Positions 1 through 64,000 of a stretch of 64,000 nt of DNA are shown here, piece by piece. The DNA comes from Methanosarcinales archaeon (GTDB lineage: Archaea; Halobacteriota; Methanosarcinia; Methanosarcinales; Methanoperedenaceae). Position 1 is the first letter of the stretch, and every line of letters begins with the position of its first letter. The DNA lies in contig CAJPFJ010000036.1 in NCBI GenBank assembly GCA_905339155.1, positions 1 to 64,000 on the forward strand, given 5' to 3'. The translations under genes and the position numbers were made by a program. The notes under the pieces were generated by a model. The model had not been told where the DNA came from. It worked only from the letters and a program-made list of their open reading frames with translations, and searched no databases.

Positions 1-1
1 A

Positions 2-193
2 GATACTCCCTCAGATACTCCCACAGATACACCCACAGATACACCCACAGATACACCCACAGATACACCCACAGATACACCCACAGATACACCCACAGAT
101 ACACCCACAGATACACCCACAGATACACCCACAGATACACCTACAGATACACCTACAGATACACCCACAGATACGCCGACTGATACGCCTACA
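2..193 (+). repeat. 12-bp tandem repeat encoding DTPT units
   Basis: Sixteen in-frame 12-bp units of the type gatacacccaca run without a break and encode Asp-Thr-Pro-Thr. Differences between units are nearly all third-base changes, one unit reading DTPS. The array starts at the window edge, so its full length is unknown. Confidence 0.95.
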
Positions 194-1054
194 CCTACAC
201 CCACACCTACACCTACACCCACACCCACACCCACACCTACACCTACACCCACACCTACAAACACAACACCTGCAAACACAACATCTGCAAACACAACAGC
301 TACTCCACCTTCAAGTGGAAATTCCGGTAGTGGCAGTAGTGGCAGTAGTGGCGGCGGTGGAGGAAGTGGAACTTCGGGCGAAGAGTATTCCAATATCGAG
401 ATAATAGAAAAATACAATTTATTTATTTATTATAACAAAATTACAAAATATAAATTCAATAACAATAACAACCCTATAATGTTTGTGAATATAACAGGCA
501 ATATAAACGCCGGAGAGATTAACGCACTGGTCGAGGTCTTGAAAAACACTTCTTCTCTTGTAAATACCCCATCGCCCGGATTTGTCTATAAGAATGTGAA
601 TATCTGGGTCGGGACTTCAGGTTTTTCAAGTTCGAAGAACATAAAGCAGGCGATCATCCAATTCAGGATCAAGAACTTGTGGCTTGAAAACAATAGTATT
701 GAAGCAAGTGATGTCAAGCTTGTCAGGTGGGATGGCAACAAATGGAGAACACTGGATACCACAGAAAAGGCAAAAGACGGTTCGCACACTTTCTTTGAAG
801 CAAATACTGATGGATTTTCAGCTTTTGCAATTACCGGGTTAGAAAAGAAAGCACCCATACCTGAAAAAGAATTGATATTAAACGCTGCTGATACAAATTC
901 AACAATACAGCCAACGACACAACCAATAATGCAGCCAAAAAAACCGTCCGAAGGAAAAATATTTGGTTTTCTTATTAACTGGGTTTTAATAATCGGTGTG
1001 TTCTTTGTGATTGGGGTAGTTATTGAAATATATATTAAGATGAAAAATAAATGA
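2..1054 (+). CDS. PGF-pre-PGF domain surface protein, 5' end outside window
   Basis: The reading frame is open from base 2, so the ATG at 479 is internal and the gene starts before the window. The visible protein has a DTPT repeat stalk, a PT repeat, a Ser/Gly-rich linker, then a domain of about 150 residues ending in the pattern DGFSAFAITG, which is characteristic of the archaeal PGF-pre-PGF domain. A single membrane helix (about 20 residues) and a short basic tail (KMKNK) end the protein. This is the layout of an envelope protein held in the membrane by its C-terminus, with the rest outside and the PT-rich part as a probable glycosylated stalk. I see no archaeosortase PGF signal itself at the C-terminus. 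Family assignment is by pattern recognition; the upstream domains are unknown. Confidence 0.8.
   Translation, partial: DTPSDTPTDTPTDTPTDTPTDTPTDTPTDTPTDTPTDTPTDTPTDTPTDTPTDTPTDTPTDTPTPTPTPTPTPTPTPTPTPTPTPTNTTPANTTSANTTATPPSSGNSGSGSSGSSGGGGGSGTSGEEYSNIEIIEKYNLFIYYNKITKYKFNNNNNPIMFVNITGNINAGEINALVEVLKNTSSLVNTPSPGFVYKNVNIWVGTSGFSSSKNIKQAIIQFRIKNLWLENNSIEASDVKLVRWDGNKWRTLDTTEKAKDGSHTFFEANTDGFSAFAITGLEKKAPIPEKELILNAADTNSTIQPTTQPIMQPKKPSEGKIFGFLINWVLIIGVFFVIGVVIEIYIKMKNK
194..259 (+). repeat. 6-bp tandem repeat encoding Pro-Thr
   Basis: Eleven in-frame units of cctaca/cccaca follow the 12-bp array and encode a Pro-Thr dipeptide repeat. It looks like a shortened derivative of the DTPT unit and continues the extended stalk. 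Confidence 0.95.
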
Positions 1055-1106
1055 TGTTCTTTTCATAACGAAAAGATATTTCAGGTCTTAAGATAAGCTG
1101 GATATC

Positions 1107-2243
1107 ATGAGCCCCCCCCTTGTATCAATTATTATCCCATGCATGAACGAGGAAAAGACTATTGGGGTATGCATAAAGAAAGCAATGTTAACATTGGGGA
1201 AAGAAAATTGGGATGGGGAAATAATTATTTCTGATAATTCCACCGATAACTCCAGGGATATCGCCAGGAAGCTTGGAGCAAAGATTGTATCCCCGCACAA
1301 TAAAGGATATGGGAATGCTTTCCTTGAAGGATTCTGGCATGCAAAAGGAAAATACATATTGCTGGCAGATGCCGATGATACTTATGATCTTACGGAAATG
1401 CCAAAATTCCTGCAACCTTTGATGGCTAATGATGCGGATTTTGTTACAGGCACAAGGATAAAAGGTCATATCAAAAAAGGTTCTATGCCATGGCTTCACA
1501 GGTACATTGGTAATCCAATATTAACAGGCATTCTCAATGAACTTTTCAAGACAAATCTCAGCGATTCCCACTGCGGTATGAGGTCAATTACAAGAGAAGC
1601 ATATGATAGGCTTGATCTTAAAAGTGAAGGGATGGAATTTGCAAGTGAAATGATAATAGAAGCCGCCAGGAAAAAGTTACGAATAACCGAGGTTCCTATT
1701 ACATATTATCCGAGGCTGACACCCTCCAAGCTCCACTCATGGGGAGACGGATGGCGCCATTTAAGGTTCATGATGCTTTACAATCCTACACCATTTTTTT
1801 CGATTCCCGGTTTCTTGGTAGTGGTCCTTGGAATATTTATGACCCTGACCTTATCAATTCGCGGGAACGTTCAAACAACAAGCTTGCATTCATTTATACT
1901 TGGTTCGATGCTGCTGCTCATTGGCGCCCAGATGATAGCTACCGGCGGATATATGAAAGTTTATGGGATTGTTCATAACAGGATCGATAAAACAGGATTG
2001 ACATCTAAGATACTGGATTATCATTCACTGGAATTGGGATTGGTCTTTGGATTTGTATTATTTTTTGCAGGCCTTGTCCTGGGCTCAAGTGTGATCTTGA
2101 AATGGATAGGATCGGGATATGGTTCACTTTCCGAGGTGGGAACAGCTGTGACCTCAATGACAATGGCGGCGCTTGGGATACAGATAATATTTTCGGCGCT
2201 GATTATCAGCATATTTTTGTTAGAAGAGAAAGATATCCAATGA
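1107..2243 (+). CDS. Membrane glycosyltransferase family 2 (dolichol-phosphate sugar synthase-like)
   Basis: This 378-residue protein has an N-terminal GT-A domain of the dolichol-phosphate mannose/glucose synthase kind. It begins PLVSIIIPCMNEEKTIG and carries the metal and nucleotide-sugar binding DXD-type motif in LLADADDTYD near residue 90. The C-terminal third has several hydrophobic segments, around residues 225-250, 260-290 and 310-370, anchoring the enzyme in the membrane. Such enzymes transfer a sugar from a nucleotide donor to a lipid carrier on the cytoplasmic face. It is the first of a run of genes with ATGA overlaps, so it is probably co-transcribed with the GT4 genes that follow. 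The actual sugar cannot be read from sequence. Confidence 0.85.
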   Translation: MSPPLVSIIIPCMNEEKTIGVCIKKAMLTLGKENWDGEIIISDNSTDNSRDIARKLGAKIVSPHNKGYGNAFLEGFWHAKGKYILLADADDTYDLTEMPKFLQPLMANDADFVTGTRIKGHIKKGSMPWLHRYIGNPILTGILNELFKTNLSDSHCGMRSITREAYDRLDLKSEGMEFASEMIIEAARKKLRITEVPITYYPRLTPSKLHSWGDGWRHLRFMMLYNPTPFFSIPGFLVVVLGIFMTLTLSIRGNVQTTSLHSFILGSMLLLIGAQMIATGGYMKVYGIVHNRIDKTGLTSKILDYHSLELGLVFGFVLFFAGLVLGSSVILKWIGSGYGSLSEVGTAVTSMTMAALGIQIIFSALIISIFLLEEKDIQ

Positions 2244-3370
2244 AAATTGCTTTTGTATATGATGCCATTTATCCATGGGTCAAGGGTGGCGCTGAAAAAA
2301 GGATATATGAGCTTGGGAAAAGGCTGGTGGCTAAGGGGAATGAGGTGCATATTTTTGGGGTCAAATGGTGGGATGGCGCAGATATTATTCAGAATGAAGG
2401 AATGGTGCTGCATGGAGTATGTGGGAAAATGGAACTATATATTAATGGCAGACGTTCTATAAAAGAAGCAATAATTTTTTCGATAATGCTTTTTCCACAT
2501 CTTATTAAAGAGAAATTCGATGTGATCGATGTGAGTGTTTTTCCTTATTTCTCATGTTTTTCTGTGAAGATAGTATCGATGTCTAAAAGGATTCCAATGA
2601 TAACTACCTGGCATGAAATATGGGAAGACTATTGGTATGAATATCTGGGAAACTTCGGTTTTGTCGGTAAATTCATTGAACGGCTTGTTTCCAGAATGTC
2701 AAACCATTCAATTGCAGTATCTGATCATACGAAAAAAGGTCTTGAATCGTTAGGCATCGATCACCATAATATCCATGTTGTGACAAATGGAATAGATATA
2801 ATAAAGATCAATCAAATAAAATCATCTATTTATACATGTGATATAATATTTATTGGCAGGTTTATCAAGGAGAAAAATTTGGACATATTAATTGAGTCTG
2901 TTGATCATATTAAAAAAGATGTACCGGATATAGAATGCCATATTATTGGTGGAGGACCTGAAGAAAAAAAACTTAAAGGCATGGTCTTTGATTTAGGACT
3001 TCAAAGTAATATAAAGTTTTTCGGTTTTCTTGACCAGGATGATGTAATCGCAAAGCTAAAATCATCAAAAGTGTTAGTTCTTCCTTCTTCCCGGGAAGGT
3101 TTTGGAATTGTTGTTATTGAGGCTTTTGCGTGTTGTGTACCTGTTATTACTGTAAGAAGCCCTGGAAATGCTGCACAGGAATTGGTTAACGAAGATACAG
3201 GTTTTGTCGTGAATCCCAATGCAAGAGAAATTGGTGATTCGATATATACAATTGTTACAGATGATAAATTCCGCAAAAAAATTTCAGAAAATGCATTCCT
3301 AAAATCGAAAGAGTATGATTGGGATAAAAAAACCATACAGCTTTTGAATATATATAACGGATTAATATGA
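2240..3370 (+). CDS. Glycosyltransferase family 4
   Basis: The protein starts MKIAFVYDAIYPWVKGGAEK, the usual GT4 N-terminus with the GGxE acceptor-domain loop, and is about 376 residues long. The C-terminal Rossmann domain has FIGRFIKEKN and the retaining GT4 catalytic segment SSREGFGIVVIEAFA (the E-x7-E motif). I place the start at 2240, where ATGA overlaps the stop of the upstream gene; a longer open frame back to 2102 has no family similarity. The tight overlap indicates translational coupling within the polysaccharide operon. Donor and acceptor sugars are unknown. Confidence 0.9.
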   Translation: MKIAFVYDAIYPWVKGGAEKRIYELGKRLVAKGNEVHIFGVKWWDGADIIQNEGMVLHGVCGKMELYINGRRSIKEAIIFSIMLFPHLIKEKFDVIDVSVFPYFSCFSVKIVSMSKRIPMITTWHEIWEDYWYEYLGNFGFVGKFIERLVSRMSNHSIAVSDHTKKGLESLGIDHHNIHVVTNGIDIIKINQIKSSIYTCDIIFIGRFIKEKNLDILIESVDHIKKDVPDIECHIIGGGPEEKKLKGMVFDLGLQSNIKFFGFLDQDDVIAKLKSSKVLVLPSSREGFGIVVIEAFACCVPVITVRSPGNAAQELVNEDTGFVVNPNAREIGDSIYTIVTDDKFRKKISENAFLKSKEYDWDKKTIQLLNIYNGLI

Positions 3371-4449
3371 GAATTGCAATATTTCATGATTACATCCAAA
3401 CTATAGGCGGAGCTGAAAAAATCGTGCTAACACTTGCCAGGGAACTGGGAGCAGATGTCATAACTACAGACTTTGATATTAACGCGGTTAAAAGGCTGGG
3501 ATTTGAAGATGTGAAAATCATAAGCCTTGGCAATACTATTAAAATTCCACCCCTTAAACAAATATCAGCATGTTTGAAGTTTGTTCTTTGCGATTTTTCA
3601 TCAAAATATGATTTTTACATATTTTCTAATAACTGGGCACATTTTGCAGCACGGAAGCATAAACCTAACTTATTATACTGCCAGTCAACGCCAGTGAGGG
3701 TTTTTTATGACCTATATGATATTTATTTACGGCAGCAACCTTTTTATGCATCTGTATTTTTTAAAGTCTGGGTAGCGTTGCATAGAAAGTTTTATGAATA
3801 TTTTATGGATCACGTTTGTGTTATAATAGCTAATTCCATAAGCGTGCAAAAGAAGGTAAAAAAATATTTGAATAGATCTTCAAAAGTCATTTATCCACCT
3901 GTCAGTATACATAATTTTAGACTTGAAATATATGGGGATTTCTGGCTATCTGTGAACAGGTTATATCCCGAAAAACGCATCGAATTACAGATCGAAGCGT
4001 TCAGGAAACTTCCAAATGAAAGTCTATTGATAGTGGGTGGGTTTGCTGACGCTGATAATTCTTCTACTTATGCAAAAAATCTAAAAATAAACCTTCCTGA
4101 AAACGTAAAATTGCTGGGATCTGTTAGTGAAGAAGAATTGATCCAGCTATACGCGCGATGCAAAGCTTTCATAATTACATCTATTGATGAGCCTTTTGGC
4201 ATGGCGCCTGTAGAAGCCATGGCTTCAGGAAAGGCAGTCGTGGGAATGAGGGAGGGAGGATGTTTGGAGACTGTTCTGGATGGTTCGACGGGGTTGCTTG
4301 TTAAGCCTGATGTGGATGAGATAGTGAATGCTATTAAGATAATTTCTGAAGAACCAACCAGGTTCAGGGAAAATTGCATAGATCAGTCACAGAAGTTTGG
4401 TGCTGATATTTTTATTAAGAATATGAAAAAAGTAATTGGATTTATATAA
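3367..4449 (+). CDS. Glycosyltransferase family 4
   Basis: A 360-residue GT4 enzyme starting MRIAIFHDYIQTIGGAEKIV, with VNRLYPEKRIELQIEAF opening the donor domain and the E-x7-E catalytic segment DEPFGMAPVEAMASGK. It overlaps the preceding gene by ATGA and is clearly paralogous to the next gene along its whole length (shared VITTDF/VITTDL, GFEDVKIIS and SVNRLYPEKRIELQ). The pair probably arose by tandem duplication and adds two linked sugars, perhaps mannose or a 6-deoxyhexose; that last point is inference. A cytoplasmic, membrane-associated enzyme is expected. Confidence 0.9.
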   Translation: MRIAIFHDYIQTIGGAEKIVLTLARELGADVITTDFDINAVKRLGFEDVKIISLGNTIKIPPLKQISACLKFVLCDFSSKYDFYIFSNNWAHFAARKHKPNLLYCQSTPVRVFYDLYDIYLRQQPFYASVFFKVWVALHRKFYEYFMDHVCVIIANSISVQKKVKKYLNRSSKVIYPPVSIHNFRLEIYGDFWLSVNRLYPEKRIELQIEAFRKLPNESLLIVGGFADADNSSTYAKNLKINLPENVKLLGSVSEEELIQLYARCKAFIITSIDEPFGMAPVEAMASGKAVVGMREGGCLETVLDGSTGLLVKPDVDEIVNAIKIISEEPTRFRENCIDQSQKFGADIFIKNMKKVIGFI

Positions 4450-4453
4450 TAAT

Positions 4454-5578
4454 ATGAAGATAGCAATATTCTATGATTGGATAAATATTATCGGAGGAGG
4501 AGAAAAGTTAATTTTAACCATGGCACGAGGACTGGGTGCTGACGTTATAACTACTGATCTGAATATGGAAGTGGTTCGGAAATTAGGATTTGAAGACGTT
4601 AAAATTATCAGCATTGGGAAAACAATCAAATTGCCGATCCTGAAGCAAATTTCTTTATCGATGCGGTTTGCTTTATGTGATTTCTCCAGGGACTATGATT
4701 TTTTTATTTTTTCGAATAATTTTTCACATTTCGCTGCAAAAAAGCATAAGCCAAATCTCTGGTATTGTTTTTCTCCTCCCAGAGTTTTTTATGATCTATA
4801 TGACATGTTCTCACAAAAAGAACCTTTCATCAGGCGACAATTTTTTAAAATCTGGATTACAATACACGAATCGATAAGCTACAAATTTGTAAACCATGTT
4901 GAATATTTTGCAGCCATCTCAAAAAACATCCAGAAAAGAATTAAAAAGTATTATAGGAAGGATTCAATAGTAGTATATCCTGTAATTGATATTTCAAAAT
5001 ATAGATTTAAAAAATGTGGAGATTTCTGGCTTTCCGTTAATCGTTTATATCCTGAAAAACGTATAGAATTACAGGTCAATGCCTTCAGGAATATTCCAGA
5101 TGAAAAATTAGTAATTGTTGGAGAGTTTACAAAAGGTGATTACTCTGAAACATATATTTCCAAAATCCTCCAAGATCTTCCTGACAATGTGAAATTGATC
5201 GGCACTGTTCCTGAAAGTGAACTGATCGAATTATATGCCACATGTAAGGGACATATAACAACAGCGCTGGATGAAGATTTTGGATTGACCCCGATTGAGG
5301 CGATGGCTTCCGGGAAGCCTACAGTTGCAGTTAAAGAGGGTGGTTATTTGGAAACCATCGAGGATGGTGTAACCGGGATGCTTGTTGATGCTAATGAAAT
5401 GGCTGTAATAAATGGGGTAAAACTGGTTTCTAAGGATCCAGGGAAATATAGGATCAATTGTGAAAACAGGGCTAAGGATTTTGATATACCTGCATTTATT
5501 AAGAAGATAGAGGATATTATAGATTCAATTCAAACCAAGAAAAGTAATTTGAAAGTTGGGAAAGAGATTCAAATATGA
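4454..5578 (+). CDS. Glycosyltransferase family 4, tandem paralogue of the preceding gene
   Basis: The protein begins MKIAIFYDWINIIGGGEKLI and is 374 residues long. It has the same domain order as its neighbour and the catalytic segment DEDFGLTPIEAMASGK. The in-frame ATG at 4436 lies inside the previous gene and adds six residues not found in the paralogue; I choose 4454, five bases after the upstream stop. The end overlaps the ABC permease gene by ATGA. Sequence divergence between the two paralogues is large enough that they probably act at different steps of the same glycan. Confidence 0.88.
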   Translation: MKIAIFYDWINIIGGGEKLILTMARGLGADVITTDLNMEVVRKLGFEDVKIISIGKTIKLPILKQISLSMRFALCDFSRDYDFFIFSNNFSHFAAKKHKPNLWYCFSPPRVFYDLYDMFSQKEPFIRRQFFKIWITIHESISYKFVNHVEYFAAISKNIQKRIKKYYRKDSIVVYPVIDISKYRFKKCGDFWLSVNRLYPEKRIELQVNAFRNIPDEKLVIVGEFTKGDYSETYISKILQDLPDNVKLIGTVPESELIELYATCKGHITTALDEDFGLTPIEAMASGKPTVAVKEGGYLETIEDGVTGMLVDANEMAVINGVKLVSKDPGKYRINCENRAKDFDIPAFIKKIEDIIDSIQTKKSNLKVGKEIQI

Positions 5579-6339
5579 AACATCTATGGAATTACAGGCA
5601 TCTGACACTCAAGCTTGCAATAAGTGAATTCAAACTCAGGTACAAAAATTCGGTACTCGGATTTTTATGGTCTCTTATGGAACCGCTGTTGATGTTGACG
5701 GTATTGTATGTGATCTTCACCAATCTTATGCGTGTCAACGTGGAACATTACCAGCTTTTCCTGCTTATGGGTATCATATCATGGAATATGCTGAGCAGGG
5801 GAACCACGATGAGTTTGAATTGCATACTTGGCAGGGCAAGTCTTGTCCAGAAAATTTATTTCCCAAGGGAGGTGCTTGTGATAAGCTCATGCATTACAGC
5901 TTTTTTGATGACTTTATTAGAACTTGTTGTTTTCGGGGCGTTTATGCTGGCTTTTAATGTTATCCCAGGAATTACTATTATCTATGGGCCCATTGTCCTG
6001 TTCATAGAATTCCTGCTTATCCTGGGGATATCATTCGGATTGGCGGCACTTAATGTTTATTACCGCGATGTGCAATATATCTGGGCTGTATTAATGCAGG
6101 CTGGCTTTTTTGCATCTCCCATAATTTACCCTATGTCTATAATACCTGAAGAATATGTCTGGATCATCAGACTCAATCCGATGACACGCATCATCGATAT
6201 GCTTAGACAATCGGTCATTTATTATACGGCCCCTACAATTCTTGATTGGATATTCATTACAGCAGCAGCTCTTTCTTTAATAGTTGTGGGATACATTATA
6301 TTCCTGAGGCTTGAGCCAGGATTTGCAGAAGAGATGTGA
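5575..6339 (+). CDS. wzm: ABC-2 type polysaccharide export permease
   Basis: This 254-residue protein has six predicted membrane helices and the opening pattern LAISEFKLRYKNSVLGFLWS, which is typical of O-antigen and teichoic-acid exporter permeases (Wzm/TagG family). It ends FLRLEPGFAEEM, again typical of the family. Its ATPase partner is separated from it by about 3.4 kb (9733-10989), with sugar-nucleotide genes and toxin-antitoxin genes between. The role is export of a finished lipid-linked polysaccharide across the cytoplasmic membrane. The separation of permease and ATPase suggests rearrangement of the locus. Confidence 0.9.
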   Translation: MKHLWNYRHLTLKLAISEFKLRYKNSVLGFLWSLMEPLLMLTVLYVIFTNLMRVNVEHYQLFLLMGIISWNMLSRGTTMSLNCILGRASLVQKIYFPREVLVISSCITAFLMTLLELVVFGAFMLAFNVIPGITIIYGPIVLFIEFLLILGISFGLAALNVYYRDVQYIWAVLMQAGFFASPIIYPMSIIPEEYVWIIRLNPMTRIIDMLRQSVIYYTAPTILDWIFITAAALSLIVVGYIIFLRLEPGFAEEM

Positions 6340-6451
6340 TACTGCTCCAAAAGTGGCGCTGGAATATACAATGGGACATATTTCATATGAAGATTGGGAA
6401 TAATGAAATAAAAAGTTATATAACACGGCATTACTTTTATTATTGTATTAA

Positions 6452-8327
<1,876 letters not shown>

Positions 8328-8346
8328 TTTATAAAGAATCATTTTC

Positions 8347-8766
8347 TCACCTGGAAAGTTTCAAAGCTGTTTTTATATCAATTATCTTAATCTTATTTTT
8401 GATAGATTCGAAATGGCGAATATCGCGTGTCAGAACATGCTTCACACCTTCGACAATTCCGGTTGCAGCTATGATTGAATCAACCGTGGGGATTTCATAT
8501 CTTAATCGTAATTCACCTGCTATTTCTGAAATTCTTTGATCCGCATCTACAAGAATTATCGCTGAGGATTTTAATTCTCGTATAGTTGTTTGCATTCGAT
8601 CTATATCTTTCATACCCAGATTTTTGATCAATTCCACAAGGGAAATAACCGAAGATATACCTTTTATTTTTCCATCGTCTATGGCTTGTGCAAAGTCAGT
8701 ATAGGGTGTATCCTCGCTGCTGAAAATTTCCTCTATATACATAGTATCTATCAGGATCTTATTCAT
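8347..8766 (-). CDS. vapC: PIN-domain toxin (VapC family)
   Basis: This 139-residue protein has the PIN fold acidic pattern: Asp in ILIDTMYIEE, Glu in SLVELIKN, Asp in IPTVDSIIAATG and Asp in VLTRDIRHF. PIN toxins are Mg-dependent RNases that cut tRNA or rRNA when not bound by their antitoxin. I start at the ATG at 8766, which overlaps the antitoxin stop by 8 bp (ATGAATAA); the frame extends to 8790 but only by charged residues inside the antitoxin gene. It sits on the opposite strand from the polysaccharide genes and is likely acquired. Confidence 0.88.
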   Translation of the reverse strand: MNKILIDTMYIEEIFSSEDTPYTDFAQAIDDGKIKGISSVISLVELIKNLGMKDIDRMQTTIRELKSSAIILVDADQRISEIAGELRLRYEIPTVDSIIAATGIVEGVKHVLTRDIRHFESIKNKIKIIDIKTALKLSR

Positions 8767-8989
8767 CTTCTTCTCTCTCTCTATCTTCAAGTATTTCTTT
8801 TGTTATGGTTTTGATATCAAGTTCTGGCCACGTGCCGCATAGAGATCTGAGTTTAACCTTAGGCCTTATTTTGATGGTGCCCTTATCTTCCTCTATAAAC
8901 AGCGTTTCACCATATTGCAGATTTAATTTTCTCCTGATATTTACAGGTATGACTACCAGTCCCTTTCTGCTCATTCTTATTTGTTGCAT
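8759..8989 (-). CDS. vapB: AbrB/SpoVT-type antitoxin (VapB family)
   Basis: A 76-residue protein with an N-terminal swapped-hairpin AbrB domain, seen in the pattern RKGLVVIPVNIRRKLNLQYG, followed by an acidic C-terminal tail that would wrap the toxin. It is expected to neutralise the PIN toxin encoded immediately downstream and to repress its own promoter. Met6 is an alternative start that fits the family better. The two genes overlap by 8 bp. Confidence 0.88.
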   Translation of the reverse strand: MQQIRMSRKGLVVIPVNIRRKLNLQYGETLFIEEDKGTIKIRPKVKLRSLCGTWPELDIKTITKEILEDREREEDE

Positions 8990-9113
8990 TCTTTCACTTC
9001 GAATATCTAACTATGTTAAACTATGTTAAACTTAGTAGGATATTAATGTTTTTGTTAGAACCATAGAATATTGAAATATTGTATTGAAGGAATACATAAA
9101 ATCAATATGTCAT

Positions 9114-9273
9114 ATTCATTGCGCATATTTTGCGACCCAGGAGCGGTTCGGTTAAGATCACTGGAAAAATAACTTCGTTCCTTGAGCTGGGGTGGGATTC
9201 CGACCTGACGGCGCGGGAAAATATATTTATACGGCGCTTATGGGTTTATCTGAAATGGAGATTAAAAGCAAAC
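9114..9273 (+). pseudogene. Remnant of a second wzt ATPase gene
   Basis: This stretch is an eroded copy of bases about 9950-10120 inside the intact wzt. Shared words include cttgagctgg, gacctgacggcgcgggaaaa and atgggtttatctgaaa. Small deletions relative to the intact copy break the frame several times, so no protein can be made. It lies between the VapBC pair and the hicB gene. The simplest reading is that an older or duplicated wzt was cut up by insertions, leaving this fragment. Confidence 0.88.
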
Positions 9274-9363
9274 GTTAATAAGTTATGATAACAAAAGAAT
9301 TATCTACAATAGAACCATAAAAGCTATATTAAGTCACTTATAATTACATTTTAGCGGTTAATC

Positions 9364-9651
9364 ATGATCCCTGAATATATAAATGCGGCGTTGGAAAAAG
9401 TGAAATACGAAATAATAAAAGATGAAGAACCATATTATGGAGAAGTCCCAGGGTTGAAAGGTGTATGGGCAAGTGGTAAAACCCTCGAAGAATGCCGGAG
9501 GAACCTCGCTGAGACGATAGAAGAATGGATTATTATTAGATTGAAAAAAGGTCTGTCCATCCCTCAGATAGGAAATATAAACTTCAAAGAACCAACGGTG
9601 ATGAAATCTTTTGACAAAATTGATGCCAATATCATGGAAACAGCTTGTTAA
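9364..9651 (+). CDS. hicB: HicB family antitoxin
   Basis: A 95-residue protein with the HicB partial RNase H fold pattern: an N-terminal strand pair, then EEPYYGEVPGLKGVWASG followed by EECRRNLAETIEEWI. HicB normally blocks the mRNA interferase HicA. Here the partner overlaps in another frame directly downstream but is truncated, so this antitoxin is now an orphan. The usual order is hicA-hicB, but hicB-hicA order is also common. Confidence 0.85.
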   Translation: MIPEYINAALEKVKYEIIKDEEPYYGEVPGLKGVWASGKTLEECRRNLAETIEEWIIIRLKKGLSIPQIGNINFKEPTVMKSFDKIDANIMETAC

Positions 9652-9733
9652 GAGATTAAAGGATTTCGGTTTCGAAGGGCCATTTTCTGGCGGAAAACAT
9701 CCATGCATCTCTCAATTTGCACAGGTAATGTAA
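9623..9733 (+). pseudogene. Truncated HicA toxin gene
   Basis: An ATG at 9623 inside the end of hicB opens a frame reading MPISWKQLVKRLKDFGFEG followed by PFSGGKHP, the N-terminal half of a HicA double-stranded RNA-binding fold with the Gly-Gly-Lys-His segment that carries the catalytic histidine. After this the similarity stops and the frame ends at 9733 after 36 residues; HicA proteins are normally about 60-80 residues. The break coincides with the beginning of wzt, so the toxin was lost when the wzt region was joined here. Confidence 0.75.
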
Positions 9734-10989
9734 TGCCAAAAGACGCTATAGTAGTCTCAAATCTTGGCAAGAACTTCAAGATCCCGCATGAACGAAAGAC
9801 AACTCTTTTTGAGCATATTGCAGGCATGTTCGATGGAAAAAAGGGATATGAAGAGTTCGCAGCCCTTAAGAATATCAACTTCACTGTAAAGAAAGGTGAA
9901 GCAATAGGCATTATCGGGGAGAACGGCAGCGGGAAAAGCACACTTCTTAAGATCATTGCACACATCTTGCGGCCCAGCAGCGGTTCTGTTAAGATCACCG
10001 GGAAAATTACTTCTTTCCTTGAGCTGGGCGTGGGATTCCAGCCCGACCTGACGGCGCGGGAAAATATTTATTTATACGGCGCTGTGATGGGTTTATCTGA
10101 AAAGGAGATCAAAAGCAAACTCGAAGAGATACTTGAGTTCTCAGGACTTAAGCGATTTGAGGATACAAAACTTAAGAATTTGTCTTCGGGCATGCAGGTG
10201 AGGCTTGCTTTTGCGACTGCTATCCAGACCGATCCAGAGATATTGTTGATGGATGAAGTGCTGGCTGTTGGGGATATGGAATTCCAGCAGAAGTGCCTGG
10301 ATGTGTTCAGTCAATATATCAGGGAAAAGAAAACGATTCTTTTTGTCTCTCATGATACTAGCTCTATAAGGCGTTTTTGCAGCAAATCATTGTTATTGCG
10401 CCACGGAGAACTGGTGTCATTTGGAGATACTAATGAGATTATTGATAAATATGTGTACGGTATTGACGCTCATGAAAATAAGAAAACTGAGGAAAAACCA
10501 GTTGAACCTGAAGTAATCGAAAAACGAAAACTTGAGCCATGGGAAGAAGACCTTGCGAGCCTTACCGAGAAGATTGCGGAAATACGAGGTGTGAAATTCA
10601 TCGATAAATATGGTAGGGCTGGTGATACATTTAAATCTGGAGACTCTCTAACTGTTGAGATAACCTATTATTCCTTGAAAGAACTAAAAGAACCTCTTGT
10701 AGGAATAGCATTTTTTGACGACAGAAGTAATCATTGCTATGGAACGAGCAATTATACCAGACCATATACTATTAAGAATAAAATTGGAGAGGTCAGGATA
10801 TCTTTGCACATAAAGCAAATCCCATTCTTGAATGGACGATATTTTATGCAGGTTGCTCTAGCAGAAAAAGTTCCTGGTAAAATATACGACTATTTGGACT
10901 TTCACGATAAAACATACTCTTTTAAGGTTATCAATACATCGGAAGATATAGGTACTTATTATGTCAATTATGAATGGAAAGAAAATTGA
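9733..10989 (+). CDS. wzt: ABC transporter ATP-binding protein with C-terminal sugar-binding domain (Wzt type)
   Basis: This 418-residue protein has the nucleotide-binding domain with Walker A (GENGSGKSTLLK), signature (LSSGMQVRLAFA), Walker B (ILLMDEVLAVGD) and H-loop (FVSHD), then a linker and a C-terminal beta-sandwich of about 140 residues like the Wzt_C domain that recognises the completed O-polysaccharide. It energises export with the Wzm-like permease at 5575-6339. I choose the ATG at 9733 (MPKDAIVVSNLGKNF), overlapping the stop of the broken hicA; an ATG 30 bases upstream only adds hicA-region codons. The C-terminal domain should be specific for the local glycan. Confidence 0.92.
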   Translation: MPKDAIVVSNLGKNFKIPHERKTTLFEHIAGMFDGKKGYEEFAALKNINFTVKKGEAIGIIGENGSGKSTLLKIIAHILRPSSGSVKITGKITSFLELGVGFQPDLTARENIYLYGAVMGLSEKEIKSKLEEILEFSGLKRFEDTKLKNLSSGMQVRLAFATAIQTDPEILLMDEVLAVGDMEFQQKCLDVFSQYIREKKTILFVSHDTSSIRRFCSKSLLLRHGELVSFGDTNEIIDKYVYGIDAHENKKTEEKPVEPEVIEKRKLEPWEEDLASLTEKIAEIRGVKFIDKYGRAGDTFKSGDSLTVEITYYSLKELKEPLVGIAFFDDRSNHCYGTSNYTRPYTIKNKIGEVRISLHIKQIPFLNGRYFMQVALAEKVPGKIYDYLDFHDKTYSFKVINTSEDIGTYYVNYEWKEN

Positions 10990-11016
10990 ACAAATAAAAA
11001 ATTTTGACAGCGAATT

Positions 11017-12111
11017 ATGAAAGTAAATTATTTACATCATAACTTGGATAAAAAAGCTTTTATTTTTCCTAAAAATGAAAAAGTATTAATATGTCAAGAA
11101 ATATTTAATCAAGTTTGTGTTTTAGCCAATGGTGATGTTGTTTGCAGTTGCAGGGATTATAATGGAATGTATATTGTAGGCAATATATATCAGAATCGTA
11201 TTTATAAGATATTTCATAACGAGAAATATACACAATTAAGAGATATTGTATTAAATTCAAATTATAGTTGTTATTGCTCTCAAGTGAAAGGTAATTGTGT
11301 ATTTAAGAAAAGGTCTTCAAAATCGATACAAAACGAATTAAAAGAATTGACAATTAAAAAAATCCAACTTGAAACGATCTCGAATTGTAATTTGAATTGC
11401 CCTATTTGTGAAGTTTCAAATTGGAAAAGAAACAAATCTTCACGGCTAGCTAAACTTTCGTTTGAAACCATTAAAGAATTAATATATGATGTAAAAAATA
11501 GTTTAACATATCTTTCACTTTTTAATTATGGGGAACCCTTTCTCGATGATAGGCTTTTAGATATTTTGCGATATATTAAAGAAGTAGTACCGAGAGCCTA
11601 TGTTTATATTCATACAAATGGTAACTTCATACCAGATAACTGGAAGCAAAGAATAATTGAAGAACACCTTATTGATGAAATAAGTTTTTCAATTGATGGC
11701 GCATCACAACAAACATACGAAAAATATCGTGTTGGAGGGCAATTTGAAAGAGCATTCAATAATATGGCCGATTTAGTTAATATTAAAAATAAATTAGGTA
11801 TTTCAAAACATATAGGAAATTATCTTAAAGATATCGTATATCGAAAGAATAGATTATGGAAATTCAAACCGTATATTATATGGCAATATATTTTATTTGA
11901 ATGGAATGATTCTCCAGAAGAGATAGCTAAAGCTCAAAAGCTTGCTAAAGATTTGGGTATTGATATTGTATGGATTATAACACATTCAAACGGAAAATCA
12001 AAACGATTCAATGAAAACACTGAAGAATATCACAAGTTATGGGGAATAAAGAACTATTCGTCAGAAGTAATTAGCAATCAAATTGAAAGGAAAATAGTTA
12101 ATAAGTCATAA
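11017..12111 (+). CDS. Radical SAM protein with N-terminal SPASM-like cysteine cluster
   Basis: A 364-residue protein with the radical SAM motif CNLNCPIC (Cys124, Cys128, Cys131) binding the 4Fe-4S cluster that cleaves S-adenosylmethionine. Ahead of it, residues 26-94 hold CVLANGDVVCSC and further cysteines (SCYC, NCVF) that look like a SPASM-type auxiliary cluster; SPASM domains are usually C-terminal, so the order here appears permuted. FNYGEPFLDD and HTNGNF follow the family pattern. Codon use is AT-rich, suggesting transfer. It probably modifies a sugar or peptide component of the surface polymer; the substrate is unknown. Confidence 0.82.
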   Translation: MKVNYLHHNLDKKAFIFPKNEKVLICQEIFNQVCVLANGDVVCSCRDYNGMYIVGNIYQNRIYKIFHNEKYTQLRDIVLNSNYSCYCSQVKGNCVFKKRSSKSIQNELKELTIKKIQLETISNCNLNCPICEVSNWKRNKSSRLAKLSFETIKELIYDVKNSLTYLSLFNYGEPFLDDRLLDILRYIKEVVPRAYVYIHTNGNFIPDNWKQRIIEEHLIDEISFSIDGASQQTYEKYRVGGQFERAFNNMADLVNIKNKLGISKHIGNYLKDIVYRKNRLWKFKPYIIWQYILFEWNDSPEEIAKAQKLAKDLGIDIVWIITHSNGKSKRFNENTEEYHKLWGIKNYSSEVISNQIERKIVNKS

Positions 12112-12150
12112 TTACTATAATAACTAAACAAACTCAAGAAAAAGCTTCTC

Positions 12151-12252
12151 ATGACCAAATTGGCACTATCAAGAGAATCACAGGTGCAGTATCTGATAGG
12201 TGACTATTCAAAAGCAATGAGGATTATCCTAGGAAACATAGCATTTGAATAA
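12151..12252 (+). pseudogene. Probable remnant of a gmd 3' end
   Basis: A 33-codon frame contains VQYLIGDYSKAMRIILGN and then IAFE, which parallels the end of the intact GMD protein here ([19 protein letters not shown] ... TFEE). The upstream part of the gene is missing and the copy ends prematurely. I read it as a relic of another sugar-nucleotide dehydratase gene. The match is short, so confidence is moderate. Confidence 0.45.
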
Positions 12253-12310
12253 ATTGCAAAAATGAGTGTTTAAGCTGATATTGACCGATTGAAACACAAG
12301 TGAGATGTAA

Positions 12311-13645
12311 ATGGATATTAAAGAGATAAAAGATATTAAAGTCAATGAAATTGATGTAGAAGATATCATGCACAATATCCGGGAAAATATCAAAAAACGG
12401 GAAGAAAGGTGTGTCAATTCAAAAGAAATCGAAGGTTTAATAAATGAGCCGCTGCAACCGCATTTTTCAACTGAAGGACAAGATAATCTCCAGTCCGATA
12501 TTAAAAATATTAACTCTAATTGGTGTATACATGCTGAATATAGAATCAGTTCTCATCGTCCAGTCCTCGGAAGACTACTGGTTTTGGGCAGGAAGATGAT
12601 ACATGGTGAAGTCAGGAGATATGTAGATTTAATCATTGGAAAACAGAGTGAATTTAACTCTCGCGTTGCCGGGTCCATGAAAGGTCTCAATAATAAGATT
12701 GATGAGGCTGTGGTTGCGACCAACAAAGAAATCGACACAAAAGTAAATGAGATAGTGGCTGCGACCAACAAAGAAATCGACACAAAGGTTAATGAGGCAA
12801 ATAAAAACATCGATAAAAAGGTAAATGAGGTTGTTGCTGCCAAAGTCAACGAAATAATAAATGAGATCAATAAGGATATTGAAAACAAAGCATGGCTCGC
12901 TAGCTTGTTAGAAAAACGAATTAAAATGAATATATCAACCTCATTATCAACGGATAACGTAATGAATTACTTCTTATTTGAAGAGAAATTCCGTGGCAGT
13001 TTCGAGGACATCAAGAATCGGCAATTAGTTTTTCTTGATTATTTTAAGAACTGTCAGAACGTTTTGGATATTGGATGTGGTCGCGGCGAGTTCCTTTCAT
13101 TGCTTAAAGGGAACAATATCGGAGCGAAGGGAATAGACATCAACGAGGATATGGTAATATATTGCATTAAAAATAGTCTTGATGTACAGAAAGCAGATGC
13201 ACTGTTCTATCTTAAGTCATTGGAGGATAAATCGTTGGATGGGGTATTTTCTTCTCAGGTTATAGAGCATCTACAGCCTGTTGAGCTTATCAATCTCATA
13301 AAGCTGTGTTATGATAAGATGAAATATGGGACATACCTGATAGCAGAGACGGTCAATCCTCTCTGTGTATCAGTTCTCACTGCGAGCTTCTATATAGATT
13401 TATCTCACGTTAGACCAGTTCATCCGGAAACTATTAAGTTTTTAATGGAATCTATTGGCTTCAGAGAAATTGAGTTTAAATTCTTATCGCCATTTCCTGA
13501 TTATGCAAAATTGGAAAGGCTTACGATTACTGAAAACATGAGTATTGATGAAAGAACCTCCCTTGAGATATTGAACCAGAATATTGATAAACTGAATTCC
13601 CTGTTATATGGGTATCAGGATTATGCGGTTATTGGAAAGAAATGA
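12311..13645 (+). CDS. SAM-dependent methyltransferase with long coiled-coil N-terminus
   Basis: The C-terminal half of this 444-residue protein is a class I methyltransferase: NVLDIGCGRGEFLSLL is motif I, followed by GIDINEDM and the FSSQVIEHLQP segment. Residues about 110-195 are a predicted coiled coil built from repeats such as ATNKEIDTKVNE, and the N-terminus is charged and probably helical. Methyltransferases in O-polysaccharide loci can cap the growing chain, and in E. coli O9a the chain-terminating enzyme WbdD uses a coiled coil as a length ruler; this gene may be functionally analogous, although the domain order differs and there is no kinase domain. That role is inference. Confidence 0.8.
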   Translation: MDIKEIKDIKVNEIDVEDIMHNIRENIKKREERCVNSKEIEGLINEPLQPHFSTEGQDNLQSDIKNINSNWCIHAEYRISSHRPVLGRLLVLGRKMIHGEVRRYVDLIIGKQSEFNSRVAGSMKGLNNKIDEAVVATNKEIDTKVNEIVAATNKEIDTKVNEANKNIDKKVNEVVAAKVNEIINEINKDIENKAWLASLLEKRIKMNISTSLSTDNVMNYFLFEEKFRGSFEDIKNRQLVFLDYFKNCQNVLDIGCGRGEFLSLLKGNNIGAKGIDINEDMVIYCIKNSLDVQKADALFYLKSLEDKSLDGVFSSQVIEHLQPVELINLIKLCYDKMKYGTYLIAETVNPLCVSVLTASFYIDLSHVRPVHPETIKFLMESIGFREIEFKFLSPFPDYAKLERLTITENMSIDERTSLEILNQNIDKLNSLLYGYQDYAVIGKK

Positions 13646-13686
13646 GACAATCAATTTGTATTTATAATACTATATTAATTTGACAT

Positions 13687-14397
13687 ATGGATATAATGTT
13701 AAAGTTTATGGAAAAGTTAGAATCAACATTTTCTCAAAATATGGATAATGTCATGAGAACAATGTATATACAAGAGCACTTATGGAAATTTAAGAGAGGA
13801 GCTGACATAGCTGCTAGAGTCAATAATGAGCTTGTATCTTTAAAAGGAAAAACTGTTTTGGATATAGGATCTGGTTCTGGAGGAATAACGTCAGGATTTC
13901 CGCCCTATGGAGCGCAGGTTATCCATACAGATGTTGATAAGGCATATATGGATTTAGCGGAGGCAGCATACCATGATTTAAATTTACAGATTCCAAGAAT
14001 ATATAGTATGGGGGAAAATATTCCATTAAAAAACAACTCAGTGGATATTGTGATAATGTACAATATTCTTGAACATTTGAATAATATATCAAAAACACTA
14101 TTTGAAGTTTCAAGAGTTCTAAAGCACGATGGATATGTATTACTTCGAGTGGATTATAGATTCGATTGGAATAACATTAAAAAAGATCCTCATTATGGAT
14201 TGCCGTATGTTATTTTACTCCCTAAGCGACTTAGGAAAATATTGCTATGTAACATTCTGAAAAAAGGTACTGTATTACAGGATAATTACTGGATTAAAAA
14301 TAGAAATGAGCTAAAGCAATTATTTGACTCTGTCGGAATGCAGTTACATGATTTTTACGATTTGGATATAATTGCGTGCCGAATGAGCCGGTCATGA
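13687..14397 (+). CDS. Class I SAM-dependent methyltransferase
   Basis: A 236-residue Methyltransf_11-type enzyme. Motif I reads TVLDIGSGSGGITSGF and the post-motif region has YNILEHLNNISKTLFEVSRV and LKHDGYVLLRVDYRFDW. It follows the coiled-coil methyltransferase by 41 bp on the same strand, so the two may act in sequence on the same glycan or lipid. The target cannot be named. AT-rich codon use resembles the radical SAM gene upstream rather than gmd. Confidence 0.82.
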   Translation: MDIMLKFMEKLESTFSQNMDNVMRTMYIQEHLWKFKRGADIAARVNNELVSLKGKTVLDIGSGSGGITSGFPPYGAQVIHTDVDKAYMDLAEAAYHDLNLQIPRIYSMGENIPLKNNSVDIVIMYNILEHLNNISKTLFEVSRVLKHDGYVLLRVDYRFDWNNIKKDPHYGLPYVILLPKRLRKILLCNILKKGTVLQDNYWIKNRNELKQLFDSVGMQLHDFYDLDIIACRMSRS

Positions 14398-14494
14398 GAC
14401 TGTTTTATCTTCATAAACATCGTGAGAGTAATCAATTTTTCTAGAGTATCTCTAATGTAAAATGTAAAGCAAATATCATGTTACACTCCCGATC

Positions 14495-15688
14495 CTATAA
14501 TATATCCAATTTTTCCTGCAATGTTTTAGCCATGCTTTCAGCTATTTTCTCCCAATCGTATTTTTCTTCGACCAGGTTATGTCCATTGTGGCTGAGTTTA
14601 TCATAAAGCTCATTATTTCTAAGAACTTCTCGTATCTTTTCAGGAAATTCTGAAATTTCACATATCATGACATGGTTATAATTTTCTACGTCCAGCCCTC
14701 TTGCGCCCGTTGGCGTTGTGATTACTGGTAACCCTGAAGCCATATAATCCAACATCTTTATATTTGTACCAGAACCGCTCAGCATTGGATTTAAAGCAAT
14801 ATCCGAAACACGATATAGTTCTAATTTTTCTTCAGGACTGACTTCAAAGGTCAATCCTATGTTTTTACCAATTTTCCCTTTTTTGAAACTCCAGCAAACA
14901 CTGCCACAAATTAAGAAATATACATTCTCCATTTTCGGAGCAATTTCACTTACTATTTTCTTGGCCGCTTCGACATTGGGTGGATGACCACTACCCATAA
15001 AGATGGCCAATGGCTGTTTTATCACTTTTTCCTTAACTAACTTGTTATTTTTATAAAGTATGCTAAATTCAGGGATATTAACTCCGTTTGGAGATATATG
15101 AATTTTGTTATTGGTTATATTATAAACTTCGTTTAATTTTAACATATCTTGAGCAGACATTACAAATATCAAATCTGATGCTTTGACTAATTCCCCCTCA
15201 ATTATTTTTACATAATTATATAGAGCTTTCCTAAATAAGCCATCTCCTAATAAGTTTTTCTTTAATACATATTCCACATTGAGCGCTTCGTATACTAGAA
15301 ATTTATTTGTGATATATTTTTTAATTATCGGATACATATATGGATGCGAAGCAAAAACAATATCAGCTTCTGATAAATAACTTTTAATTGTATGTGCTAA
15401 TTTTCTACTAATATTGCAAAAAAACATTGCAATAATGTCATCTATTGATATGCGCAAATAACTGCCTATAACCTTATCCATTTTTTTATGAATATAATCC
15501 TTTGGGACTCTCACCTCAACAAAATTTTCTGATAATTGTGTTATCTCAAGATTCTTTGAACTCCCAAAGCAAATGTATGTTACATTGAATCTTTTGGATA
15601 GCTCTTTATATATATTAAATATCCTTATCTTTCCACCATGATTAAGTGGGTATAGTGGAAAATCATTAAGTACTGTTATTTTTTTCAT
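14495..15688 (-). CDS. Glycosyltransferase family 4
   Basis: A 397-residue GT4 enzyme starting MKKITVLNDFPLYPLNHGG. It contains YEALNVEYVLKKNLLGDG, the donor-domain start MGSGHPPNVEAAKKIV, and SDIALNPMLSGSGTNIKMLD, which is typical of a GT4 subgroup often annotated as TuaH/WcaI-like. Transcription is opposite to the preceding genes and its start overlaps the stop of the next gene on this strand by ATGA, so the two are co-translated. It is closely related to that neighbour (same SDIALNPMLSGSGTNIKMLD/SDVALNPMLSGSGTNIKMLD block) but lacks the neighbour's inserted domain. Confidence 0.88.
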   Translation of the reverse strand: MKKITVLNDFPLYPLNHGGKIRIFNIYKELSKRFNVTYICFGSSKNLEITQLSENFVEVRVPKDYIHKKMDKVIGSYLRISIDDIIAMFFCNISRKLAHTIKSYLSEADIVFASHPYMYPIIKKYITNKFLVYEALNVEYVLKKNLLGDGLFRKALYNYVKIIEGELVKASDLIFVMSAQDMLKLNEVYNITNNKIHISPNGVNIPEFSILYKNNKLVKEKVIKQPLAIFMGSGHPPNVEAAKKIVSEIAPKMENVYFLICGSVCWSFKKGKIGKNIGLTFEVSPEEKLELYRVSDIALNPMLSGSGTNIKMLDYMASGLPVITTPTGARGLDVENYNHVMICEISEFPEKIREVLRNNELYDKLSHNGHNLVEEKYDWEKIAESMAKTLQEKLDIL

Positions 15689-17307
15689 CCTAATTTCTCG
15701 TCTATTGCTTTTGACATTTTTTCAGCTATTTTTTTCCAATCAAAGTTTTTTTCAACAGATTTACGTGCAAAGTAACTAAGCTTATCATAAAGTTCTTTAT
15801 TATTGAGAACCTCATTTATTTTTTCAGGAAATTCTGAAACATCACAAATTATTGCGTTAATATCATTTTCTATATATAATCCTCTCGCCCCTATCGGTGT
15901 AGTGACAACTGGCAATCCTGCAGCCATGAAATCTAACATCTTTATATTAGTGCCGGAACCACTTAACATTGGATTTAGAGCGACATCAGAGACACGATAT
16001 AACTTTATTTTCATTTCGTCGCTAATCTGTCCTAATAAAAGAACATTATTAGCTTTCTGAAATGTAAATAACTGTTGGAAGTTCTGTGTTAAATCATAAT
16101 TGAATTTTGTTCCATCTTTATAATAAATGACATTTTGTACTGCAACACCCAACTCTCTTTTTTGATCCTTCAAGACTTTTTCGCACGAAAAGGATACCAA
16201 ATGTTTATTTTTACCTGGATTAAGAATTTTTATTAAATTTAAATTCTTTTTTAAATAAAAATGTACAACTCTATCATTCAATTTTACTTCCAGCTTTTGA
16301 AAATAAGGGGAAAAAATATTCAATTCAATCAAACTGATACATTCTGAAAGATGAATTTTAAAATATGGCTTAGTCCATACTGTTGGAATCGAATCCCAAT
16401 ATTCTAATGAATAAAAACCATTTATAAAATTCAATGGTTTAATACTAAAAATATCTAAATTTTCAATATTTATTTGATCCGTTAAATCATTAGTATGATC
16501 GATATAATATTGAGATGCGCTACCTGCAACTATGAAATAAATATCTGGCAATTTGAACGCTATATTGACAATACTCCTTATTGCTTCAATATTTGGTGGA
16601 TGATAGCTTCCAATGAATAGACATAGATGACGGGTTTTATTTTTTTGAGATGATTCTTTAATAATAGTATCGTTTTCGCTCGGATTTATGCCATTTGGAG
16701 AAATTTCGATCTTATTCTTATTGATATTATATATTTTTGATATTTTCTCTTTATCTTCTTCTGAAACAACAAAAATTAAATGGCTAAATCTTGATAAAGA
16801 TCTCTCTATATAATAAACATACCTAAGTAATAATCTTCCTATTGTAGAATTAGTTAACGATTGTTTCATTAACTCATATTCTACATTATGGGATTCATAA
16901 ATGATCTTTTTGCCTCTTAATCTACTTTCCGGGACTGTAAATAAATAAGGGTAAACAAATATAACGATGTCTGTATCCTGCAATTTATTATTTATGATTT
17001 TTTTAAAATTTTTGTTAAATCTGCTTTCTATTGAAGTAATAATCGCTGAACACTCTTTAATATTACTAAATTTTCCCACTAAATGGTGAAGAAGTTGACT
17101 TACCTTTGTTTTGGGTACTCTAAATTCTTTAAAATTTTTATTATGTTCAATAATCTCAATTTTATTTTGGATGTTTGGGTATGTAAAACTAATTAAAGTA
17201 ATATCATGATATTTAGATAGATTTATATATATATTATAGAGTCTGTGCTCTCCTCCACTCTTAGGCGGATAAAATGCTGGATGAAAACTTAATGCCAATA
17301 TTAACAT
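15685..17307 (-). CDS. Glycosyltransferase family 4 with an inserted beta-rich domain
   Basis: A 540-residue GT4 enzyme that starts MLILALSFHPAFYPPKSGGE. Its two Rossmann domains match the downstream paralogue, but about 150 extra residues (roughly 265-418) interrupt the donor-binding domain between DIYFIVAGSAS and NVLLLGQISDEMKIKLYR. The insert has many alternating hydrophobic residues and ends RELGVAVQNVIYY, resembling a beta-sandwich. A similar segment is inserted at a different place in the GT4 encoded at 18466-20154. The insert may bind the glycan chain or a partner protein. The rest of the enzyme should be a normal retaining transferase. Confidence 0.85.
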   Translation of the reverse strand: MLILALSFHPAFYPPKSGGEHRLYNIYINLSKYHDITLISFTYPNIQNKIEIIEHNKNFKEFRVPKTKVSQLLHHLVGKFSNIKECSAIITSIESRFNKNFKKIINNKLQDTDIVIFVYPYLFTVPESRLRGKKIIYESHNVEYELMKQSLTNSTIGRLLLRYVYYIERSLSRFSHLIFVVSEEDKEKISKIYNINKNKIEISPNGINPSENDTIIKESSQKNKTRHLCLFIGSYHPPNIEAIRSIVNIAFKLPDIYFIVAGSASQYYIDHTNDLTDQINIENLDIFSIKPLNFINGFYSLEYWDSIPTVWTKPYFKIHLSECISLIELNIFSPYFQKLEVKLNDRVVHFYLKKNLNLIKILNPGKNKHLVSFSCEKVLKDQKRELGVAVQNVIYYKDGTKFNYDLTQNFQQLFTFQKANNVLLLGQISDEMKIKLYRVSDVALNPMLSGSGTNIKMLDFMAAGLPVVTTPIGARGLYIENDINAIICDVSEFPEKINEVLNNKELYDKLSYFARKSVEKNFDWKKIAEKMSKAIDEKLG

Positions 17308-17446
17308 TTTTTATATAAGTAAAAACAATGTATATCCTATATAAAGGATTGCTCACAAAAGATGAAAAGAGTATGCTTCAATACACTTTAGATGAAATAT
17401 TGCAGACTAATGTAAAGATAAAATTTACTTTATAAAATAAATAATT

Positions 17447-18367
17447 ATGAAAAATTTAATAAAAAATGCTATTAGGAAATTACCTTTATTAGGACAAGTT
17501 TATCTTGAAAGAGACAAACTATTAGCTGAAAATGATAAATTGAAAACTTGGGTACCTCCAGGACATTTTTATTCACCTATTCCATCTATAAGCGAAGTAA
17601 AACTTAAGGAAAATGTGATTTATAGTATTCCAAAGGAAATTCAAGGAATTGACTTAAATTTAGATGGCCAAATTGATTTATTCAATAAATTTAAAGAGTA
17701 CTATTATGAATTACCTTTTGAACCTCATAAAAAGGAAAATTTAAGATATTTCTTTGAGAATCCTAATTACTCATATTCCGATGCAATTTTTTTATATTGT
17801 ATGATTAGATATACTAAACCAAAAAAAATTATAGAAGTTGGTTCAGGTTATTCCTCCTGTGTTATTTTGGATACAAATGAACTTTTTTTTGGTAATGCTA
17901 TTTCATGTAAATTCATTGAGCCTTACCCACAGTTATTATTATCTTTAATGAAATATACCGATAAAAATAGGAATGAAATTATTCAAAAAAATATCCAAGA
18001 TGTAGATATCAATGTATTTTCAGATATGTCCCAGAATGATATTCTTTTTATAGATTCTAGTCATGTGTCAAAAATAAATAGTGATGTAAATTATATTTTC
18101 TTTAAAATATTGCCTCTTATTAAAAGCGAGGTATATATTCATTTTCATGATGTTTTGTATCCATTTGAATATCCGAAAGAATGGATATATGAAGGGAGAG
18201 CATGGAATGAAGCCTATTTGTTGAGAGCATTTTTGCAATATAATAACGCATTTAAGATACAATTTTTTAATACATATTTACAGACATTTTATAAAGATAG
18301 ATTTACTAATGAAATGCCTTTATGCATGAAAACTACAGGTGGAAGCATTTGGATAAAAAAAATCTAA
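17447..18367 (+). CDS. Class I SAM-dependent methyltransferase (Methyltransf_24-like)
   Basis: A 306-residue protein with KKIIEVGSGYSSCVILD as the SAM-binding motif I and ILFIDSSHV followed by YIHFHDVLYPFEYP, the metal- or substrate-binding Asp/His pattern of the Methyltransf_24 group found in glycan and natural-product clusters. The N-terminal 60 residues look helical and charged (LLAENDKLKTW). The gene is very AT-rich and stands alone between divergently oriented glycosyltransferases. It likely methylates a sugar hydroxyl of the surface polymer; this is inference. Confidence 0.8.
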   Translation: MKNLIKNAIRKLPLLGQVYLERDKLLAENDKLKTWVPPGHFYSPIPSISEVKLKENVIYSIPKEIQGIDLNLDGQIDLFNKFKEYYYELPFEPHKKENLRYFFENPNYSYSDAIFLYCMIRYTKPKKIIEVGSGYSSCVILDTNELFFGNAISCKFIEPYPQLLLSLMKYTDKNRNEIIQKNIQDVDINVFSDMSQNDILFIDSSHVSKINSDVNYIFFKILPLIKSEVYIHFHDVLYPFEYPKEWIYEGRAWNEAYLLRAFLQYNNAFKIQFFNTYLQTFYKDRFTNEMPLCMKTTGGSIWIKKI

Positions 18368-18465
18368 TTAAAACTACTTTTGTTAAAAGATTTTCACCAA
18401 ATTATACCACTTATAGGTTTCCAAAATACAAAATACTTATTTAATAAGCTGTTATATTGATTTAT

Positions 18466-20154
18466 ATGGATGTTCTACATTTAACTTTTCGTTTTGGCAA
18501 GAATATAGTTGGCGGCGCAGAATATCTAATGTACATGATCTCTAAAAAACTGGTTGAATCCGGCACCAATGTGGATATATATACCACAAAGACCGTTTCT
18601 CTCAAACCAATCTCCAGATCAGGGGTTCAATGGGATAACATGATCAAACAGGAGCATTCCGTTTACGATGGCATCTATGTGTACAGATATGATACAATTT
18701 CCGTCCCAAGAGTGCTGGCTATTGGATTTGATTATCTGCTCCAGAGACAAATGGATAAAGAAGAACAGAGCACTCAGATCGATAGATTGATTATCGGAGA
18801 AAAAAGCCTCCTGGGAACCGGCTGGAATTCGTTAGAAAATCATACTGGACTTAAAATGAGATGGACGAAAAAAGAGGCATACTTCACGGTTAATGATAAA
18901 TCCATTTCTAAAATTTTTTTCGATGCATTTTGTCCCAAAGATGTTAAGGGTAATTTTTTTGTAAATGAAAAATTTATCGGCAGTTTTAGACCTTCAAAGG
19001 AGTGGCGAAGATTCGAGTTCAATATAAGTGAAGTAGATACTATATCCGCAAAAATAATATTAGATAGAACATGGCATCCTCTGAAAGACTCAAGGCAACT
19101 GGGTATATCGGTCAGCAATGTTGGTTATATCTCAGACTGTTTCGAAAAAACGATAGACTTTGAAAAGGATTATACAAACGCTCTAAGAAAAAACAGCAAA
19201 TTGTTTTTAGGATATTATAAACAAAGGGCTTTGAACCGTCCTAAAATTTATAATTATCTATTCATGGGGCTGCGCGGTCCGCTATCTCCTTCATTGCTTT
19301 ATGATCTGAATAAAAAAGCAAAAAATTATGATATCATACTCAGTCAGATGATGCCATTCAATACTCTCAACTATGGTGAATATATAGGTAAAAAACACGG
19401 TATACCCACAGTGCTTTTGCCTTTATTCCACCCGGATGACAGCTTTTACCACTGGGGGCATTACTATGATGCAATCAATAATGCAGATATGATCCTTGCA
19501 CTTTCTGAGTACACAAAAACCAATATTTATGATCCGATGGATGTTCCGTGTGAAGTAATAGGCGGAGGAGTAGATCCCAATGAATTTTCAGATCCAGAAA
19601 TCTCCGGGAAAAAGTTTAAAGAGAAATTTAATTTAAATAATACGCCAATCATTCTTTTTGTAGGCAGGAAAAGCTATCCCAAACGATATGATTTTCTTAT
19701 CAGGGCAATAGACAAGCTGAACAGTCAAGGTAAAAGATGCCGACTTGTAATAATAGGACCAGATGAAGATAAAATGCCTATCCAATCAAAAAACGTTTTA
19801 TATCTTGGGAAAGTAGGCAGAAAAATTATTTTAGATGCATATGATGCATGTGATATATTTTCAATGATGTCTGAGTCTGAAAGCTTCGGTATCGTGTTTT
19901 GTGAAGCTTGGATGCGAAAAAAACCCGTTATTGGTTATAAATATTGTGGCCCTGTGTCCACTTTAATAGAGGATGGAGTAGATGGATTTCTATGTGATGA
20001 AAATGATTTGGCAGAGAAAATTAGTATCCTTTTGTCAGATGAAAAACTGAGGAATAATATGGGAGAAAAAGGCTATGGAAAAACAGTAAATAGATATACA
20101 TGGGATATCATCGGTAATAAGGTAAAAAGAATTTATGAAAAATTATGTAAATAA
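18466..20154 (+). CDS. Glycosyltransferase family 4 with an inserted beta-rich domain
   Basis: A GT4 enzyme of about 562 residues. The N-terminus MDVLHLTFRFGKNIVGGAEY and the catalytic segment SESESFGIVFCEAW define the family. Residues about 117-223 are not part of the GT-B fold: they begin GTGWNSLE, contain RWTKKEAYFTV and end RQLGISVSNVGY. This insert lies in the acceptor-binding domain and resembles the insert in the 15685-17307 enzyme. The frame can start at a TTG at 18457, but I prefer the ATG at 18466, which directly precedes the GT4 strand. Long for a GT4 (usually 350-400) because of the insert. Confidence 0.85.
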   Translation: MDVLHLTFRFGKNIVGGAEYLMYMISKKLVESGTNVDIYTTKTVSLKPISRSGVQWDNMIKQEHSVYDGIYVYRYDTISVPRVLAIGFDYLLQRQMDKEEQSTQIDRLIIGEKSLLGTGWNSLENHTGLKMRWTKKEAYFTVNDKSISKIFFDAFCPKDVKGNFFVNEKFIGSFRPSKEWRRFEFNISEVDTISAKIILDRTWHPLKDSRQLGISVSNVGYISDCFEKTIDFEKDYTNALRKNSKLFLGYYKQRALNRPKIYNYLFMGLRGPLSPSLLYDLNKKAKNYDIILSQMMPFNTLNYGEYIGKKHGIPTVLLPLFHPDDSFYHWGHYYDAINNADMILALSEYTKTNIYDPMDVPCEVIGGGVDPNEFSDPEISGKKFKEKFNLNNTPIILFVGRKSYPKRYDFLIRAIDKLNSQGKRCRLVIIGPDEDKMPIQSKNVLYLGKVGRKIILDAYDACDIFSMMSESESFGIVFCEAWMRKKPVIGYKYCGPVSTLIEDGVDGFLCDENDLAEKISILLSDEKLRNNMGEKGYGKTVNRYTWDIIGNKVKRIYEKLCK

Positions 20155-20286
20155 AGAATAAAAGCCATGGAGACAATGAGATTTTTTTAGGAGTGTAACG
20201 GATTTTTCTGAAACCTCTTATTTTTCAATACCAGCTATTTTGTAATGACAAAATAAAATCATAAATGCTGTCAATCTGAGTGTGAA

Positions 20287-21765
20287 CTATTTTTTTCCAT
20301 TCTTCTCGAATAGATATACCTCAATACCAACATAATTCTTAGAATAAGACATAATATATGATTCTTCAAGCGTCTTTCTTATCAATCCCTTCCTATCACT
20401 GCTACTGGACCTTTTAATTAGCCAAACCCTATTATAATCGTTCACAACAGATTTTAATTCTTTCATATTTTTTTCATCAACTACAGATGAAAAATTATAT
20501 ATAATGACAGGAAATGGTTTTTTTACTAAGTCGATTCTTTTAGAATAGTAATCAAAACCATTTTCCTGTATATAACCATCGTTAAATAACAATAAATCTC
20601 CTTTTTGGGCTTTGGTATCTACATAATTCACCAGATCTCTCCATTGCTCTTTATTTATTTCATTGTAATAGCCCCAAACACCCACATAAGAAAAGATTAT
20701 TATTATACTAATTGCAAATAACCTTAGATATTTATAATTTATGCTCTTTATTCCTTTAGCAACTAATAAATAAAAAGCTATTGAAGCACCAATAGTATAT
20801 TTAGTTGTATAAATAGGATTAAAAATAGGTGTTGAAACCATGGAAATTATTAATGGGAGAATTATTGGTATCAATAACCATAACGACAAAAGAATTTTAG
20901 AATTATTTGTCTCATTTCTAACTCTTACAATATAATATAAAGATAGTACTAAAAACGATATCAATAAAAAATTAATCCCCATAAAGTTATAATATCCTGA
21001 ATAATTTGTAAAAAGCACAGTTAATGATGATATGGAAGGTTTGGGTATCCAATATCCTGAAACTGATTCCTTTTCTAAAATATTACTAATCAAGATTCTA
21101 CTCCATGGAATAAACAAAATTCCTGTCATAACCTGCAATAAAAACCACTTTTTTAAAAGTGAGGATTTATTCTTAAAACATATTAGAATATAAATATTTT
21201 GAGCAATAATTATAAATAAACCGAAGATGTGTGTATATATTAATGCGCCACTTGAGAAAACATATCCCGCTGAAATTTTGAAATCATTTTTCTCAGTAAA
21301 CTTTATTAAAAAGTACATTGAAAGCAATGTCAATAGAGACATTAAAGTGTAACTTCTGACTTCTTGAGCATATTGAACGTGAAATAATGATATTCCCAAT
21401 AATATTGAACCTAGAATACCCACTTCAATATCAAAAATCAAACTACCCACAACATATATCATAATTATAGTAAGAAATCCAAAAATAACGGAAAGAAATC
21501 TAGTTGAAAATTCAGAATCACCGAAAAAGTTAATCCAGTAATGCAGGATGAAATAATATAATGGAGGATGCTCATATAGAGTTGCCTCTTCGACAATCTG
21601 CGATATGTTTTGTTTTGATATCCTGACCGAAAAACCTTCATCCAGCCATAAACTTTCATTGTTTAAACAATAAACTCGAAGAAATAAACCTAAAAATAAT
21701 ATTATTATTAATATAATATATTCTTTTTTCCAAAAACGTCTGAGTTTATTGAAGTCATTCTTCAT
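20287..21765 (-). CDS. GT39/ArnT-like polyprenyl-phosphate-sugar glycosyltransferase
   Basis: A 492-residue integral membrane protein with about eleven hydrophobic helices. The first external loop has LWLDEGFSVRISKQNI, the Asp-Glu catalytic pair of GT-C enzymes, and EHPPLYYFILHYWINFFGDS is typical of the PMT_2/GT39 family. These enzymes take a sugar from a dolichyl-phosphate carrier, such as that made by the GT2 at 1107, and attach it outside the membrane to a protein or lipid. The C-terminal 110 residues form a soluble domain. It ends the polysaccharide region and is transcribed opposite to the preceding gene. Confidence 0.85.
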   Translation of the reverse strand: MKNDFNKLRRFWKKEYIILIIILFLGLFLRVYCLNNESLWLDEGFSVRISKQNISQIVEEATLYEHPPLYYFILHYWINFFGDSEFSTRFLSVIFGFLTIIMIYVVGSLIFDIEVGILGSILLGISLFHVQYAQEVRSYTLMSLLTLLSMYFLIKFTEKNDFKISAGYVFSSGALIYTHIFGLFIIIAQNIYILICFKNKSSLLKKWFLLQVMTGILFIPWSRILISNILEKESVSGYWIPKPSISSLTVLFTNYSGYYNFMGINFLLISFLVLSLYYIVRVRNETNNSKILLSLWLLIPIILPLIISMVSTPIFNPIYTTKYTIGASIAFYLLVAKGIKSINYKYLRLFAISIIIIFSYVGVWGYYNEINKEQWRDLVNYVDTKAQKGDLLLFNDGYIQENGFDYYSKRIDLVKKPFPVIIYNFSSVVDEKNMKELKSVVNDYNRVWLIKRSSSSDRKGLIRKTLEESYIMSYSKNYVGIEVYLFEKNGKK

Positions 21766-21964
21766 AGTATTATTCAGATATCTATTATGGATGTTTTTAG
21801 CGGAAGAGCATTTATTCCGAATATAGCAGAATAAAAAATGAAGTCAATTTTTTATATTGAGCTGAATATGTTATGAGATATTCGGGATGGGATCTGAATA
21901 GCCACAAAATTAAAATTAAAGAGTTAGATCAAAAGTTCCAACTCTTAACCAGTTTCTAAGCATA

Positions 21965-23632
21965 TCATTTTACAGTTACTTTTCCTACCTCTAATCTTCC
22001 CATCGTAATATCACCCGGATAGAACACATAGGAGCCATTCGCCGCTATATCATAGTATTCCGTATGATTTAATGTACCAGTTCCACTGAAGTAATCCAAT
22101 ACCGGTGATGATGCCCCATTCACGGCTGAAACCACTACTTCTGCATCCCATTCACCGCTTGAATCATACTGTGGAACTACAAGATTATTGAGTGCATCAG
22201 TTTCTTTAAGCAGATTATATGACATTATGGCCCTAGAATTCCATGTTCCTGGTGCATAATTAACAACACGTTCTTCTCCTACTATTGGATTATCCGAATG
22301 TATTAACATCTTGCCATTCGAAAGACCTTCGCCAAAACCTGGAAATAAAGTGAGTGTGCCATTAATTGGAACAGGCATATTTTCGATTCTGTTGTAAAGA
22401 GTTCCGTTCAGGTATAGATAATCAATTGTTACGTTAGCACCAGTACCATAAATGTCTGATAACAAAACTACTGAAAACCAGCCCAGAATATCTTTCCGGC
22501 CATCATATATTGGAACAATCAATTCCTTTGAGGCATCACTGGGTGTTAGCATGGAATCTGACATGATATCAAATGCGTTCCACGTCCCTGGGGTGAAAGT
22601 AACAATACGCTTTTCTGCTACCACGGGGTAAGTGGAATTTATTGTGACCTTGCCAATCAATAGTCCACTATTCCCCGGGAATATTGTATACGTGCCATTT
22701 TTAGGTATCGGCTGTTTTTCGGTAGAATATAGTGTTCCATCATCATTAAGATAATTTATTGTAACATTTGATCCCGTTCCATAAACGTCCGATACTAATA
22801 TTACAGTAAAAAAGCCTGCTGTATCTTTCCTGCTATCATACTGTCCAAAGAAGTCTGTGGCAGCGCTGCTCTTTTCTGGCATAAGGATGGACATGATTCC
22901 CCGAGCATTCCATGAACCTGATGGAAAAACCACTATACGTTTCTCTGCTACCACTGGATTAGTGGATTTTATTACAACTTTGCCGAGTAATAGACCGCTA
23001 TCTTGAGGGAATAATGTGTATGTCCCATTTACTGGAACTGGCTGGTTAGTAAAGCTAGTGTATGGTGTTCCATCTTCTTGTAGAAAATCTATGTTTAAGT
23101 TTGCTCCCGTTCCAGATACATCTGATACCAATATTGCTGTAAAATATCCTGCTGCGTCTTTTCTAGTATCATATTGACCTGAGAATTCAGTGCCTACATC
23201 AGAAGATCTGGGAAGCTGTGATGCCATAGTGGAAGTGACAATACCATTATTATACGAGGTGATCCAATTAATTCCAACCATTTTTGCATTCGGACTCAAT
23301 ATAAAATCCTTACCCGTAACTGCAGGACTTGCCAATACTGTTATTGGGCTTGTGTTAGTAACATATCCTTGAGCCCAGGCACTTATATTATACGTTCCTA
23401 CTGGCACCTCATTGATCGCATATGTCCCATCCGGAGCCGTGGTCGCATTATACTGCGGCCACTCCACGATCTTAACCAACGCGCCTTCGATCCCAACACC
23501 TTGCATATTAACAACTGCTGCTAATGTTCCTCCCGGGATCAATGCGATATACATTAATGCCAAAATTGATATGATTGCTATTCCTGTTGCGATTTTTTTA
23601 TAACCGCCTGTAATATTTTCCAATATTTTCAT
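21965..23632 (-). CDS. Secreted surface protein with carboxypeptidase-regulatory-like domain and four tandem beta domains
   Basis: The 555-residue protein has a short basic N-terminus and one hydrophobic helix (residues 15-37) serving as signal or anchor. Residues 38-110 form a carboxypeptidase regulatory-like domain (GALVKIVEWPQ, APDGTYAINEVPVGTYNISA). The rest is a tandem array of about 110-residue repeats, three clear and a fourth divergent, each with YD-x-RKD, a run like ILVSDVYGTG, NGTYTLFPG and VVAEKRIV. Many Asn-x-Ser/Thr sequons are present, so it is a likely target for the glycosylation machinery next door. Function unknown; probably a cell-surface structural or adhesion protein. Confidence 0.8.
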   Translation of the reverse strand: MKILENITGGYKKIATGIAIISILALMYIALIPGGTLAAVVNMQGVGIEGALVKIVEWPQYNATTAPDGTYAINEVPVGTYNISAWAQGYVTNTSPITVLASPAVTGKDFILSPNAKMVGINWITSYNNGIVTSTMASQLPRSSDVGTEFSGQYDTRKDAAGYFTAILVSDVSGTGANLNIDFLQEDGTPYTSFTNQPVPVNGTYTLFPQDSGLLLGKVVIKSTNPVVAEKRIVVFPSGSWNARGIMSILMPEKSSAATDFFGQYDSRKDTAGFFTVILVSDVYGTGSNVTINYLNDDGTLYSTEKQPIPKNGTYTIFPGNSGLLIGKVTINSTYPVVAEKRIVTFTPGTWNAFDIMSDSMLTPSDASKELIVPIYDGRKDILGWFSVVLLSDIYGTGANVTIDYLYLNGTLYNRIENMPVPINGTLTLFPGFGEGLSNGKMLIHSDNPIVGEERVVNYAPGTWNSRAIMSYNLLKETDALNNLVVPQYDSSGEWDAEVVVSAVNGASSPVLDYFSGTGTLNHTEYYDIAANGSYVFYPGDITMGRLEVGKVTVK

Positions 23633-24074
23633 GTTTTCTCTCCTATCCTAAATCTATTTATTTTGTATATAAATAGTTAATACATTTTACGAATTAATGG
23701 TTAATATAACTTTCTACATTCTAAGTTATCATTTCGTTGATAATAAGATACCTTTCCAGCATCATTATTATTACAATTGAAGTGGGATCCCCATAGAAGC
23801 AATGCTCTTCATGCTATACGCCACCGTACACTTAATTCGTTCAATTTCCAATTTAAGTAATATGGGGAAAAATCAAGATATTCTGATATTTATGCCCCTT
23901 TATGGGAAAAAGAGGTCGGTCGTATGGTACGAAGAATGGGTGCCCGTATCAGCGCCGGGAATTTAATGTTTAGTCAGTGATAATTATATGGGGGTCTGGG
24001 AAGCACCAGAAATATGCATATAAGATGTTTGCATAATTATAACTTACTAATATATTTCTTGTATAATGCAAAAA
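23633..24074. other. Intergenic region with no supported gene
   Basis: This 440-bp gap lies between a divergent pair of minus-strand genes. I see short open frames (for example one from 23893 of about 25 codons) but no recognisable protein, tRNA or strong hairpin. It should contain the promoter of the surface protein gene that starts at 23632. Confidence 0.6.
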
Positions 24075-24500
24075 TCAAACAAACAGGAACGTCTGCTCAG
24101 CTTTTATATCTTCATCGATCTCCTCATCATACCTTCGCTTTAAGCCAATAAGCATCTCAACCGGCAAGATTTTTGATTTCGGGCATCGCTCATCCACCTT
24201 ATCGATGTCAATAACAGGATATAATTTACATAATGTGGGGCGGCACAAATAAATACGGCAGCGATTCTCCTTATTTAAAAAGATGCAGCGTCCTTTGATC
24301 ATTTTAATAGCATAATATACACCACCTTCCCCTCTTACCTCCCTGAAAAATTTTTTGGGTTCAAGTTCCAGTGAATATTCCTTGTTGACATGTGTGACCA
24401 ATTCAGAAACTTCGCCTTTTGTCAGCACGGCGCAGTTGTGGCAACAAAGTGCTTTGCAGCGGCCAATATCGCAATCCATTGTGCTTTCAGCTTGTTTCAT
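24075..24500 (-). CDS. YkgJ-family cysteine cluster protein
   Basis: A 141-residue protein with the CxxCxxCC-type pattern: GRCKALCCHNCAVL near the N-terminus and later GRCIFLNKENRCRIYLCRP and LCKLYP. The conserved cysteines suggest a bound metal, zinc or an Fe-S cluster; the family is widespread but its function is not settled. It is transcribed away from the metallo-hydrolase gene, with about 80 bp between the two starts, so the two may share a promoter region. Confidence 0.8.
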   Translation of the reverse strand: MKQAESTMDCDIGRCKALCCHNCAVLTKGEVSELVTHVNKEYSLELEPKKFFREVRGEGGVYYAIKMIKGRCIFLNKENRCRIYLCRPTLCKLYPVIDIDKVDERCPKSKILPVEMLIGLKRRYDEEIDEDIKAEQTFLFV

Positions 24501-24582
24501 ATTTTATCCAGTTCATGCAAAAATCCATAGTAACAAAGTAAAGACGCAAAGTCTTAAATGAATTTGCATTATTAGGCTAATC

Positions 24583-25206
24583 ATGCAAGTCATTAAAATA
24601 AATAATTCTCCCTATGATGCCAATGCATACCTTGTAAATGGAACAATACTCATAGATGTGGGAATGGATAGCAGCGAGATCATCCCTGAACTTGAAAAAC
24701 ATATAGCTCTGGATGACCTGGAAATGATCATCCTCACACACTGCCATTATGACCATTCAGGCGGAGCCGGAGGTGTTGCATCAGCCACGGGTGCAAAAAT
24801 TGCAGTTCATAAAAATGATGCACCCCTCCTTGGAAATCCAGACGCCAGCGCTTCACGCTTATTCGGTAAAAAAGCCCCCATTATCGTGCCTGATATCCTT
24901 CTTGCCGGGGGTGAGAGATTCGGGGAGCTTGAAATAATACATACGCCGGGTCATACTCCCGGGGGGATCTGTATTTATGATCCCATATCCAAAACACTTT
25001 TTTCCGGTGACACCGTTTTCCAGGATGGAAGTTTCGGGCGCACCGACCTTTATGGCGGGAACTCTTCCCAATTGACCGGATCAATAAGAAAGCTGACACT
25101 CCTCGATGTCAACATCATGTACCCCGGCCATGGAGAAATTGTAATGAACAATGCAAATGAACAGATCAAATTGTCACTGTTGATGGCATCACAATATTCA
25201 AATTAA
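24583..25206 (+). CDS. MBL-fold metallo-hydrolase (glyoxalase II-like)
   Basis: A 207-residue metallo-beta-lactamase-fold hydrolase. The zinc ligands are visible as THCHYDHSGG (HxHxDH), HTPGHTPGG and FSGDTVF, with a final PGHGE. The length fits the single-domain glyoxalase II-like group. It should be a cytoplasmic thioester or ester hydrolase; the substrate cannot be deduced. Confidence 0.87.
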   Translation: MQVIKINNSPYDANAYLVNGTILIDVGMDSSEIIPELEKHIALDDLEMIILTHCHYDHSGGAGGVASATGAKIAVHKNDAPLLGNPDASASRLFGKKAPIIVPDILLAGGERFGELEIIHTPGHTPGGICIYDPISKTLFSGDTVFQDGSFGRTDLYGGNSSQLTGSIRKLTLLDVNIMYPGHGEIVMNNANEQIKLSLLMASQYSN

Positions 25207-25225
25207 AATAATAAATAATTTAATA

Positions 25226-25564
25226 TTATTTACTATTTATTAATATAGCAATTGAGATGACCAATGTCAATATTAATACTGGCACAATGACATTTTTCAT
25301 CAGCCCATAAATCATATTTACACTTGAATTAAGGTGATTTATCGAATCTACGACAGGCTCAAGGTTGACCGGCTTAAAAACAGGTGTTATCTTTTCGATC
25401 GGAGGTTCTTCGTGTTGGTATCTTTCTACAGGCTGCGCGCCAGGAGATGGTCTTGGCGCCTCTTTTCCTGGAATACTTTGAACAACCGGAGGTTTCGGGG
25501 GCTGCTGTGGTGGTTTGTTTTTTAACAGCGCTTTAAATAGCGCATCTTCGCTCATATTTGCCAT
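25226..25564 (-). CDS. Small proline-rich tail-anchored membrane protein
   Basis: A 112-residue protein of no recognised family. Residues 16-65 are rich in Pro, Gln and Lys (KPPQQPPKPP), and the last 25 residues form one hydrophobic helix (VIVPVLILTLVISIAILI) with a two-residue tail. The layout suggests a cytoplasmic domain tethered by a C-terminal anchor. It is convergent with the metallo-hydrolase. The composition argues that it is a real gene rather than a chance frame. Confidence 0.6.
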   Translation of the reverse strand: MANMSEDALFKALLKNKPPQQPPKPPVVQSIPGKEAPRPSPGAQPVERYQHEEPPIEKITPVFKPVNLEPVVDSINHLNSSVNMIYGLMKNVIVPVLILTLVISIAILINSK

Positions 25565-25669
25565 TATTATGTACCCTTCTGCTTCAAATTTTTCTTAAGA
25601 AGCAAAGTTAAATTTACTTATTTCTATTTAAATCATTTGCATGAATTGGATAGCTTTATAGATGTTTTA

Positions 25670-26698
25670 TCACCCGGCAACGATCGTTTGGGCTTTATTC
25701 AAGACAGGACTCATCACGATCAGGTTTTCCGAACAGCGTGATTCATACATAGTGCCATTTGAATTCAGAACATTTAAAAGGATTTTTTCAATTGCACTTA
25801 TTGCGCGTTTATCTGTATTCCCATGATAAATATACAATGTGTTCTCATTAATATCTATTCGCTCAACGATCCCCATGTACTCATACACTGATTTCATCGT
25901 CGGGATCAGGACATCAATGGGAATATCTCTTATCGGGATCTTATGGATAGCTTCAATGGGCGCAGTGAGATAACTCGGGGCTTCTTTTCCGATCAATAAT
26001 TCTTGATAATAATTCTTAGGAATTGTGACCATATTGTAATTTGTCTGTTTGTAAAGATTTACAATGCATTTCCAGAAATCAAGCTTTTTTGATATCTCTG
26101 TTGAGAGATCTTCCATATCCCCAAAATAATTAATAAGTGATTGTTTTGCATGATTTGTACTAATTTGTTTTCTGAAACTAACGGTAATTTTATTGGACAT
26201 CTTCTTTAAAGAAACTATCTCTTGTTTCTTGTGCAATACTAAGAATGATGAGATCAAGCCCCCAAGAAATTCAAGTTTATAATTACTATTTCCCGAAAGT
26301 GTGAGTGTAAGATATGATGGATTTACATTGTCGTCGTAGTCTTCAATTCTGATATTCGTCTGCCAGCTTGCTCCGGTTGTCATATCATCCATATACTTTT
26401 CAAGGTCGGAAAGCAGCACTATCTTTGCAGGATCAATAATACTGTTAAGATGCTCCGGATCGATAAGCCTTCCTCGTGCCTGTTTGATCAGCCAGAAGTT
26501 GACGTTTTCAGTCAAATTGTAGTCTGTTTTCAATCCATCTATGAGGTTATTAATGGCTTCCGGATCCCTGGTCATCGTGTCAATAAGATCTATTATTTCA
26601 CGCATCGCCGCACTAAAATTCCCTTTATGTTTAAGGACAAGTGGCTCCAGTTTTCTTAAATGCCCTTTTTCTAATGAAATATTTTTTCTTACTGACAT
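25670..26698 (-). CDS. Conserved archaeal protein with possible ribbon-helix-helix N-terminus
   Basis: A 342-residue protein. The first 45 residues, SVRKNISLEKGHLRKLEP then HKGNFSAAMREIIDL, have the strand-helix-helix pattern of ribbon-helix-helix DNA-binding proteins. The remaining 290 residues are mixed alpha/beta and unrecognised. A regulator or sensor with a large ligand-binding part is possible. It stands alone with its own upstream region. Function is not known to me. Confidence 0.6.
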   Translation of the reverse strand: MSVRKNISLEKGHLRKLEPLVLKHKGNFSAAMREIIDLIDTMTRDPEAINNLIDGLKTDYNLTENVNFWLIKQARGRLIDPEHLNSIIDPAKIVLLSDLEKYMDDMTTGASWQTNIRIEDYDDNVNPSYLTLTLSGNSNYKLEFLGGLISSFLVLHKKQEIVSLKKMSNKITVSFRKQISTNHAKQSLINYFGDMEDLSTEISKKLDFWKCIVNLYKQTNYNMVTIPKNYYQELLIGKEAPSYLTAPIEAIHKIPIRDIPIDVLIPTMKSVYEYMGIVERIDINENTLYIYHGNTDKRAISAIEKILLNVLNSNGTMYESRCSENLIVMSPVLNKAQTIVAG

Positions 26699-26847
26699 AA
26701 AAACGTCCTGTTGGTGCTAAATCAATAAATGGTTCACCTGAATATAAACGGAGTTGTGAAAAATGTGTGAATAGTTTTTCGTGTGAATAATTTCACACCG
26801 TTTGTTTTATCATTGAGAAACAATTACTATTATAATAGAGACTGAAT

Positions 26848-27036
26848 ATGGTATCAAAAAGTGTAACAATTCTGAGTTTTTTACTTCCAATAGCCATGGT
26901 GATAGGAACAAGTATTGCTATTTATTTTTATGCGTATTATTCTATTATATTACTTATATTAATTTCTATCGGCGGGCTAATGCTATGTGCATATGTATTA
27001 ATTCTCAAGTCACAGAAACACAGGTCTGCCAGATAG
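26848..27036 (+). CDS. Small membrane protein, two helices
   Basis: A 62-residue frame with two hydrophobic helices (about residues 6-28 and 31-53) and a basic tail KSQKHRSAR. It ends immediately before the stop of the convergent MFS gene. No family is recognised. Charge distribution follows the positive-inside rule, which supports a real protein. Confidence 0.5.
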   Translation: MVSKSVTILSFLLPIAMVIGTSIAIYFYAYYSIILLILISIGGLMLCAYVLILKSQKHRSAR

Positions 27037-28407
27037 TTATTCAATTTTCGATTTGCTGCGCACAAGTGATACAATCACCGCAATCCCGCAAATAATAGCC
27101 GAAACAATATACGCATCCTTAAAAGCAGGTAAGAACGAACTCTCGTTGTTCCCATAAAAGACAAACCTGTTTGAGAATACTGCCCCTGAAACAGCAACTC
27201 CTATGACCATACCCGTATTCCTCATTGTTCCCATTACCCCGGCTGCAATGCCCAGCTGCTCTTTTGGAAGCGAACCCATGATTATGCTGTTGTTCGGGGG
27301 CTGGAAAAGCCCCATTCCAAGACCAAGGAAGGAAAGGCGAAGAGCTACATCGGTGAAACTTGAGTCCAGGGTTAAGTAACCCATTGAAAGTATGGAGAAT
27401 GCTGCGATACCGATACCGATTGAACTCAAGACATACGAATTTGTCCGGTCAGATAGCCAGCCGCTTAGAGGCGAGACAACAGACATTACAAGCGGGACTG
27501 CCATGAAAACAAAACCCATTTTCTCTGTTGAATATCCAAGTTCATCCTGCAAATAAAAAGGCATCAAAAGTATGACGCTAAACATTGCTATGAAACTTAT
27601 AAGAGCGCTGATGTTCGCAGCTGCAAATTGCCTGTTCTTGAAATGACTTAGATCAAGAACGGGCTGTTTTGCCGATGTTTCAATTCTAACAAATATTATG
27701 AAAAATACAATAGATGATATAAATAAGGATATAATGAAGCTTGATCCCCAACCCTTTTCCTGGCCTTCGCTTAAAGCAAGGAGTAGTGATATTAAACTGA
27801 TAAATAGTGTAAGTCCGCCAAAAATATCAAATGTCTGGCCTTTATTATCAGTCTCATCTTTTTGAAGCACCCTGAGCGCCAACACTGTCCCTATTATCCC
27901 GATAGGTACATTTATGTAAAAAATCGATTGCCATCCAACCGTCTGGATCAGTAAACCGCCCATTACCGGACCTGCCATTGAACCGATTGAAACAACGGTT
28001 CCAATTAATCCCATTGCTTTTCCCCTTTCACGTGGAGGAAATGCATGAGTAATTATTGCAACCCCGGTGGCCATCAACATTGCTGCCCCGAAACCCTGGA
28101 TTACCCTGAAAAGAATGAGCTGTCCCTCTGTTGTTGATATTGCGCATAACCCTGAGCCGATCGTGAACAGGGCCAGTCCTCCTGCAAAAATGATTTTCCT
28201 TCCCACAATGTCAGATATCCTTCCAAGGCTAAGAAGAAGGCTTGTTATGGTCAGTAGATACGCCATCACGACCCATTCAATAGTTGTAATATCCGTATTG
28301 AAGAATTTTGTAAGCGTTGGAAGGGCGACATTCACTATGCTCCCATCAAGAGTAGCCATGAAGATGCCTATCCACACCACACCCATTGCTTTCCACTTAT
28401 ATTCCAT
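27037..28407 (-). CDS. MFS drug/H+ antiporter, DHA2 (EmrB/QacA) family
   Basis: A 456-residue transporter with about 14 hydrophobic helices. The N-terminal segment GIFMATLDGSIVNVALPTL, the loop GRISDIVGRKIIF (motif A) and GPVMGGLLIQTVGWQSIFYI (motif C) identify the DHA2 family of proton-driven exporters. The stop of moaB and this start are adjacent (28408/28407), so the two genes are co-transcribed. Substrate unknown, possibly a drug or metabolite. Confidence 0.9.
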   Translation of the reverse strand: MEYKWKAMGVVWIGIFMATLDGSIVNVALPTLTKFFNTDITTIEWVVMAYLLTITSLLLSLGRISDIVGRKIIFAGGLALFTIGSGLCAISTTEGQLILFRVIQGFGAAMLMATGVAIITHAFPPRERGKAMGLIGTVVSIGSMAGPVMGGLLIQTVGWQSIFYINVPIGIIGTVLALRVLQKDETDNKGQTFDIFGGLTLFISLISLLLALSEGQEKGWGSSFIISLFISSIVFFIIFVRIETSAKQPVLDLSHFKNRQFAAANISALISFIAMFSVILLMPFYLQDELGYSTEKMGFVFMAVPLVMSVVSPLSGWLSDRTNSYVLSSIGIGIAAFSILSMGYLTLDSSFTDVALRLSFLGLGMGLFQPPNNSIIMGSLPKEQLGIAAGVMGTMRNTGMVIGVAVSGAVFSNRFVFYGNNESSFLPAFKDAYIVSAIICGIAVIVSLVRSKSKIE

Positions 28408-28941
28408 TTACTGTCCCTTTAAATGTTTCAGGATGTGTCCCATCTCAGGAAGGATGAGTTCAAGTGCAATTTTTACCGCATTTGGCGATCCCGGAAGGCA
28501 AAATATGACTTTTTCGCGAGCAACACCTGCGATCGCCCTTGTAAGCATTATAGAATTCCCTACCTGGTCTATGCTTTTGAGCCTGAATAACTCCCCGAAG
28601 CCTGGCATTTCTTTCTCGATGAACGGGGTCACCGCTTCAATAGTCACATCAGTCGGGGAAAGACCTGTGCCACCGCTTGATATTATCACATCTGCTTCTG
28701 AATATAATTCTCTCTTGAAGGCATCCCTTATCATTTCCATATTATCCGGGATCAATTCGTAATTCACTACCGCGCTGCCCTTGACCTGCAGCATTCCCCA
28801 GATAAGTTTTCCTGACGCGTCCTCTGCACGCTCAGGGCGATCTGTTTTCCCATATTTTTCGTATCGGGATGTACTTATGGTCAATATTGCGCATTTATAA
28901 TTTCCCGGCGCGTTTTCCTTGTGAAGCAGCGAGGTGTCCAT
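28408..28941 (-). CDS. moaB: Molybdenum cofactor biosynthesis protein MoaB
   Basis: A 177-residue MogA/MoaB-type protein with ILTISTSRYEKYG at the N-terminal strand and the diagnostic SSGGTGLSPTDVTIEAV loop that binds molybdopterin. In archaea this protein adenylylates molybdopterin before metal insertion, preparing cofactor for Mo/W enzymes such as formylmethanofuran dehydrogenase. It is followed without a gap by the MFS gene. Confidence 0.92.
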   Translation of the reverse strand: MDTSLLHKENAPGNYKCAILTISTSRYEKYGKTDRPERAEDASGKLIWGMLQVKGSAVVNYELIPDNMEMIRDAFKRELYSEADVIISSGGTGLSPTDVTIEAVTPFIEKEMPGFGELFRLKSIDQVGNSIMLTRAIAGVAREKVIFCLPGSPNAVKIALELILPEMGHILKHLKGQ

Positions 28942-29027
28942 GAAGGTTCATATATTTATATGGATATATGTAACTTTGCGATACCATTAATGCATAAGCC
29001 GTCAAATATTAATCAGGATTGAGATTT

Positions 29028-29324
29028 ATGAATGACGAATTTGAATCAATTCCGCAAGAACCCGATGCTTGCGAGATGAAAACGCCTGATGACCACAGGA
29101 TCATGTTCAAGGCACTTGAGAATCCGCAGAGGAGAAAGATAGTAAAATCCATCGGAGCTTTCGGGAAAACAAAAAGTGAAATAATGAATGAACTTAAGAT
29201 ATCCGAATCACAGTTAAACTTCCAGCTCGATTTTCTCATTAAAGAGTGCTATGCCCAGGTGGATGGGGATAAATGCAGCCTTAATTCAAAGGGATTGCAG
29301 GAGCTGTTGGCGAACATAAAGTGA
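29028..29324 (+). CDS. Winged helix-turn-helix protein, ArsR-like
   Basis: A 98-residue protein whose core, HRIMFKALENPQRRKIVKSI followed by KSEIMNELKISESQLNFQLDF, is the ArsR-type winged helix. No metal-binding cysteine pair is seen beyond a single N-terminal Cys. I use the ATG at 29028; a TTG at 29019 adds three residues. It is divergent from moaB, with about 85 bp between the starts, and could regulate it. Target unknown. Confidence 0.75.
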   Translation: MNDEFESIPQEPDACEMKTPDDHRIMFKALENPQRRKIVKSIGAFGKTKSEIMNELKISESQLNFQLDFLIKECYAQVDGDKCSLNSKGLQELLANIK

Positions 29325-29341
29325 ATCGGTGAAACTAAAGC

Positions 29342-29794
29342 TCAAATTATTTTCTTCACAAGCGGGATCTCATCGCACTCAGGGAACTTGGGGCATTTGA
29401 TGCACATACTCCATATCTTATGTGGAAGCGTGCTTTTTTTCACTCTCACAAATCCATGCGACTCAAAAAATTCAGGCGCATAAGTCAACGTGATTAGTTT
29501 ATTTAATCCGATTGTCCTTGCCTCTTCTTCACATGCTCTAAGTATCTGTGAACCTATTCCCTGCCTGGCCATTAAAGGCTCAACTGCAAGAGAAAGTATC
29601 TCCCCATAATCTTCCCAGGCAATATGAAGGGCTCCACAACCTACCATTTTATCATCTTCTATTACTACATAAAAATCCCGCAGGTTCTCATACAGTTCGC
29701 TCAATGAACGCGGAAGCATAATGCGCTTATCTGCGTAACTGTTCACGAGTTTCCATATCTTTTCTACGTCTTTAATTGTTGCTTTTCTTAACAA
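29342..29794 (-). CDS. GNAT N-acetyltransferase, short ArgA-like
   Basis: A 150-residue GNAT protein with the acetyl-CoA loop VEPLMARQGIGSQIL and a cysteine-containing tail CIKCPKFPECDE. This tail and the segment LPHKIWSM are typical of the short N-acetylglutamate synthase-like group (COG1246). The probable reaction is acetylation of glutamate at the start of arginine synthesis. It lies 13 bp after purB on the same strand. Confidence 0.8.
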   Translation of the reverse strand: MLRKATIKDVEKIWKLVNSYADKRIMLPRSLSELYENLRDFYVVIEDDKMVGCGALHIAWEDYGEILSLAVEPLMARQGIGSQILRACEEEARTIGLNKLITLTYAPEFFESHGFVRVKKSTLPHKIWSMCIKCPKFPECDEIPLVKKII

Positions 29795-29807
29795 TTATGT
29801 ATCACCT

Positions 29808-31145
29808 TTATCTTCGTTGTTGTAATTTGGCAGCAAGGGATTCCACCTGTTCTACTGCCGTGCCTATATAATTATCAGGATTCATTAGCTGGATTACCTC
29901 ACTTTCTGTCAGGTATTTTGAAACAGTATCATTATTTATAAGAGCGTCTTTCATATGAATTCCGGATTCCCGGGCAGACATAGCGCACTGGCGTACGATC
30001 TCATGGGCTTCCTGCCTTCCCACGCCTTTCTTACTGAGTTCGATCATGATAGCTTCTCCCATATTCAGCCCATTGAGCAGGTTCAGGTTCTTCCTTATAT
30101 TTTCCGGATAAAAGCGAAGATTACGGATGATTGTAGTAGTAAGGCGTATTACATGGTCAGTCAGGACACAAGATTCCGGAAAGACTATGCGTTCGCATGA
30201 TGAGTTTGTGAGGTCGCGCTCATCCCAGAGAGTATTGTTACGGAGTTCAGGCTCAACCATTGCCCTGACAATTCTTGCAAGTCCGCAGACCTGTTCTGAT
30301 TTTATGGGGTTGCGCTTGTGGGGCATCGTGGATGAACCCACCTGTTTCTTGCCAAAGCTTTCTTCCACTTCTGCAATTTCACTTCTTGCAAGACTTCGGA
30401 TTTCAATACATATCTTATCAAGAGTAGTAACAGTATTTGCCATCCACATAATGAATTCTGCATGCCTGTCCCGCTGTATCACCTGGTTTGAAACATCAGC
30501 CGCGAGGATCCCGAGATATTCCATGGTTTTTTCCTGTATCCGGATGCCCTTTTTCCCGAACGCGGCCTGCGTGCCTACAGCGCCGCTCATTTTTCCAACA
30601 GTGGCGCGTGGTGTCAACTGGTCAAGCCTTTCAATATGCCGATCAATTTCTGAGGCCCATATCGCAAAACGAAGGCCGTAAGTAGTGGGAACGCCGATCT
30701 GGCCGTGTGTGCGTCCTGCACATACGGTATTTTTATGGGACAGGGCGCTTTCGATAAGAACCTGGCATAATTTCACAGTTTCTTTTCGCAATATCAATAG
30801 TGCATCTTTTATTTGTAGAGCAGTTGCCGTATCTAAAATATCATTGGAAGTTGCGCCGAAATGACACCATTTACCTGCATCACCGGATTGCTCGGCAAGA
30901 GCAAGCACCACAGCCATAACATCATGATGGATCTCATCTTCAATCTCCTTAACCCGGTCAAGCGTTACCAATTTTACCCCAAGGGCTATTTCTTTATCCA
31001 TTCCTTTCGGGATATAATTCAGGTTCACCTGGGCTTTCGCAAGGGCCGCTTCAACAGAGAGCATTTTAGAAAGCCGTGTCTTCTCATTCCATACAGCTTT
31101 CATTTCAACGTGGCCGTAGCGGTATTCAATAGGATGGATTGCCAT
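29808..31145 (-). CDS. purB: Adenylosuccinate lyase
   Basis: A 445-residue member of the fumarase/aspartase superfamily. The signature GSSTMPHKRNPIKSEQ is present, as is the catalytic His region in AGRTHGQIGVPT. The enzyme cleaves SAICAR and adenylosuccinate, steps 8 and the AMP branch of purine synthesis. Length is normal. The ATG at 31145 begins MAIHPIEYRYG, the usual N-terminus of archaeal PurB. Confidence 0.95.
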   Translation of the reverse strand: MAIHPIEYRYGHVEMKAVWNEKTRLSKMLSVEAALAKAQVNLNYIPKGMDKEIALGVKLVTLDRVKEIEDEIHHDVMAVVLALAEQSGDAGKWCHFGATSNDILDTATALQIKDALLILRKETVKLCQVLIESALSHKNTVCAGRTHGQIGVPTTYGLRFAIWASEIDRHIERLDQLTPRATVGKMSGAVGTQAAFGKKGIRIQEKTMEYLGILAADVSNQVIQRDRHAEFIMWMANTVTTLDKICIEIRSLARSEIAEVEESFGKKQVGSSTMPHKRNPIKSEQVCGLARIVRAMVEPELRNNTLWDERDLTNSSCERIVFPESCVLTDHVIRLTTTIIRNLRFYPENIRKNLNLLNGLNMGEAIMIELSKKGVGRQEAHEIVRQCAMSARESGIHMKDALINNDTVSKYLTESEVIQLMNPDNYIGTAVEQVESLAAKLQQRR

Positions 31146-31190
31146 TGTAACTACTAATTAAACTAAAACCTTAAAAATCCAGTGGTAAAA

Positions 31191-31940
31191 CTAAATCTTC
31201 AGTTCATCAATATGAACCATTTCTTCAACATCAAGTAAAATTGATAACTCATGTGTATCTATTTCAATATCATTTTCCTGCACAAGAGCCATGGGATTTG
31301 TACCGCCGATCACGGCTATTCCCAGTTTATCCCTTCCCACCTGGATGCCAAGGATGTCATTATTGGGCTCCCCGACTTCAAGAATACACGAGAATCCCGC
31401 TTCAACGAGTGAATCAAGTACCTGCTCTATCCTGTCCCGGGCAGACATGGGAGCTTCTCTCAAGTTTGCCAGTATCTTTCCTGTGCCAGTATTGATCATC
31501 CGGGTTACAGATGTGAGTTCCTGGGACATAAAAACATCAAGAGGATCGATCGTCGTGCTATCATATGTCAAAATATCGGTGAATCTTAGAGGTGAACCTT
31601 CATGGATCTCAACGACTCCACCTAATTTCGGTTTTACAGGTATTCCGGCTTTTAGCAGAACCCCATCTATAGTTATGCTGCAGGCTGTAGCTATTCCAAC
31701 CTTTCCGGTTTCAATTCCTGCAATTCCGATTTTTTCTCCCGGCCGTATTATTTTAATATATGGGCTTACTGCAAGGCCACTATGAATAGCATGCCTGAAA
31801 AGACCGATGATCTTTTTAAAATCTGATTCATTGACTATGGAGATATTTACGATTATTTTACCTTTTTTTTTTACCGGATCAAAAGTAACCTCATACATCA
31901 TGTTTTCGATCCTTGAGATTATGAACATTAAATCGGCCAT
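31191..31940 (-). CDS. NrpR-type regulatory domain protein (DUF128), no DNA-binding domain
   Basis: A 249-residue protein made of a single NrpR regulatory (DUF128) domain: segments such as GIETGKVGIATACSITIDGV, LKAGIPVKPKLGGVVEI and GTNPMALVQENDIEI match this family. NrpR senses 2-oxoglutarate and represses nif and glnA genes in methanogens. The N-terminal helix-turn-helix found in NrpRI is missing, so this looks like an NrpRII-type co-repressor, known from Methanosarcina, which acts through a separate DNA-binding NrpRI. None is encoded in this window. Confidence 0.82.
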   Translation of the reverse strand: MADLMFIISRIENMMYEVTFDPVKKKGKIIVNISIVNESDFKKIIGLFRHAIHSGLAVSPYIKIIRPGEKIGIAGIETGKVGIATACSITIDGVLLKAGIPVKPKLGGVVEIHEGSPLRFTDILTYDSTTIDPLDVFMSQELTSVTRMINTGTGKILANLREAPMSARDRIEQVLDSLVEAGFSCILEVGEPNNDILGIQVGRDKLGIAVIGGTNPMALVQENDIEIDTHELSILLDVEEMVHIDELKI

Positions 31941-32025
31941 ATTAATTCAGCAATCATGTATAATTACAATGAGTCATAAATATACCGAAAGATTAAGTAT
32001 TTTAGACATGTAAGAAGTGATATTC

Positions 32026-33021
32026 ATGAATAAGCAGGTAGTAATTGATATTGTAAAAAATATTTTCACTAACCGCGGCTACACCATAAGTTTTTCTGAA
32101 ATATGCGACCTGCTTGCTGAAAAAGATAATGAACATTATCTTATTAAATTTGAAAAAGATCCTAATTTTAATAATATCAGGTACTTTTCAAATGTGGTGA
32201 AAAGATACGGCAAGGGAATAGTAATATCAGATTCCTTTGATGAAAAGATGCGCATGTTGGCGCTTGATGATGGCCTTACACTCTGGGATAGGGGAGAACT
32301 TGAAATGCAAATTGGAAGAGTAGTGCTGGGAGAGGCGCTTGCAAAGTTTGAAGAAAAACAGGCTGTAAAGGAGGAAAGTATCTTTTCATCAATTCAAGGG
32401 CCAGTGGAAGTAAATGAGCATCTGCCAAAAGAACATTTAACAAGGGAATATGAAAAAACCATACAAGTAATGCTGCGTTGCGTACCTGTAAATATAGGAA
32501 AAAAGGATGCTTTATCAATAGCTGAAGCAAAAGTCGGAACGCCAAAAAGCCAGACATTGAAATTTATCCCGGTATGGTATTATAGTTATTATTTTGACAT
32601 CCGGAAGAAATATAAATCAAAACTGGTTGACCTGACGGGTGAGGGTGAAGGATATATCCATGCTATATCAGGGGAGAATTTTTTTAATAAATACAGGGAC
32701 ATCAGGGAAAATATCATGATGCCCACCCAAAATTATGAGATAAAGCAGCCTTCTATCCAGAAAAAGGACGCAACAGGAAAAGCCCTTAATTCCATTATCA
32801 GGGAACACACAAAGGAAGTGAGGCTGAATGAAATGATAGGTGATACGATAGTCTTTGAAAACAGGATATTTGCGCCTGATCCATCTGAAATTGACTTTAA
32901 GATCGAACTTCTGCATGTTCCTGTCTGGGAGATAAAAGGCAAACGTGAAGTAATTGAAATAAACGGGTATGACGGGCATTTAATGGCGATTAAGGTTTAC
33001 AATGATGCTGAGCTTGTTTGA
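32026..33021 (+). CDS. Conserved archaeal protein, restriction-endonuclease-like N-terminus
   Basis: A protein of about 331 residues that I do not recognise by name. Residues 1-80 (VVIDIVKNIFTNRGY ... YLIKFEKD ... GKGIVISDSF) have a pattern like the restriction endonuclease-like or Mrr-type alpha/beta fold but without a clear PD-(D/E)xK triad. A central linker leads to a C-terminal part with WYYSYYFD and LLHVPVWEIKGKREVIEIN, a pattern of a beta-rich domain. I start at ATG 32026; a GTG at 32017 adds three residues. It heads a run of three conserved genes. Confidence 0.6.
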   Translation: MNKQVVIDIVKNIFTNRGYTISFSEICDLLAEKDNEHYLIKFEKDPNFNNIRYFSNVVKRYGKGIVISDSFDEKMRMLALDDGLTLWDRGELEMQIGRVVLGEALAKFEEKQAVKEESIFSSIQGPVEVNEHLPKEHLTREYEKTIQVMLRCVPVNIGKKDALSIAEAKVGTPKSQTLKFIPVWYYSYYFDIRKKYKSKLVDLTGEGEGYIHAISGENFFNKYRDIRENIMMPTQNYEIKQPSIQKKDATGKALNSIIREHTKEVRLNEMIGDTIVFENRIFAPDPSEIDFKIELLHVPVWEIKGKREVIEINGYDGHLMAIKVYNDAELV

Positions 33022-33083
33022 ATAAAAATAGTTTCAGTAATCTTTTAATCTTATGTGAACACTTGTGATATGAAGGTGATATT

Positions 33084-33395
33084 ATTAAGGAGTACTCGTT
33101 AAAAAGAGGTTTTTCCCCGGAAATTGGGCGAATAAGAAGCGTGCTTGAGAAAAATTTTCCTGCCAAGATCAAAGAGGATAATGGGAAATTAAATATGACA
33201 TATGGTGCTTTCAACCGTTTAACCCTATATATTGATAATAAAAAACTGATTGTTGATTCAGAATCAAATAAAATAATAATAGATGAAGAAATTCTTGACA
33301 CCAATAAGCGCTACAGGGATTTCCTTGAAGAGGCAACGGGGTATACAGCTAAAGAACGGCTAAAAATGGCAAAGAAAGCTGTTCAGGGAGATTGA
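33084..33395 (+). CDS. DUF5611-like conserved archaeal protein, probable AUU start
   Basis: From a GTG at 33141 the frame gives 84 residues, but it stays open upstream to 33069 and reads KEYSLKRGFSPEIGRIRSVL, which matches the N-terminus I expect for this archaeal family. The only start-like codon giving that N-terminus is ATT at 33084, preceded by GGTGAT, a good match to the anti-Shine-Dalgarno sequence at 3-nt spacing. The end, DTNKRYRDFLEEATGYTAKE, is the conserved block. It overlaps the next gene by 4 bp. Function unknown. A sequencing error hiding an ATG is the alternative. Confidence 0.65.
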   Translation: MKEYSLKRGFSPEIGRIRSVLEKNFPAKIKEDNGKLNMTYGAFNRLTLYIDNKKLIVDSESNKIIIDEEILDTNKRYRDFLEEATGYTAKERLKMAKKAVQGD

Positions 33396-33895
33396 ATTTG
33401 AATGATGTCCTCAGGAGACCTGATATTCCTGCCTGCCTCAGGATATGCGCAGGCACGGATGGCTCTGTCACCCAGCTTCTTGAGGTGCTTACTGGAAAAG
33501 GCGTAAAAGTTGAAACGATTTCCCAGGGTATTATTAAGGCAACAAAAGAAATTGCCAGGCTCCTTGATATAGAAACCGGGGAAGATGTCAATGATCGTCT
33601 TGTTACATTGAAGGTCGATGATATCGTTTATGTCCTGGCAAAATCCCTTTCTCCTATAAACAGGATACCGCGAGGTATAAGGGATGACCTTATGCGGGCT
33701 GATATCCCGATAGGAAAGATCTTGCGTGAGCATAAACTTGAGACACGGCGCGATATTCTTAAAATGGAAATAGTGCACAGGGATTTTTTCGGGGAACTGC
33801 CTGTTCTTTCAAGGGAGTATAAAATTATCTATGAAAATGCTGTGCTGATGTGGATAAATGAATGTTTTCCTGTTGATGGGCGATGGAAAATGTGA
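33392..33895 (+). CDS. DUF98 chorismate lyase-like protein (MJ0807 type)
   Basis: A 167-residue protein with the family pattern RRPDIPACLRICAGTDGSVTQLLEVLTG, then GEDVNDRLVTL and RADIPIGKILREHKLETRRDIL. This is the archaeal chorismate pyruvate-lyase-like family (DUF98), implicated in making 4-hydroxybenzoate, a precursor of tetrahydromethanopterin. It starts with TTG at 33392 (or TTG at 33398), overlapping the stop of the previous gene. It fits an organism with methanogenesis cofactors. Confidence 0.82.
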   Translation: MNLNDVLRRPDIPACLRICAGTDGSVTQLLEVLTGKGVKVETISQGIIKATKEIARLLDIETGEDVNDRLVTLKVDDIVYVLAKSLSPINRIPRGIRDDLMRADIPIGKILREHKLETRRDILKMEIVHRDFFGELPVLSREYKIIYENAVLMWINECFPVDGRWKM

Positions 33896-34045
33896 ACGGT
33901 TTTATTTTCATTTTTTGAGGTAATGCCTGTATTTTCAACATAATTTATGTTTTACCGTTGGTTTTTTAAACTTTTAGTATAATCATGCACCAATGCAAAA
34001 CAATGATTAGGCTTATTGCATCAGATTAAAATTACAGGAAGTATT

Positions 34046-34327
34046 ATGATCACTAAAAAAGACCTTGAGCACATAGGTTGGCTTTCGCGCCTTGAATTGA
34101 GCGAAGAGGACAGGGAAAAATACACTCCCAGGCTCAACTCTGTTCTTGATTATTTCGGAGAGCTTGATAAAGCAGATACAGAAGGTGTGGAACCTTTATA
34201 TCATGTAATACCTATGAGCAATGTTTTCCGGGAAGATGTTCCCGCAGCATCGCTGTCGCAGGAAGAAGCGCTTTCCAATGCCCCTAAGAACCAGAATGGG
34301 TTCATAAAGGCTCCAAGGATGATGTAA
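34046..34327 (+). CDS. gatC: Asp-tRNA(Asn)/Glu-tRNA(Gln) amidotransferase subunit C
   Basis: A 93-residue GatC with ITKKDLEHIGWLSRLELSEE, the helical belt that wraps GatA. The frame opens at 34016 but I start at ATG 34046, which matches the family length. The stop at 34327 is directly followed by the gatA ATG, so the three gat genes form an operon. Confidence 0.93.
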   Translation: MITKKDLEHIGWLSRLELSEEDREKYTPRLNSVLDYFGELDKADTEGVEPLYHVIPMSNVFREDVPAASLSQEEALSNAPKNQNGFIKAPRMM

Positions 34328-35746
34328 ATGGCTTCGATCAATGAACTCAAGGAAAGGATCCATGCCGATTCCTCCGTGGAAATCGTTACCGAATACCTGG
34401 AGATAATTGAAAAGAGCAAATTGAATGCTTTTATCACAGTAGCAAAAGAAAGTGCGCTTTTGCGTGCAAAGGAGATTGATTCGAATGGGCACGAAGGGCC
34501 TCTTGCCGGGATACCAATAGCAATAAAGGACAATATTTCGACAAAAGGTATCAAGACCACATGCGCCTCAAAAATATTGACCGGTTACATCCCACCATAT
34601 GATGCCCATGTCATTGAAAAGCTGAAAAATGCGGGCGCGATCATCATCGGAAAGGCGAATATGGATGAATTCGCAATGGGCTCATCCACAGAGACAAGCT
34701 TCTACGGCCCGACCCTTAATCCATGGGACACAACAAGAGTCCCTGGCGGCTCATCGGGCGGAAGCGCTGCAGCAGTGGCTGGAAGCCAGGCGCCGCTTTC
34801 ACTTGGTTCGGATACTGGCGGCTCAGTACGCTGTCCCGCATCGTTTTGTGGGGTTGTGGGGTTAAAACCAACCTACGGGGTTATATCCCGTTACGGACTT
34901 ATTTCCTATGCCAACTCGCTTGAGCAGATAGGACCATTTGCGACAAGCGTTCGTGATGTTACGACACTTTTTGATGTAATTGCAGGCCAGGATCCCCGTG
35001 ATTCTACATCGGTTAACAGGGAAGCAAATTATTCATCAGCCCTTATTAACGATGTAAAGGGACTAAAAATTGGCGTTCCTGAAGAATATTTCGGGGAAGG
35101 CACCGACAAGAATGTGGACAGGTCAGTAAGGGATGCCATCAATACCCTTGAGGAACTCGGCGCGGCAAGTGTTGAGGTAAAGATGCCGAATACAAAATAT
35201 GCACTTTCTGCTTACTATGTAATCGCAATGAGCGAGGCATCCTCGAACCTTGCCAGGTTTGACGGAATGAGATACGGCCTTCGAACCGAGGATTCAGACT
35301 GGCATACTACATTCTCACGGGTTCGAGCAGCAGGCTTTGGCGAGGAGGTCAAGCGGCGCATCCTGCTGGGGACATACGCCCTCTCGGCAGGTTATCATGA
35401 TAAATATTACTTAAAAGCCCTGAAGATCCGGACTCTAATAAAACAGGACTTTGAGCGCGCATTCAAGGATGTGGATGTTCTCATTGCGCCTACGATGCCA
35501 TATCCGGCATTTAAACTCGGTGAAAAGATCGATGATCCGATATCGCTTTATCTTGCTGATGTTGACACTGTGCCAATAAATCTTGCGGGTGTTCCTTCAA
35601 TATCATTACCATGCGGCTTTTCAGGGCGGCTCCCCATCGGGATGCAGGTAATCGGGAAGCATTTTGATGAAGCTGCAATTTTACGCACGGCTTATACCTT
35701 TGAAGAGAATACGGATTTCCATACAAGGCAGCTGGAGGGATATTAA
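34328..35746 (+). CDS. gatA: Asp-tRNA(Asn)/Glu-tRNA(Gln) amidotransferase subunit A
   Basis: A 472-residue amidase. The catalytic Lys is in PIAIKDNISTKG, and the Ser-cis-Ser-Lys triad serines are in GGSSGGSAAAVAG and SDTGGSVRCPAS. GatA releases ammonia from glutamine and passes it to GatB. It overlaps gatB by one base (TAATG). Normal length; no anomalies. Confidence 0.96.
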   Translation: MASINELKERIHADSSVEIVTEYLEIIEKSKLNAFITVAKESALLRAKEIDSNGHEGPLAGIPIAIKDNISTKGIKTTCASKILTGYIPPYDAHVIEKLKNAGAIIIGKANMDEFAMGSSTETSFYGPTLNPWDTTRVPGGSSGGSAAAVAGSQAPLSLGSDTGGSVRCPASFCGVVGLKPTYGVISRYGLISYANSLEQIGPFATSVRDVTTLFDVIAGQDPRDSTSVNREANYSSALINDVKGLKIGVPEEYFGEGTDKNVDRSVRDAINTLEELGAASVEVKMPNTKYALSAYYVIAMSEASSNLARFDGMRYGLRTEDSDWHTTFSRVRAAGFGEEVKRRILLGTYALSAGYHDKYYLKALKIRTLIKQDFERAFKDVDVLIAPTMPYPAFKLGEKIDDPISLYLADVDTVPINLAGVPSISLPCGFSGRLPIGMQVIGKHFDEAAILRTAYTFEENTDFHTRQLEGY

Positions 35747-37161
35747 TGTACGAGAATCCTGATGGCGTAATGATAGGGCTTGAAGTTCATGTTCAGTTAA
35801 ATAAGCTAAAAACAAAAGTGTTCTGCGGATGCAGCACCGATTACCATAACGATCCGCCTAACTCGCATGTGTGTCCCGTGTGCCTGGGACTTCCCGGATC
35901 GCTGCCAGTGATCAACAAGAAAGCGGTTGAATCTGCCATAAAAATCGGGCTTGCCCTTAACTGTAATGTAGAAGAGCATACACAGTTTTACAGGAAGAAC
36001 TACTATTATCCTGATCTTCCTAAAGGTTTCCAGATAACGCAATATGATTTTCCAATATCAAGCGGCGGCTATATCCTGATCGAAGGGGAAGATGGGGAGC
36101 ACAGGGTGGGGATAACGCGGGCTCATATGGAAGAAGACCCGGGAAGACTTGTGCATGAGGGCACGATCGACAAATCAAAATATACGCTTATCGATTACAA
36201 CCGTTCAGGGATGGCGCTGATCGAGATCGTAAGTGATCCGGATATGCGAAGCCCAAAAGAGGCGCGCCGTTATCTTGACAAGCTGCGAAACATACTGGAA
36301 TATCTTGATATTTTCGATGGGGATCTTGAAGGCGCACTCAGGGTTGACGCCAACATTTCCATCATGGGAGGCCAGCGAGCTGAGATAAAGAACATCTCAT
36401 CGCACAGGGGCGCAGAGCGTGCGCTCCTGTTTGAGATCGTGCGGCAAAAGAACGTGCTCCGAAGAGGCGGCGTGGTAGTACAGGAAACGCGCCACTTTGA
36501 TGAGGCGCGAGAGATCACGCTTTCAATGCGTTCCAAGGAAGAGGCGCATGATTACCGCTATTTCCCCGAGCCAGACCTTGTGCCGCTTAAAATCTCAGGC
36601 TGGGCGCCGGCTATCAAGGCAACGCTGCCTGAGCTGCCTGATGCAAGGCGTATGAGATTTGTGGAGCAGTACAGTATCGCTGATGACCATGCCAGAGCGC
36701 TCACATCTGAACTAAAAGTAGCGATATTCTATGAAGAAGTCGCGAAAAAAGCCCACCCAAAAACAGCAGCGGTCTGGATATGCGATGTTCTCAAGGGCGA
36801 ATTGAATTACCGCGACCTGACTATAGAAGCTTTCAAGAAAGAGCATATGCTTTCTGTTATTGAGCTTCTCGTGAGCAAGAAAATAACAGAAGATGGCGCA
36901 GTTGATATTATCAGGACGCTTCTTGATAAAGGCGGCTCGCCCATTGAGATCGTAAAAGAAAAGGGTCTCATGAAAGTGGAAGGGGATATCGTATCAATGG
37001 CGGCTGAAGAAGCCATTAAAGAAAATCCAGCAGCCGTCGCTGATTTTAAGGCCGGGAAGGAAAAAGCGCTCAACTCGCTTGTTGGGGTTGTGATGAAGAA
37101 GACGAAGGGAAGAGCGGATGCGAGGGCGGTGCGGGAGATATTGCTGGGGAATCTGGGGTAA
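35746..37161 (+). CDS. gatB: Asp-tRNA(Asn)/Glu-tRNA(Gln) amidotransferase subunit B
   Basis: A 471-residue Gat[20 protein letters not shown] at the N-terminus with zinc-binding cysteines ([14 protein letters not shown]), then [17 protein letters not shown] and [13 protein letters not shown], and a C-terminal YqeY-like tRNA-binding tail. It activates the misacylated side chain with ATP and transfers ammonia. With GatC and GatA it makes Asn-tRNA or Gln-tRNA; archaea use GatCAB mainly for Asn-tRNA, with GatDE for Gln-tRNA. Confidence 0.96.
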
Positions 37162-37207
37162 TCAAAACCCATATATCCATGCGTTTCCCTATGTGAAAGG
37201 GATTCTC

Positions 37208-38080
37208 ATGGATTTAGTAATTTATTTCAACGGAAAATTTGTGCCAAAACACGAAGCAAGAACATCCATATATGATCATGGTTTCTTATATGGGGATGGA
37301 GTTTTTGAAGGAATAAGGGCATACAACGGCCGGGTATTCAGGCTTGATGAGCATCTTGACAGGATGTACGATTCTGCAAAAGCGATTGACCTGAAGATCC
37401 CGCTGTCAAAAGAAGAGATGAAAAAAGCTCTCATCGAAACATTGAAGAGGAATAACCTGAAAGACGCTTATATTCGCCCCATAGTTTCACGTGGAGATGG
37501 CGACCTTGGTCTTGATCCGAGGAAATGTCCCATACCCAATATATTTATAATAACACAGGAATGGGGCGCAATGTACGGGGACCTGTATGAAAAAGGGCTC
37601 ACCGCTATTACCGTAGGTGTCAGGAGAAATGCCCCAGAAGCAATGCCCCCGAATATCAAATCCCTGAATTACCTTAATAACATCCTTGCAAAGATCGAAG
37701 CAAACGCAAAAGGCGGGGATGAAGCGATCATGTTCGATGTACATGGTAATCTTTCGGAAGGTTCAGGTGATAATATTTTTGTGGTGAAGAACGGCCAGAT
37801 AATCACACCTCCGGCACTCAATAACCTTCGCGGGATAACAAGGGCCTCTGCAATAGAACTTGCGAAAAAAGAAGGAATAGACGTTCTGGAAACAAATATG
37901 GGTTTATTCGATCTTTATACAGCAGATGAAGTTTTCGTGACAGGGACAGCAGCAGAGATAGCTCCGATTACAAAAATAGACGGGCGCTTAATTGCTGATG
38001 GAAAGCCGGGTAAGATCACCAAAATCCTTATGTCTGCTTTTAAAGAATTAACTAAAACAGAAGGAACTCCTATTGTGTGA
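37208..38080 (+). CDS. ilvE: Branched-chain amino acid aminotransferase
   Basis: A 290-residue class IV PLP aminotransferase. It begins [17 protein letters not shown], has [19 protein letters not shown], the PLP-binding lysine in [14 protein letters not shown], and [13 protein letters not shown]. It catalyses the last step of valine, leucine and isoleucine synthesis. The frame extends upstream into gatB; the ATG at 37208 gives the standard N-terminus. Confidence 0.94.
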
Positions 38081-38108
38081 ATATTAGTTAAAAGATTCTT
38101 TGCGCTTA

Positions 38109-38315
38109 TTATAATTCCCTCACTATGTGAATATTTGAGAATGGGATATAATGTTTCTTTCCTGCATGTTCTCCCTCAAGCGGGTAAAAAACAAGATATT
38201 CCTCATTATGCTTTACTTCTATTACATTCGAGCTTGTGACCCATTTATCAAATGTCCTGTTCCCATCGTCATCCACATATCTTCTGGATTCTATGATATA
38301 CTTTCTTTCAGTCAT
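38109..38315 (-). CDS. Small conserved hypothetical protein
   Basis: A 68-residue protein, MTERKYIIESRRYVDDDGN, followed by WVTSSNVIEVKHNEEYLVFYP and a final strand. The alternating hydrophobic pattern suggests a compact beta-barrel of the SH3 or Tudor kind. It is convergent with ilvE. No function is known to me. Confidence 0.6.
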   Translation of the reverse strand: MTERKYIIESRRYVDDDGNRTFDKWVTSSNVIEVKHNEEYLVFYPLEGEHAGKKHYIPFSNIHIVREL

Positions 38316-38389
38316 GTTTTTTATTCTCCGTATATAATAATCTGGTATTATTGTATTTCAATCTTACGTTAAAGGAAGCCATACATTTT

Positions 38390-39199
38390 CTAAAATACTT
38401 GTATCTGTACGGCAATGATAACTCCGAATGTAACAGCCAATACAGCAAAATCTGTGATGTGTAATTTTTTTTTGTCCACATACACATTGGCATCTGCACT
38501 ATATCCCCTGCAAAGCATGCTCTGGTATGTTCTCTCACCCTGTTCATATGAACGAATGAAAAGTGAACTGATCGTATAACCTATTTGTTCAAGTGTCCAT
38601 TTTCTTGGGACTTTCCTGTTCCAGATTTCAAAACAGCGGGTTTTTTGCGCTGTTCTTATCCGTCCCATCATATTCCAGAAAACAAAGAGGTAGCGCACCA
38701 TCATTGTAAAAAGGAGCGCCATTTCTTTTGGAAGACCAAGGCGTCTTGCCGATGCCACAAGTTCGCTCATTGACGTAGTTGAAGAAAGAAGTATTACAGC
38801 GCTTATACAGACAAAAAATTTTACAAATATTATCGCGCCATATAACAGGCCTTCACTTGTAACTTCGATCCCCATTGGCAGCCTGTACATAATTGTAAAA
38901 TCATGTATGAATGGTTGTCTCAGGAATGGCTGGAGTGTCGAGATGCCAAGACCAAAAGGAAGCGCTATTAAAAATCTTGCAACAAGGTGTGATAACTCGA
39001 TTCTTGAAAAAAGCATGAGAATAAGGAGATATGCTTCCAGTATCCCGAGTTTTGTAAAATTAAGAATTTCCATTCGCGGGAGAGCCACCACATATATTGT
39101 AATGGCAAGGGTCATGAGGATCTTTATCCTTCCGTCAATTCCATGTATAGGGGATTTCTTATATGTTTCACGCTCCATTTCCGTGATGGAAACATGCAT
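38390..39199 (-). CDS. cbiQ: Nickel/cobalt ECF transporter T component
   Basis: A 269-residue CbiQ/NikQ-like membrane protein with about five helices and the coupling motif region SARRLGLPKEMALLFTMMVRY followed by RTAQKTRCFE, the cytoplasmic Ala-Arg-Gly type helices that contact the ATPase. It links the CbiO ATPase with the substrate-binding CbiM. The gene lies last in the operon cbiM-cbiO-cbiQ, with the stop of cbiO one base from its start. Confidence 0.9.
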   Translation of the reverse strand: MHVSITEMERETYKKSPIHGIDGRIKILMTLAITIYVVALPRMEILNFTKLGILEAYLLILMLFSRIELSHLVARFLIALPFGLGISTLQPFLRQPFIHDFTIMYRLPMGIEVTSEGLLYGAIIFVKFFVCISAVILLSSTTSMSELVASARRLGLPKEMALLFTMMVRYLFVFWNMMGRIRTAQKTRCFEIWNRKVPRKWTLEQIGYTISSLFIRSYEQGERTYQSMLCRGYSADANVYVDKKKLHITDFAVLAVTFGVIIAVQIQVF

Positions 39200-39200
39200 T

Positions 39201-40025
39201 TTATTTCACGACCTTTAGCAGTTCATCCCTGGCTTCATCAAGCGTGAATTTTACTTCAACACCCACCCCTTCTTCCTGGAGCATTTCCATAAGCTGCGCC
39301 ACCATCGGGAGGCGAAGATGTGTTTTTTTTATGAGTTCAGGGGATGAGAATATCTCAAGGGGTGTACCATCTCCTATTATCTTGCCCTTTGAAATGATGC
39401 AAACCCTGTCGGCTAGCATGGGAACTATATCGACTTCATGTGTTGAGACTATGGTTGTGATCCCCAGATACCTGTTCATGCCGTTTATAAGCTTGATGAG
39501 ACGCATAGCTCCGCCAGGGTCAAGACCTGCTGTGGGTTCATCAAGGACCAGAACTTCTGGCTGCATTGCAAGTATGCCGGCAATCGCGACTTTTTTTTTC
39601 TCCCCTGTGCTAAGATGATGCGGCGCCCTTTCTTCAAAACCGGTAAGTCGCACGGTTTCAAGCGACTCACGGACACGCTTATCGATCTCTTCCATGCCCA
39701 AACCAAGGTTCATAGGACCAAATGCTACATCCTGTTTCACTGTGGGCGCGAAAATCTGGTCATCAGGGTCCTGGAAAACAACCCCCACTGTCTTCCTGAC
39801 ATCCATGATATTCTCACTACTTATTGGCCTTCCTTTGATCAGGATCTCGCCACTTGTGGGTTTAAGTATCCCATTGAAATGCTTGAAAAGCGTTGATTTC
39901 CCCGCGCCGTTTGCTCCTATTATTGCGATCCTTTCACCGGGTTTTGCTGTAAAATTGATGGCATCAAGGGCTGTGATCTTTCCGCGGTATACATGCGTGA
40001 GGTTGCGTGCTTCAATAATATTCAT
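39201..40025 (-). CDS. cbiO: Nickel/cobalt ECF transporter ATP-binding protein
   Basis: A 274-residue ABC ATPase with Walker A (GANGAGKSTLFKHF), Q-loop (GVVFQDPDDQIF), signature (LSTGEKKKVAIAG) and Walker B (VLVLDEPTAGLDP). The DPDDQIF Q-loop is typical of ECF ATPases. It powers metal uptake together with CbiQ and CbiM on either side; a homodimer is expected because only one ATPase gene is present. Confidence 0.93.
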   Translation of the reverse strand: MNIIEARNLTHVYRGKITALDAINFTAKPGERIAIIGANGAGKSTLFKHFNGILKPTSGEILIKGRPISSENIMDVRKTVGVVFQDPDDQIFAPTVKQDVAFGPMNLGLGMEEIDKRVRESLETVRLTGFEERAPHHLSTGEKKKVAIAGILAMQPEVLVLDEPTAGLDPGGAMRLIKLINGMNRYLGITTIVSTHEVDIVPMLADRVCIISKGKIIGDGTPLEIFSSPELIKKTHLRLPMVAQLMEMLQEEGVGVEVKFTLDEARDELLKVVK

Positions 40026-40026
40026 G

Positions 40027-40962
40027 TCATGCCTTTTTTATGACCCTTGATATTCCAACCCACATTATCAGTATTGCCGCTAATCCAATTAAGATGGCAG
40101 CTACTTTTCCTGCTTCTCCCATACCGGGTATGGAATAATCCGGGAACAGGGGAGTTATTGGCGCGATCATGTTATTGATCTTGCTGCTCACGACCAGGTT
40201 TGCTGTCTGTTGCAGGCCGTCCGGGTCGCCTGATGCAAGAAACGGTGCGGCTATGGCAAGTCCTAACAAAGCTGAAATTCCCATAGCTGCAACCTTTGCT
40301 GTGCTTTCTTTTTTGAGGGTCTCTTCATTAACGATATCCGGCCTTGCTTTTATTATTGCGCCAAATACTATTACAGTTATAAGACCTTCCCCGATCCCCG
40401 CGATGCCCTGGAACGTTCCCATGAGAAGAACACCCTGCTTGAGCGGAAAAGTCCCTGCCAGCCAGAGTTCAAATGAAAGAGCTATTGCAGGTAACAGCAT
40501 GCTCAACCATGCCCCTGCGAACATTGCCAGATGACGCTTTACTGAAAGTTTGCTTAAACCGATGAATGTATAATATCCCATGAAGCCCCCGATAATTCCC
40601 ATGTTCAATATGTTTGCTCCCATCACTGTAATGCCACCGTCCCCAAAAAGAGATTGAATAGCAAGCACCATGGTCATCAGTAAAACAGCAGCCCAGGGAC
40701 TTGCAAATATTATTGCGGTAAGTGCAGCTCCCACTATATGCCAGCTGACACCCGTGAGCATGGGTACAGGAATAAGGAGGCTGGCCGCGATGTTAATGGT
40801 CTGGAGAACGAAAATACCCGCCGCAAGAACGCCAAAAAGCGGTATCATATTCTCGTTCATGTCCCTTCGTGCCCATTTTACTGCTCTTGTGATAAATAAG
40901 ATCGATATTATCCAGTAGATCGCCGCCTGCCCCAGGGGAATAAATGTGTCCGGTATATGCAT
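40027..40962 (-). CDS. cbiM: Nickel/cobalt ECF transporter S component, CbiM-CbiN (NikMN) fusion
   Basis: A 311-residue membrane protein starting MHIPDTFIPLGQAAIYW, whose N-terminal Met-His-Ile-Pro loop inserts into the protein and binds the metal in this family. About seven helices make the CbiM part; the C-terminal 90 residues, with ASGDPDGLQQTANLV and a final helix, form the PDGLE (CbiN/NikN) part in the same polypeptide. Nickel is the more likely substrate given the NikR-like site upstream and the demand of methyl-CoM reductase F430; cobalt remains possible. Confidence 0.9.
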   Translation of the reverse strand: MHIPDTFIPLGQAAIYWIISILFITRAVKWARRDMNENMIPLFGVLAAGIFVLQTINIAASLLIPVPMLTGVSWHIVGAALTAIIFASPWAAVLLMTMVLAIQSLFGDGGITVMGANILNMGIIGGFMGYYTFIGLSKLSVKRHLAMFAGAWLSMLLPAIALSFELWLAGTFPLKQGVLLMGTFQGIAGIGEGLITVIVFGAIIKARPDIVNEETLKKESTAKVAAMGISALLGLAIAAPFLASGDPDGLQQTANLVVSSKINNMIAPITPLFPDYSIPGMGEAGKVAAILIGLAAILIMWVGISRVIKKA

Positions 40963-41018
40963 TTTCTATGTCCTCCTCAAATAATATTTATTAATATTTC
41001 ATAATTTTGAACATATAT

Positions 41019-41048
41019 AGTATTACAATTATGATATTTTGTAATACT
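41019..41048. promoter_or_regulatory. Candidate NikR operator upstream of cbiMOQ
   Basis: A perfect inverted repeat, agtattaca and tgtaatact separated by 12 bp, lies 57 bp before the cbiM start. Written as half-sites it is GTATTA-N16-TAATAC, the same spacing as the classical NikR site GTATGA-N16-TCATAC. I infer nickel-dependent repression. The nikR gene is not in this window. Confidence 0.6.
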
Positions 41049-41173
41049 GATTGAATAATCGTTATAGTTTTCTGGGTATATTTAGGTTATGGTCAAGAGG
41101 AATCTGAGCCCGTCTTTAAGAAATAAGGCGGCTGTAGTAAACTTTATTATTTAGAAAGAACCTCATAAAAAGC

Positions 41174-41281
41174 ATGGGAGTTTTAATTAAAATTATATCA
41201 AGTATAAAGCTAACAAAAGAAAAAATTGGATTATGGGCGCTTGCTTTGATTGCTGTGGCAATTAGCAGCTTTCCAAAATAA
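41174..41281 (+). CDS. Possible 35-residue single-helix membrane protein
   Basis: A short frame, MGVLIKIISSIKLTKEKIGL then WALALIAVAISSFPK, gives an amphipathic basic N-terminus and one hydrophobic helix. It ends nine bases before the stop of the convergent DUF5658-like gene. No clear ribosome binding site. The composition is protein-like but chance cannot be excluded. Confidence 0.35.
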   Translation: MGVLIKIISSIKLTKEKIGLWALALIAVAISSFPK

Positions 41282-41289
41282 CTGTCCAT

Positions 41290-41823
41290 TCACTCTTTAT
41301 TTTTAAACCTATTGATTATAAATAATAAAATGATAGCAATGTCATTTAATATGCACTTGAAATAAGGTCTTATTTTCATATGTGCGTGTTTATCTATTCG
41401 TTCTCCAATGCTTGTTAATATCAAGATCAATATTATAAATAAGAAAATTGCCTGTTCAGGGGATACAATAAGTGTTTCATTCCTTCCAGCCTGTATATTG
41501 AGGATAATTCCCAACATTCCTGCAACAATAAATGAGACAAGATAGCCACTAATTATCCAATAATAAGTCTCATCCAGTATAAGAAAAGGCATTAATAAAA
41601 GTATAAAAGTAACACATAATTTTATCAATATAAAATCTGATATACCAAAGTTGAGAATCAGATACTGCACGATTAAGTTTCCTTCTCCCATGATACCCCG
41701 CTTTTCAACCATCCAAGCGCTTGTGATGGCATCTCCAATGCCGAATGTCAAAAATGCTAATAAGAAAAGAGCAACCTGTAATCTATTATGCCAGCAGGAA
41801 TAATAACCACTTTTGCTTTTCAA
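41290..41823 (-). CDS. DUF5658-like integral membrane protein
   Basis: A 177-residue protein with four to five hydrophobic helices. The segment FLTFGIGDAITSAWMVEKRGI followed by EGNLIVQYL resembles the archaeal DUF5658 pattern, in which a first helix is followed by Gly-Asp and an acidic loop. No enzymatic motif. Function unknown. Confidence 0.6.
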   Translation of the reverse strand: MKSKSGYYSCWHNRLQVALFLLAFLTFGIGDAITSAWMVEKRGIMGEGNLIVQYLILNFGISDFILIKLCVTFILLLMPFLILDETYYWIISGYLVSFIVAGMLGIILNIQAGRNETLIVSPEQAIFLFIILILILTSIGERIDKHAHMKIRPYFKCILNDIAIILLFIINRFKNKE

Positions 41824-42079
41824 ACTCTCCCCATATCTTTTAATTATTGATTATCCTTGATAAGATTGTCCTATAATTTATTAATGAAACATATTCTCTT
41901 TTATCTTAAAACCTTTCTTTCCATAAAAGCCAAATCTTCAAATTTTTTGTTTAACAATTTCATAAATTTATGGAGAATGTTGCTTAACTATCCTATCTAC
42001 TTTTTGGGGGTTCACTCCATGATTATGTATATGCGATATATGCATAGATTTATATCTTAAAACGGTTATCATCATTATT

Positions 42080-43042
42080 ATGCTAATCATAACTAAACTT
42101 CTATATTATCTTATTTCAAAAATTCAGAGAGTATTAATCCTCTTAAATTTTAATAAATTGTGGTATAGTAATGTGAGAAATTTGCCTAAGACATCTCAAC
42201 TTCTTGATTTATTAATTTTTTCGAACGTATACATTTCCATTGGAGCTATGAGCCTTAGTTATGTTCTTTTTAAACTTGCCGGAATTCCAGTAAATTATAT
42301 AATATTGATACCGTTTCTTATTATGTTTGTAATTTACACATTCAACAGCAAGACAGATACAAGAGAGGATGCATTAAGTGATTCAAAGAAATTCGAATTT
42401 AATAAATTGTACAACAAGTACTTCCTTGCATTTGCATTTGCAGGCTTCGGATTGTTAGTTGTATTTAGTTTTATTAAAGGTATAAAATATGGTTTGGAAG
42501 TCCTTGTGCCTTTTGTAATAGGTCTTTTATACAGTAGTAGAATTTCCTTAAAATCAAAAATGATACGTCTGAAAGATATTCTCTTTTTTAAAAATTTTAT
42601 TGTGGCCATCACATGGGCTTTTGTGACAGTAATAATACCAGCATCGTTCCTGAATATAACCTTTACACAGGATATATATTTACTCAGCTTCTTTATTTTC
42701 ACAACATTACTGATCGATGAGATATTTTTTGATATAAAAGATTTAAAAGGCGATTCAGAAGTAGACACAAAAACAATACCTGGTATATATGGAATCCCAT
42801 TCACAAATAAGCTTCTTGTTTTCCTGAATATCACTTTTATATCAATTTTAATTATTGAATATTGGATGGGAACAGTAGATACTTTTTTGCTTGAAATTGG
42901 TATTTTTAGTGCAATCTATGGATTTCTTTATATATTACTGTATAATTTAAACGTTATAGAGATAAATAAATTATCCAATATTATTGTTGCTGGACAATTT
43001 ATTGCTGTTGGGTTTTTTGTATTTTTGAGAACATCTCTCTGA
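42080..43042 (+). CDS. UbiA-family prenyltransferase-like membrane protein
   Basis: A 320-residue membrane protein with about eight helices. The two Asp-rich motifs of UbiA enzymes are visible: YTFNSKTDTREDALSD (NxxTD type) in the first half and FDIKDLKGDSEVDTKTIPG (DxxxD type) in the second. The family attaches polyprenyl chains to aromatic rings, sugars or glycerol phosphates; in archaea this includes digeranylgeranylglyceryl phosphate synthase and menaquinone/methanophenazine-type steps. The exact substrate is not evident. It is unusually AT-rich and monocistronic. Confidence 0.75.
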   Translation: MLIITKLLYYLISKIQRVLILLNFNKLWYSNVRNLPKTSQLLDLLIFSNVYISIGAMSLSYVLFKLAGIPVNYIILIPFLIMFVIYTFNSKTDTREDALSDSKKFEFNKLYNKYFLAFAFAGFGLLVVFSFIKGIKYGLEVLVPFVIGLLYSSRISLKSKMIRLKDILFFKNFIVAITWAFVTVIIPASFLNITFTQDIYLLSFFIFTTLLIDEIFFDIKDLKGDSEVDTKTIPGIYGIPFTNKLLVFLNITFISILIIEYWMGTVDTFLLEIGIFSAIYGFLYILLYNLNVIEINKLSNIIVAGQFIAVGFFVFLRTSL

Positions 43043-43265
43043 CTCACCTTTCAAAGATGACCGAAAATCCGCTATCTACCGCCTATGTACGTGTTAGCCT
43101 AACAAATGATTAGCCTATGCTTATCGTTTTTTAAAATTCCTGGATAAACTTCCCAAGATTCAGAAAAGAAAACTCCTTAACCGATGACCAATGTTTGAAC
43201 ATCAATATTGTAGAAAGTGAATTAATATGAAGCCAGGTACAAGTATCTGTTTTTCTTCGGCCATT

Positions 43266-44702
43266 TTATTCACCTTTAAAATTAATTTGAAATTCTGTTC
43301 CTCCTTCTCTATTTAGAATGATCTCACCATGAAGCTGATTTTCTGCAAGCGATGTGATTAAATGAATGCCTAATGATTTTGTATTTCGAATATCCATATC
43401 CCCGGGAATACCTATGCCATCATCACTTACTGAGAAATGAATCATATTACCATCCCTTTTTTGAAATACAATTTTAATTTTGCCGTGTCTATCTTTCGGA
43501 AATGCGTATTTTAATGAATTAGTAATAAGTTCATTTAGTATCAATCCGCATGGAACTGCAAAATTAATATTTAGTGGAATATTTTCAACGTTAATTTCTA
43601 TTTTTGCATTGCCTTTCCTTCCATAAGAATCCACCAAGTTAGAAGCCAGATCGTTAATGTACTCCTGGATATTAATTTGTGCAAGATTTTCGGATTCGTA
43701 GAGTTTTTCATGAATAAGAGCCATAGAAAGTATTCGGTTATTAATATCATTAAAAATATCAAGATACTTTTGATCAACAATATTCTGGGACTGAAGAAGG
43801 AGAAGACTGGAAATGATCTGCATATTGTTTTTTACGCGATGATGAATTTCCCGTAGAAGCGTTTCTTTTTCCAGTAGTGAATTCTTTATCTGCTCTTCTG
43901 CTTTTTTGCGATCAGTGATATCCTTTACGGTCCCCATACTTGCTACACTGCCGCGATAGGTGATAATCCCCGCATATATATTGACAATGATTCTGCTCTT
44001 CCCATCCCTGTGAAGCATGCGGAATTCATATTCTTTGGGGACTTTTTCTCCTGCCTGCCTGCGACGATAGTTATCCGCAACAATTTCCAGGTCTTCTGGT
44101 GCAACAAATAACTGGAAATCCTTCCCTATAGCTTCCTCCACAGCGTAGCCCGTCATTCTGGAAAATGACTCATTGACAAATTGCATCTTCGCATCCTGGA
44201 TAATAAAAACGCCGTCCTGGATATTATCAATTAAAGTGCGGTATTTTTCCTCGGACTGCGCCAGTTCCTCCTTCGCATGCTTGCGCTCCGTGATGTCTCT
44301 TATTATACCCGACATTCCGATTATTTTGTGGTTTGCATCCCGGAGTGGAGAGACAGTCAGACTCACATTAATCTCTTGCCCATCTTTACGGCGACACAAA
44401 GTCTCAACTCCTGAGACTACCCTTCCGGATAGGATACGATCGATTCTCCTGTTCTTCTCGTACTGCCTATTCTGCGGGATTATCAACGTTGATAATTTTT
44501 CCCCTATCGCTTCCTGCGCAGTCCAGCCGAAAATAGTCTCTGCTGCTTTATTCCATGAAGTCACCCTGTCTTCAATGTCAACTGTTATGATTGCATCACT
44601 TGCATTATCGAACAGGTTACGGTAATTATCCTCTAATGCTCTACGAATATCCTCTGATGCCACTATTATCAACTCATATATCTCAATCTCTGTTCTAATC
44701 AT
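43266..44702 (-). CDS. PAS-PAS sensor histidine kinase (HisKA_2 type)
   Basis: A 478-residue soluble sensor kinase. Two PAS/PAC modules (about residues 30-145 and 150-270) precede a HisKA_2 dimerisation domain with the phospho-acceptor His in LLREIHHRVKNNMQIISSLL, then a HATPase domain with LNELITNSLKYAF (N box) and SDDGIGIPG (G1 box). The frame extends upstream to 44813, but I choose ATG 44702, which starts close to the first PAS domain. No membrane segment. Archaeal kinases of this type often lack an adjacent regulator, as here. Confidence 0.85.
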   Translation of the reverse strand: MIRTEIEIYELIIVASEDIRRALEDNYRNLFDNASDAIITVDIEDRVTSWNKAAETIFGWTAQEAIGEKLSTLIIPQNRQYEKNRRIDRILSGRVVSGVETLCRRKDGQEINVSLTVSPLRDANHKIIGMSGIIRDITERKHAKEELAQSEEKYRTLIDNIQDGVFIIQDAKMQFVNESFSRMTGYAVEEAIGKDFQLFVAPEDLEIVADNYRRRQAGEKVPKEYEFRMLHRDGKSRIIVNIYAGIITYRGSVASMGTVKDITDRKKAEEQIKNSLLEKETLLREIHHRVKNNMQIISSLLLLQSQNIVDQKYLDIFNDINNRILSMALIHEKLYESENLAQINIQEYINDLASNLVDSYGRKGNAKIEINVENIPLNINFAVPCGLILNELITNSLKYAFPKDRHGKIKIVFQKRDGNMIHFSVSDDGIGIPGDMDIRNTKSLGIHLITSLAENQLHGEIILNREGGTEFQINFKGE

Positions 44703-44899
44703 TACACAAGTTCCTATACATATGTGTGTAAAAGATGTGAAGCTAACCTCCATGACAATCCCCGGGCAAAAAAGATAATCTATAAGATAAGTAGATAACT
44801 TCAAGGTAATCACTTTAGGATATCGCCACGATTTCTACGTACACGCACGCTAAGGAATTAACACTTCACTAAAATGAGGAAGCCGTTATTATTCCCACC

Positions 44900-45046
44900 C
44901 TATTCCACAAAAAAGTAACTTTTCTGGCTTCCTCTACCACCCTTACACAAAGCCGAATGAAACCGCTCGTAGATCTCATGCACCTGCTCAAAATTCTCCC
45001 CTGGTGTCACGTCAATAATATAAAGTCGTAAAGTATATATTATATG
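44900..45046 (-). pseudogene. C-terminal fragment of an unidentified gene
   Basis: In the reverse frame the sequence reads RLYIIDVTPGENFEQVHEIY followed by ERFHSALCKGGRGSQKSYFF-VE and a stop. It looks like genuine coding sequence of a C-terminus, but an in-frame stop at about 45050 cuts it off from any start. I cannot name the family. The fragment overlaps the left end of the hairpin-rich element at 45004-45116. Confidence 0.4.
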
Positions 45047-45116
45047 TCATTCATAATATATCTGAGAGGATAAAGCTATCAAGACTTTATCCGACTCTGT
45101 AGAGTTGACGTGACAC
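45004..45116. repeat. Hairpin-rich element bounded by 12-bp inverted repeats
   Basis: Perfect 12-bp inverted repeats gtgtcacgtcaa (45004-45015) and ttgacgtgacac (45105-45116) enclose two more perfect hairpins: atatattat/ataatatat (45035-45061) and ggataaag/ctttatcc (45068-45092). The right end touches the stop codon of the cytochrome gene. It resembles a small MITE or a structured terminator region. Confidence 0.55.
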
Positions 45117-45892
45117 TAGGAGTTCACATTCCATGACCAATTATACGTGACAGTCCCGTTAATGTTTGAAGCAATTGCGGTCACATTCCATATTCCAAGA
45201 GAAGCGTTCATATTAGTATAAATTGCGTCCATAACACTTGCATTGGAATGAACTTGAGCATCATTTATGAGCCACGTCACATTTACGATTTGATCAGTCA
45301 TAATTTCAAAACTTCTGGAATCGCCAATGATATTATTTACAGGAGAAATTGGAGTGAAGTTTGTTATTGTCGGGCTTGGAGGAGAAGTTGGTATTGGAGT
45401 GGGACTTGGTGTTGGTATAGGTGTTATATTTTGGATTGACAGGACGGTTGAATGACAAACCGTGCAATCCCATGTAATTTGAGTGGAATAAGTTTGATTT
45501 GAATTATCATACACCACAGGATGGCAATCTGAACATACAAATAAACCTTGCGATGCAAATATATGATGAGTTTGTGCATGATTTTTCCCAGGGTGACATA
45601 CCAGACAATTTCTTATCAATTCAGAAGAATAAGTTTGAGTTGAATTATCATATATCATTGAATGACAATTTGTGCATTGAAATAAACCGTTTCCAACTAA
45701 TAGATGATGCCTGTTTGACACATCGCTACCATGGCAGCCTCTACAATCTGCTTCTGTGTTGTACGAAGGATATACAGTCGCGGAAGTGACATAACTTGAT
45801 ACTGCCAGTAGAAGGCCTAAAGTCAACAGTACAAGCAAACCTGTTCTGAATAGGGGGATATATTTATTAATATTTATATATAGTCTCCACAT
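45116..45892 (-). CDS. Five-haem cytochrome c with C-terminal surface beta domain
   Basis: This 258-residue protein starts with a basic end and one hydrophobic helix (residues 13-35) as a signal anchor. Five CxxCH haem c motifs follow: CRGCH, CTNCH, CLVCH, CSDCH and CTVCH, with extra His residues (NRHHLL, AQTHHIF) as likely distal ligands. A Pro/Ser/Thr linker (TPSPTPIPTSPPSP) leads to an Ig/PKD-like domain with DQIVNVTWLINDAQV and several N-glycosylation sequons, like S-layer-associated domains of Methanosarcinales. The layout fits extracellular electron transfer through or at the S-layer, as proposed for anaerobic methane oxidisers. Confidence 0.88.
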   Translation of the reverse strand: MWRLYININKYIPLFRTGLLVLLTLGLLLAVSSYVTSATVYPSYNTEADCRGCHGSDVSNRHHLLVGNGLFQCTNCHSMIYDNSTQTYSSELIRNCLVCHPGKNHAQTHHIFASQGLFVCSDCHPVVYDNSNQTYSTQITWDCTVCHSTVLSIQNITPIPTPSPTPIPTSPPSPTITNFTPISPVNNIIGDSRSFEIMTDQIVNVTWLINDAQVHSNASVMDAIYTNMNASLGIWNVTAIASNINGTVTYNWSWNVNS

Positions 45893-46011
45893 TTATTTCA
45901 CTCCTTGCATTTATCTCAAAGAAAACCACGATATTATTGAAATAAATAGATGTATATCATGACAATCATATTAAGATATTTAAACCTTCTCGTTTTGTCG
46001 TGTTCATAAAT

Positions 46012-46320
46012 CTATGGCGTCAATAAGTCTTCTGTCTTAAAATTTTTGAGCCATTTTTCAATATCGATATCAGATATATCATCAGTCTCATCGCGAATTA
46101 TAGCAATAAATTCTCGAAGAATCACAGGTCTTTATTCATCAGACCTTATCAGTGGACCTTGTGGAAACGTTCGAATAAGTCTTCTTGCATCCTGAATCTC
46201 CTCCTCAGCAACATTTTGCATATCCCTAACAAATCCACTACATCACCAAGAACTTTATTGATATAGTCTTCATTTTCAATATTAGAAAAAAACAGCAAGC
46301 AAAGCACCGTATTTTTCCAT
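46012..46320 (-). pseudogene. Decayed gene of unknown family
   Basis: The reverse strand shows a broken protein: MEKYGALLAVFF, then after a shift SNIENEDYINKVLGDVVDL, then after another shift VRDMQNVAEEEIQDARRLIR, then, past an in-frame TAA, RPVILREFIAIIRDETDDIS and DIEKWLKNFKTEDLLTP. Two frameshifts and one stop mean it is not functional. The family is not recognised; the C-terminal acidic-helical part resembles small archaeal regulators. It follows the DUF1673 pseudogene. Confidence 0.55.
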
Positions 46321-46324
46321 TTCC

Positions 46325-46683
46325 TTAGTTGTTCACTTCTTCCCGTCCGTCTTCGGGATATGCATTCTGCTCCACCGATGATTCGAATGTTCCGGTTACA
46401 GGGATGACGATCAGCCAGAAGAGAAGGCCTCTTATAAAAGAGTCAATGTCATATTTCCCCAATAAAAAATAACCAGATATCATTGTAATTATTAGCGAAT
46501 TCAGTAAAATCCTGTTGCGATATTTGTTCCGCCATCTTGCAGTGATTTGAGTTAATCACCGCTGCTATTCGGCGCATTTACTATTAAGTTATCGAATTGC
46601 ATGGATTTTCTTCGTGTAAGTGAACCTGCATAGGTGCACCAGCCCATCATTTTTCGTACCTTTTCCATTACATTAATTGTCAT
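46325..46683 (-). pseudogene. DUF1673-type membrane protein gene with frameshift
   Basis: From ATG 46683 the frame reads MTINVMEKVRKMMGWCTYAG, the hallmark N-terminus of Methanosarcinales DUF1673 proteins, and runs to a TAA at 46552. In another frame the protein continues ARWRNKYRNRILLNSLIITM, SGYFLLGKYDIDSFIRGLLF and WLIVIPVTGTF to the stop at 46325, giving two membrane helices. A single indel near 46550 therefore splits a gene of about 119 codons. Its start overlaps the end of a regulator remnant by ATGA, as in the intact module upstream. Confidence 0.65.
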
Positions 46684-46741
46684 CCTAACCTCAATTTCTC
46701 AAACAATTCATACGCCAGCTTCGTGGGATCGTTTATTTTAA
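46680..46741 (-). pseudogene. 3' remnant of a second HTH regulator gene
   Basis: The reverse strand reads KINDPTKLAYELFEKLRLG and a stop, matching the end of the intact regulator at 48031 (TDDPTKLADELFEKLRALV). Only about 20 codons survive; the rest is replaced by the 3' end of the WWDY membrane protein gene, with which it overlaps by a few bases. It shows that the regulator/DUF1673 pair was once present twice. Confidence 0.75.
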
Positions 46742-47947
46742 CTGATAAATTATAACGTCCTTATTTTCGAAGATCTTATCGAAATACTTGAATTCTGCAC
46801 CGCTGTTGAACTTGTATCCCATCGTTGGTTTAATGATTTTATTTGAATAATCCTCCGGGCTATTAATTAAATTAATAACATCTTTATTCTGTATATTATA
46901 ATTGGGGTCGGCAGCCATTAGCATAATCGGTATTAGATCATTCATTCTCTGTCTTGATATGTATACTATATTTGCACCGTATTTCTCAGCAATTCCCTTG
47001 GCCACACCTTCAGAATCTGCTGCGAAAAACCTTGAAACATCAGCTACCTTCTCATCCGAATCGAATATATCATACAATAATGATGGTCTTCCCACAGTTT
47101 GTCTTATCTCCTGCGAAGCATACGTTATTACGGGCTCTTTGCCTGCCGCTTTGATTTCAAGTTCATAGTCCCACCAAGCGATAACCTTACCAGTTTCTTT
47201 ATTCTGAAGGAATTGAATCGCTTCATAGGTTTCTTTTGAAATCGGATGTCCTGTAGTGCCGCTGGTCGAATCAAGAAAATATGTATATACGTTCGAAGTA
47301 CCAAAAATACCTGAAAAAGTATCGGAATTGATCCTGTATAACTCATATTCCCCGTTTTTCCCTGATTCTTCCAATAAGCTATCTTTTTGGGTGTTCAAGT
47401 AAAGATAATAAGTGCCAAGCGATGCGGTCACAATAATAAGAATAAGTAAAGTTGCCAGGATAAATCTTGTTTTCCTTATCCCTTCAGGTTTACTGAAAAG
47501 AGTAAGGATGCTTGGTATCCCTGCGATAAGCGTGAAAAGTATCAGAGACAATGTGCCGAAAGTATAGTGAGAATAGGGTCTGTCAAAAATGGAATATAAA
47601 AAATCACTTGTGGATGGAAAAAACTCAACAGAAACCAGAGACATGCTCAGATACAGAGAAAATACGGCCAGCAGGGCAATGTTTACCAGCGCCAGTATTC
47701 TTTGAACATTGGCAGATTTTACAAAGTTAAAGAAAATAATCAACGATGAGATGCCTATTGCCAGAAGTATCCCGGATGATATGAAATCAATATCCATTAC
47801 ATACCAGGGAAAAATCAGCGTCTTTGCTAAAACCCTGAGCGCGGTTATTATTAACCAAACCCCGAACACCAGGTGCAGGACACCGAGAAATCCCCTGAAG
47901 CCCATGCCTTTTATTTTGTCTATGTACTTTCCTTCATAAGACACCAT
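46733..47947 (-). CDS. Membrane protein with C-terminal WWDY domain resembling oligosaccharyltransferase AglB
   Basis: With the start at ATG 47947 the protein has 404 residues: about five membrane helices in the first 185 residues, then a soluble domain. That domain contains GKVIAWWDYELEIKAAGKEP at about residues 253-272, followed by VITYASQ and EGVAKGIAEKYGANIVYIS, a layout like the WWDYG-containing C-terminal domain of archaeal AglB and eukaryotic STT3. The N-terminal catalytic GT-C part with its DXD motif is absent. The start is set by a strong ribosome binding site, aaggagga, seven bases before 47947. The open frame continues to 48034 into DUF1673-like leader codons. Confidence 0.7.
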   Translation of the reverse strand: MVSYEGKYIDKIKGMGFRGFLGVLHLVFGVWLIITALRVLAKTLIFPWYVMDIDFISSGILLAIGISSLIIFFNFVKSANVQRILALVNIALLAVFSLYLSMSLVSVEFFPSTSDFLYSIFDRPYSHYTFGTLSLILFTLIAGIPSILTLFSKPEGIRKTRFILATLLILIIVTASLGTYYLYLNTQKDSLLEESGKNGEYELYRINSDTFSGIFGTSNVYTYFLDSTSGTTGHPISKETYEAIQFLQNKETGKVIAWWDYELEIKAAGKEPVITYASQEIRQTVGRPSLLYDIFDSDEKVADVSRFFAADSEGVAKGIAEKYGANIVYISRQRMNDLIPIMLMAADPNYNIQNKDVINLINSPEDYSNKIIKPTMGYKFNSGAEFKYFDKIFENKDVIIYQLK

Positions 47948-48034
47948 ATATATTTCCTCCTTATTGTTTAGCATTAGTGTACTCGGGCACCAGCCCATCA
48001 TTTTTCTTATTACTTCTGTAATGTTTATTGTCAT
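47948..48034 (-). other. DUF1673 N-terminal leader fused in frame to the WWDY protein gene
   Basis: These 29 codons read MTINITEVIRKMMGWCPSTL and on, the start of a DUF1673 protein, and begin with ATGA overlapping the regulator stop. They run in frame into the WWDY gene, which has its own ribosome binding site. Either this is the relic of a replaced DUF1673 gene or it makes an N-terminally extended form. Confidence 0.6.
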
Positions 48035-48477
48035 ACCAGCGCCCTCAATTTCTCAAAAAGCTCATCAGCAAGCTTCGTGGGATCATCAGTTTTCTGAAGT
48101 TTGATTTTCATCTCATCTGCAAAGTCCCACAACAATTCAATGCACTGTGTATATCTATTGCATGCACCACAGTTTCCTTCATGCTTGTACCACACCTGCA
48201 TCCCGTGTTTCACAGATACGAAAATAATAGCGCTGGCATTAAACGGCATCGAGTGACCAAACAGGACACCGCACTCGGAGTTCACCCTTTCCACTTCTAT
48301 CTGGTTTGCGTGCGCCATCTCAAGCAGAGTCTTTTCTATCCGGTCATCCATGGTAATAAGAGCCCTGGATACTGCCTGTTTTGATATATTGAACAAGCGC
48401 GCTATATTGATATTAAGAAAACCGCTTCGTTTAAGCCTCCAGAACTCAAATTGTTTATCTTTCAGGGGAAGGAACAT
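48031..48477 (-). CDS. HTH regulator with C-terminal cysteine cluster, Methanosarcinales type
   Basis: A 148-residue protein. Residues about 8-45, DKQFEFWRLKRSGFLNINIA then RLFNISKQAVSRALITMDD, form a helix-turn-helix. The C-terminal half has WYKHEGNCGACNRYTQC, a compact cysteine pattern fitting a metal or Fe-S site. Such proteins are commonly placed directly before DUF1673 genes in Methanosarcina relatives, with ATGA overlap, as seen here. It probably controls its own operon. Confidence 0.8.
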   Translation of the reverse strand: MFLPLKDKQFEFWRLKRSGFLNINIARLFNISKQAVSRALITMDDRIEKTLLEMAHANQIEVERVNSECGVLFGHSMPFNASAIIFVSVKHGMQVWYKHEGNCGACNRYTQCIELLWDFADEMKIKLQKTDDPTKLADELFEKLRALV

Positions 48478-48509
48478 AAGTCAAGATACGTATGTTTACT
48501 ATTTAAAGA

Positions 48510-48707
48510 TTATTCCTTTTCTAATAAAGCGGCAATTATCATTGCGGCCCCCATCAGGATCAGGAACCCTCCATCAAACACTGTCGATACTTGAATTACA
48601 TTATTGGCACCCAGCTCTACCTTCATAGACTGTAGCAATAACAAATAGGCTCCTGCCAGCATTGTAATGATACCTATAACAAATGAGCGACCTTGATTTC
48701 TAGTCAT
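48510..48707 (-). CDS. Small membrane protein, two helices
   Basis: A 65-residue protein, MTRNQGRSFVIGIITMLAGA and on, with two hydrophobic helices (about 9-26 and 44-62) separated by an extracellular loop. It lies 32 bp before the regulator on the same strand, so it may belong to the same operon. No family recognised. Confidence 0.55.
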   Translation of the reverse strand: MTRNQGRSFVIGIITMLAGAYLLLLQSMKVELGANNVIQVSTVFDGGFLILMGAAMIIAALLEKE

Positions 48708-48804
48708 ATTTGGTTTTATCGGACAACATCTTTATGTTTACTATATTTAAAAATTTATCGGAGATCAATTGCTGTCCAACAAAATATTTGGTTATCATTT
48801 TTTA

Positions 48805-49296
48805 TCATTTGCATGAAAGAACTGCCAGAAAAGTCTTAAAGGATTTGCAGTTTTTTCCAAGTGCATCAAAATCCAATTCAGCGGCATATTTTGGAAGGCT
48901 GCTTTTTATATACCCAAATTTAACTTTCAGTTCTTGCGATGGCTTTGAGTGCTGCCATTTTAATTTTTTGCTGATGCATATCCACTCTTCAATTTCATAA
49001 TCTATGAGGATGATTTCGAGCGGAGTTCTCAAGTCATTCGGTACATGACGTTTTACATTTGCGTATCTGGATTCATGATTTTGAGGATCATCAGAATCCA
49101 GAATAATAATTATCTTGTCACAGGAATTATCGAATGACTTCAAAATCCTGTCAAGCTTTAAATTACATAAGGGACGCATCGGTTTTGTGGCTTTAACGGT
49201 TATATTTTCCACCATGTTCTTATTCTTAAGCTGCCCGATCACGTTCTTTAAAAATGCCCCACCGTAATCGTCTTCGGAGATTATTTTAATGTTCAT
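48805..49296 (-). CDS. TOPRIM-like (DUF4276/RloB-like) protein paired with AAA ATPase
   Basis: A 163-residue protein with the spacing of TOPRIM nucleases: ISEDDYGG near the N-terminus (acidic residue first), IIIILDSDDPQNHESR (DxD) in the middle and IDYEIEEWICI later. Small proteins of this kind occur directly after OLD- or AAA_21-type ATPases in defence gene pairs. It starts two bases after the ATPase stop, so they are co-translated. Nuclease activity is inference from motif layout; the exact family would need a profile search. Confidence 0.65.
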   Translation of the reverse strand: MNIKIISEDDYGGAFLKNVIGQLKNKNMVENITVKATKPMRPLCNLKLDRILKSFDNSCDKIIIILDSDDPQNHESRYANVKRHVPNDLRTPLEIILIDYEIEEWICISKKLKWQHSKPSQELKVKFGYIKSSLPKYAAELDFDALGKNCKSFKTFLAVLSCK

Positions 49297-49298
49297 GC

Positions 49299-50687
49299 TT
49301 ACTGTTCGGTCTTTAATAGATCTCCGTAAATCCAGCCCTCGCTGAATGTTATACCTTTTTCTATTAAGAACTCCCTTATTTTATCAGGATCTTTTATCCG
49401 TTTAAATTTGGATTCTCCCTGTTCCTTTTCGACAAGAATAATATCATTTAGCTCTGTCATATCAACTACAACAGGTGAATGCGTGGTGATTATTGCCTGA
49501 TTATCACCTATTTTTATTGTATCCAAAATAAGCTCCAATGTCGATGGATGCAGTGAGTTCTCAATTTCATCGACTATGAGGAGAGGTGGTTTTAAGTAAA
49601 TCGCTATGAGTACAGTCAAAATCTTATATATTCCATCGGAAGTATTCGGTGGTAAAAGTTCAAACCCTTCCTCATAGAATTTTATCATAACCCTGCCATC
49701 GTCAGTAATATGAGGCCGCACATCTATTTTTGGAAAAACCATTGAAAGTGGATTGTAAATTTCTTCTGGAACCTTACCTTCTTTGAGATAAATTGTGTGA
49801 AATACGCTTGCAATATTTGTTCCATCTTCTTTGATGGTTTCTTCTCTTCTAAAGGATTGGGGTATTTTCATAGAGCGAATACTAAGTGGATACAAAATCA
49901 ATAGTTTACGAAAAGATTCTATTATCGAATCTTTTGCAATATCAAAGAGTGATTCAGGAAGTAAAAAAGATGATCCATCTTCAAATTCTTCTGCATAGTA
50001 TATTGCCGGATATAAAACCGTAAGTTCTTCAGGCTTTTTACTTATTTGAGAACTCCATATTGAAGCTGGAAAATTAGACAATATAAAATGTTTGGCAGTC
50101 ATTTTTTCACTGAAATCATCACCCACAGATAAATCGAAAAATGAATAGTCCAAAAGTCTTTCTTCCAAATCTACTTGATATCTTCTCTCTTTTATTAACC
50201 GACTCTTTACTTTTTTTAGCTTTGCATTTGCTTTAGGCGATGCTTCAAATTTTAGAGGATTTTTGATAACATCTTCAATGAAATCTGGATTATGTTTAAT
50301 TGCAATCCATTCACCTTCTTTATAGACTTTTACATAATCCCTGACATCTAATATTTCTCGTAAAATCTGGAATTTCTGCCCCACCCCAGTAAAGCTAGTC
50401 TCAAAATATACATCATAACCTTCAATATCAAAAAGCAGGCCAATAATTATAGGTAGCTCTTCTTTTCTCTGCCATACGACATTGTCATAACCCCACCATT
50501 CTAAAAATGGGAAACTATCTTTATCTGCATAAATCTTCTTTAAAAGCCTGAACGCTTCCACCAAATTCGATTTCCCCGAAGCGTTACCCCCAACCACTAC
50601 ATTCATCTTCCCAATATCGATTTCACAATCATGAAGGCTCTTGAAATTCTTTATAAAAACCTTTTTAAGAGACGCTTTTACCATCAA
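49299..50687 (-). CDS. AAA_21/OLD-like ATPase
   Basis: A 462-residue SMC/ABC-type ATPase: KVFIKNFKSLHDCEIDIG at the N-terminal strand, Walker A VVGGNASGKSNLVEAFRLL, a long coiled middle part, then NTSDGIYKILTVLIAIYLKP, Walker B LLIVDEIENSLHPSTLEL and the ITTHSPVVVD switch. This is the single-protein AAA_15/AAA_21 group related to OLD and RloA. Together with the TOPRIM-like gene it forms a two-gene unit like known phage-defence modules (for example PARIS-type ATPase/TOPRIM pairs). Substrate or trigger unknown. Confidence 0.82.
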   Translation of the reverse strand: MMVKASLKKVFIKNFKSLHDCEIDIGKMNVVVGGNASGKSNLVEAFRLLKKIYADKDSFPFLEWWGYDNVVWQRKEELPIIIGLLFDIEGYDVYFETSFTGVGQKFQILREILDVRDYVKVYKEGEWIAIKHNPDFIEDVIKNPLKFEASPKANAKLKKVKSRLIKERRYQVDLEERLLDYSFFDLSVGDDFSEKMTAKHFILSNFPASIWSSQISKKPEELTVLYPAIYYAEEFEDGSSFLLPESLFDIAKDSIIESFRKLLILYPLSIRSMKIPQSFRREETIKEDGTNIASVFHTIYLKEGKVPEEIYNPLSMVFPKIDVRPHITDDGRVMIKFYEEGFELLPPNTSDGIYKILTVLIAIYLKPPLLIVDEIENSLHPSTLELILDTIKIGDNQAIITTHSPVVVDMTELNDIILVEKEQGESKFKRIKDPDKIREFLIEKGITFSEGWIYGDLLKTEQ

Positions 50688-50753
50688 AGCATTATTTAAA
50701 GAACATACTATTTAAATTTTTGTAACCTCAAATAATAAAACCTCGATGCAAAC

Positions 50754-52679
50754 TCACATCTCCTTCCTCAGCTTCGCTATCCTGTCCCTGATCTTTGCAG
50801 CCTTCTCAAACTCCTGGTTCTTTGCAGCCAGGTGCATTTGCGCTTCCAGCTCCACAATATAATTGAAAATCTCTTCTTTTGGCGGCGCCTCTTCAGTTAT
50901 CGCCCTTGGCTCAACAGCTTTCTGAATGGTCTGAGGCGTGATGTTATGCTCCTTATTGTACTCACTTTGCATCGCCCGCCTTCTGTTTGTCTCCTCTATC
51001 GCTCTTTGCATCGAACCCGTCCTCCTGTCGGCATACATTACCACTCTCCCTTCGACATTTCTTGAAGTTCTCCCTATTGTCTGCAAAAGCGAGCGGTCAG
51101 AACGCAGGAAACCTTCCTTATCAGCGTCAAGGATAGCAACAAGCGCCACTTCAGGCAGGTCAAGCCCTTCACGAAGCAGGTTGATCCCCACGAGCACATC
51201 GAACTCGCCAAGGCGCAGTCCCCTGATAATCTCGATTCTCTCCAGTGTCTCGATCTCAGAATGCATGTATCTTGCTTTGATCCCGACTCCGAGAAGATAT
51301 TCTGTGAGGTCTTCTGCCATTCTTTTTGTAAGAGTTGTAACAAGGACCCTGAATTTTTTTACGGTTTTTGCACGGATCTCCCCGATCAGGTCATCTATCT
51401 GTCCTGTTATGGGTTTCACTATGATCTCAGGGTCAACAAGCCCTGTGGGACGGATGATCTGCTCAACGACCTGTGCGCTCATTGCGACCTCATAATCCGC
51501 AGGTGTTGCCGAAACATACAATACCTGGTTCACCCTTTCACTGAATTCATCGAATGTGAGCGGGCGGTTATCGTATGCTGATGGCATCCTGAAACCGTAA
51601 TTCACCAGAGATTCTTTTCGCGCGTGGTCTCCTGCCTGCATACCACGTATTTGCGGGATGGTAACATGCGATTCATCGATCACTATAAGAAAATCCTTCG
51701 GAAAATAATCTATTAGAGTGTACGCCGGTTCACCCGCTCTTCGACCATCCATGTGGCGGCTATAATTTTCTATTCCCTGGCAGTACCCGATCTCATGCAT
51801 CATCTCGATATCGAATTTTGTTCTCTGCTCAAGGCGCGCTGCTTCCAGTATTTTTCCTGTTCGCTTCAGTTCCTGTAATCTTCCTTTAAGTTCTTCCTCT
51901 ATTGATTCGATAGCAAAGTCGATCTTTTCCTGAGGCATAACGAAATGCTTTGCCGGATAAACGACCAGTGCATCTTTTTCCATGATAATTTTTCCTGTCA
52001 GGGGATCAAATTCCGAGATGCGTTCTATCTCATCACCGAAAAGTTCGATCCTTACCCCGGTTGATGCATAAGAAGGGAATACTTCGATCGTATCGCCGCG
52101 CGCCCGGAATTTCCCTGTGTCAAAATCCATATCATTTCGTTCATACTGCATATCCACAAGCTTTGAAAGTATTACCTTTCGCGGCGATTCATCTCCTTTT
52201 CGAAGAAGAATGGACATATCATGCCATTCCTGGGGCGATCCGATGCCATAAATGCAGGAAACGCTTGCCACTACAATAACATCCCGGCGCTCGAACAGGG
52301 AACGAGTGGCAGAAAGGCGCATCCTGTTGATCTCCTCATTTATGGATGCATCTTTTTCGATATAGGTATCGGTCTGGGGTATATAAGCTTCAGGCTGGTA
52401 GTAATCATAATAACTTACAAAATATTCAACTGCATTTTCGGGGAAGAAAGCCTTGAATTCTGAATAAAGCTGTGCTGCAAGGGTCTTGTTGTGGGAAATG
52501 ACAAGAGTTGGGCGCTGGATATTCCGGATAACATTGGCGACCGTGAAGGTTTTCCCGGAACCTGTCACACCAAGGAGTGTCTGGTGCTTCATGCGCTGTT
52601 CGATACCTGAAGTCAGCTTCTCGATGGCTTTTACCTGGTCGCCTTTTGGTTCAAATACTGATGTGAGTTTAAATGACAG
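50754..52679 (-). CDS. uvrB: Excinuclease ABC subunit B, probable CUG start
   Basis: UvrB with [18 protein letters not shown] (Walker A), the [20 protein letters not shown] beta-hairpin, [13 protein letters not shown] (DEAD-box-like Walker B), [16 protein letters not shown] and a C-terminal UVR domain. From ATG 52592 the protein has 612 residues but lacks the first conserved block. Upstream codons read [18 protein letters not shown] and EKLTSGIEQ, which is the missing block; no ATG, GTG or TTG precedes it before a TAA. A CTG at 52679, six bases after gaaggg, is the best start, giving 641 residues. UvrB unwinds damaged DNA and recruits UvrC. Confidence 0.9.
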
Positions 52680-53175
52680 TGTTATCCCTTCAGGTTAGAT
52701 TTATTCAATTGATAATAAAGGGAATCCTGACAGGAAAAATTTTATTTTTTGCGAATTAAAATATATTGTTCTCTTGGGATTCAATAATGCTTTGTAAGAT
52801 ATAGAACGCTAATCTCCGCCCGGAGGGCAAGATAGAGGTATCCAGCGCACCTGGAGCCCTGACCCGCCCTCTTCAAGAACTACATACTTCTCATGCGCCC
52901 TCACTGGAGTGGAACATTCAAAACCCAAACTCCGCAAAATGATGGGGAATAATTAAAACTAATTAAATATTAACTGATCTATTACGCCTTATGCTTCTGA
53001 TTTGTCCATAAAATATCGGCCGAAATATTTGATTTCCTATAACCCTATAGGGAGATACAGAAAATTGTTAATTTTAGTAGCGATAGAAACACAGTTGATG
53101 TTGAAATAAGACCAAAATTAATTCAGGTTATAAAAACAACGAACCATTTAAACAAGAGTTCGTTGCAGTTCGTCT
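52680..53175. other. Intergenic region upstream of the group II intron
   Basis: This 500-bp stretch has no supported gene. It contains the uvrB upstream region, a perfect palindrome ccctataggg at 53044-53053, and, next to the intron, aacaacgaac and gttcgttg arms around 53135-53165 that can pair. These are the 5' exon of the intron. Confidence 0.6.
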
Positions 53176-54318
53176 GTGACAAGAAGTTACAACATGCATT
53201 GCTGTATGCTACCCCTTCCGTTTGGGGTAATCCTACTGAGATGTGCGTCAGCGGTAACGCTGGGGTACAAAGCTCTCAGGACAATATGGTAAAAAATTCA
53301 AAAGACTGGTTTGAATGAACTGTTAGGATACGAATACCATGAAGAAAACGAAAGTTGAACCATTGCAAGAGTCGTAAAACGAGATAAGCGAAAATAGTCT
53401 GACACGCTTAAACCAAAAGGTACAGAATCAGACCATAACGGTGCGAACACGTTATGGGGGACGGACATATGATTTTCGGCTTAAAGATGGCTTCTAAAGT
53501 ATTCAAAATATGCATGATGTAGAACTTGGTAAACCCAATATGCTCCAGAAATGAAATGGTAGGAACTCCGTAAGGGGCAACAATGGCATGCAGGGCAGAG
53601 GAATGAGTAAAAAGCGAATGATACTGTGTAATGCGGTATATAAAGGCTCAAAATAGCCTCAATCCGAAAGGATGCTGACTTACTCAACGGTATTTTATTG
53701 TGGAAATGAAGGTAAATCTATGAAAGTAAGAAATTCAACTACATCGAAGGATGAGAAGCTTACTAACGTGCAACTTCAAAACCAGTGGAATAAAACCGAC
53801 TGGAAGAAAGCTGAAGAACACGTCAATAGACTACAAGTCAGGATCACAAAAGCAGTAAAAGCAGGAAAATGGTATCTGGTTAAAAGGTTACAATATTTGA
53901 TAACCCTCTCGCATTATGCGAAACTGTTGGCGGTAAGAAAACCAACTCAAAATACGGGTAAAAGAACGGCAGGGATTGACGGTGAAACATGGTCGTCATC
54001 GAAAACCAAAATGGAAGCCGCTCTCAGACTAACCGATAAAAAGTATATCGCAAAGCCGTTAAAAAGGGTTTTCATTGAAAAACCCGGAAAGAAGAAGAAA
54101 CGACCTTTAGGTATTCCCACCATGTACGATAGAGCGATGCAATCACTCTATGCACTGGCGTTAGAACCGATTGCAGAAGCAACAGGAGACAGGACATCAT
54201 TTGGCTTTAGAAAATTCAGAAGCACACATGATGCCTGTGAACAAGTCTTCGTTTGCATGAGCGGGAAGCATTCTCCCGAATGGGTACTCGAAGGAGATAT
54301 TAAAGGCTGTTTCGACAA

Positions 54319-56517
54319 GTGCGACAAGATAAGTTACATTATGAATTGCCAATGTGCCGTCCCTTCCATTTGGGACGACCCTACCGAGGTATGCGAAGAT
54401 GGTAACGTTTTCGTGTAAAGCCCTCAGGACAATATGGAGAAATTTGAAAGTCCAATTCGAACTATCCGTTAGGGTAAGAATACCAAGAAGAAGCATATGC
54501 TGAATCACCGTAAGAGTCGTCAACAGCGATAAGCGAAAATGGACTGTTAAACGCTTAAACCAAAAGGTACAAAATCCGTCTGGAATGGCTTTGTCAACAT
54601 TACAGAAAATGGACGAAGGGTTTTCGGCTTAGAGGTGACTTCTAAAGTATTTACAAATATTCATAATATAGAACTTGGTAAGCCCGCTGCACTCCTAATA
54701 TGAGGTAGGAGTTCCGCAAGGAGCTGCGAAAGTGCAGAGGGTAGAGGATATGATAAAAAGCGAAGGTCGGTCAGTAACAGACCGAATAGAGGTTCAAAAT
54801 TTGCCTCAACTCGAAAGAGTGCTGACTTATCATTGGTATTTGGTCGTGTGAATGAAGGTAAACCTATGAATGCAAGAAATTCAATTACATCGGAAGATGA
54901 GAAGCTTGCAAACAAGCAATTGAGGAACCAGTGGAATGATATTGACTGGAAGAAAGTTGAAAAACAGGTTAATAGGCTACAAGTCAGAATCACGAAGGCA
55001 GTTAAAGAAGGTAAATGGTATTTGGTAAAAAGGTTGCAGTATCTTTTAACCCACTCCTATTATGCAAAACTGTTAGCAGTTAGGAGACCCACTCAAAATA
55101 AAGGAAAAAGAACGGCAGGGGTCGACGGTGAAACATGGTCATCACCTGAAACCAAGATGAAAGCTGTTCTCAACCTATCGGACGAAAAATATGTCGCAAA
55201 GCCGCTGAAGCGTGTTTTCATTGAAAAACCTGGAAAAAAGAAGAAACGACCCCTGGGTATCCCTACAATGTACGACAGAGCTATGCAATCCCTCTATGCA
55301 TTTGCATTAGAACCAATTGCAGAAACCTTAGCTGATAAGAGGTCATTTGGCTTTAGAAAGTTTAGAAGCACACATGACGCCTGTCAACAAGTCCATCTTT
55401 ATCTGTGCAAGGAGAATTCTCCTGTATGGGTATTGGAAGGTGATATAAAAGGATGTTTTGACATGATATCACATCAGTGGTTAATAAACAGTGTCCCAAT
55501 GGACAAAACAGTTCTAAAGCAATTTTTGAAGGCTGGTTATGTATTTGACCAACATTTATTCCCAACAGAGGCAGGAACTCCACAAGGTGGTATTGTCTCG
55601 CCAATCCTTGCCAATCTGACATTGGATGGGATTGAGGATATACTTGATGATAAATATCACAAGATCAAAAATGGAAGAATAAACAATAAACATGCGGCTA
55701 AATACAAAGTAAATTTTTGTAGATATGCTGATGATTTTATTGTTACTGCTAAAAGCGAGGAAATTGCAAAAGAAGTTAAAGAACTGATAAAAGAATTCCT
55801 GAAGGACAGAGGCTTGGAACTTTCTGATGAGAAAACATTGATAACACATATTGACGAAGGCTTTGATTTTCTAGGATGGAACTTCAGAAAATACAAAGGT
55901 AAACTTCTTGTCAAACCATCCAAGAAATCCATCGATAAATTTACTGAAAATATCAGTAGCGTAATCGATAAGGGAAAAACTTGGAAACAAGAGGAACTGA
56001 TTGATGCTCTTAACCCGATAATAACAGGTTGGTCTAATTATCACCAATTTGTTGTATCCAGTGAAATATTTCACAAGCTTGACCATATAATTTGGAATAT
56101 GCTCTGGCATTGGGCTAAAAGAAGACATCATAATAAACCTAAACAGTGGATTATCAGTAAATACTGGAAATCTTCTGGAAACAGGAAATGGGTGTTTTCT
56201 GGAGGAAATAGACAATTGAATCTTCTATCTGATAAAAAAATAATCAGACATACAAGATTGAAGTTGGATATGAACCCTTTTCTTGATAAAGACTATTTTT
56301 TCCTGCGCAAGTTAAAATTGGGAATCCAGAAACTAACGTTTACAGTAAATAAGGGGTGGGATAAAACAAAGAATATATGCAACCATGAAACAGAGACCAT
56401 TACAAAAAACTGCTGCCCGATTTAAAGGGTTATCGAATGCTTGAGCCGTATGCGATGAAAGTCGCATGTACGGTTCTTAAAGGGCTTGGGGTCGGAAACG
56501 ACCTCTGGCTACTTGAC
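54319..56517 (+). mobile_element. Inner group II intron inserted in the outer intron's RT gene
   Basis: It starts with the canonical GTGCGAC at 54319. A 5' structured region of about 540 bp contains blocks shared with the outer intron (ccctcaggacaatatgg, gcttaaaccaaaaggtac). It encodes its own RT, then has domain V at 56443-56476 (GAGCCGTATGCGATGAAAGT, CGCATGTACGGTTC) and a domain VI stem (ggggtcg/cgacctc) ending TTGAC at 56517. The ends are fixed by the restored reading frame of the host gene. Length 2,199 bp. The homologous site in its own RT gene differs by two bases. Confidence 0.9.
54866..56425 (+). CDS. ltrA: Group II intron reverse transcriptase/maturase (inner intron)
   Basis: A 519-residue intron-encoded protein. 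The RVT_N domain (residues about 15-90, RNQWNDIDWKKVEKQVNRLQ) precedes the RT with RPLGIPTMYDRAMQSLYA, EAGTPQGGIVSPILANL and the catalytic CRYADDFIVTAKS, then the maturase domain X (GWSNYHQFVVSSEIFHKLD). The C-terminus ends NCCPI without an HNH endonuclease domain, so mobility would rely on replication-fork priming. I start at ATG 54866, just after gaaggtaaacct; the frame opens at 54833. It should splice its own intron and perhaps the outer one, whose RT is about 75% similar by eye. Confidence 0.92.
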   Translation: MNARNSITSEDEKLANKQLRNQWNDIDWKKVEKQVNRLQVRITKAVKEGKWYLVKRLQYLLTHSYYAKLLAVRRPTQNKGKRTAGVDGETWSSPETKMKAVLNLSDEKYVAKPLKRVFIEKPGKKKKRPLGIPTMYDRAMQSLYAFALEPIAETLADKRSFGFRKFRSTHDACQQVHLYLCKENSPVWVLEGDIKGCFDMISHQWLINSVPMDKTVLKQFLKAGYVFDQHLFPTEAGTPQGGIVSPILANLTLDGIEDILDDKYHKIKNGRINNKHAAKYKVNFCRYADDFIVTAKSEEIAKEVKELIKEFLKDRGLELSDEKTLITHIDEGFDFLGWNFRKYKGKLLVKPSKKSIDKFTENISSVIDKGKTWKQEELIDALNPIITGWSNYHQFVVSSEIFHKLDHIIWNMLWHWAKRRHHNKPKQWIISKYWKSSGNRKWVFSGGNRQLNLLSDKKIIRHTRLKLDMNPFLDKDYFFLRKLKLGIQKLTFTVNKGWDKTKNICNHETETITKNCCPI

Positions 56518-57573
56518 CATATCTCATCAATGGTTAATAGACAATATCCATTTGGATAAATCGGTTCTAAGACAATTTCTAAAAGCGGGCTTCATATTTG
56601 AACACAAACTATTCCAAACAGAAGCAGGAACTCCACAGGGTGGTATAATATCACCAATTCTTGCTAATATTACATTGGACGGGATTGAGAAACTGCTTGC
56701 AGATAAATACCGCAATAACAAGAACGGTAATAGATATAGTGAACATGCTGCAAAACACAAAGTAAATTATGTTCGTTATGCAGATGATTTTATCGTAACT
56801 GCAAAAACTGAGGAAATAGCTAAAGAAGTCAAAGAACTGATCAAAGACTTCCTGAAAGATAGAGGTCTGGAACTGTCTGATGAGAAAACGATAATTACCC
56901 ATATCGATAACGGCTTTGACTTTCTCGGATGGAATTTCAGAAAGTACAACGGAAAGCTTATTGTTAAACCATCTAATAAATCTATTGAAAAAGTTACTGA
57001 AAAGATCAGTGATACTATCAAGAGAGGAAAAGCATGGAAACAAGAAGATTTAATCAAAACCCTGAATCCAGTTATAACGGGTTGGGCAAATTATCACCAA
57101 CCTGTTGTATCCAGTAAAATATTCCAAAAACTTGATTCAAGGATTTGGGACATGCTCTGGCACTGGGCTAAGAGAAGACACCCTGAAAAATCCAATGAAT
57201 GGATTGCTGATAGATATTGGCATTCAGAAGGAAATCGAAATTGGGTGTTTTCTGAAGGAGATAAGAAACTAAAACTCCTATCGGATACAAAAATTGTCAG
57301 ACATACAAGACTAAAGTTAGATATGAATCCGTATCTTGATAAAGACTATTTTATTGAGCGTAAAATAAAACAGGGAATCAAGAAGCTAAAAAGTACCGCA
57401 AAAAGTGTTTGAGGTAAAATGAAGAATGTAATAAAACCAGAAACCAAGACCATGACAAATAACTGCTGCCCGAATTAAAGGGTTATAAAATGCTTGAGCG
57501 GTATGAAGGGAAACTTTCACGTACCGTTCTGAGAAGAGGGGGAGGGAGCAATCTCTCCTTCTTATTCGGCTTT

Positions 57574-57637
57574 AGTTCGTTGTTTGGTGACCTAAAGTAA
57601 TTAACAACGAACTCAACTAACTCAAAACGAACTCAAT
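57574..57637. repeat. GTTCGTT inverted repeat cluster in the 3' exon
   Basis: Perfect 11-bp inverted repeats agttcgttgtt (57574-57584) and aacaacgaact (57603-57613) are followed by another aacgaactcaa at about 57626-57636. With the gttcgttg copies in the 5' exon they form a cluster of about six copies in both orientations around the intron insertion point. Confidence 0.7.
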
Positions 57638-57715
57638 GTTTTATTATTCAAGTTCGATGTATAGGGTGGGATATATACCCTATAAAATTGCTGAGTTAAG
57701 GTTCAAAAGAGTATA

Positions 57716-57897
57716 TCCGTCGTCCTATCGCCTGCCCGCCCTGATAAGACCTATGCGGTGCGCCTCTTGATGGTTTTTTTCTCTGCACCCTCGCAGAAAT
57801 ATATTATTTCCGCCCGCAGGCGGTCAAGCATTCCCGCAGGGCAAACCTTCAAGTTGGGCGCACCGCATTTGATAAAGGGCGGGCAGGAGGCGACGGA
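57716..57897. repeat. GC-rich long imperfect inverted repeat
   Basis: The left arm (57716-57764) and right arm (57857-57897) pair over about 40 bp with small gaps: tccgtcg, cctgcccgccct and atgcggtgcgcc appear in one and as complements in the other. The 92-bp loop holds further small hairpins (ccgcccgcaggcgg, cccgcaggg). G+C is far above the surrounding DNA. Transcribed, it would fold into a long stem; as DNA it could be a miniature element of foreign origin. Confidence 0.75.
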
Positions 57898-58397
57898 TTT
57901 CTTTTTGCGTGAACGCAAGGGCGATAGTTGTTTTGCGCATCCTCTTTAGTGAAAAGGAACAACGTGAGAAATCACATAAACCGCGATTGTCCGAGCACCG
58001 GGAGGCGCAGGACTGTCGTTCAACCTCCTGCAGTAAGTACGCCCGCAGGCGAATTCGGGCAGTGCCCGAACCCATTGGGAGGCGTGCTTAGTGCGGCGCT
58101 AATCACCATCATATTAAATTATTACGTTCAAATGCCGTTAAGTTATTAGTGATTTCTGAGGATATTCTTAAGCGCGGGCGCGCCTTGGCTAATATAGAAT
58201 AAAGCCGAAAGTGAAACAGTAGGCTTTATAGAAATCATACATTTGGAATTTATTAATATATATTATTACAAGTCTCATGTTATGTGAAAAATTATATTTT
58301 TGTGAATAGCCATGCAATGAAAATTATTTCCTTATTCATGATATTCTAATCATCTATATAGTAAAATATTTATAACTTATTAACTCTTAGAGGTTTG
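57898..58397. other. Non-coding region between GC-rich repeat and retron
   Basis: The first 200 bp stay GC-rich with short hairpins (ttgcgtgaacgcaa at about 57906; ttcgggcagtgcccgaa at about 58053), then composition drops to AT-rich and looks like a promoter region for the retron RNA. Short open frames here overlap on both strands and show no family pattern. Confidence 0.5.
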
Positions 58398-58572
58398 TTG
58401 CCCTCAGCTTTGAATTAGCTCTCGCCGGAGAGTTATGTGTGGTGATACATCACGCAAATGGCCTACCAAGCAAAGGTGAAACATCAGTTCAAATATATAT
58501 AATACCTTTGACCGCAACATATAATTTGATAATTATATGCAGTAAAGCGCCCAGCGCTTTAGTGAGGGCAAT
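58397..58572 (+). ncRNA. Retron msr-msd non-coding RNA
   Basis: Terminal inverted repeats a1 ttgccctca (58398-58406) and a2 tgagggcaa (58563-58571) enclose the element. After a1 comes TTAGC (58415-58419) directly before a hairpin ctctc-gccg-gagag, the context of the branching guanosine in retrons such as Ec86; G58418 is the predicted 2'-5' branch base. Further stems are caaaggt/acctttg (58471-58510), catataatt/aattatatg (58518-58539) and taaagcgc/gcgcttta (58543-58561), the last just before a2, as expected of the msd. The RT gene begins about 50 bp downstream. The boundaries of msr versus msd are inferred. Confidence 0.82.
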
Positions 58573-58618
58573 TAAATTTATATAATATACAATGCATAAT
58601 TTGATTTTAGAATAATGA

Positions 58619-60286
58619 GTGAACGATGTGAAAATGGAAATATCAAATAATGAAAAATTGAAAATTTTGTTTGATAGTTATATTGAAACAGCAATAATCC
58701 CAAGCTTAAATGAAGATGAATATAGAAAAGAATTTAAATCATTCAAAAGATTAAAGTCCAAGAAATTGCCATATGTTTATGATATTGATCATTTGAGTAA
58801 CCTAACAAATTCATCTTCAAAGCAGGTCAGATTTTTCTTATCGAATAAGGATATAGGTTATACTACTTTTAGAATTCCAAAAAAAATGGGGGGTTTTAGG
58901 GAAATCAATGCATCATCAAAAAAACTGAAAATAATCCAAAAATGGATTTTAAATAATATATTATATAAGTTGGATTCCAGTGATTATGTATATGGATTTA
59001 TTCCAGGAAAAACAATTTATTCCAATGCCCAAATACATGTAAATCATGACTTAGTTTTAGGGATTGATATAAAAGATTTTTTTCCGAGTATAAAATTTGG
59101 CTCTATTTATCATATCTTCAAATCGGCAGGTTATTCTAACAAAATTGCTTGGACATTCGCCGACCTGTGCACTTATCATTGGAAATTACCTCAAGGAGCG
59201 CCAACAAGTCCTATGTTATCTAATTTGGCAGGTAAACGACTTGATATGAGAATAGCCAAGTATTGCAATAGAAGGCATTTTACTTATTCAAGATATGCCG
59301 ATGATATCACTATTTCGGGCTCATATAAGCTTCCAATGCACAAAGAAAAAATTATCAAGATTATTGAAGGGAATGGGTTTACAGTTAATAAGAAAAAAAC
59401 TAGACTGTTTTCAAAGGGTTCAAGACAGAAAGTAACTGGATTAGTAGTCAATGATAAAGTAAGCATTGGCAGGAAAAAGAAAAAGTGGATAAGAGCAATT
59501 GTACATAATATTTTAATGAATGGTTTCGTTGCCGAAAATAAGGAAAACGATCCTTTTTTTAGGGAAAGAATATTTGGACATTTAGGATATACCAATATGG
59601 TTGATTCTGAATTTGCAAGACCTCTTATCGAGTCACTTAAAAAAATTGATTTGTCAGAATATAATGAAGCTATAATCGAAACACGAGAATCTGAAATAAA
59701 AGTGAATTATTTAAAAAGAAAGTCAAAATCGATTTTAATTAAATTTGATGATCTGGGATTTTTTCAAAAGATTGCCGAGTTTCCGGAAGGTGCATTTAAT
59801 GATGATTTTAAAAATCAAATAAATAATTTACTCGAAAAATGTGAAAAACACGGGGTTGAAGCTTGTAGCGATTGTTTAGACATTAAAAATGAAATATATA
59901 AAAAATGCATGAAATATATTATAGGTCATTATACAGGAACTACAGGGGGACACCATCATGGCCATGAAATTTATGACATGGAAGCTGAAACTCGTCTATT
60001 TGGAAAGACTATTGCTGTTGCTTTTATCATGAAATCAGGGACAAGTGATTCCACTAAAGAAAATAGTATCTTTAGGCAAGTTGCTAAAAGCTTTCGTTTT
60101 GATGGTATTGACCTAATTGGAATAGTAACTACCAGCAATCTAAAAAGTGAATTACTTGAAGATTTGAAAAGTTTGATAATGAATCATAATAATGGCAAAA
60201 AGAAAGAACAGTTGTATTGTTTAATTATGAGACCCGAAATGAAAAGAATATTGTATGATTTTAATAAGGTGGTTACCAATTCATAG
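58619..60286 (+). CDS. Retron reverse transcriptase with C-terminal extension
   Basis: A 555-residue protein. The RT core (about 45-300) has the retron-specific NAxxH motif (SNAQIH, 136-140), LVLGIDIKDFFPSI with catalytic Asp150, LPQGAPTSPMLSNLAG, RYADDITIS (226-232) and the retron VTG motif (QKVTGLVV, 272-274). Retron RTs are usually about 300-350 residues; the extra 230 residues include a Cys pattern (Cys408, Cys416, Cys419, Cys430), HHHGH (445-449) and an alpha/beta part with AVAFIMKSG and LIGIVTTSNLKSELLEDL, resembling a restriction-endonuclease-like fold. This tail may be the toxic effector. Starts at GTG 58619, GTG 58628 or ATG 58634 are all possible. Confidence 0.9.
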   Translation: MNDVKMEISNNEKLKILFDSYIETAIIPSLNEDEYRKEFKSFKRLKSKKLPYVYDIDHLSNLTNSSSKQVRFFLSNKDIGYTTFRIPKKMGGFREINASSKKLKIIQKWILNNILYKLDSSDYVYGFIPGKTIYSNAQIHVNHDLVLGIDIKDFFPSIKFGSIYHIFKSAGYSNKIAWTFADLCTYHWKLPQGAPTSPMLSNLAGKRLDMRIAKYCNRRHFTYSRYADDITISGSYKLPMHKEKIIKIIEGNGFTVNKKKTRLFSKGSRQKVTGLVVNDKVSIGRKKKKWIRAIVHNILMNGFVAENKENDPFFRERIFGHLGYTNMVDSEFARPLIESLKKIDLSEYNEAIIETRESEIKVNYLKRKSKSILIKFDDLGFFQKIAEFPEGAFNDDFKNQINNLLEKCEKHGVEACSDCLDIKNEIYKKCMKYIIGHYTGTTGGHHHGHEIYDMEAETRLFGKTIAVAFIMKSGTSDSTKENSIFRQVAKSFRFDGIDLIGIVTTSNLKSELLEDLKSLIMNHNNGKKKEQLYCLIMRPEMKRILYDFNKVVTNS

Positions 60287-60329
60287 GTCCACCATTTAAA
60301 CTTAACTGTTTTTTATGCTAGCAATTGGA

Positions 60330-60349
60330 CTATTGTAAAAGTTACAATA
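60330..60349. repeat. CTATTGTAA palindrome copy 1
   Basis: ctattgtaa-aag-ttacaata, 44 bp after the retron RT stop. It is the first of three similar palindromes here and could act as a terminator or protein-binding site. Confidence 0.6.
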
Positions 60350-60383
60350 CATGCATGAAAAATTATGTTAGCAAATTCTTATG

Positions 60384-60405
60384 CTATTGTAACTTATTAC
60401 AATAG
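60384..60405. repeat. CTATTGTAA palindrome copy 2
   Basis: Perfect arms ctattgtaa and ttacaatag around ctta, ending five bases before the ATG of the broken small gene at 60411. Its position suggests an operator or an element end. Confidence 0.7.
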
Positions 60406-60410
60406 ACACT

Positions 60411-60686
60411 ATGGGGAAAGAATTCATTCGAGAAATTGGGAGCCATAAGTACAAATATCTTGTATATTGGGACAAGAGTGAAAAGAAATAAAAACAAAAG
60501 TACTTGGGAAGAGTGGATATTGAAAAAACAATAATTTTGAAGATGCCTACTGAAAAAGAAGCTGCTGAAGCCATAATAAAGATAGGAGGAGGTTTAATAG
60601 AACGTAAACATTTGGAAAAATGGATTAAAAGATTGAAATTTAAAGAGAACATGGATATATTGAAGAATCTGTTTGTTGAACAATGA
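60411..60686 (+). pseudogene. Small gene with an in-frame TAA
   Basis: From ATG 60411 the frame reads MGKEFIREIGSHKYKYLVYW, DKSEKK, a TAA at 60489-60491, then continues in the same frame KQKYLGRVDIEKTIILKMPT to a TGA at 60686. The pattern Ile-Gly-x-His-Lys-Tyr ... Lys-Tyr-Leu-Gly-Arg-Val-Asp is common in Methanosarcinales accessory genes and spans the stop, so one gene of 91 codons has been interrupted. A TTG at 60504 could restart a 60-residue protein. It is bracketed by two palindromes. Confidence 0.6.
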
Positions 60687-60692
60687 TTTTAG

Positions 60693-60714
60693 CTATTGTA
60701 ACCAGTTACAATAG
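60693..60714. repeat. CTATTGTAA palindrome copy 3
   Basis: Perfect 10-bp arms ctattgtaac and gttacaatag separated by ca, seven bases after the stop of the broken small gene. Together with copy 2 it frames a unit of about 330 bp. Confidence 0.7.
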
Positions 60715-60944
60715 TATAAAATAAGTTACCAATGGTTTTAGGCAGGCGTTGGTAACCACCAATAAGAAAGAGTTAGATTAAATTTGTATATAAAAACAAT
60801 GAAAGTATATGCAAAAAATTGCTTGTTTTTAGATCAATCCTTTATTTTTCAACACATTAGGATAACTACCAACACGAATTGAAATCCCCCAAAACCGACA
60901 AAACTTTAAGCTTAATTGCTGTGTAGATGCCTTAAAGTGATAAA

Positions 60945-62843
60945 ATGCAGATACTACTTATTCATTCGGATTTTATAGAATATGAAACCAAAAAAAGCAC
61001 GCCTGTTGCTGAGAAAATAGATGACGACCTCAAGAAAGGCAGGATGGAAGAAGTTCTTGCTGTTTTTGTAGCTGTTGAGAAAAGCGACGAAGATAAACTT
61101 GAATCTGCTGCTTCTCAGGCTGTTACCGAAATAAAAAAGGTCACCGAACAGGTAAAAACAAATCGTGTGATGTTATACCCGTATGCACACCTGAGTTCAA
61201 GTCTTTCATCACCAAAAACAGCGATCGAAACATTGAAAAAAATCGAGGAATTACTTAAAGAAGCCCGGTTTGAAGTCAAACGAGCCCCATTTGGCTGGTA
61301 TAAATCCTTCACAATAAAATGCAAAGGGCATCCCCTCTCTGAACTTTCAAGAACAATCAGGATCGGCGAAGAAAAATGCATTACGGTAATAAAGGAAAAA
61401 GAAGAAGTTGTTTCAGAAGCCCTGAAATCCGAAGCAAAAGCCGTATCCTACTGGCATATTTTAACACCGGGTGGTGAATTGCTAAAACCGGAGGAATTTG
61501 ATTTTAAGGGGCATGATAATCTTAAGAAGTTCGTGAATTATGAGATACACAAGAGCCGGGCAGTGGACAGGATCCCGCCGCATGTTGAACTCATGAGAAG
61601 GCTTGAGCTTGCTGATTATGAACCTGGCTCTGACTCCGGGAACATGCGCTTTTATCCAAAGGGCAGGCTCATGAAGAGCCTCATTGAAAATTACGTCCTG
61701 GAAGAGACCGCAAAAATGGGTGCAATGGAAGTTGAGACGCCTTTGATGTATGATATGAACCATCCGACATTGAAGAAATATCTTGACCGCTTCCCTGCGC
61801 GCCAGTATTCCATAGAAGCTGACAAAAAGCAGCTATTCCTTCGCTTTGCGGCATGTTTCGGGCAGTTCCTGATGAACCACGATATGACTATTTCATACAG
61901 GAACCTGCCTCTTAGAATGGTAGAACTAACACGCTACAGCTTCAGAAAAGAGCAAAGCGGTGAACTTGTGGGACTGCGCCGCCTGCGCGCATTCACCATG
62001 CCTGATATGCACTCTTTGTGCAAGGATATGGATGAGGCGGTAGAACAGTTCAATGAACAGTACAATATGTGCATAAATGTTCTCTCAAAGATCGGCATTG
62101 ACCTTTCGGATTTTGAAGTAGCTATACGCTTTACCAGGGATTTCTATGAAGAGAACAGGGATTTCATTGTAGGACTTGTTAAAACTGTCAATAAACCAGT
62201 GCTGATAGAACTCTGGGACCAGAGGTTTTTCTATTTCGTCCTGAAGTTCGAGTTCAATTACATAGATGCCATGGACAAGGCAAGCGCCTTATCAACTGTA
62301 CAGATCGATGTTGAAAACGCCGAACGTTACGGAATAAAATATATTGATTCAACAGGTGCGGAAAAAAGACCTTTTATCCTTCATTGCTCACCAAGCGGCG
62401 CTATTGAAAGATGCATCTATGCGCTCCTTGAAAAAGCCAATATGAACTCGGAGAAAGGAATTGTCCCCATGTTCCCTGTCTGGCTTTCACCCACGCAGGT
62501 GCGAGTGATACCTGTTGCGGAAAAACACATGGAATATGCGGAAAAAGTCGCAGGAGAACTGAACGGCAGGGTTGACATTGATGACCGTGAAGAGACGGTT
62601 GGCAAGAAGATCCGCGACGCTGGAAAGGAATGGATACCGTATGTGGCAGTGGTTGGAGATGAGGAAGTTACGGGCGGGAATATTACCGTTACAATAAGGA
62701 GCGAATCTATGCCGAATAAGCCTGTTAATGTAAAAATGAGCATTAATGAACTAAATGAAAGGATTTCAAAAGATATCTCCGGATTCCCATTCAAGAGCCA
62801 TCCGCTTGCTGTGAAATTGTCGGTGAGGCCCAGGTTCGTTTAA
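60945..62843 (+). CDS. thrS: Threonyl-tRNA synthetase, archaeal type
   Basis: A 632-residue class II synthetase. The N-terminal 140 residues, [20 protein letters not shown] and [20 protein letters not shown], form the archaeal D-aminoacyl-tRNA deacylase-like editing domain that removes serine. The catalytic core has motif 2 [20 protein letters not shown] and motif 3 [20 protein letters not shown], and the C-terminal anticodon-binding domain starts at [20 protein letters not shown]. Normal length. It stands alone, with a TATA-like stretch about 40 bp upstream. Confidence 0.96.
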
Positions 62844-62895
62844 TTAAGCAATATTTCAGATAACTTAATTACCCTATACTCAAAATATATCAGTG

Positions 62896-63267
62896 ATGCC
62901 TGAAAGAAAGGTTACAAAGGTACTACTCTTCCTAAAAAACATGGTATATGAGAGTACAAGTCCCATGGAAATCCTCAGGTTCGCTAAATATTATAAAAAG
63001 AAAGGACTGGATGTAATTCTGGTTCTCTGGGGTCCGATGGGTGTTATTCTTGGAAAAAAAGGCAAGACCGGATCTCCTCCTTATGATGAGCGGGTTCGGG
63101 AATGTCTCGACCTGGGAATTAAGATCAAATGCTGTGAACTTGCTTCATCGATGATAGGTTTTGATAAGGACGAACTTATTGAAGGGATAGAAATGATACA
63201 CTCATTTGAAGTGGCTGATCTTATGCTTGAGTATTGTGAAAATGGGCAGCTTATAATAAACCTTTGA
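62896..63267 (+). CDS. DsrE-family sulfur relay-like protein
   Basis: A 123-residue alpha/beta protein, VTKVLLFLKNMVYESTSPME, GLDVILVLWGPMGVILGKKG and GIKIKCCELASSMIGFDKDE, which follows the DsrE/DsrF/peroxiredoxin-like fold. Cys-Cys at residues about 81-82 could be the persulfide site used by active family members. I use the second start codon, ATG 62896; GTG 62893 is directly before it. No linked sulfur genes are visible. Confidence 0.75.
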   Translation: MPERKVTKVLLFLKNMVYESTSPMEILRFAKYYKKKGLDVILVLWGPMGVILGKKGKTGSPPYDERVRECLDLGIKIKCCELASSMIGFDKDELIEGIEMIHSFEVADLMLEYCENGQLIINL

Positions 63268-63305
63268 GCAAGTCTTTTTATTAAATAAAACCAATTAGCG
63301 CCACT

Positions 63306-64000
63306 ATGGACAGAGAGCTCCTTGAGAAAATCAAAAGAGGCAAGATCAGTTTTCATGAAATTGATAAAATAGTTGATGTAAATGCTTCTATTGAGTTGAG
63401 GCGAACTGCAGTTTCTGAAATGACCGGAACACAATTCAATCATATTTCTAATTATTCCATGGATGTTGAAAATGTCACTAAACGCAATATAGAGAACATG
63501 ATAGGCGTTATACAGGTTCCCCTGGGGGTTGCCGGACCGCTTCGCGTCAATGGTGAATATGCAAAAGGCGAATACTATATTCCCCTTGCAACGACAGAAG
63601 GCGCACTTATTGCAAGCGCAGACAGGGGAAGCTCTGTTATCACTGTGTCGGGTGGCGCAAATGTGAGGATATTCAAGGATGAGATGACAAGAGCCCCGGT
63701 TTTTAAGACAAAAGATATAATAGGTGCAAAAAAGCTCGTTGAGTGGGTCAATGCCAATTTCGGGAGGCTGAAACAACTTGCAGAAGGAACAACACGTTTC
63801 GGGGAATTGCTGTCCATAAATGCGTTTACAGCCGGCAGAAATGTCTTTTTACGATTTTCCTATGATACTAAGGATGCAATGGGAATGAATATGGTCACGA
63901 TAGCAACGGATGCCGCTGTTGACCTCATATTATCCGAAAATGACGTTGAGCTCGTTGCTTTATCCGGTAATATGTGCTCAGATAAGAAACCTGCTGCAAT
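63306..64000 (+). CDS. hmgA: HMG-CoA reductase, 3' end outside window
   Basis: The first 231 codons of a class I HMG-CoA reductase, starting MDRELLEKIKRGKISFHEID. Visible marks are GVAGPLRVNG, the catalytic Glu in LATTEGALIAS, the NADPH-binding RFSYDTKDAMGMNM and the catalytic Lys region GNMCSDKKPAA at the window edge. It makes mevalonate for the isoprenoid chains of archaeal lipids. The gene starts 38 bp after the DsrE-like gene and may share its transcript. Confidence 0.95.
   Translation, partial: MDRELLEKIKRGKISFHEIDKIVDVNASIELRRTAVSEMTGTQFNHISNYSMDVENVTKRNIENMIGVIQVPLGVAGPLRVNGEYAKGEYYIPLATTEGALIASADRGSSVITVSGGANVRIFKDEMTRAPVFKTKDIIGAKKLVEWVNANFGRLKQLAEGTTRFGELLSINAFTAGRNVFLRFSYDTKDAMGMNMVTIATDAAVDLILSENDVELVALSGNMCSDKKPAA

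Follow-up and report, generated by a model that had tools for sequence, protein, structure and literature searches.

The stretch of DNA analysed here (hereafter the window; 64,000 nucleotides from a Methanosarcinales archaeon) contains a structured RNA and, directly downstream of it, a single gene that joins a reverse transcriptase (RT) to a C-terminal domain, which we call module A. We consider it probable, at roughly 0.8, that the locus is an intact and probably horizontally acquired one-gene archaeal retron, whose RT and msDNA would restrain the fused module A as an effector. An initial annotation had read 58397..60286 as a complete archaeal retron; that span includes the fused module, which it did not mention. 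The archaeal retron reading gains support from two results presented below, i.e., compensatory changes in the closing stem among homologues and the grouping of the RT with retron RTs.

A structured RNA upstream of the RT gene

All features lie on the forward strand. As initially annotated, the RNA is closed by a perfect 9-bp pair between the arms a1 and a2, formed by 58398-58406 (TTGCCCTCA) and 58563-58571 (TGAGGGCAA), and a G-U pair between 58397 and 58572 brings the stem to 10 bp (a1, 58397..58406; a2, 58563..58572). When 58397-58618 was dinucleotide-shuffled 1000 times, 35 of the shuffles contained arms of at least 9 bp (arm spacings of 120-220), and at this chance rate of 3.5% we rejected the pair as proof by itself. 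The segment 58380-58618 folds at -64.8 kcal/mol, compared with a shuffle mean of -47.5 kcal/mol (z = -3.9), and beats all 200 of 200 shuffles. Between the two arms, the fold contains stem-loop 1 (58416..58435; 8 bp with a GCCG loop), stem-loop 2 (58436..58456; 9 bp), a third hairpin (58471..58510) with CAAAGGTG/TACCTTTG in the window, an msd stem of 9 bp (58518..58539), and a terminal msd hairpin adjoining a2 (58543..58561). An element like AAAGGTAAACCTTT of the third hairpin is present in several relatives, and the msd stem at 58518..58539 is also present in relatives, where it differs in sequence and length.

The RNA is located directly upstream of the RT in all ten loci of the clade, all in archaeal genomes. 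Across these ten RNAs, 93.9% of the alignment cells of the structure are paired, compared with only 34-54% for slid structures. Both-side (compensatory) changes occur in 13 of 35 pairs, against 4.7 ± 1.4 in 500 shuffles, and in 21 cells, against 6.4 in the shuffles, none of which (0/500) reached as high a count; further pair types are not clearly above the shuffles (26 vs 23.3; 50/500). The a1/a2 helix is paired in 98.2% of cells and has both-side changes in 6 of its 11 pairs, i.e., the compensatory changes among homologues that a genuine a1/a2 stem was expected to have. The corresponding values are 91.1% and 4/8 pairs for stem-loop 1, 95.6% and 1/9 for stem-loop 2, and 88.1% and 2/7 for the terminal hairpin. 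When the RNAs are folded singly, the a1/a2 stem and stem-loop 1 form in 10/10, a stem-loop-2-like hairpin in 9/10 (the exception being locus G430), and the terminal hairpin in 9/10 (the exception being G308). On the basis of this covariation in relatives, we regard the region as a real structured RNA.

The guanosine directly 3' of a1 (58407 in the window) is invariant in 10/10 RNAs and, by analogy with known retrons, is the likelier branch point, at which its 2'-OH would serve as the primer. The initial annotation had instead pointed to TTAGC immediately before a GC-rich hairpin. This pentanucleotide (58415-58419) has four of its five bases inside the stem 58416-58435, and it is not conserved as a retron signature, with relatives carrying TTAAC, TTATC, TTCTC and others. 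A TATA-box-like promoter element, TTTATA (58369..58374), is positioned 28 nt upstream of a1; TTTATA or TATATA occurs between -28 and -31 relative to a1 in seven of the ten homologous loci and is absent from G448, G308 and G466. No Rfam family is above threshold at the retron RNA, and two weak matches were dismissed as unrelated families, one on the opposite RNA strand and one inside the RT gene. A match of the RNA model at G447 (E 0.0115) was also set aside, as it looks like coding sequence.

The RT and its fused C-terminal module

The gene (58619..60286) encodes 555 amino acids in one open frame, with a GTG start and an in-frame ATG at 58634. Its RT domain (58619..59647) contains NAQIH (residue 136; 59024), QGAPTSP (residue 192), YADD (residue 226; 59294) and VTG (residue 272; 59432), and the NAxxH and VTG hallmarks reported earlier are thus present in the same frame. 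The domain scores 253.9 bits with the NCBIfam model retron_St85_RT (cut-off 235), compared with 56.6 for group II maturase (cut-off 300) and 37.5 for Drt2. RT_III-A is the top PADLOC model (3.8e-100), structures of the retron Ec86 RT are matched in the PDB (8e-53), and RVT_1 is the only Pfam family in the whole protein.

Trees built with retron references agree with a placement among retron RTs. In a first tree (24 rows), comprising retron RTs and a single group II maturase, with no DGR or CRISPR RTs, the archaeal branch has a support of 55/94, yet occurs in 96% of 200 bootstrap trees; long branches joined G347 to the maturase. In a second tree (20 rows) with retron references alone, from which G347, the maturase, Methylobacterium L049 and Lactiplantibacillus L045 were left out, nine archaeal RTs form one clade (96/93), which stands apart and has no firm position among the III-A and one-gene references; the five type III-A references do not form a single clade. 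Both trees omit L042 (broken RT) and G466 (broken). Among 60 near relatives searched, the RT was found in one, the window's own genome, which fits a mobile defence gene and also a passing insertion.

Module A (59648..60283; 212 amino acids; 7-row alignment) is the putative effector and belongs to no catalogued family, having matched none in Pfam, PHROGs, NCBIfam or PADLOC. Plasmid and phage searches gave no match, IMG/VR gave pattern matches and no relative, and the best PDB profile match has an E-value of 0.4. A scan of genome contigs, reaching close relatives only, returned a single relative; the distant relative G278 has 473 amino acids (E 2.1e-5). By eye, G278 adjoins a possible nucleotidyltransferase (Pfam Polbeta 0.035, below cut-off).

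Among eight aligned module A sequences, including one distant non-retron relative, three sets of residues are invariant (8/8): the putative zinc-binding residues C408, H411, C416 and C419 (59840..59875), residues H446, G448, E450 and D453 of an HxGHExxD motif (59954..59977), and K472 and Q487 (60032 and 60077). The invariant Cys, His, Glu, Asp and Lys suggest a zinc-binding enzyme, most likely a zinc-stabilised, metal-dependent one, for which a nuclease is our first guess. AlphaFold confidence is mostly 65-92 for the RT part of the full protein (11 rows) and 26-54 for blocks of module A, and averages 37 for module A alone (8 rows); because no recognised fold emerged, calling module A an enzyme is a guess based on the invariant residues. 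In comparison with PD-(D/E)XK nucleases, which have an ExK motif on a core strand, K472 is invariant, I, V or L stands two positions ahead of it, and the fold prediction is of low confidence.

Replacement of the module among relatives

Module A is fused to the RT in the window, G430, G403, G192, G427 and G308, and a piece of it remains in the broken G466. In G406 and G416, the C-terminus (module B) matches the antiphage proteins EruA (4.1e-7 and 1.2e-4) and HyoA, far under those models' full-protein cut-offs, and appears to resemble the tail of antiphage NACHT proteins. Locus G448 adds a domain matching the PADLOC CARF-nitrilase model (8.1e-92) and RT-nitrilase DRT models (RT_UG5-nitrilase, 4.4e-16). 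When the profiles of modules A and B were compared, the linker alone aligned (the first 34 residues; probability 11%). G427 is, as judged from its sequence identities, a mosaic: the middle of its RT (alignment columns 90-270) is 77% identical to that of G406 and its RNA is closest to the G406 RNA (71%), whereas the last RT part (columns 310-343) shares 73-79% identity with the RTs that carry module A and 45-55% with those that carry module B. This history rests on the identity pattern, because a single clade of all module-A RTs is not clearly rejected by the tree (p-AU 0.07, or 0.28 with G308 excluded). Apart from RT-related frames, no neighbour gene occurs in more than two of the ten neighbourhoods, and with no consistent partner gene the locus has the appearance of a retron in which one gene encodes both RT and effector, the effectors being interchangeable.

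The nearest RTs by HMM are those of type III-A retrons (St85 family RT; plasmids, Vagococcus L044 and Priestia L040); the Priestia retron is also nearest by tblastn, and the window RT is 40% identical to that of L044 over 253 residues. The stretches directly upstream of the L044 and L040 RTs also fold into stem-loops (no shuffle control), and by eye the window RNA and the III-A RNAs are not alike in sequence. Type III-A retrons have separate genes for a phosphoribosyltransferase and a small protein, whereas the window has one gene with a fused C-terminus. The type III-A neighbours are given as phosphoribosyltransferase and DNA-binding genes in PMC12548924, and no partner genes of this kind were recognised by eye among the window ORFs beside the RT.

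In its architecture, the window retron is likened to Retron-Eco2/Ec67 (type I-C, RT-Toprim), type XI (RT-protease) and type XII (RT-TIR), each of which likewise consists of a single polypeptide of RT and C-terminal effector plus the RNA. Unlike these C-termini, module A contains no Toprim, TIR or protease family that we could find. Among the PADLOC matches listed (25 of 51), the I-C, XI and XII models cover the RT part, one of them (XII) up to residue 423, and the window RT is nearer to III-A and II-A than to I-C. According to PMC12405507, Eco2 is a self-inhibited trimer held by its own RNA and is triggered by the phage nuclease DenB. In the DRT1-type RT-nitrilase (UG/Abi class 3), as at locus G448, an RT and a defence-type nitrilase are joined. 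DRT1 makes untemplated, protein-primed DNA (PMC13275509), whereas the RT of G448 is of the retron kind and is preceded by an msr-msd-like RNA.

Proposed mechanism and alternatives

Judging from the anatomy of the locus and from known retrons, an RNA of ~180 nt would start near a1 from the TATA promoter, and the RT would bind its 5' part, comprising stem-loops 1 and 2. DNA synthesis, primed by the 2'-OH of G58407, would run leftwards from beside a2 (~58562), across the terminal hairpin and the variable one, and yield a branched RNA-DNA product, the msDNA. Module A would be the effector, kept inactive by the RT and msDNA; if the msDNA were attacked or altered by a virus, module A would be released and would damage the infected cell.

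It is unlikely, though worth weighing, that the locus is a retron in which module A has an accessory role in nucleic-acid binding or assembly, the effector being encoded elsewhere or lost. No enzyme was matched by module A, the Cys/His set of which may form a zinc ribbon, and type III-A retrons do have separate effector genes, as in L044, where a phosphoribosyltransferase and a small protein are beside the RT; a partner gene may also lie at some other place in the genome. However, module A occupies the site of the Toprim, TIR and protease effectors in the one-gene retrons of PADLOC, relatives swap it for defence-type modules including a nitrilase, and no consistent partner gene was found in the ten neighbourhoods.

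We give still less weight to a decayed or silent retron that makes no msDNA and was kept by chance, a view in keeping with the sporadic occurrence of the RT (1/60 genomes), the clearly broken copy in G466 and the existence of RNA copies without a retron RT. In the window, however, the frame is full-length with all RT motifs, the RNA is structured and intact with a promoter-like box, and the cross-species compensatory changes indicate long selection on the fold. That the RNA acts in cis as a regulatory leader for an RT with another role (UG/Abi-type DRT or intron-derived) appears very improbable: group II introns with maturase frames are located just upstream (53210-57570) and structured leaders may precede many genes, but the retron model scores far above group II and Drt2, the entire RNA is enclosed by the a1/a2 stem beside an invariant G, as in retrons, and no Rfam family reached its threshold at the RNA.

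Module A is a candidate for a new effector type, and module swapping in relatives, including that for a nitrilase, would amount to retron sensors being re-armed; nitrilases are linked to DRT systems in the literature available to us and, in PADLOC, also to CARF proteins. In the sources at hand, archaeal retrons appear as RT genes only or in passing mentions. With the RNA half now backed by covariation, archaeal branched msDNA becomes directly testable. A place to look for it is the G430 copy, which is probably the retron RT element of Methanosarcina acetivorans, an organism that is culturable and genetically tractable. A putative retron RT in this species (Rest and Mindell 2003) is cited in PMC6868368, whose accessible text mentions the RT only; what the present analysis adds is the RNA covariation, the fused module and its replacement in relatives.

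In ten Methanosarcinaceae genomes, copies of the retron RNA without a retron RT precede a gene for an Mrr nuclease. We tentatively picture, with less than even confidence, a retron clade of the methanogen lineage with swappable effectors (zinc-type A, NACHT-like B, and B plus nitrilase), from which the RNA has also broken free of its RT: the leader preceding, and often also following, the Mrr gene would be a retron-derived switch. With these copies in view, one may ask if any reverse transcription is needed for a retron RNA to control an effector.

The retron RNA and its reverse transcriptase

The retron RNA (58397–58572, forward strand) lies 46 nt upstream of the reverse transcriptase (RT) frame. 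Its a1 arm (58397–58406) pairs with a2 (58563–58572) through nine Watson–Crick pairs and one G–U pair; a 9-bp pair of this sort arises by chance in 35 of 1000 dinucleotide shuffles. The region 58380–58618 folds at −64.8 kcal/mol, against −47.5 ± 4.4 in 200 shuffles, none of which is as low. No Rfam family exceeds its threshold at this RNA. The gene that follows (58619–60286, forward strand) is an open frame of 555 codons carrying the RT motifs NAQIH, QGAPTSP, YADD and VTG. Its top PADLOC model is RT_III-A (3.8e-100), followed by RT_II-A (2.5e-94); among NCBIfam models the RT exceeds the cut-off of retron_St85_RT, with group II maturase and Drt2 far under theirs, and among solved structures the best matches are RTs of retron Ec86 (8e-53).

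The RT protein is present in one of 60 near relatives (the window's own genome), in 10 of 392 genomes sampled from the phylum and in 8 of 111 genomes of the family of G430, these sets overlapping. Two of the ten in the phylum set (G281 and G347) are distant RTs not counted in the retron clade, which comprises ten genomes: G000 (the window's own), G430, G403, G192, G427, G416, G406, G308, G448 and G466. All ten carry an RNA of this kind directly 5′ of the RT, including G466 (L028 3769–5638), where the RNA still folds and several breaks interrupt the RT frame. A TATA-like box is located 28–31 nt 5′ of a1 in seven of the ten loci. Folded singly, every one of the ten RNAs has the outer stem and stem-loop 1; a hairpin like stem-loop 2 is present in nine (G430 favours another), and so is the terminal hairpin adjoining a2 (absent in G308).

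When the ten RNAs are aligned by sequence only, a four-helix structure of 35 pairs has 93.9% of its cells paired, and two-sided changes occur at 13 of the 35 pairs, compared with 4.7 ± 1.4 in 500 shuffles, none as high. Six of the 11 pairs of the a1/a2 helix show compensatory changes. Sliding the partners by 1–3 columns lowers pairing to only 34–54%, a control biased in the structure's favour by its having been drawn from G430. One of five measures is not clearly above the shuffles: further pair types number 26 versus 23.3, a value reached by 50 of 500. The retron proposed in the initial annotation is real and, judged by its anatomy, intact. The TTAGC put forward there as a retron signature is not conserved among the ten RNAs; the invariant base is the G immediately 3′ of a1 (10/10), which, by analogy, is the likelier branch point. 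Synthesis of msDNA and antiviral action are putative for the window retron.

In a tree of 20 RTs, with all ten bacterial references typed by PADLOC and the broken G466 RT excluded, the nine archaeal RTs form one clade (support 96/93). The II-A/I-A-like references stand apart, and among those of type III-A and the one-gene types (I-C/XI) the clade has no firm placement. An initial tree had 24 rows and contained long branches; in it, support for the archaeal branch was 55/94, and 96% of 200 bootstrap trees included that branch.

Module A and the exchange of C-terminal domains

The C-terminal part of the window protein, module A (residues 344–555), which the initial annotation does not mention, is kept in G430, G403, G192, G308 and G427, and in G466 it survives in an uninterrupted stretch, with identity to the window of 59–67% in four relatives, 33% in G308 and 38% in G466. 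The window's copy matches zero families in Pfam, PHROGs, NCBIfam and PADLOC, and its relatives give weak unrelated matches only. A module A profile has no sequence match in the PDB (best E 0.4), and AlphaFold offers no usable model of the module. It is absent from the plasmids and phages searched (the G308 copy is also unmatched in plasmids), and no IMG/VR contig matches it. The profile finds one further protein, a distant one in G278 (2.1e-5; L038 5524–7309, reverse strand), which is non-retron, with a long N-terminal part and a module-A-like end. It adjoins a possible nucleotidyltransferase gene, and the two may constitute a separate two-gene conflict system. Invariant residues in all eight sequences, that of G278 included, are among others C408, H411, C416, C419, H446, G448, E450, D453, K472, Q487 and Y533, which suggest a putative zinc site and a putative metal-dependent active site.

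In G406 and G416 the RNA and RT are retained and the C-terminus is another domain, module B. It is similar to the tail regions of EruA (4.1e-7 and 1.2e-4) and HyoA (6.6e-4 and 3.4e-3), both NACHT antiphage proteins, with matches far under those models' full-protein cut-offs. In G448 a module-B-like domain is followed by a nitrilase domain (PADLOC CARF-nitrilase, 8.1e-92; DRT nitrilases, 4.4e-16 and 3e-13) in a fusion of 869 codons (L027 4292–6901), with one in-frame TAG near its start that members of this family may decode as pyrrolysine, unless it is an error. Module B occurs in 2 of 196 genomes where no retron RT of the archaeal clade was found. G427 is a mosaic: its RNA and RT middle are nearest those of G406, and its RT end and C-terminus are of the module A kind. 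An effector was therefore probably exchanged, with the RNA and the greater part of the RT left in place. RT-related frames aside, the only gene shared between neighbourhoods is one that G406 and G448 have in common (31% identity), and no gene occurs in more than two of the ten, a pattern that points to a one-gene retron with the C-terminal module as candidate effector.

A review (PMC6868368) cites Rest and Mindell (2003) for a putative retron RT of Methanosarcina acetivorans. In the listed titles and abstract openings of literature on archaeal, Methanoperedens and Methanosarcina retrons, msDNA and nitrilase, such RNAs or fused modules were not found, and both are put forward as new within the bounds of that search. 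To the retron first annotated, the analysis adds evidence from covariation, a corrected branch point, and a fused putative effector together with its exchange among relatives.

RNA copies at Mrr loci

A covariance model of the RNA's 5′ half (R1) finds the RNA in 11 of the 392 phylum genomes; for the 111 family genomes, with E set at 0.05, the count is 17. At some of these sites no retron RT was found; one such copy, in G360, lies near a maturase-like frame. The RT-less loci, from Methanosarcinaceae, are L069–L074, L060, L062–L068, L077–L079 and L081–L084. Of the 11 closest Mrr loci, 10 have the RNA 5′ of the nuclease gene (Mrr, PF04471; 3e-31, 1.1e-30), in two cases as a weak match (E about 0.001); 14 other Mrr loci all lack it. 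Six genomes have a second copy 3′ of the Mrr gene, and the copy on contig 124 of G278 has no Mrr match near. The Mrr protein may be membrane-anchored, because its N-terminus is hydrophobic.

In an alignment fitted to R1, the RT-less RNAs are 88.1% paired in stem-loop 1, with two-sided changes at four of eight pairs, and 71.5% paired in stem-loop 2. Seven pairs have two-sided changes versus 4.9 in shuffles (56 of 500 reach seven), and no shuffle of 500 reaches the covariation score. The a2 arm has disappeared: a1 pairs with its best-matching stretch at 7–9 of 12 bases, versus 10–11 in the ten retrons, in a scan where the window's own best stretch (10) was not a2. These RNAs could be either relics or an exapted leader.

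The genomic site

A search of 19 other genomes recovers the next gene downstream (60945–62843), by eye a threonyl-tRNA synthetase, in 18; its same-genus matches are 86–93% identical, which places the contig in this lineage. Across nine relatives, only the final 52–78 bases before the synthetase-like gene align to the window; elsewhere in the 1500 bases the sequence is different, save for three short matches in scattered places. Since, in addition, GC content is about 30% in the retron and 42–45% in the downstream gene, the site looks like a variable insertion spot.

Farther upstream, an AAA ATPase (AAA_21/AAA_15) and a small partner gene (48805–50687, reverse strand) resemble known candidate pairs for defence (HEC-01A, 1.2e-34), the partner being mad4-like at only 0.0026. 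Just 5′ of the retron, 53210–57570 holds two group II intron 5′ parts (53210–53357 and 54358–54502), maturase frames and two 3′ parts (56441–56517 and 57494–57570), apparently one intron inside another's maturase gene in a twintron-like nest. On the 3′ side, the stretch 60335–60720 shows, by eye, repeated palindromes resembling CTATTGTAAC..GTTACAATAG on either side of an early-stop frame, and may be a small mobile-element remnant.
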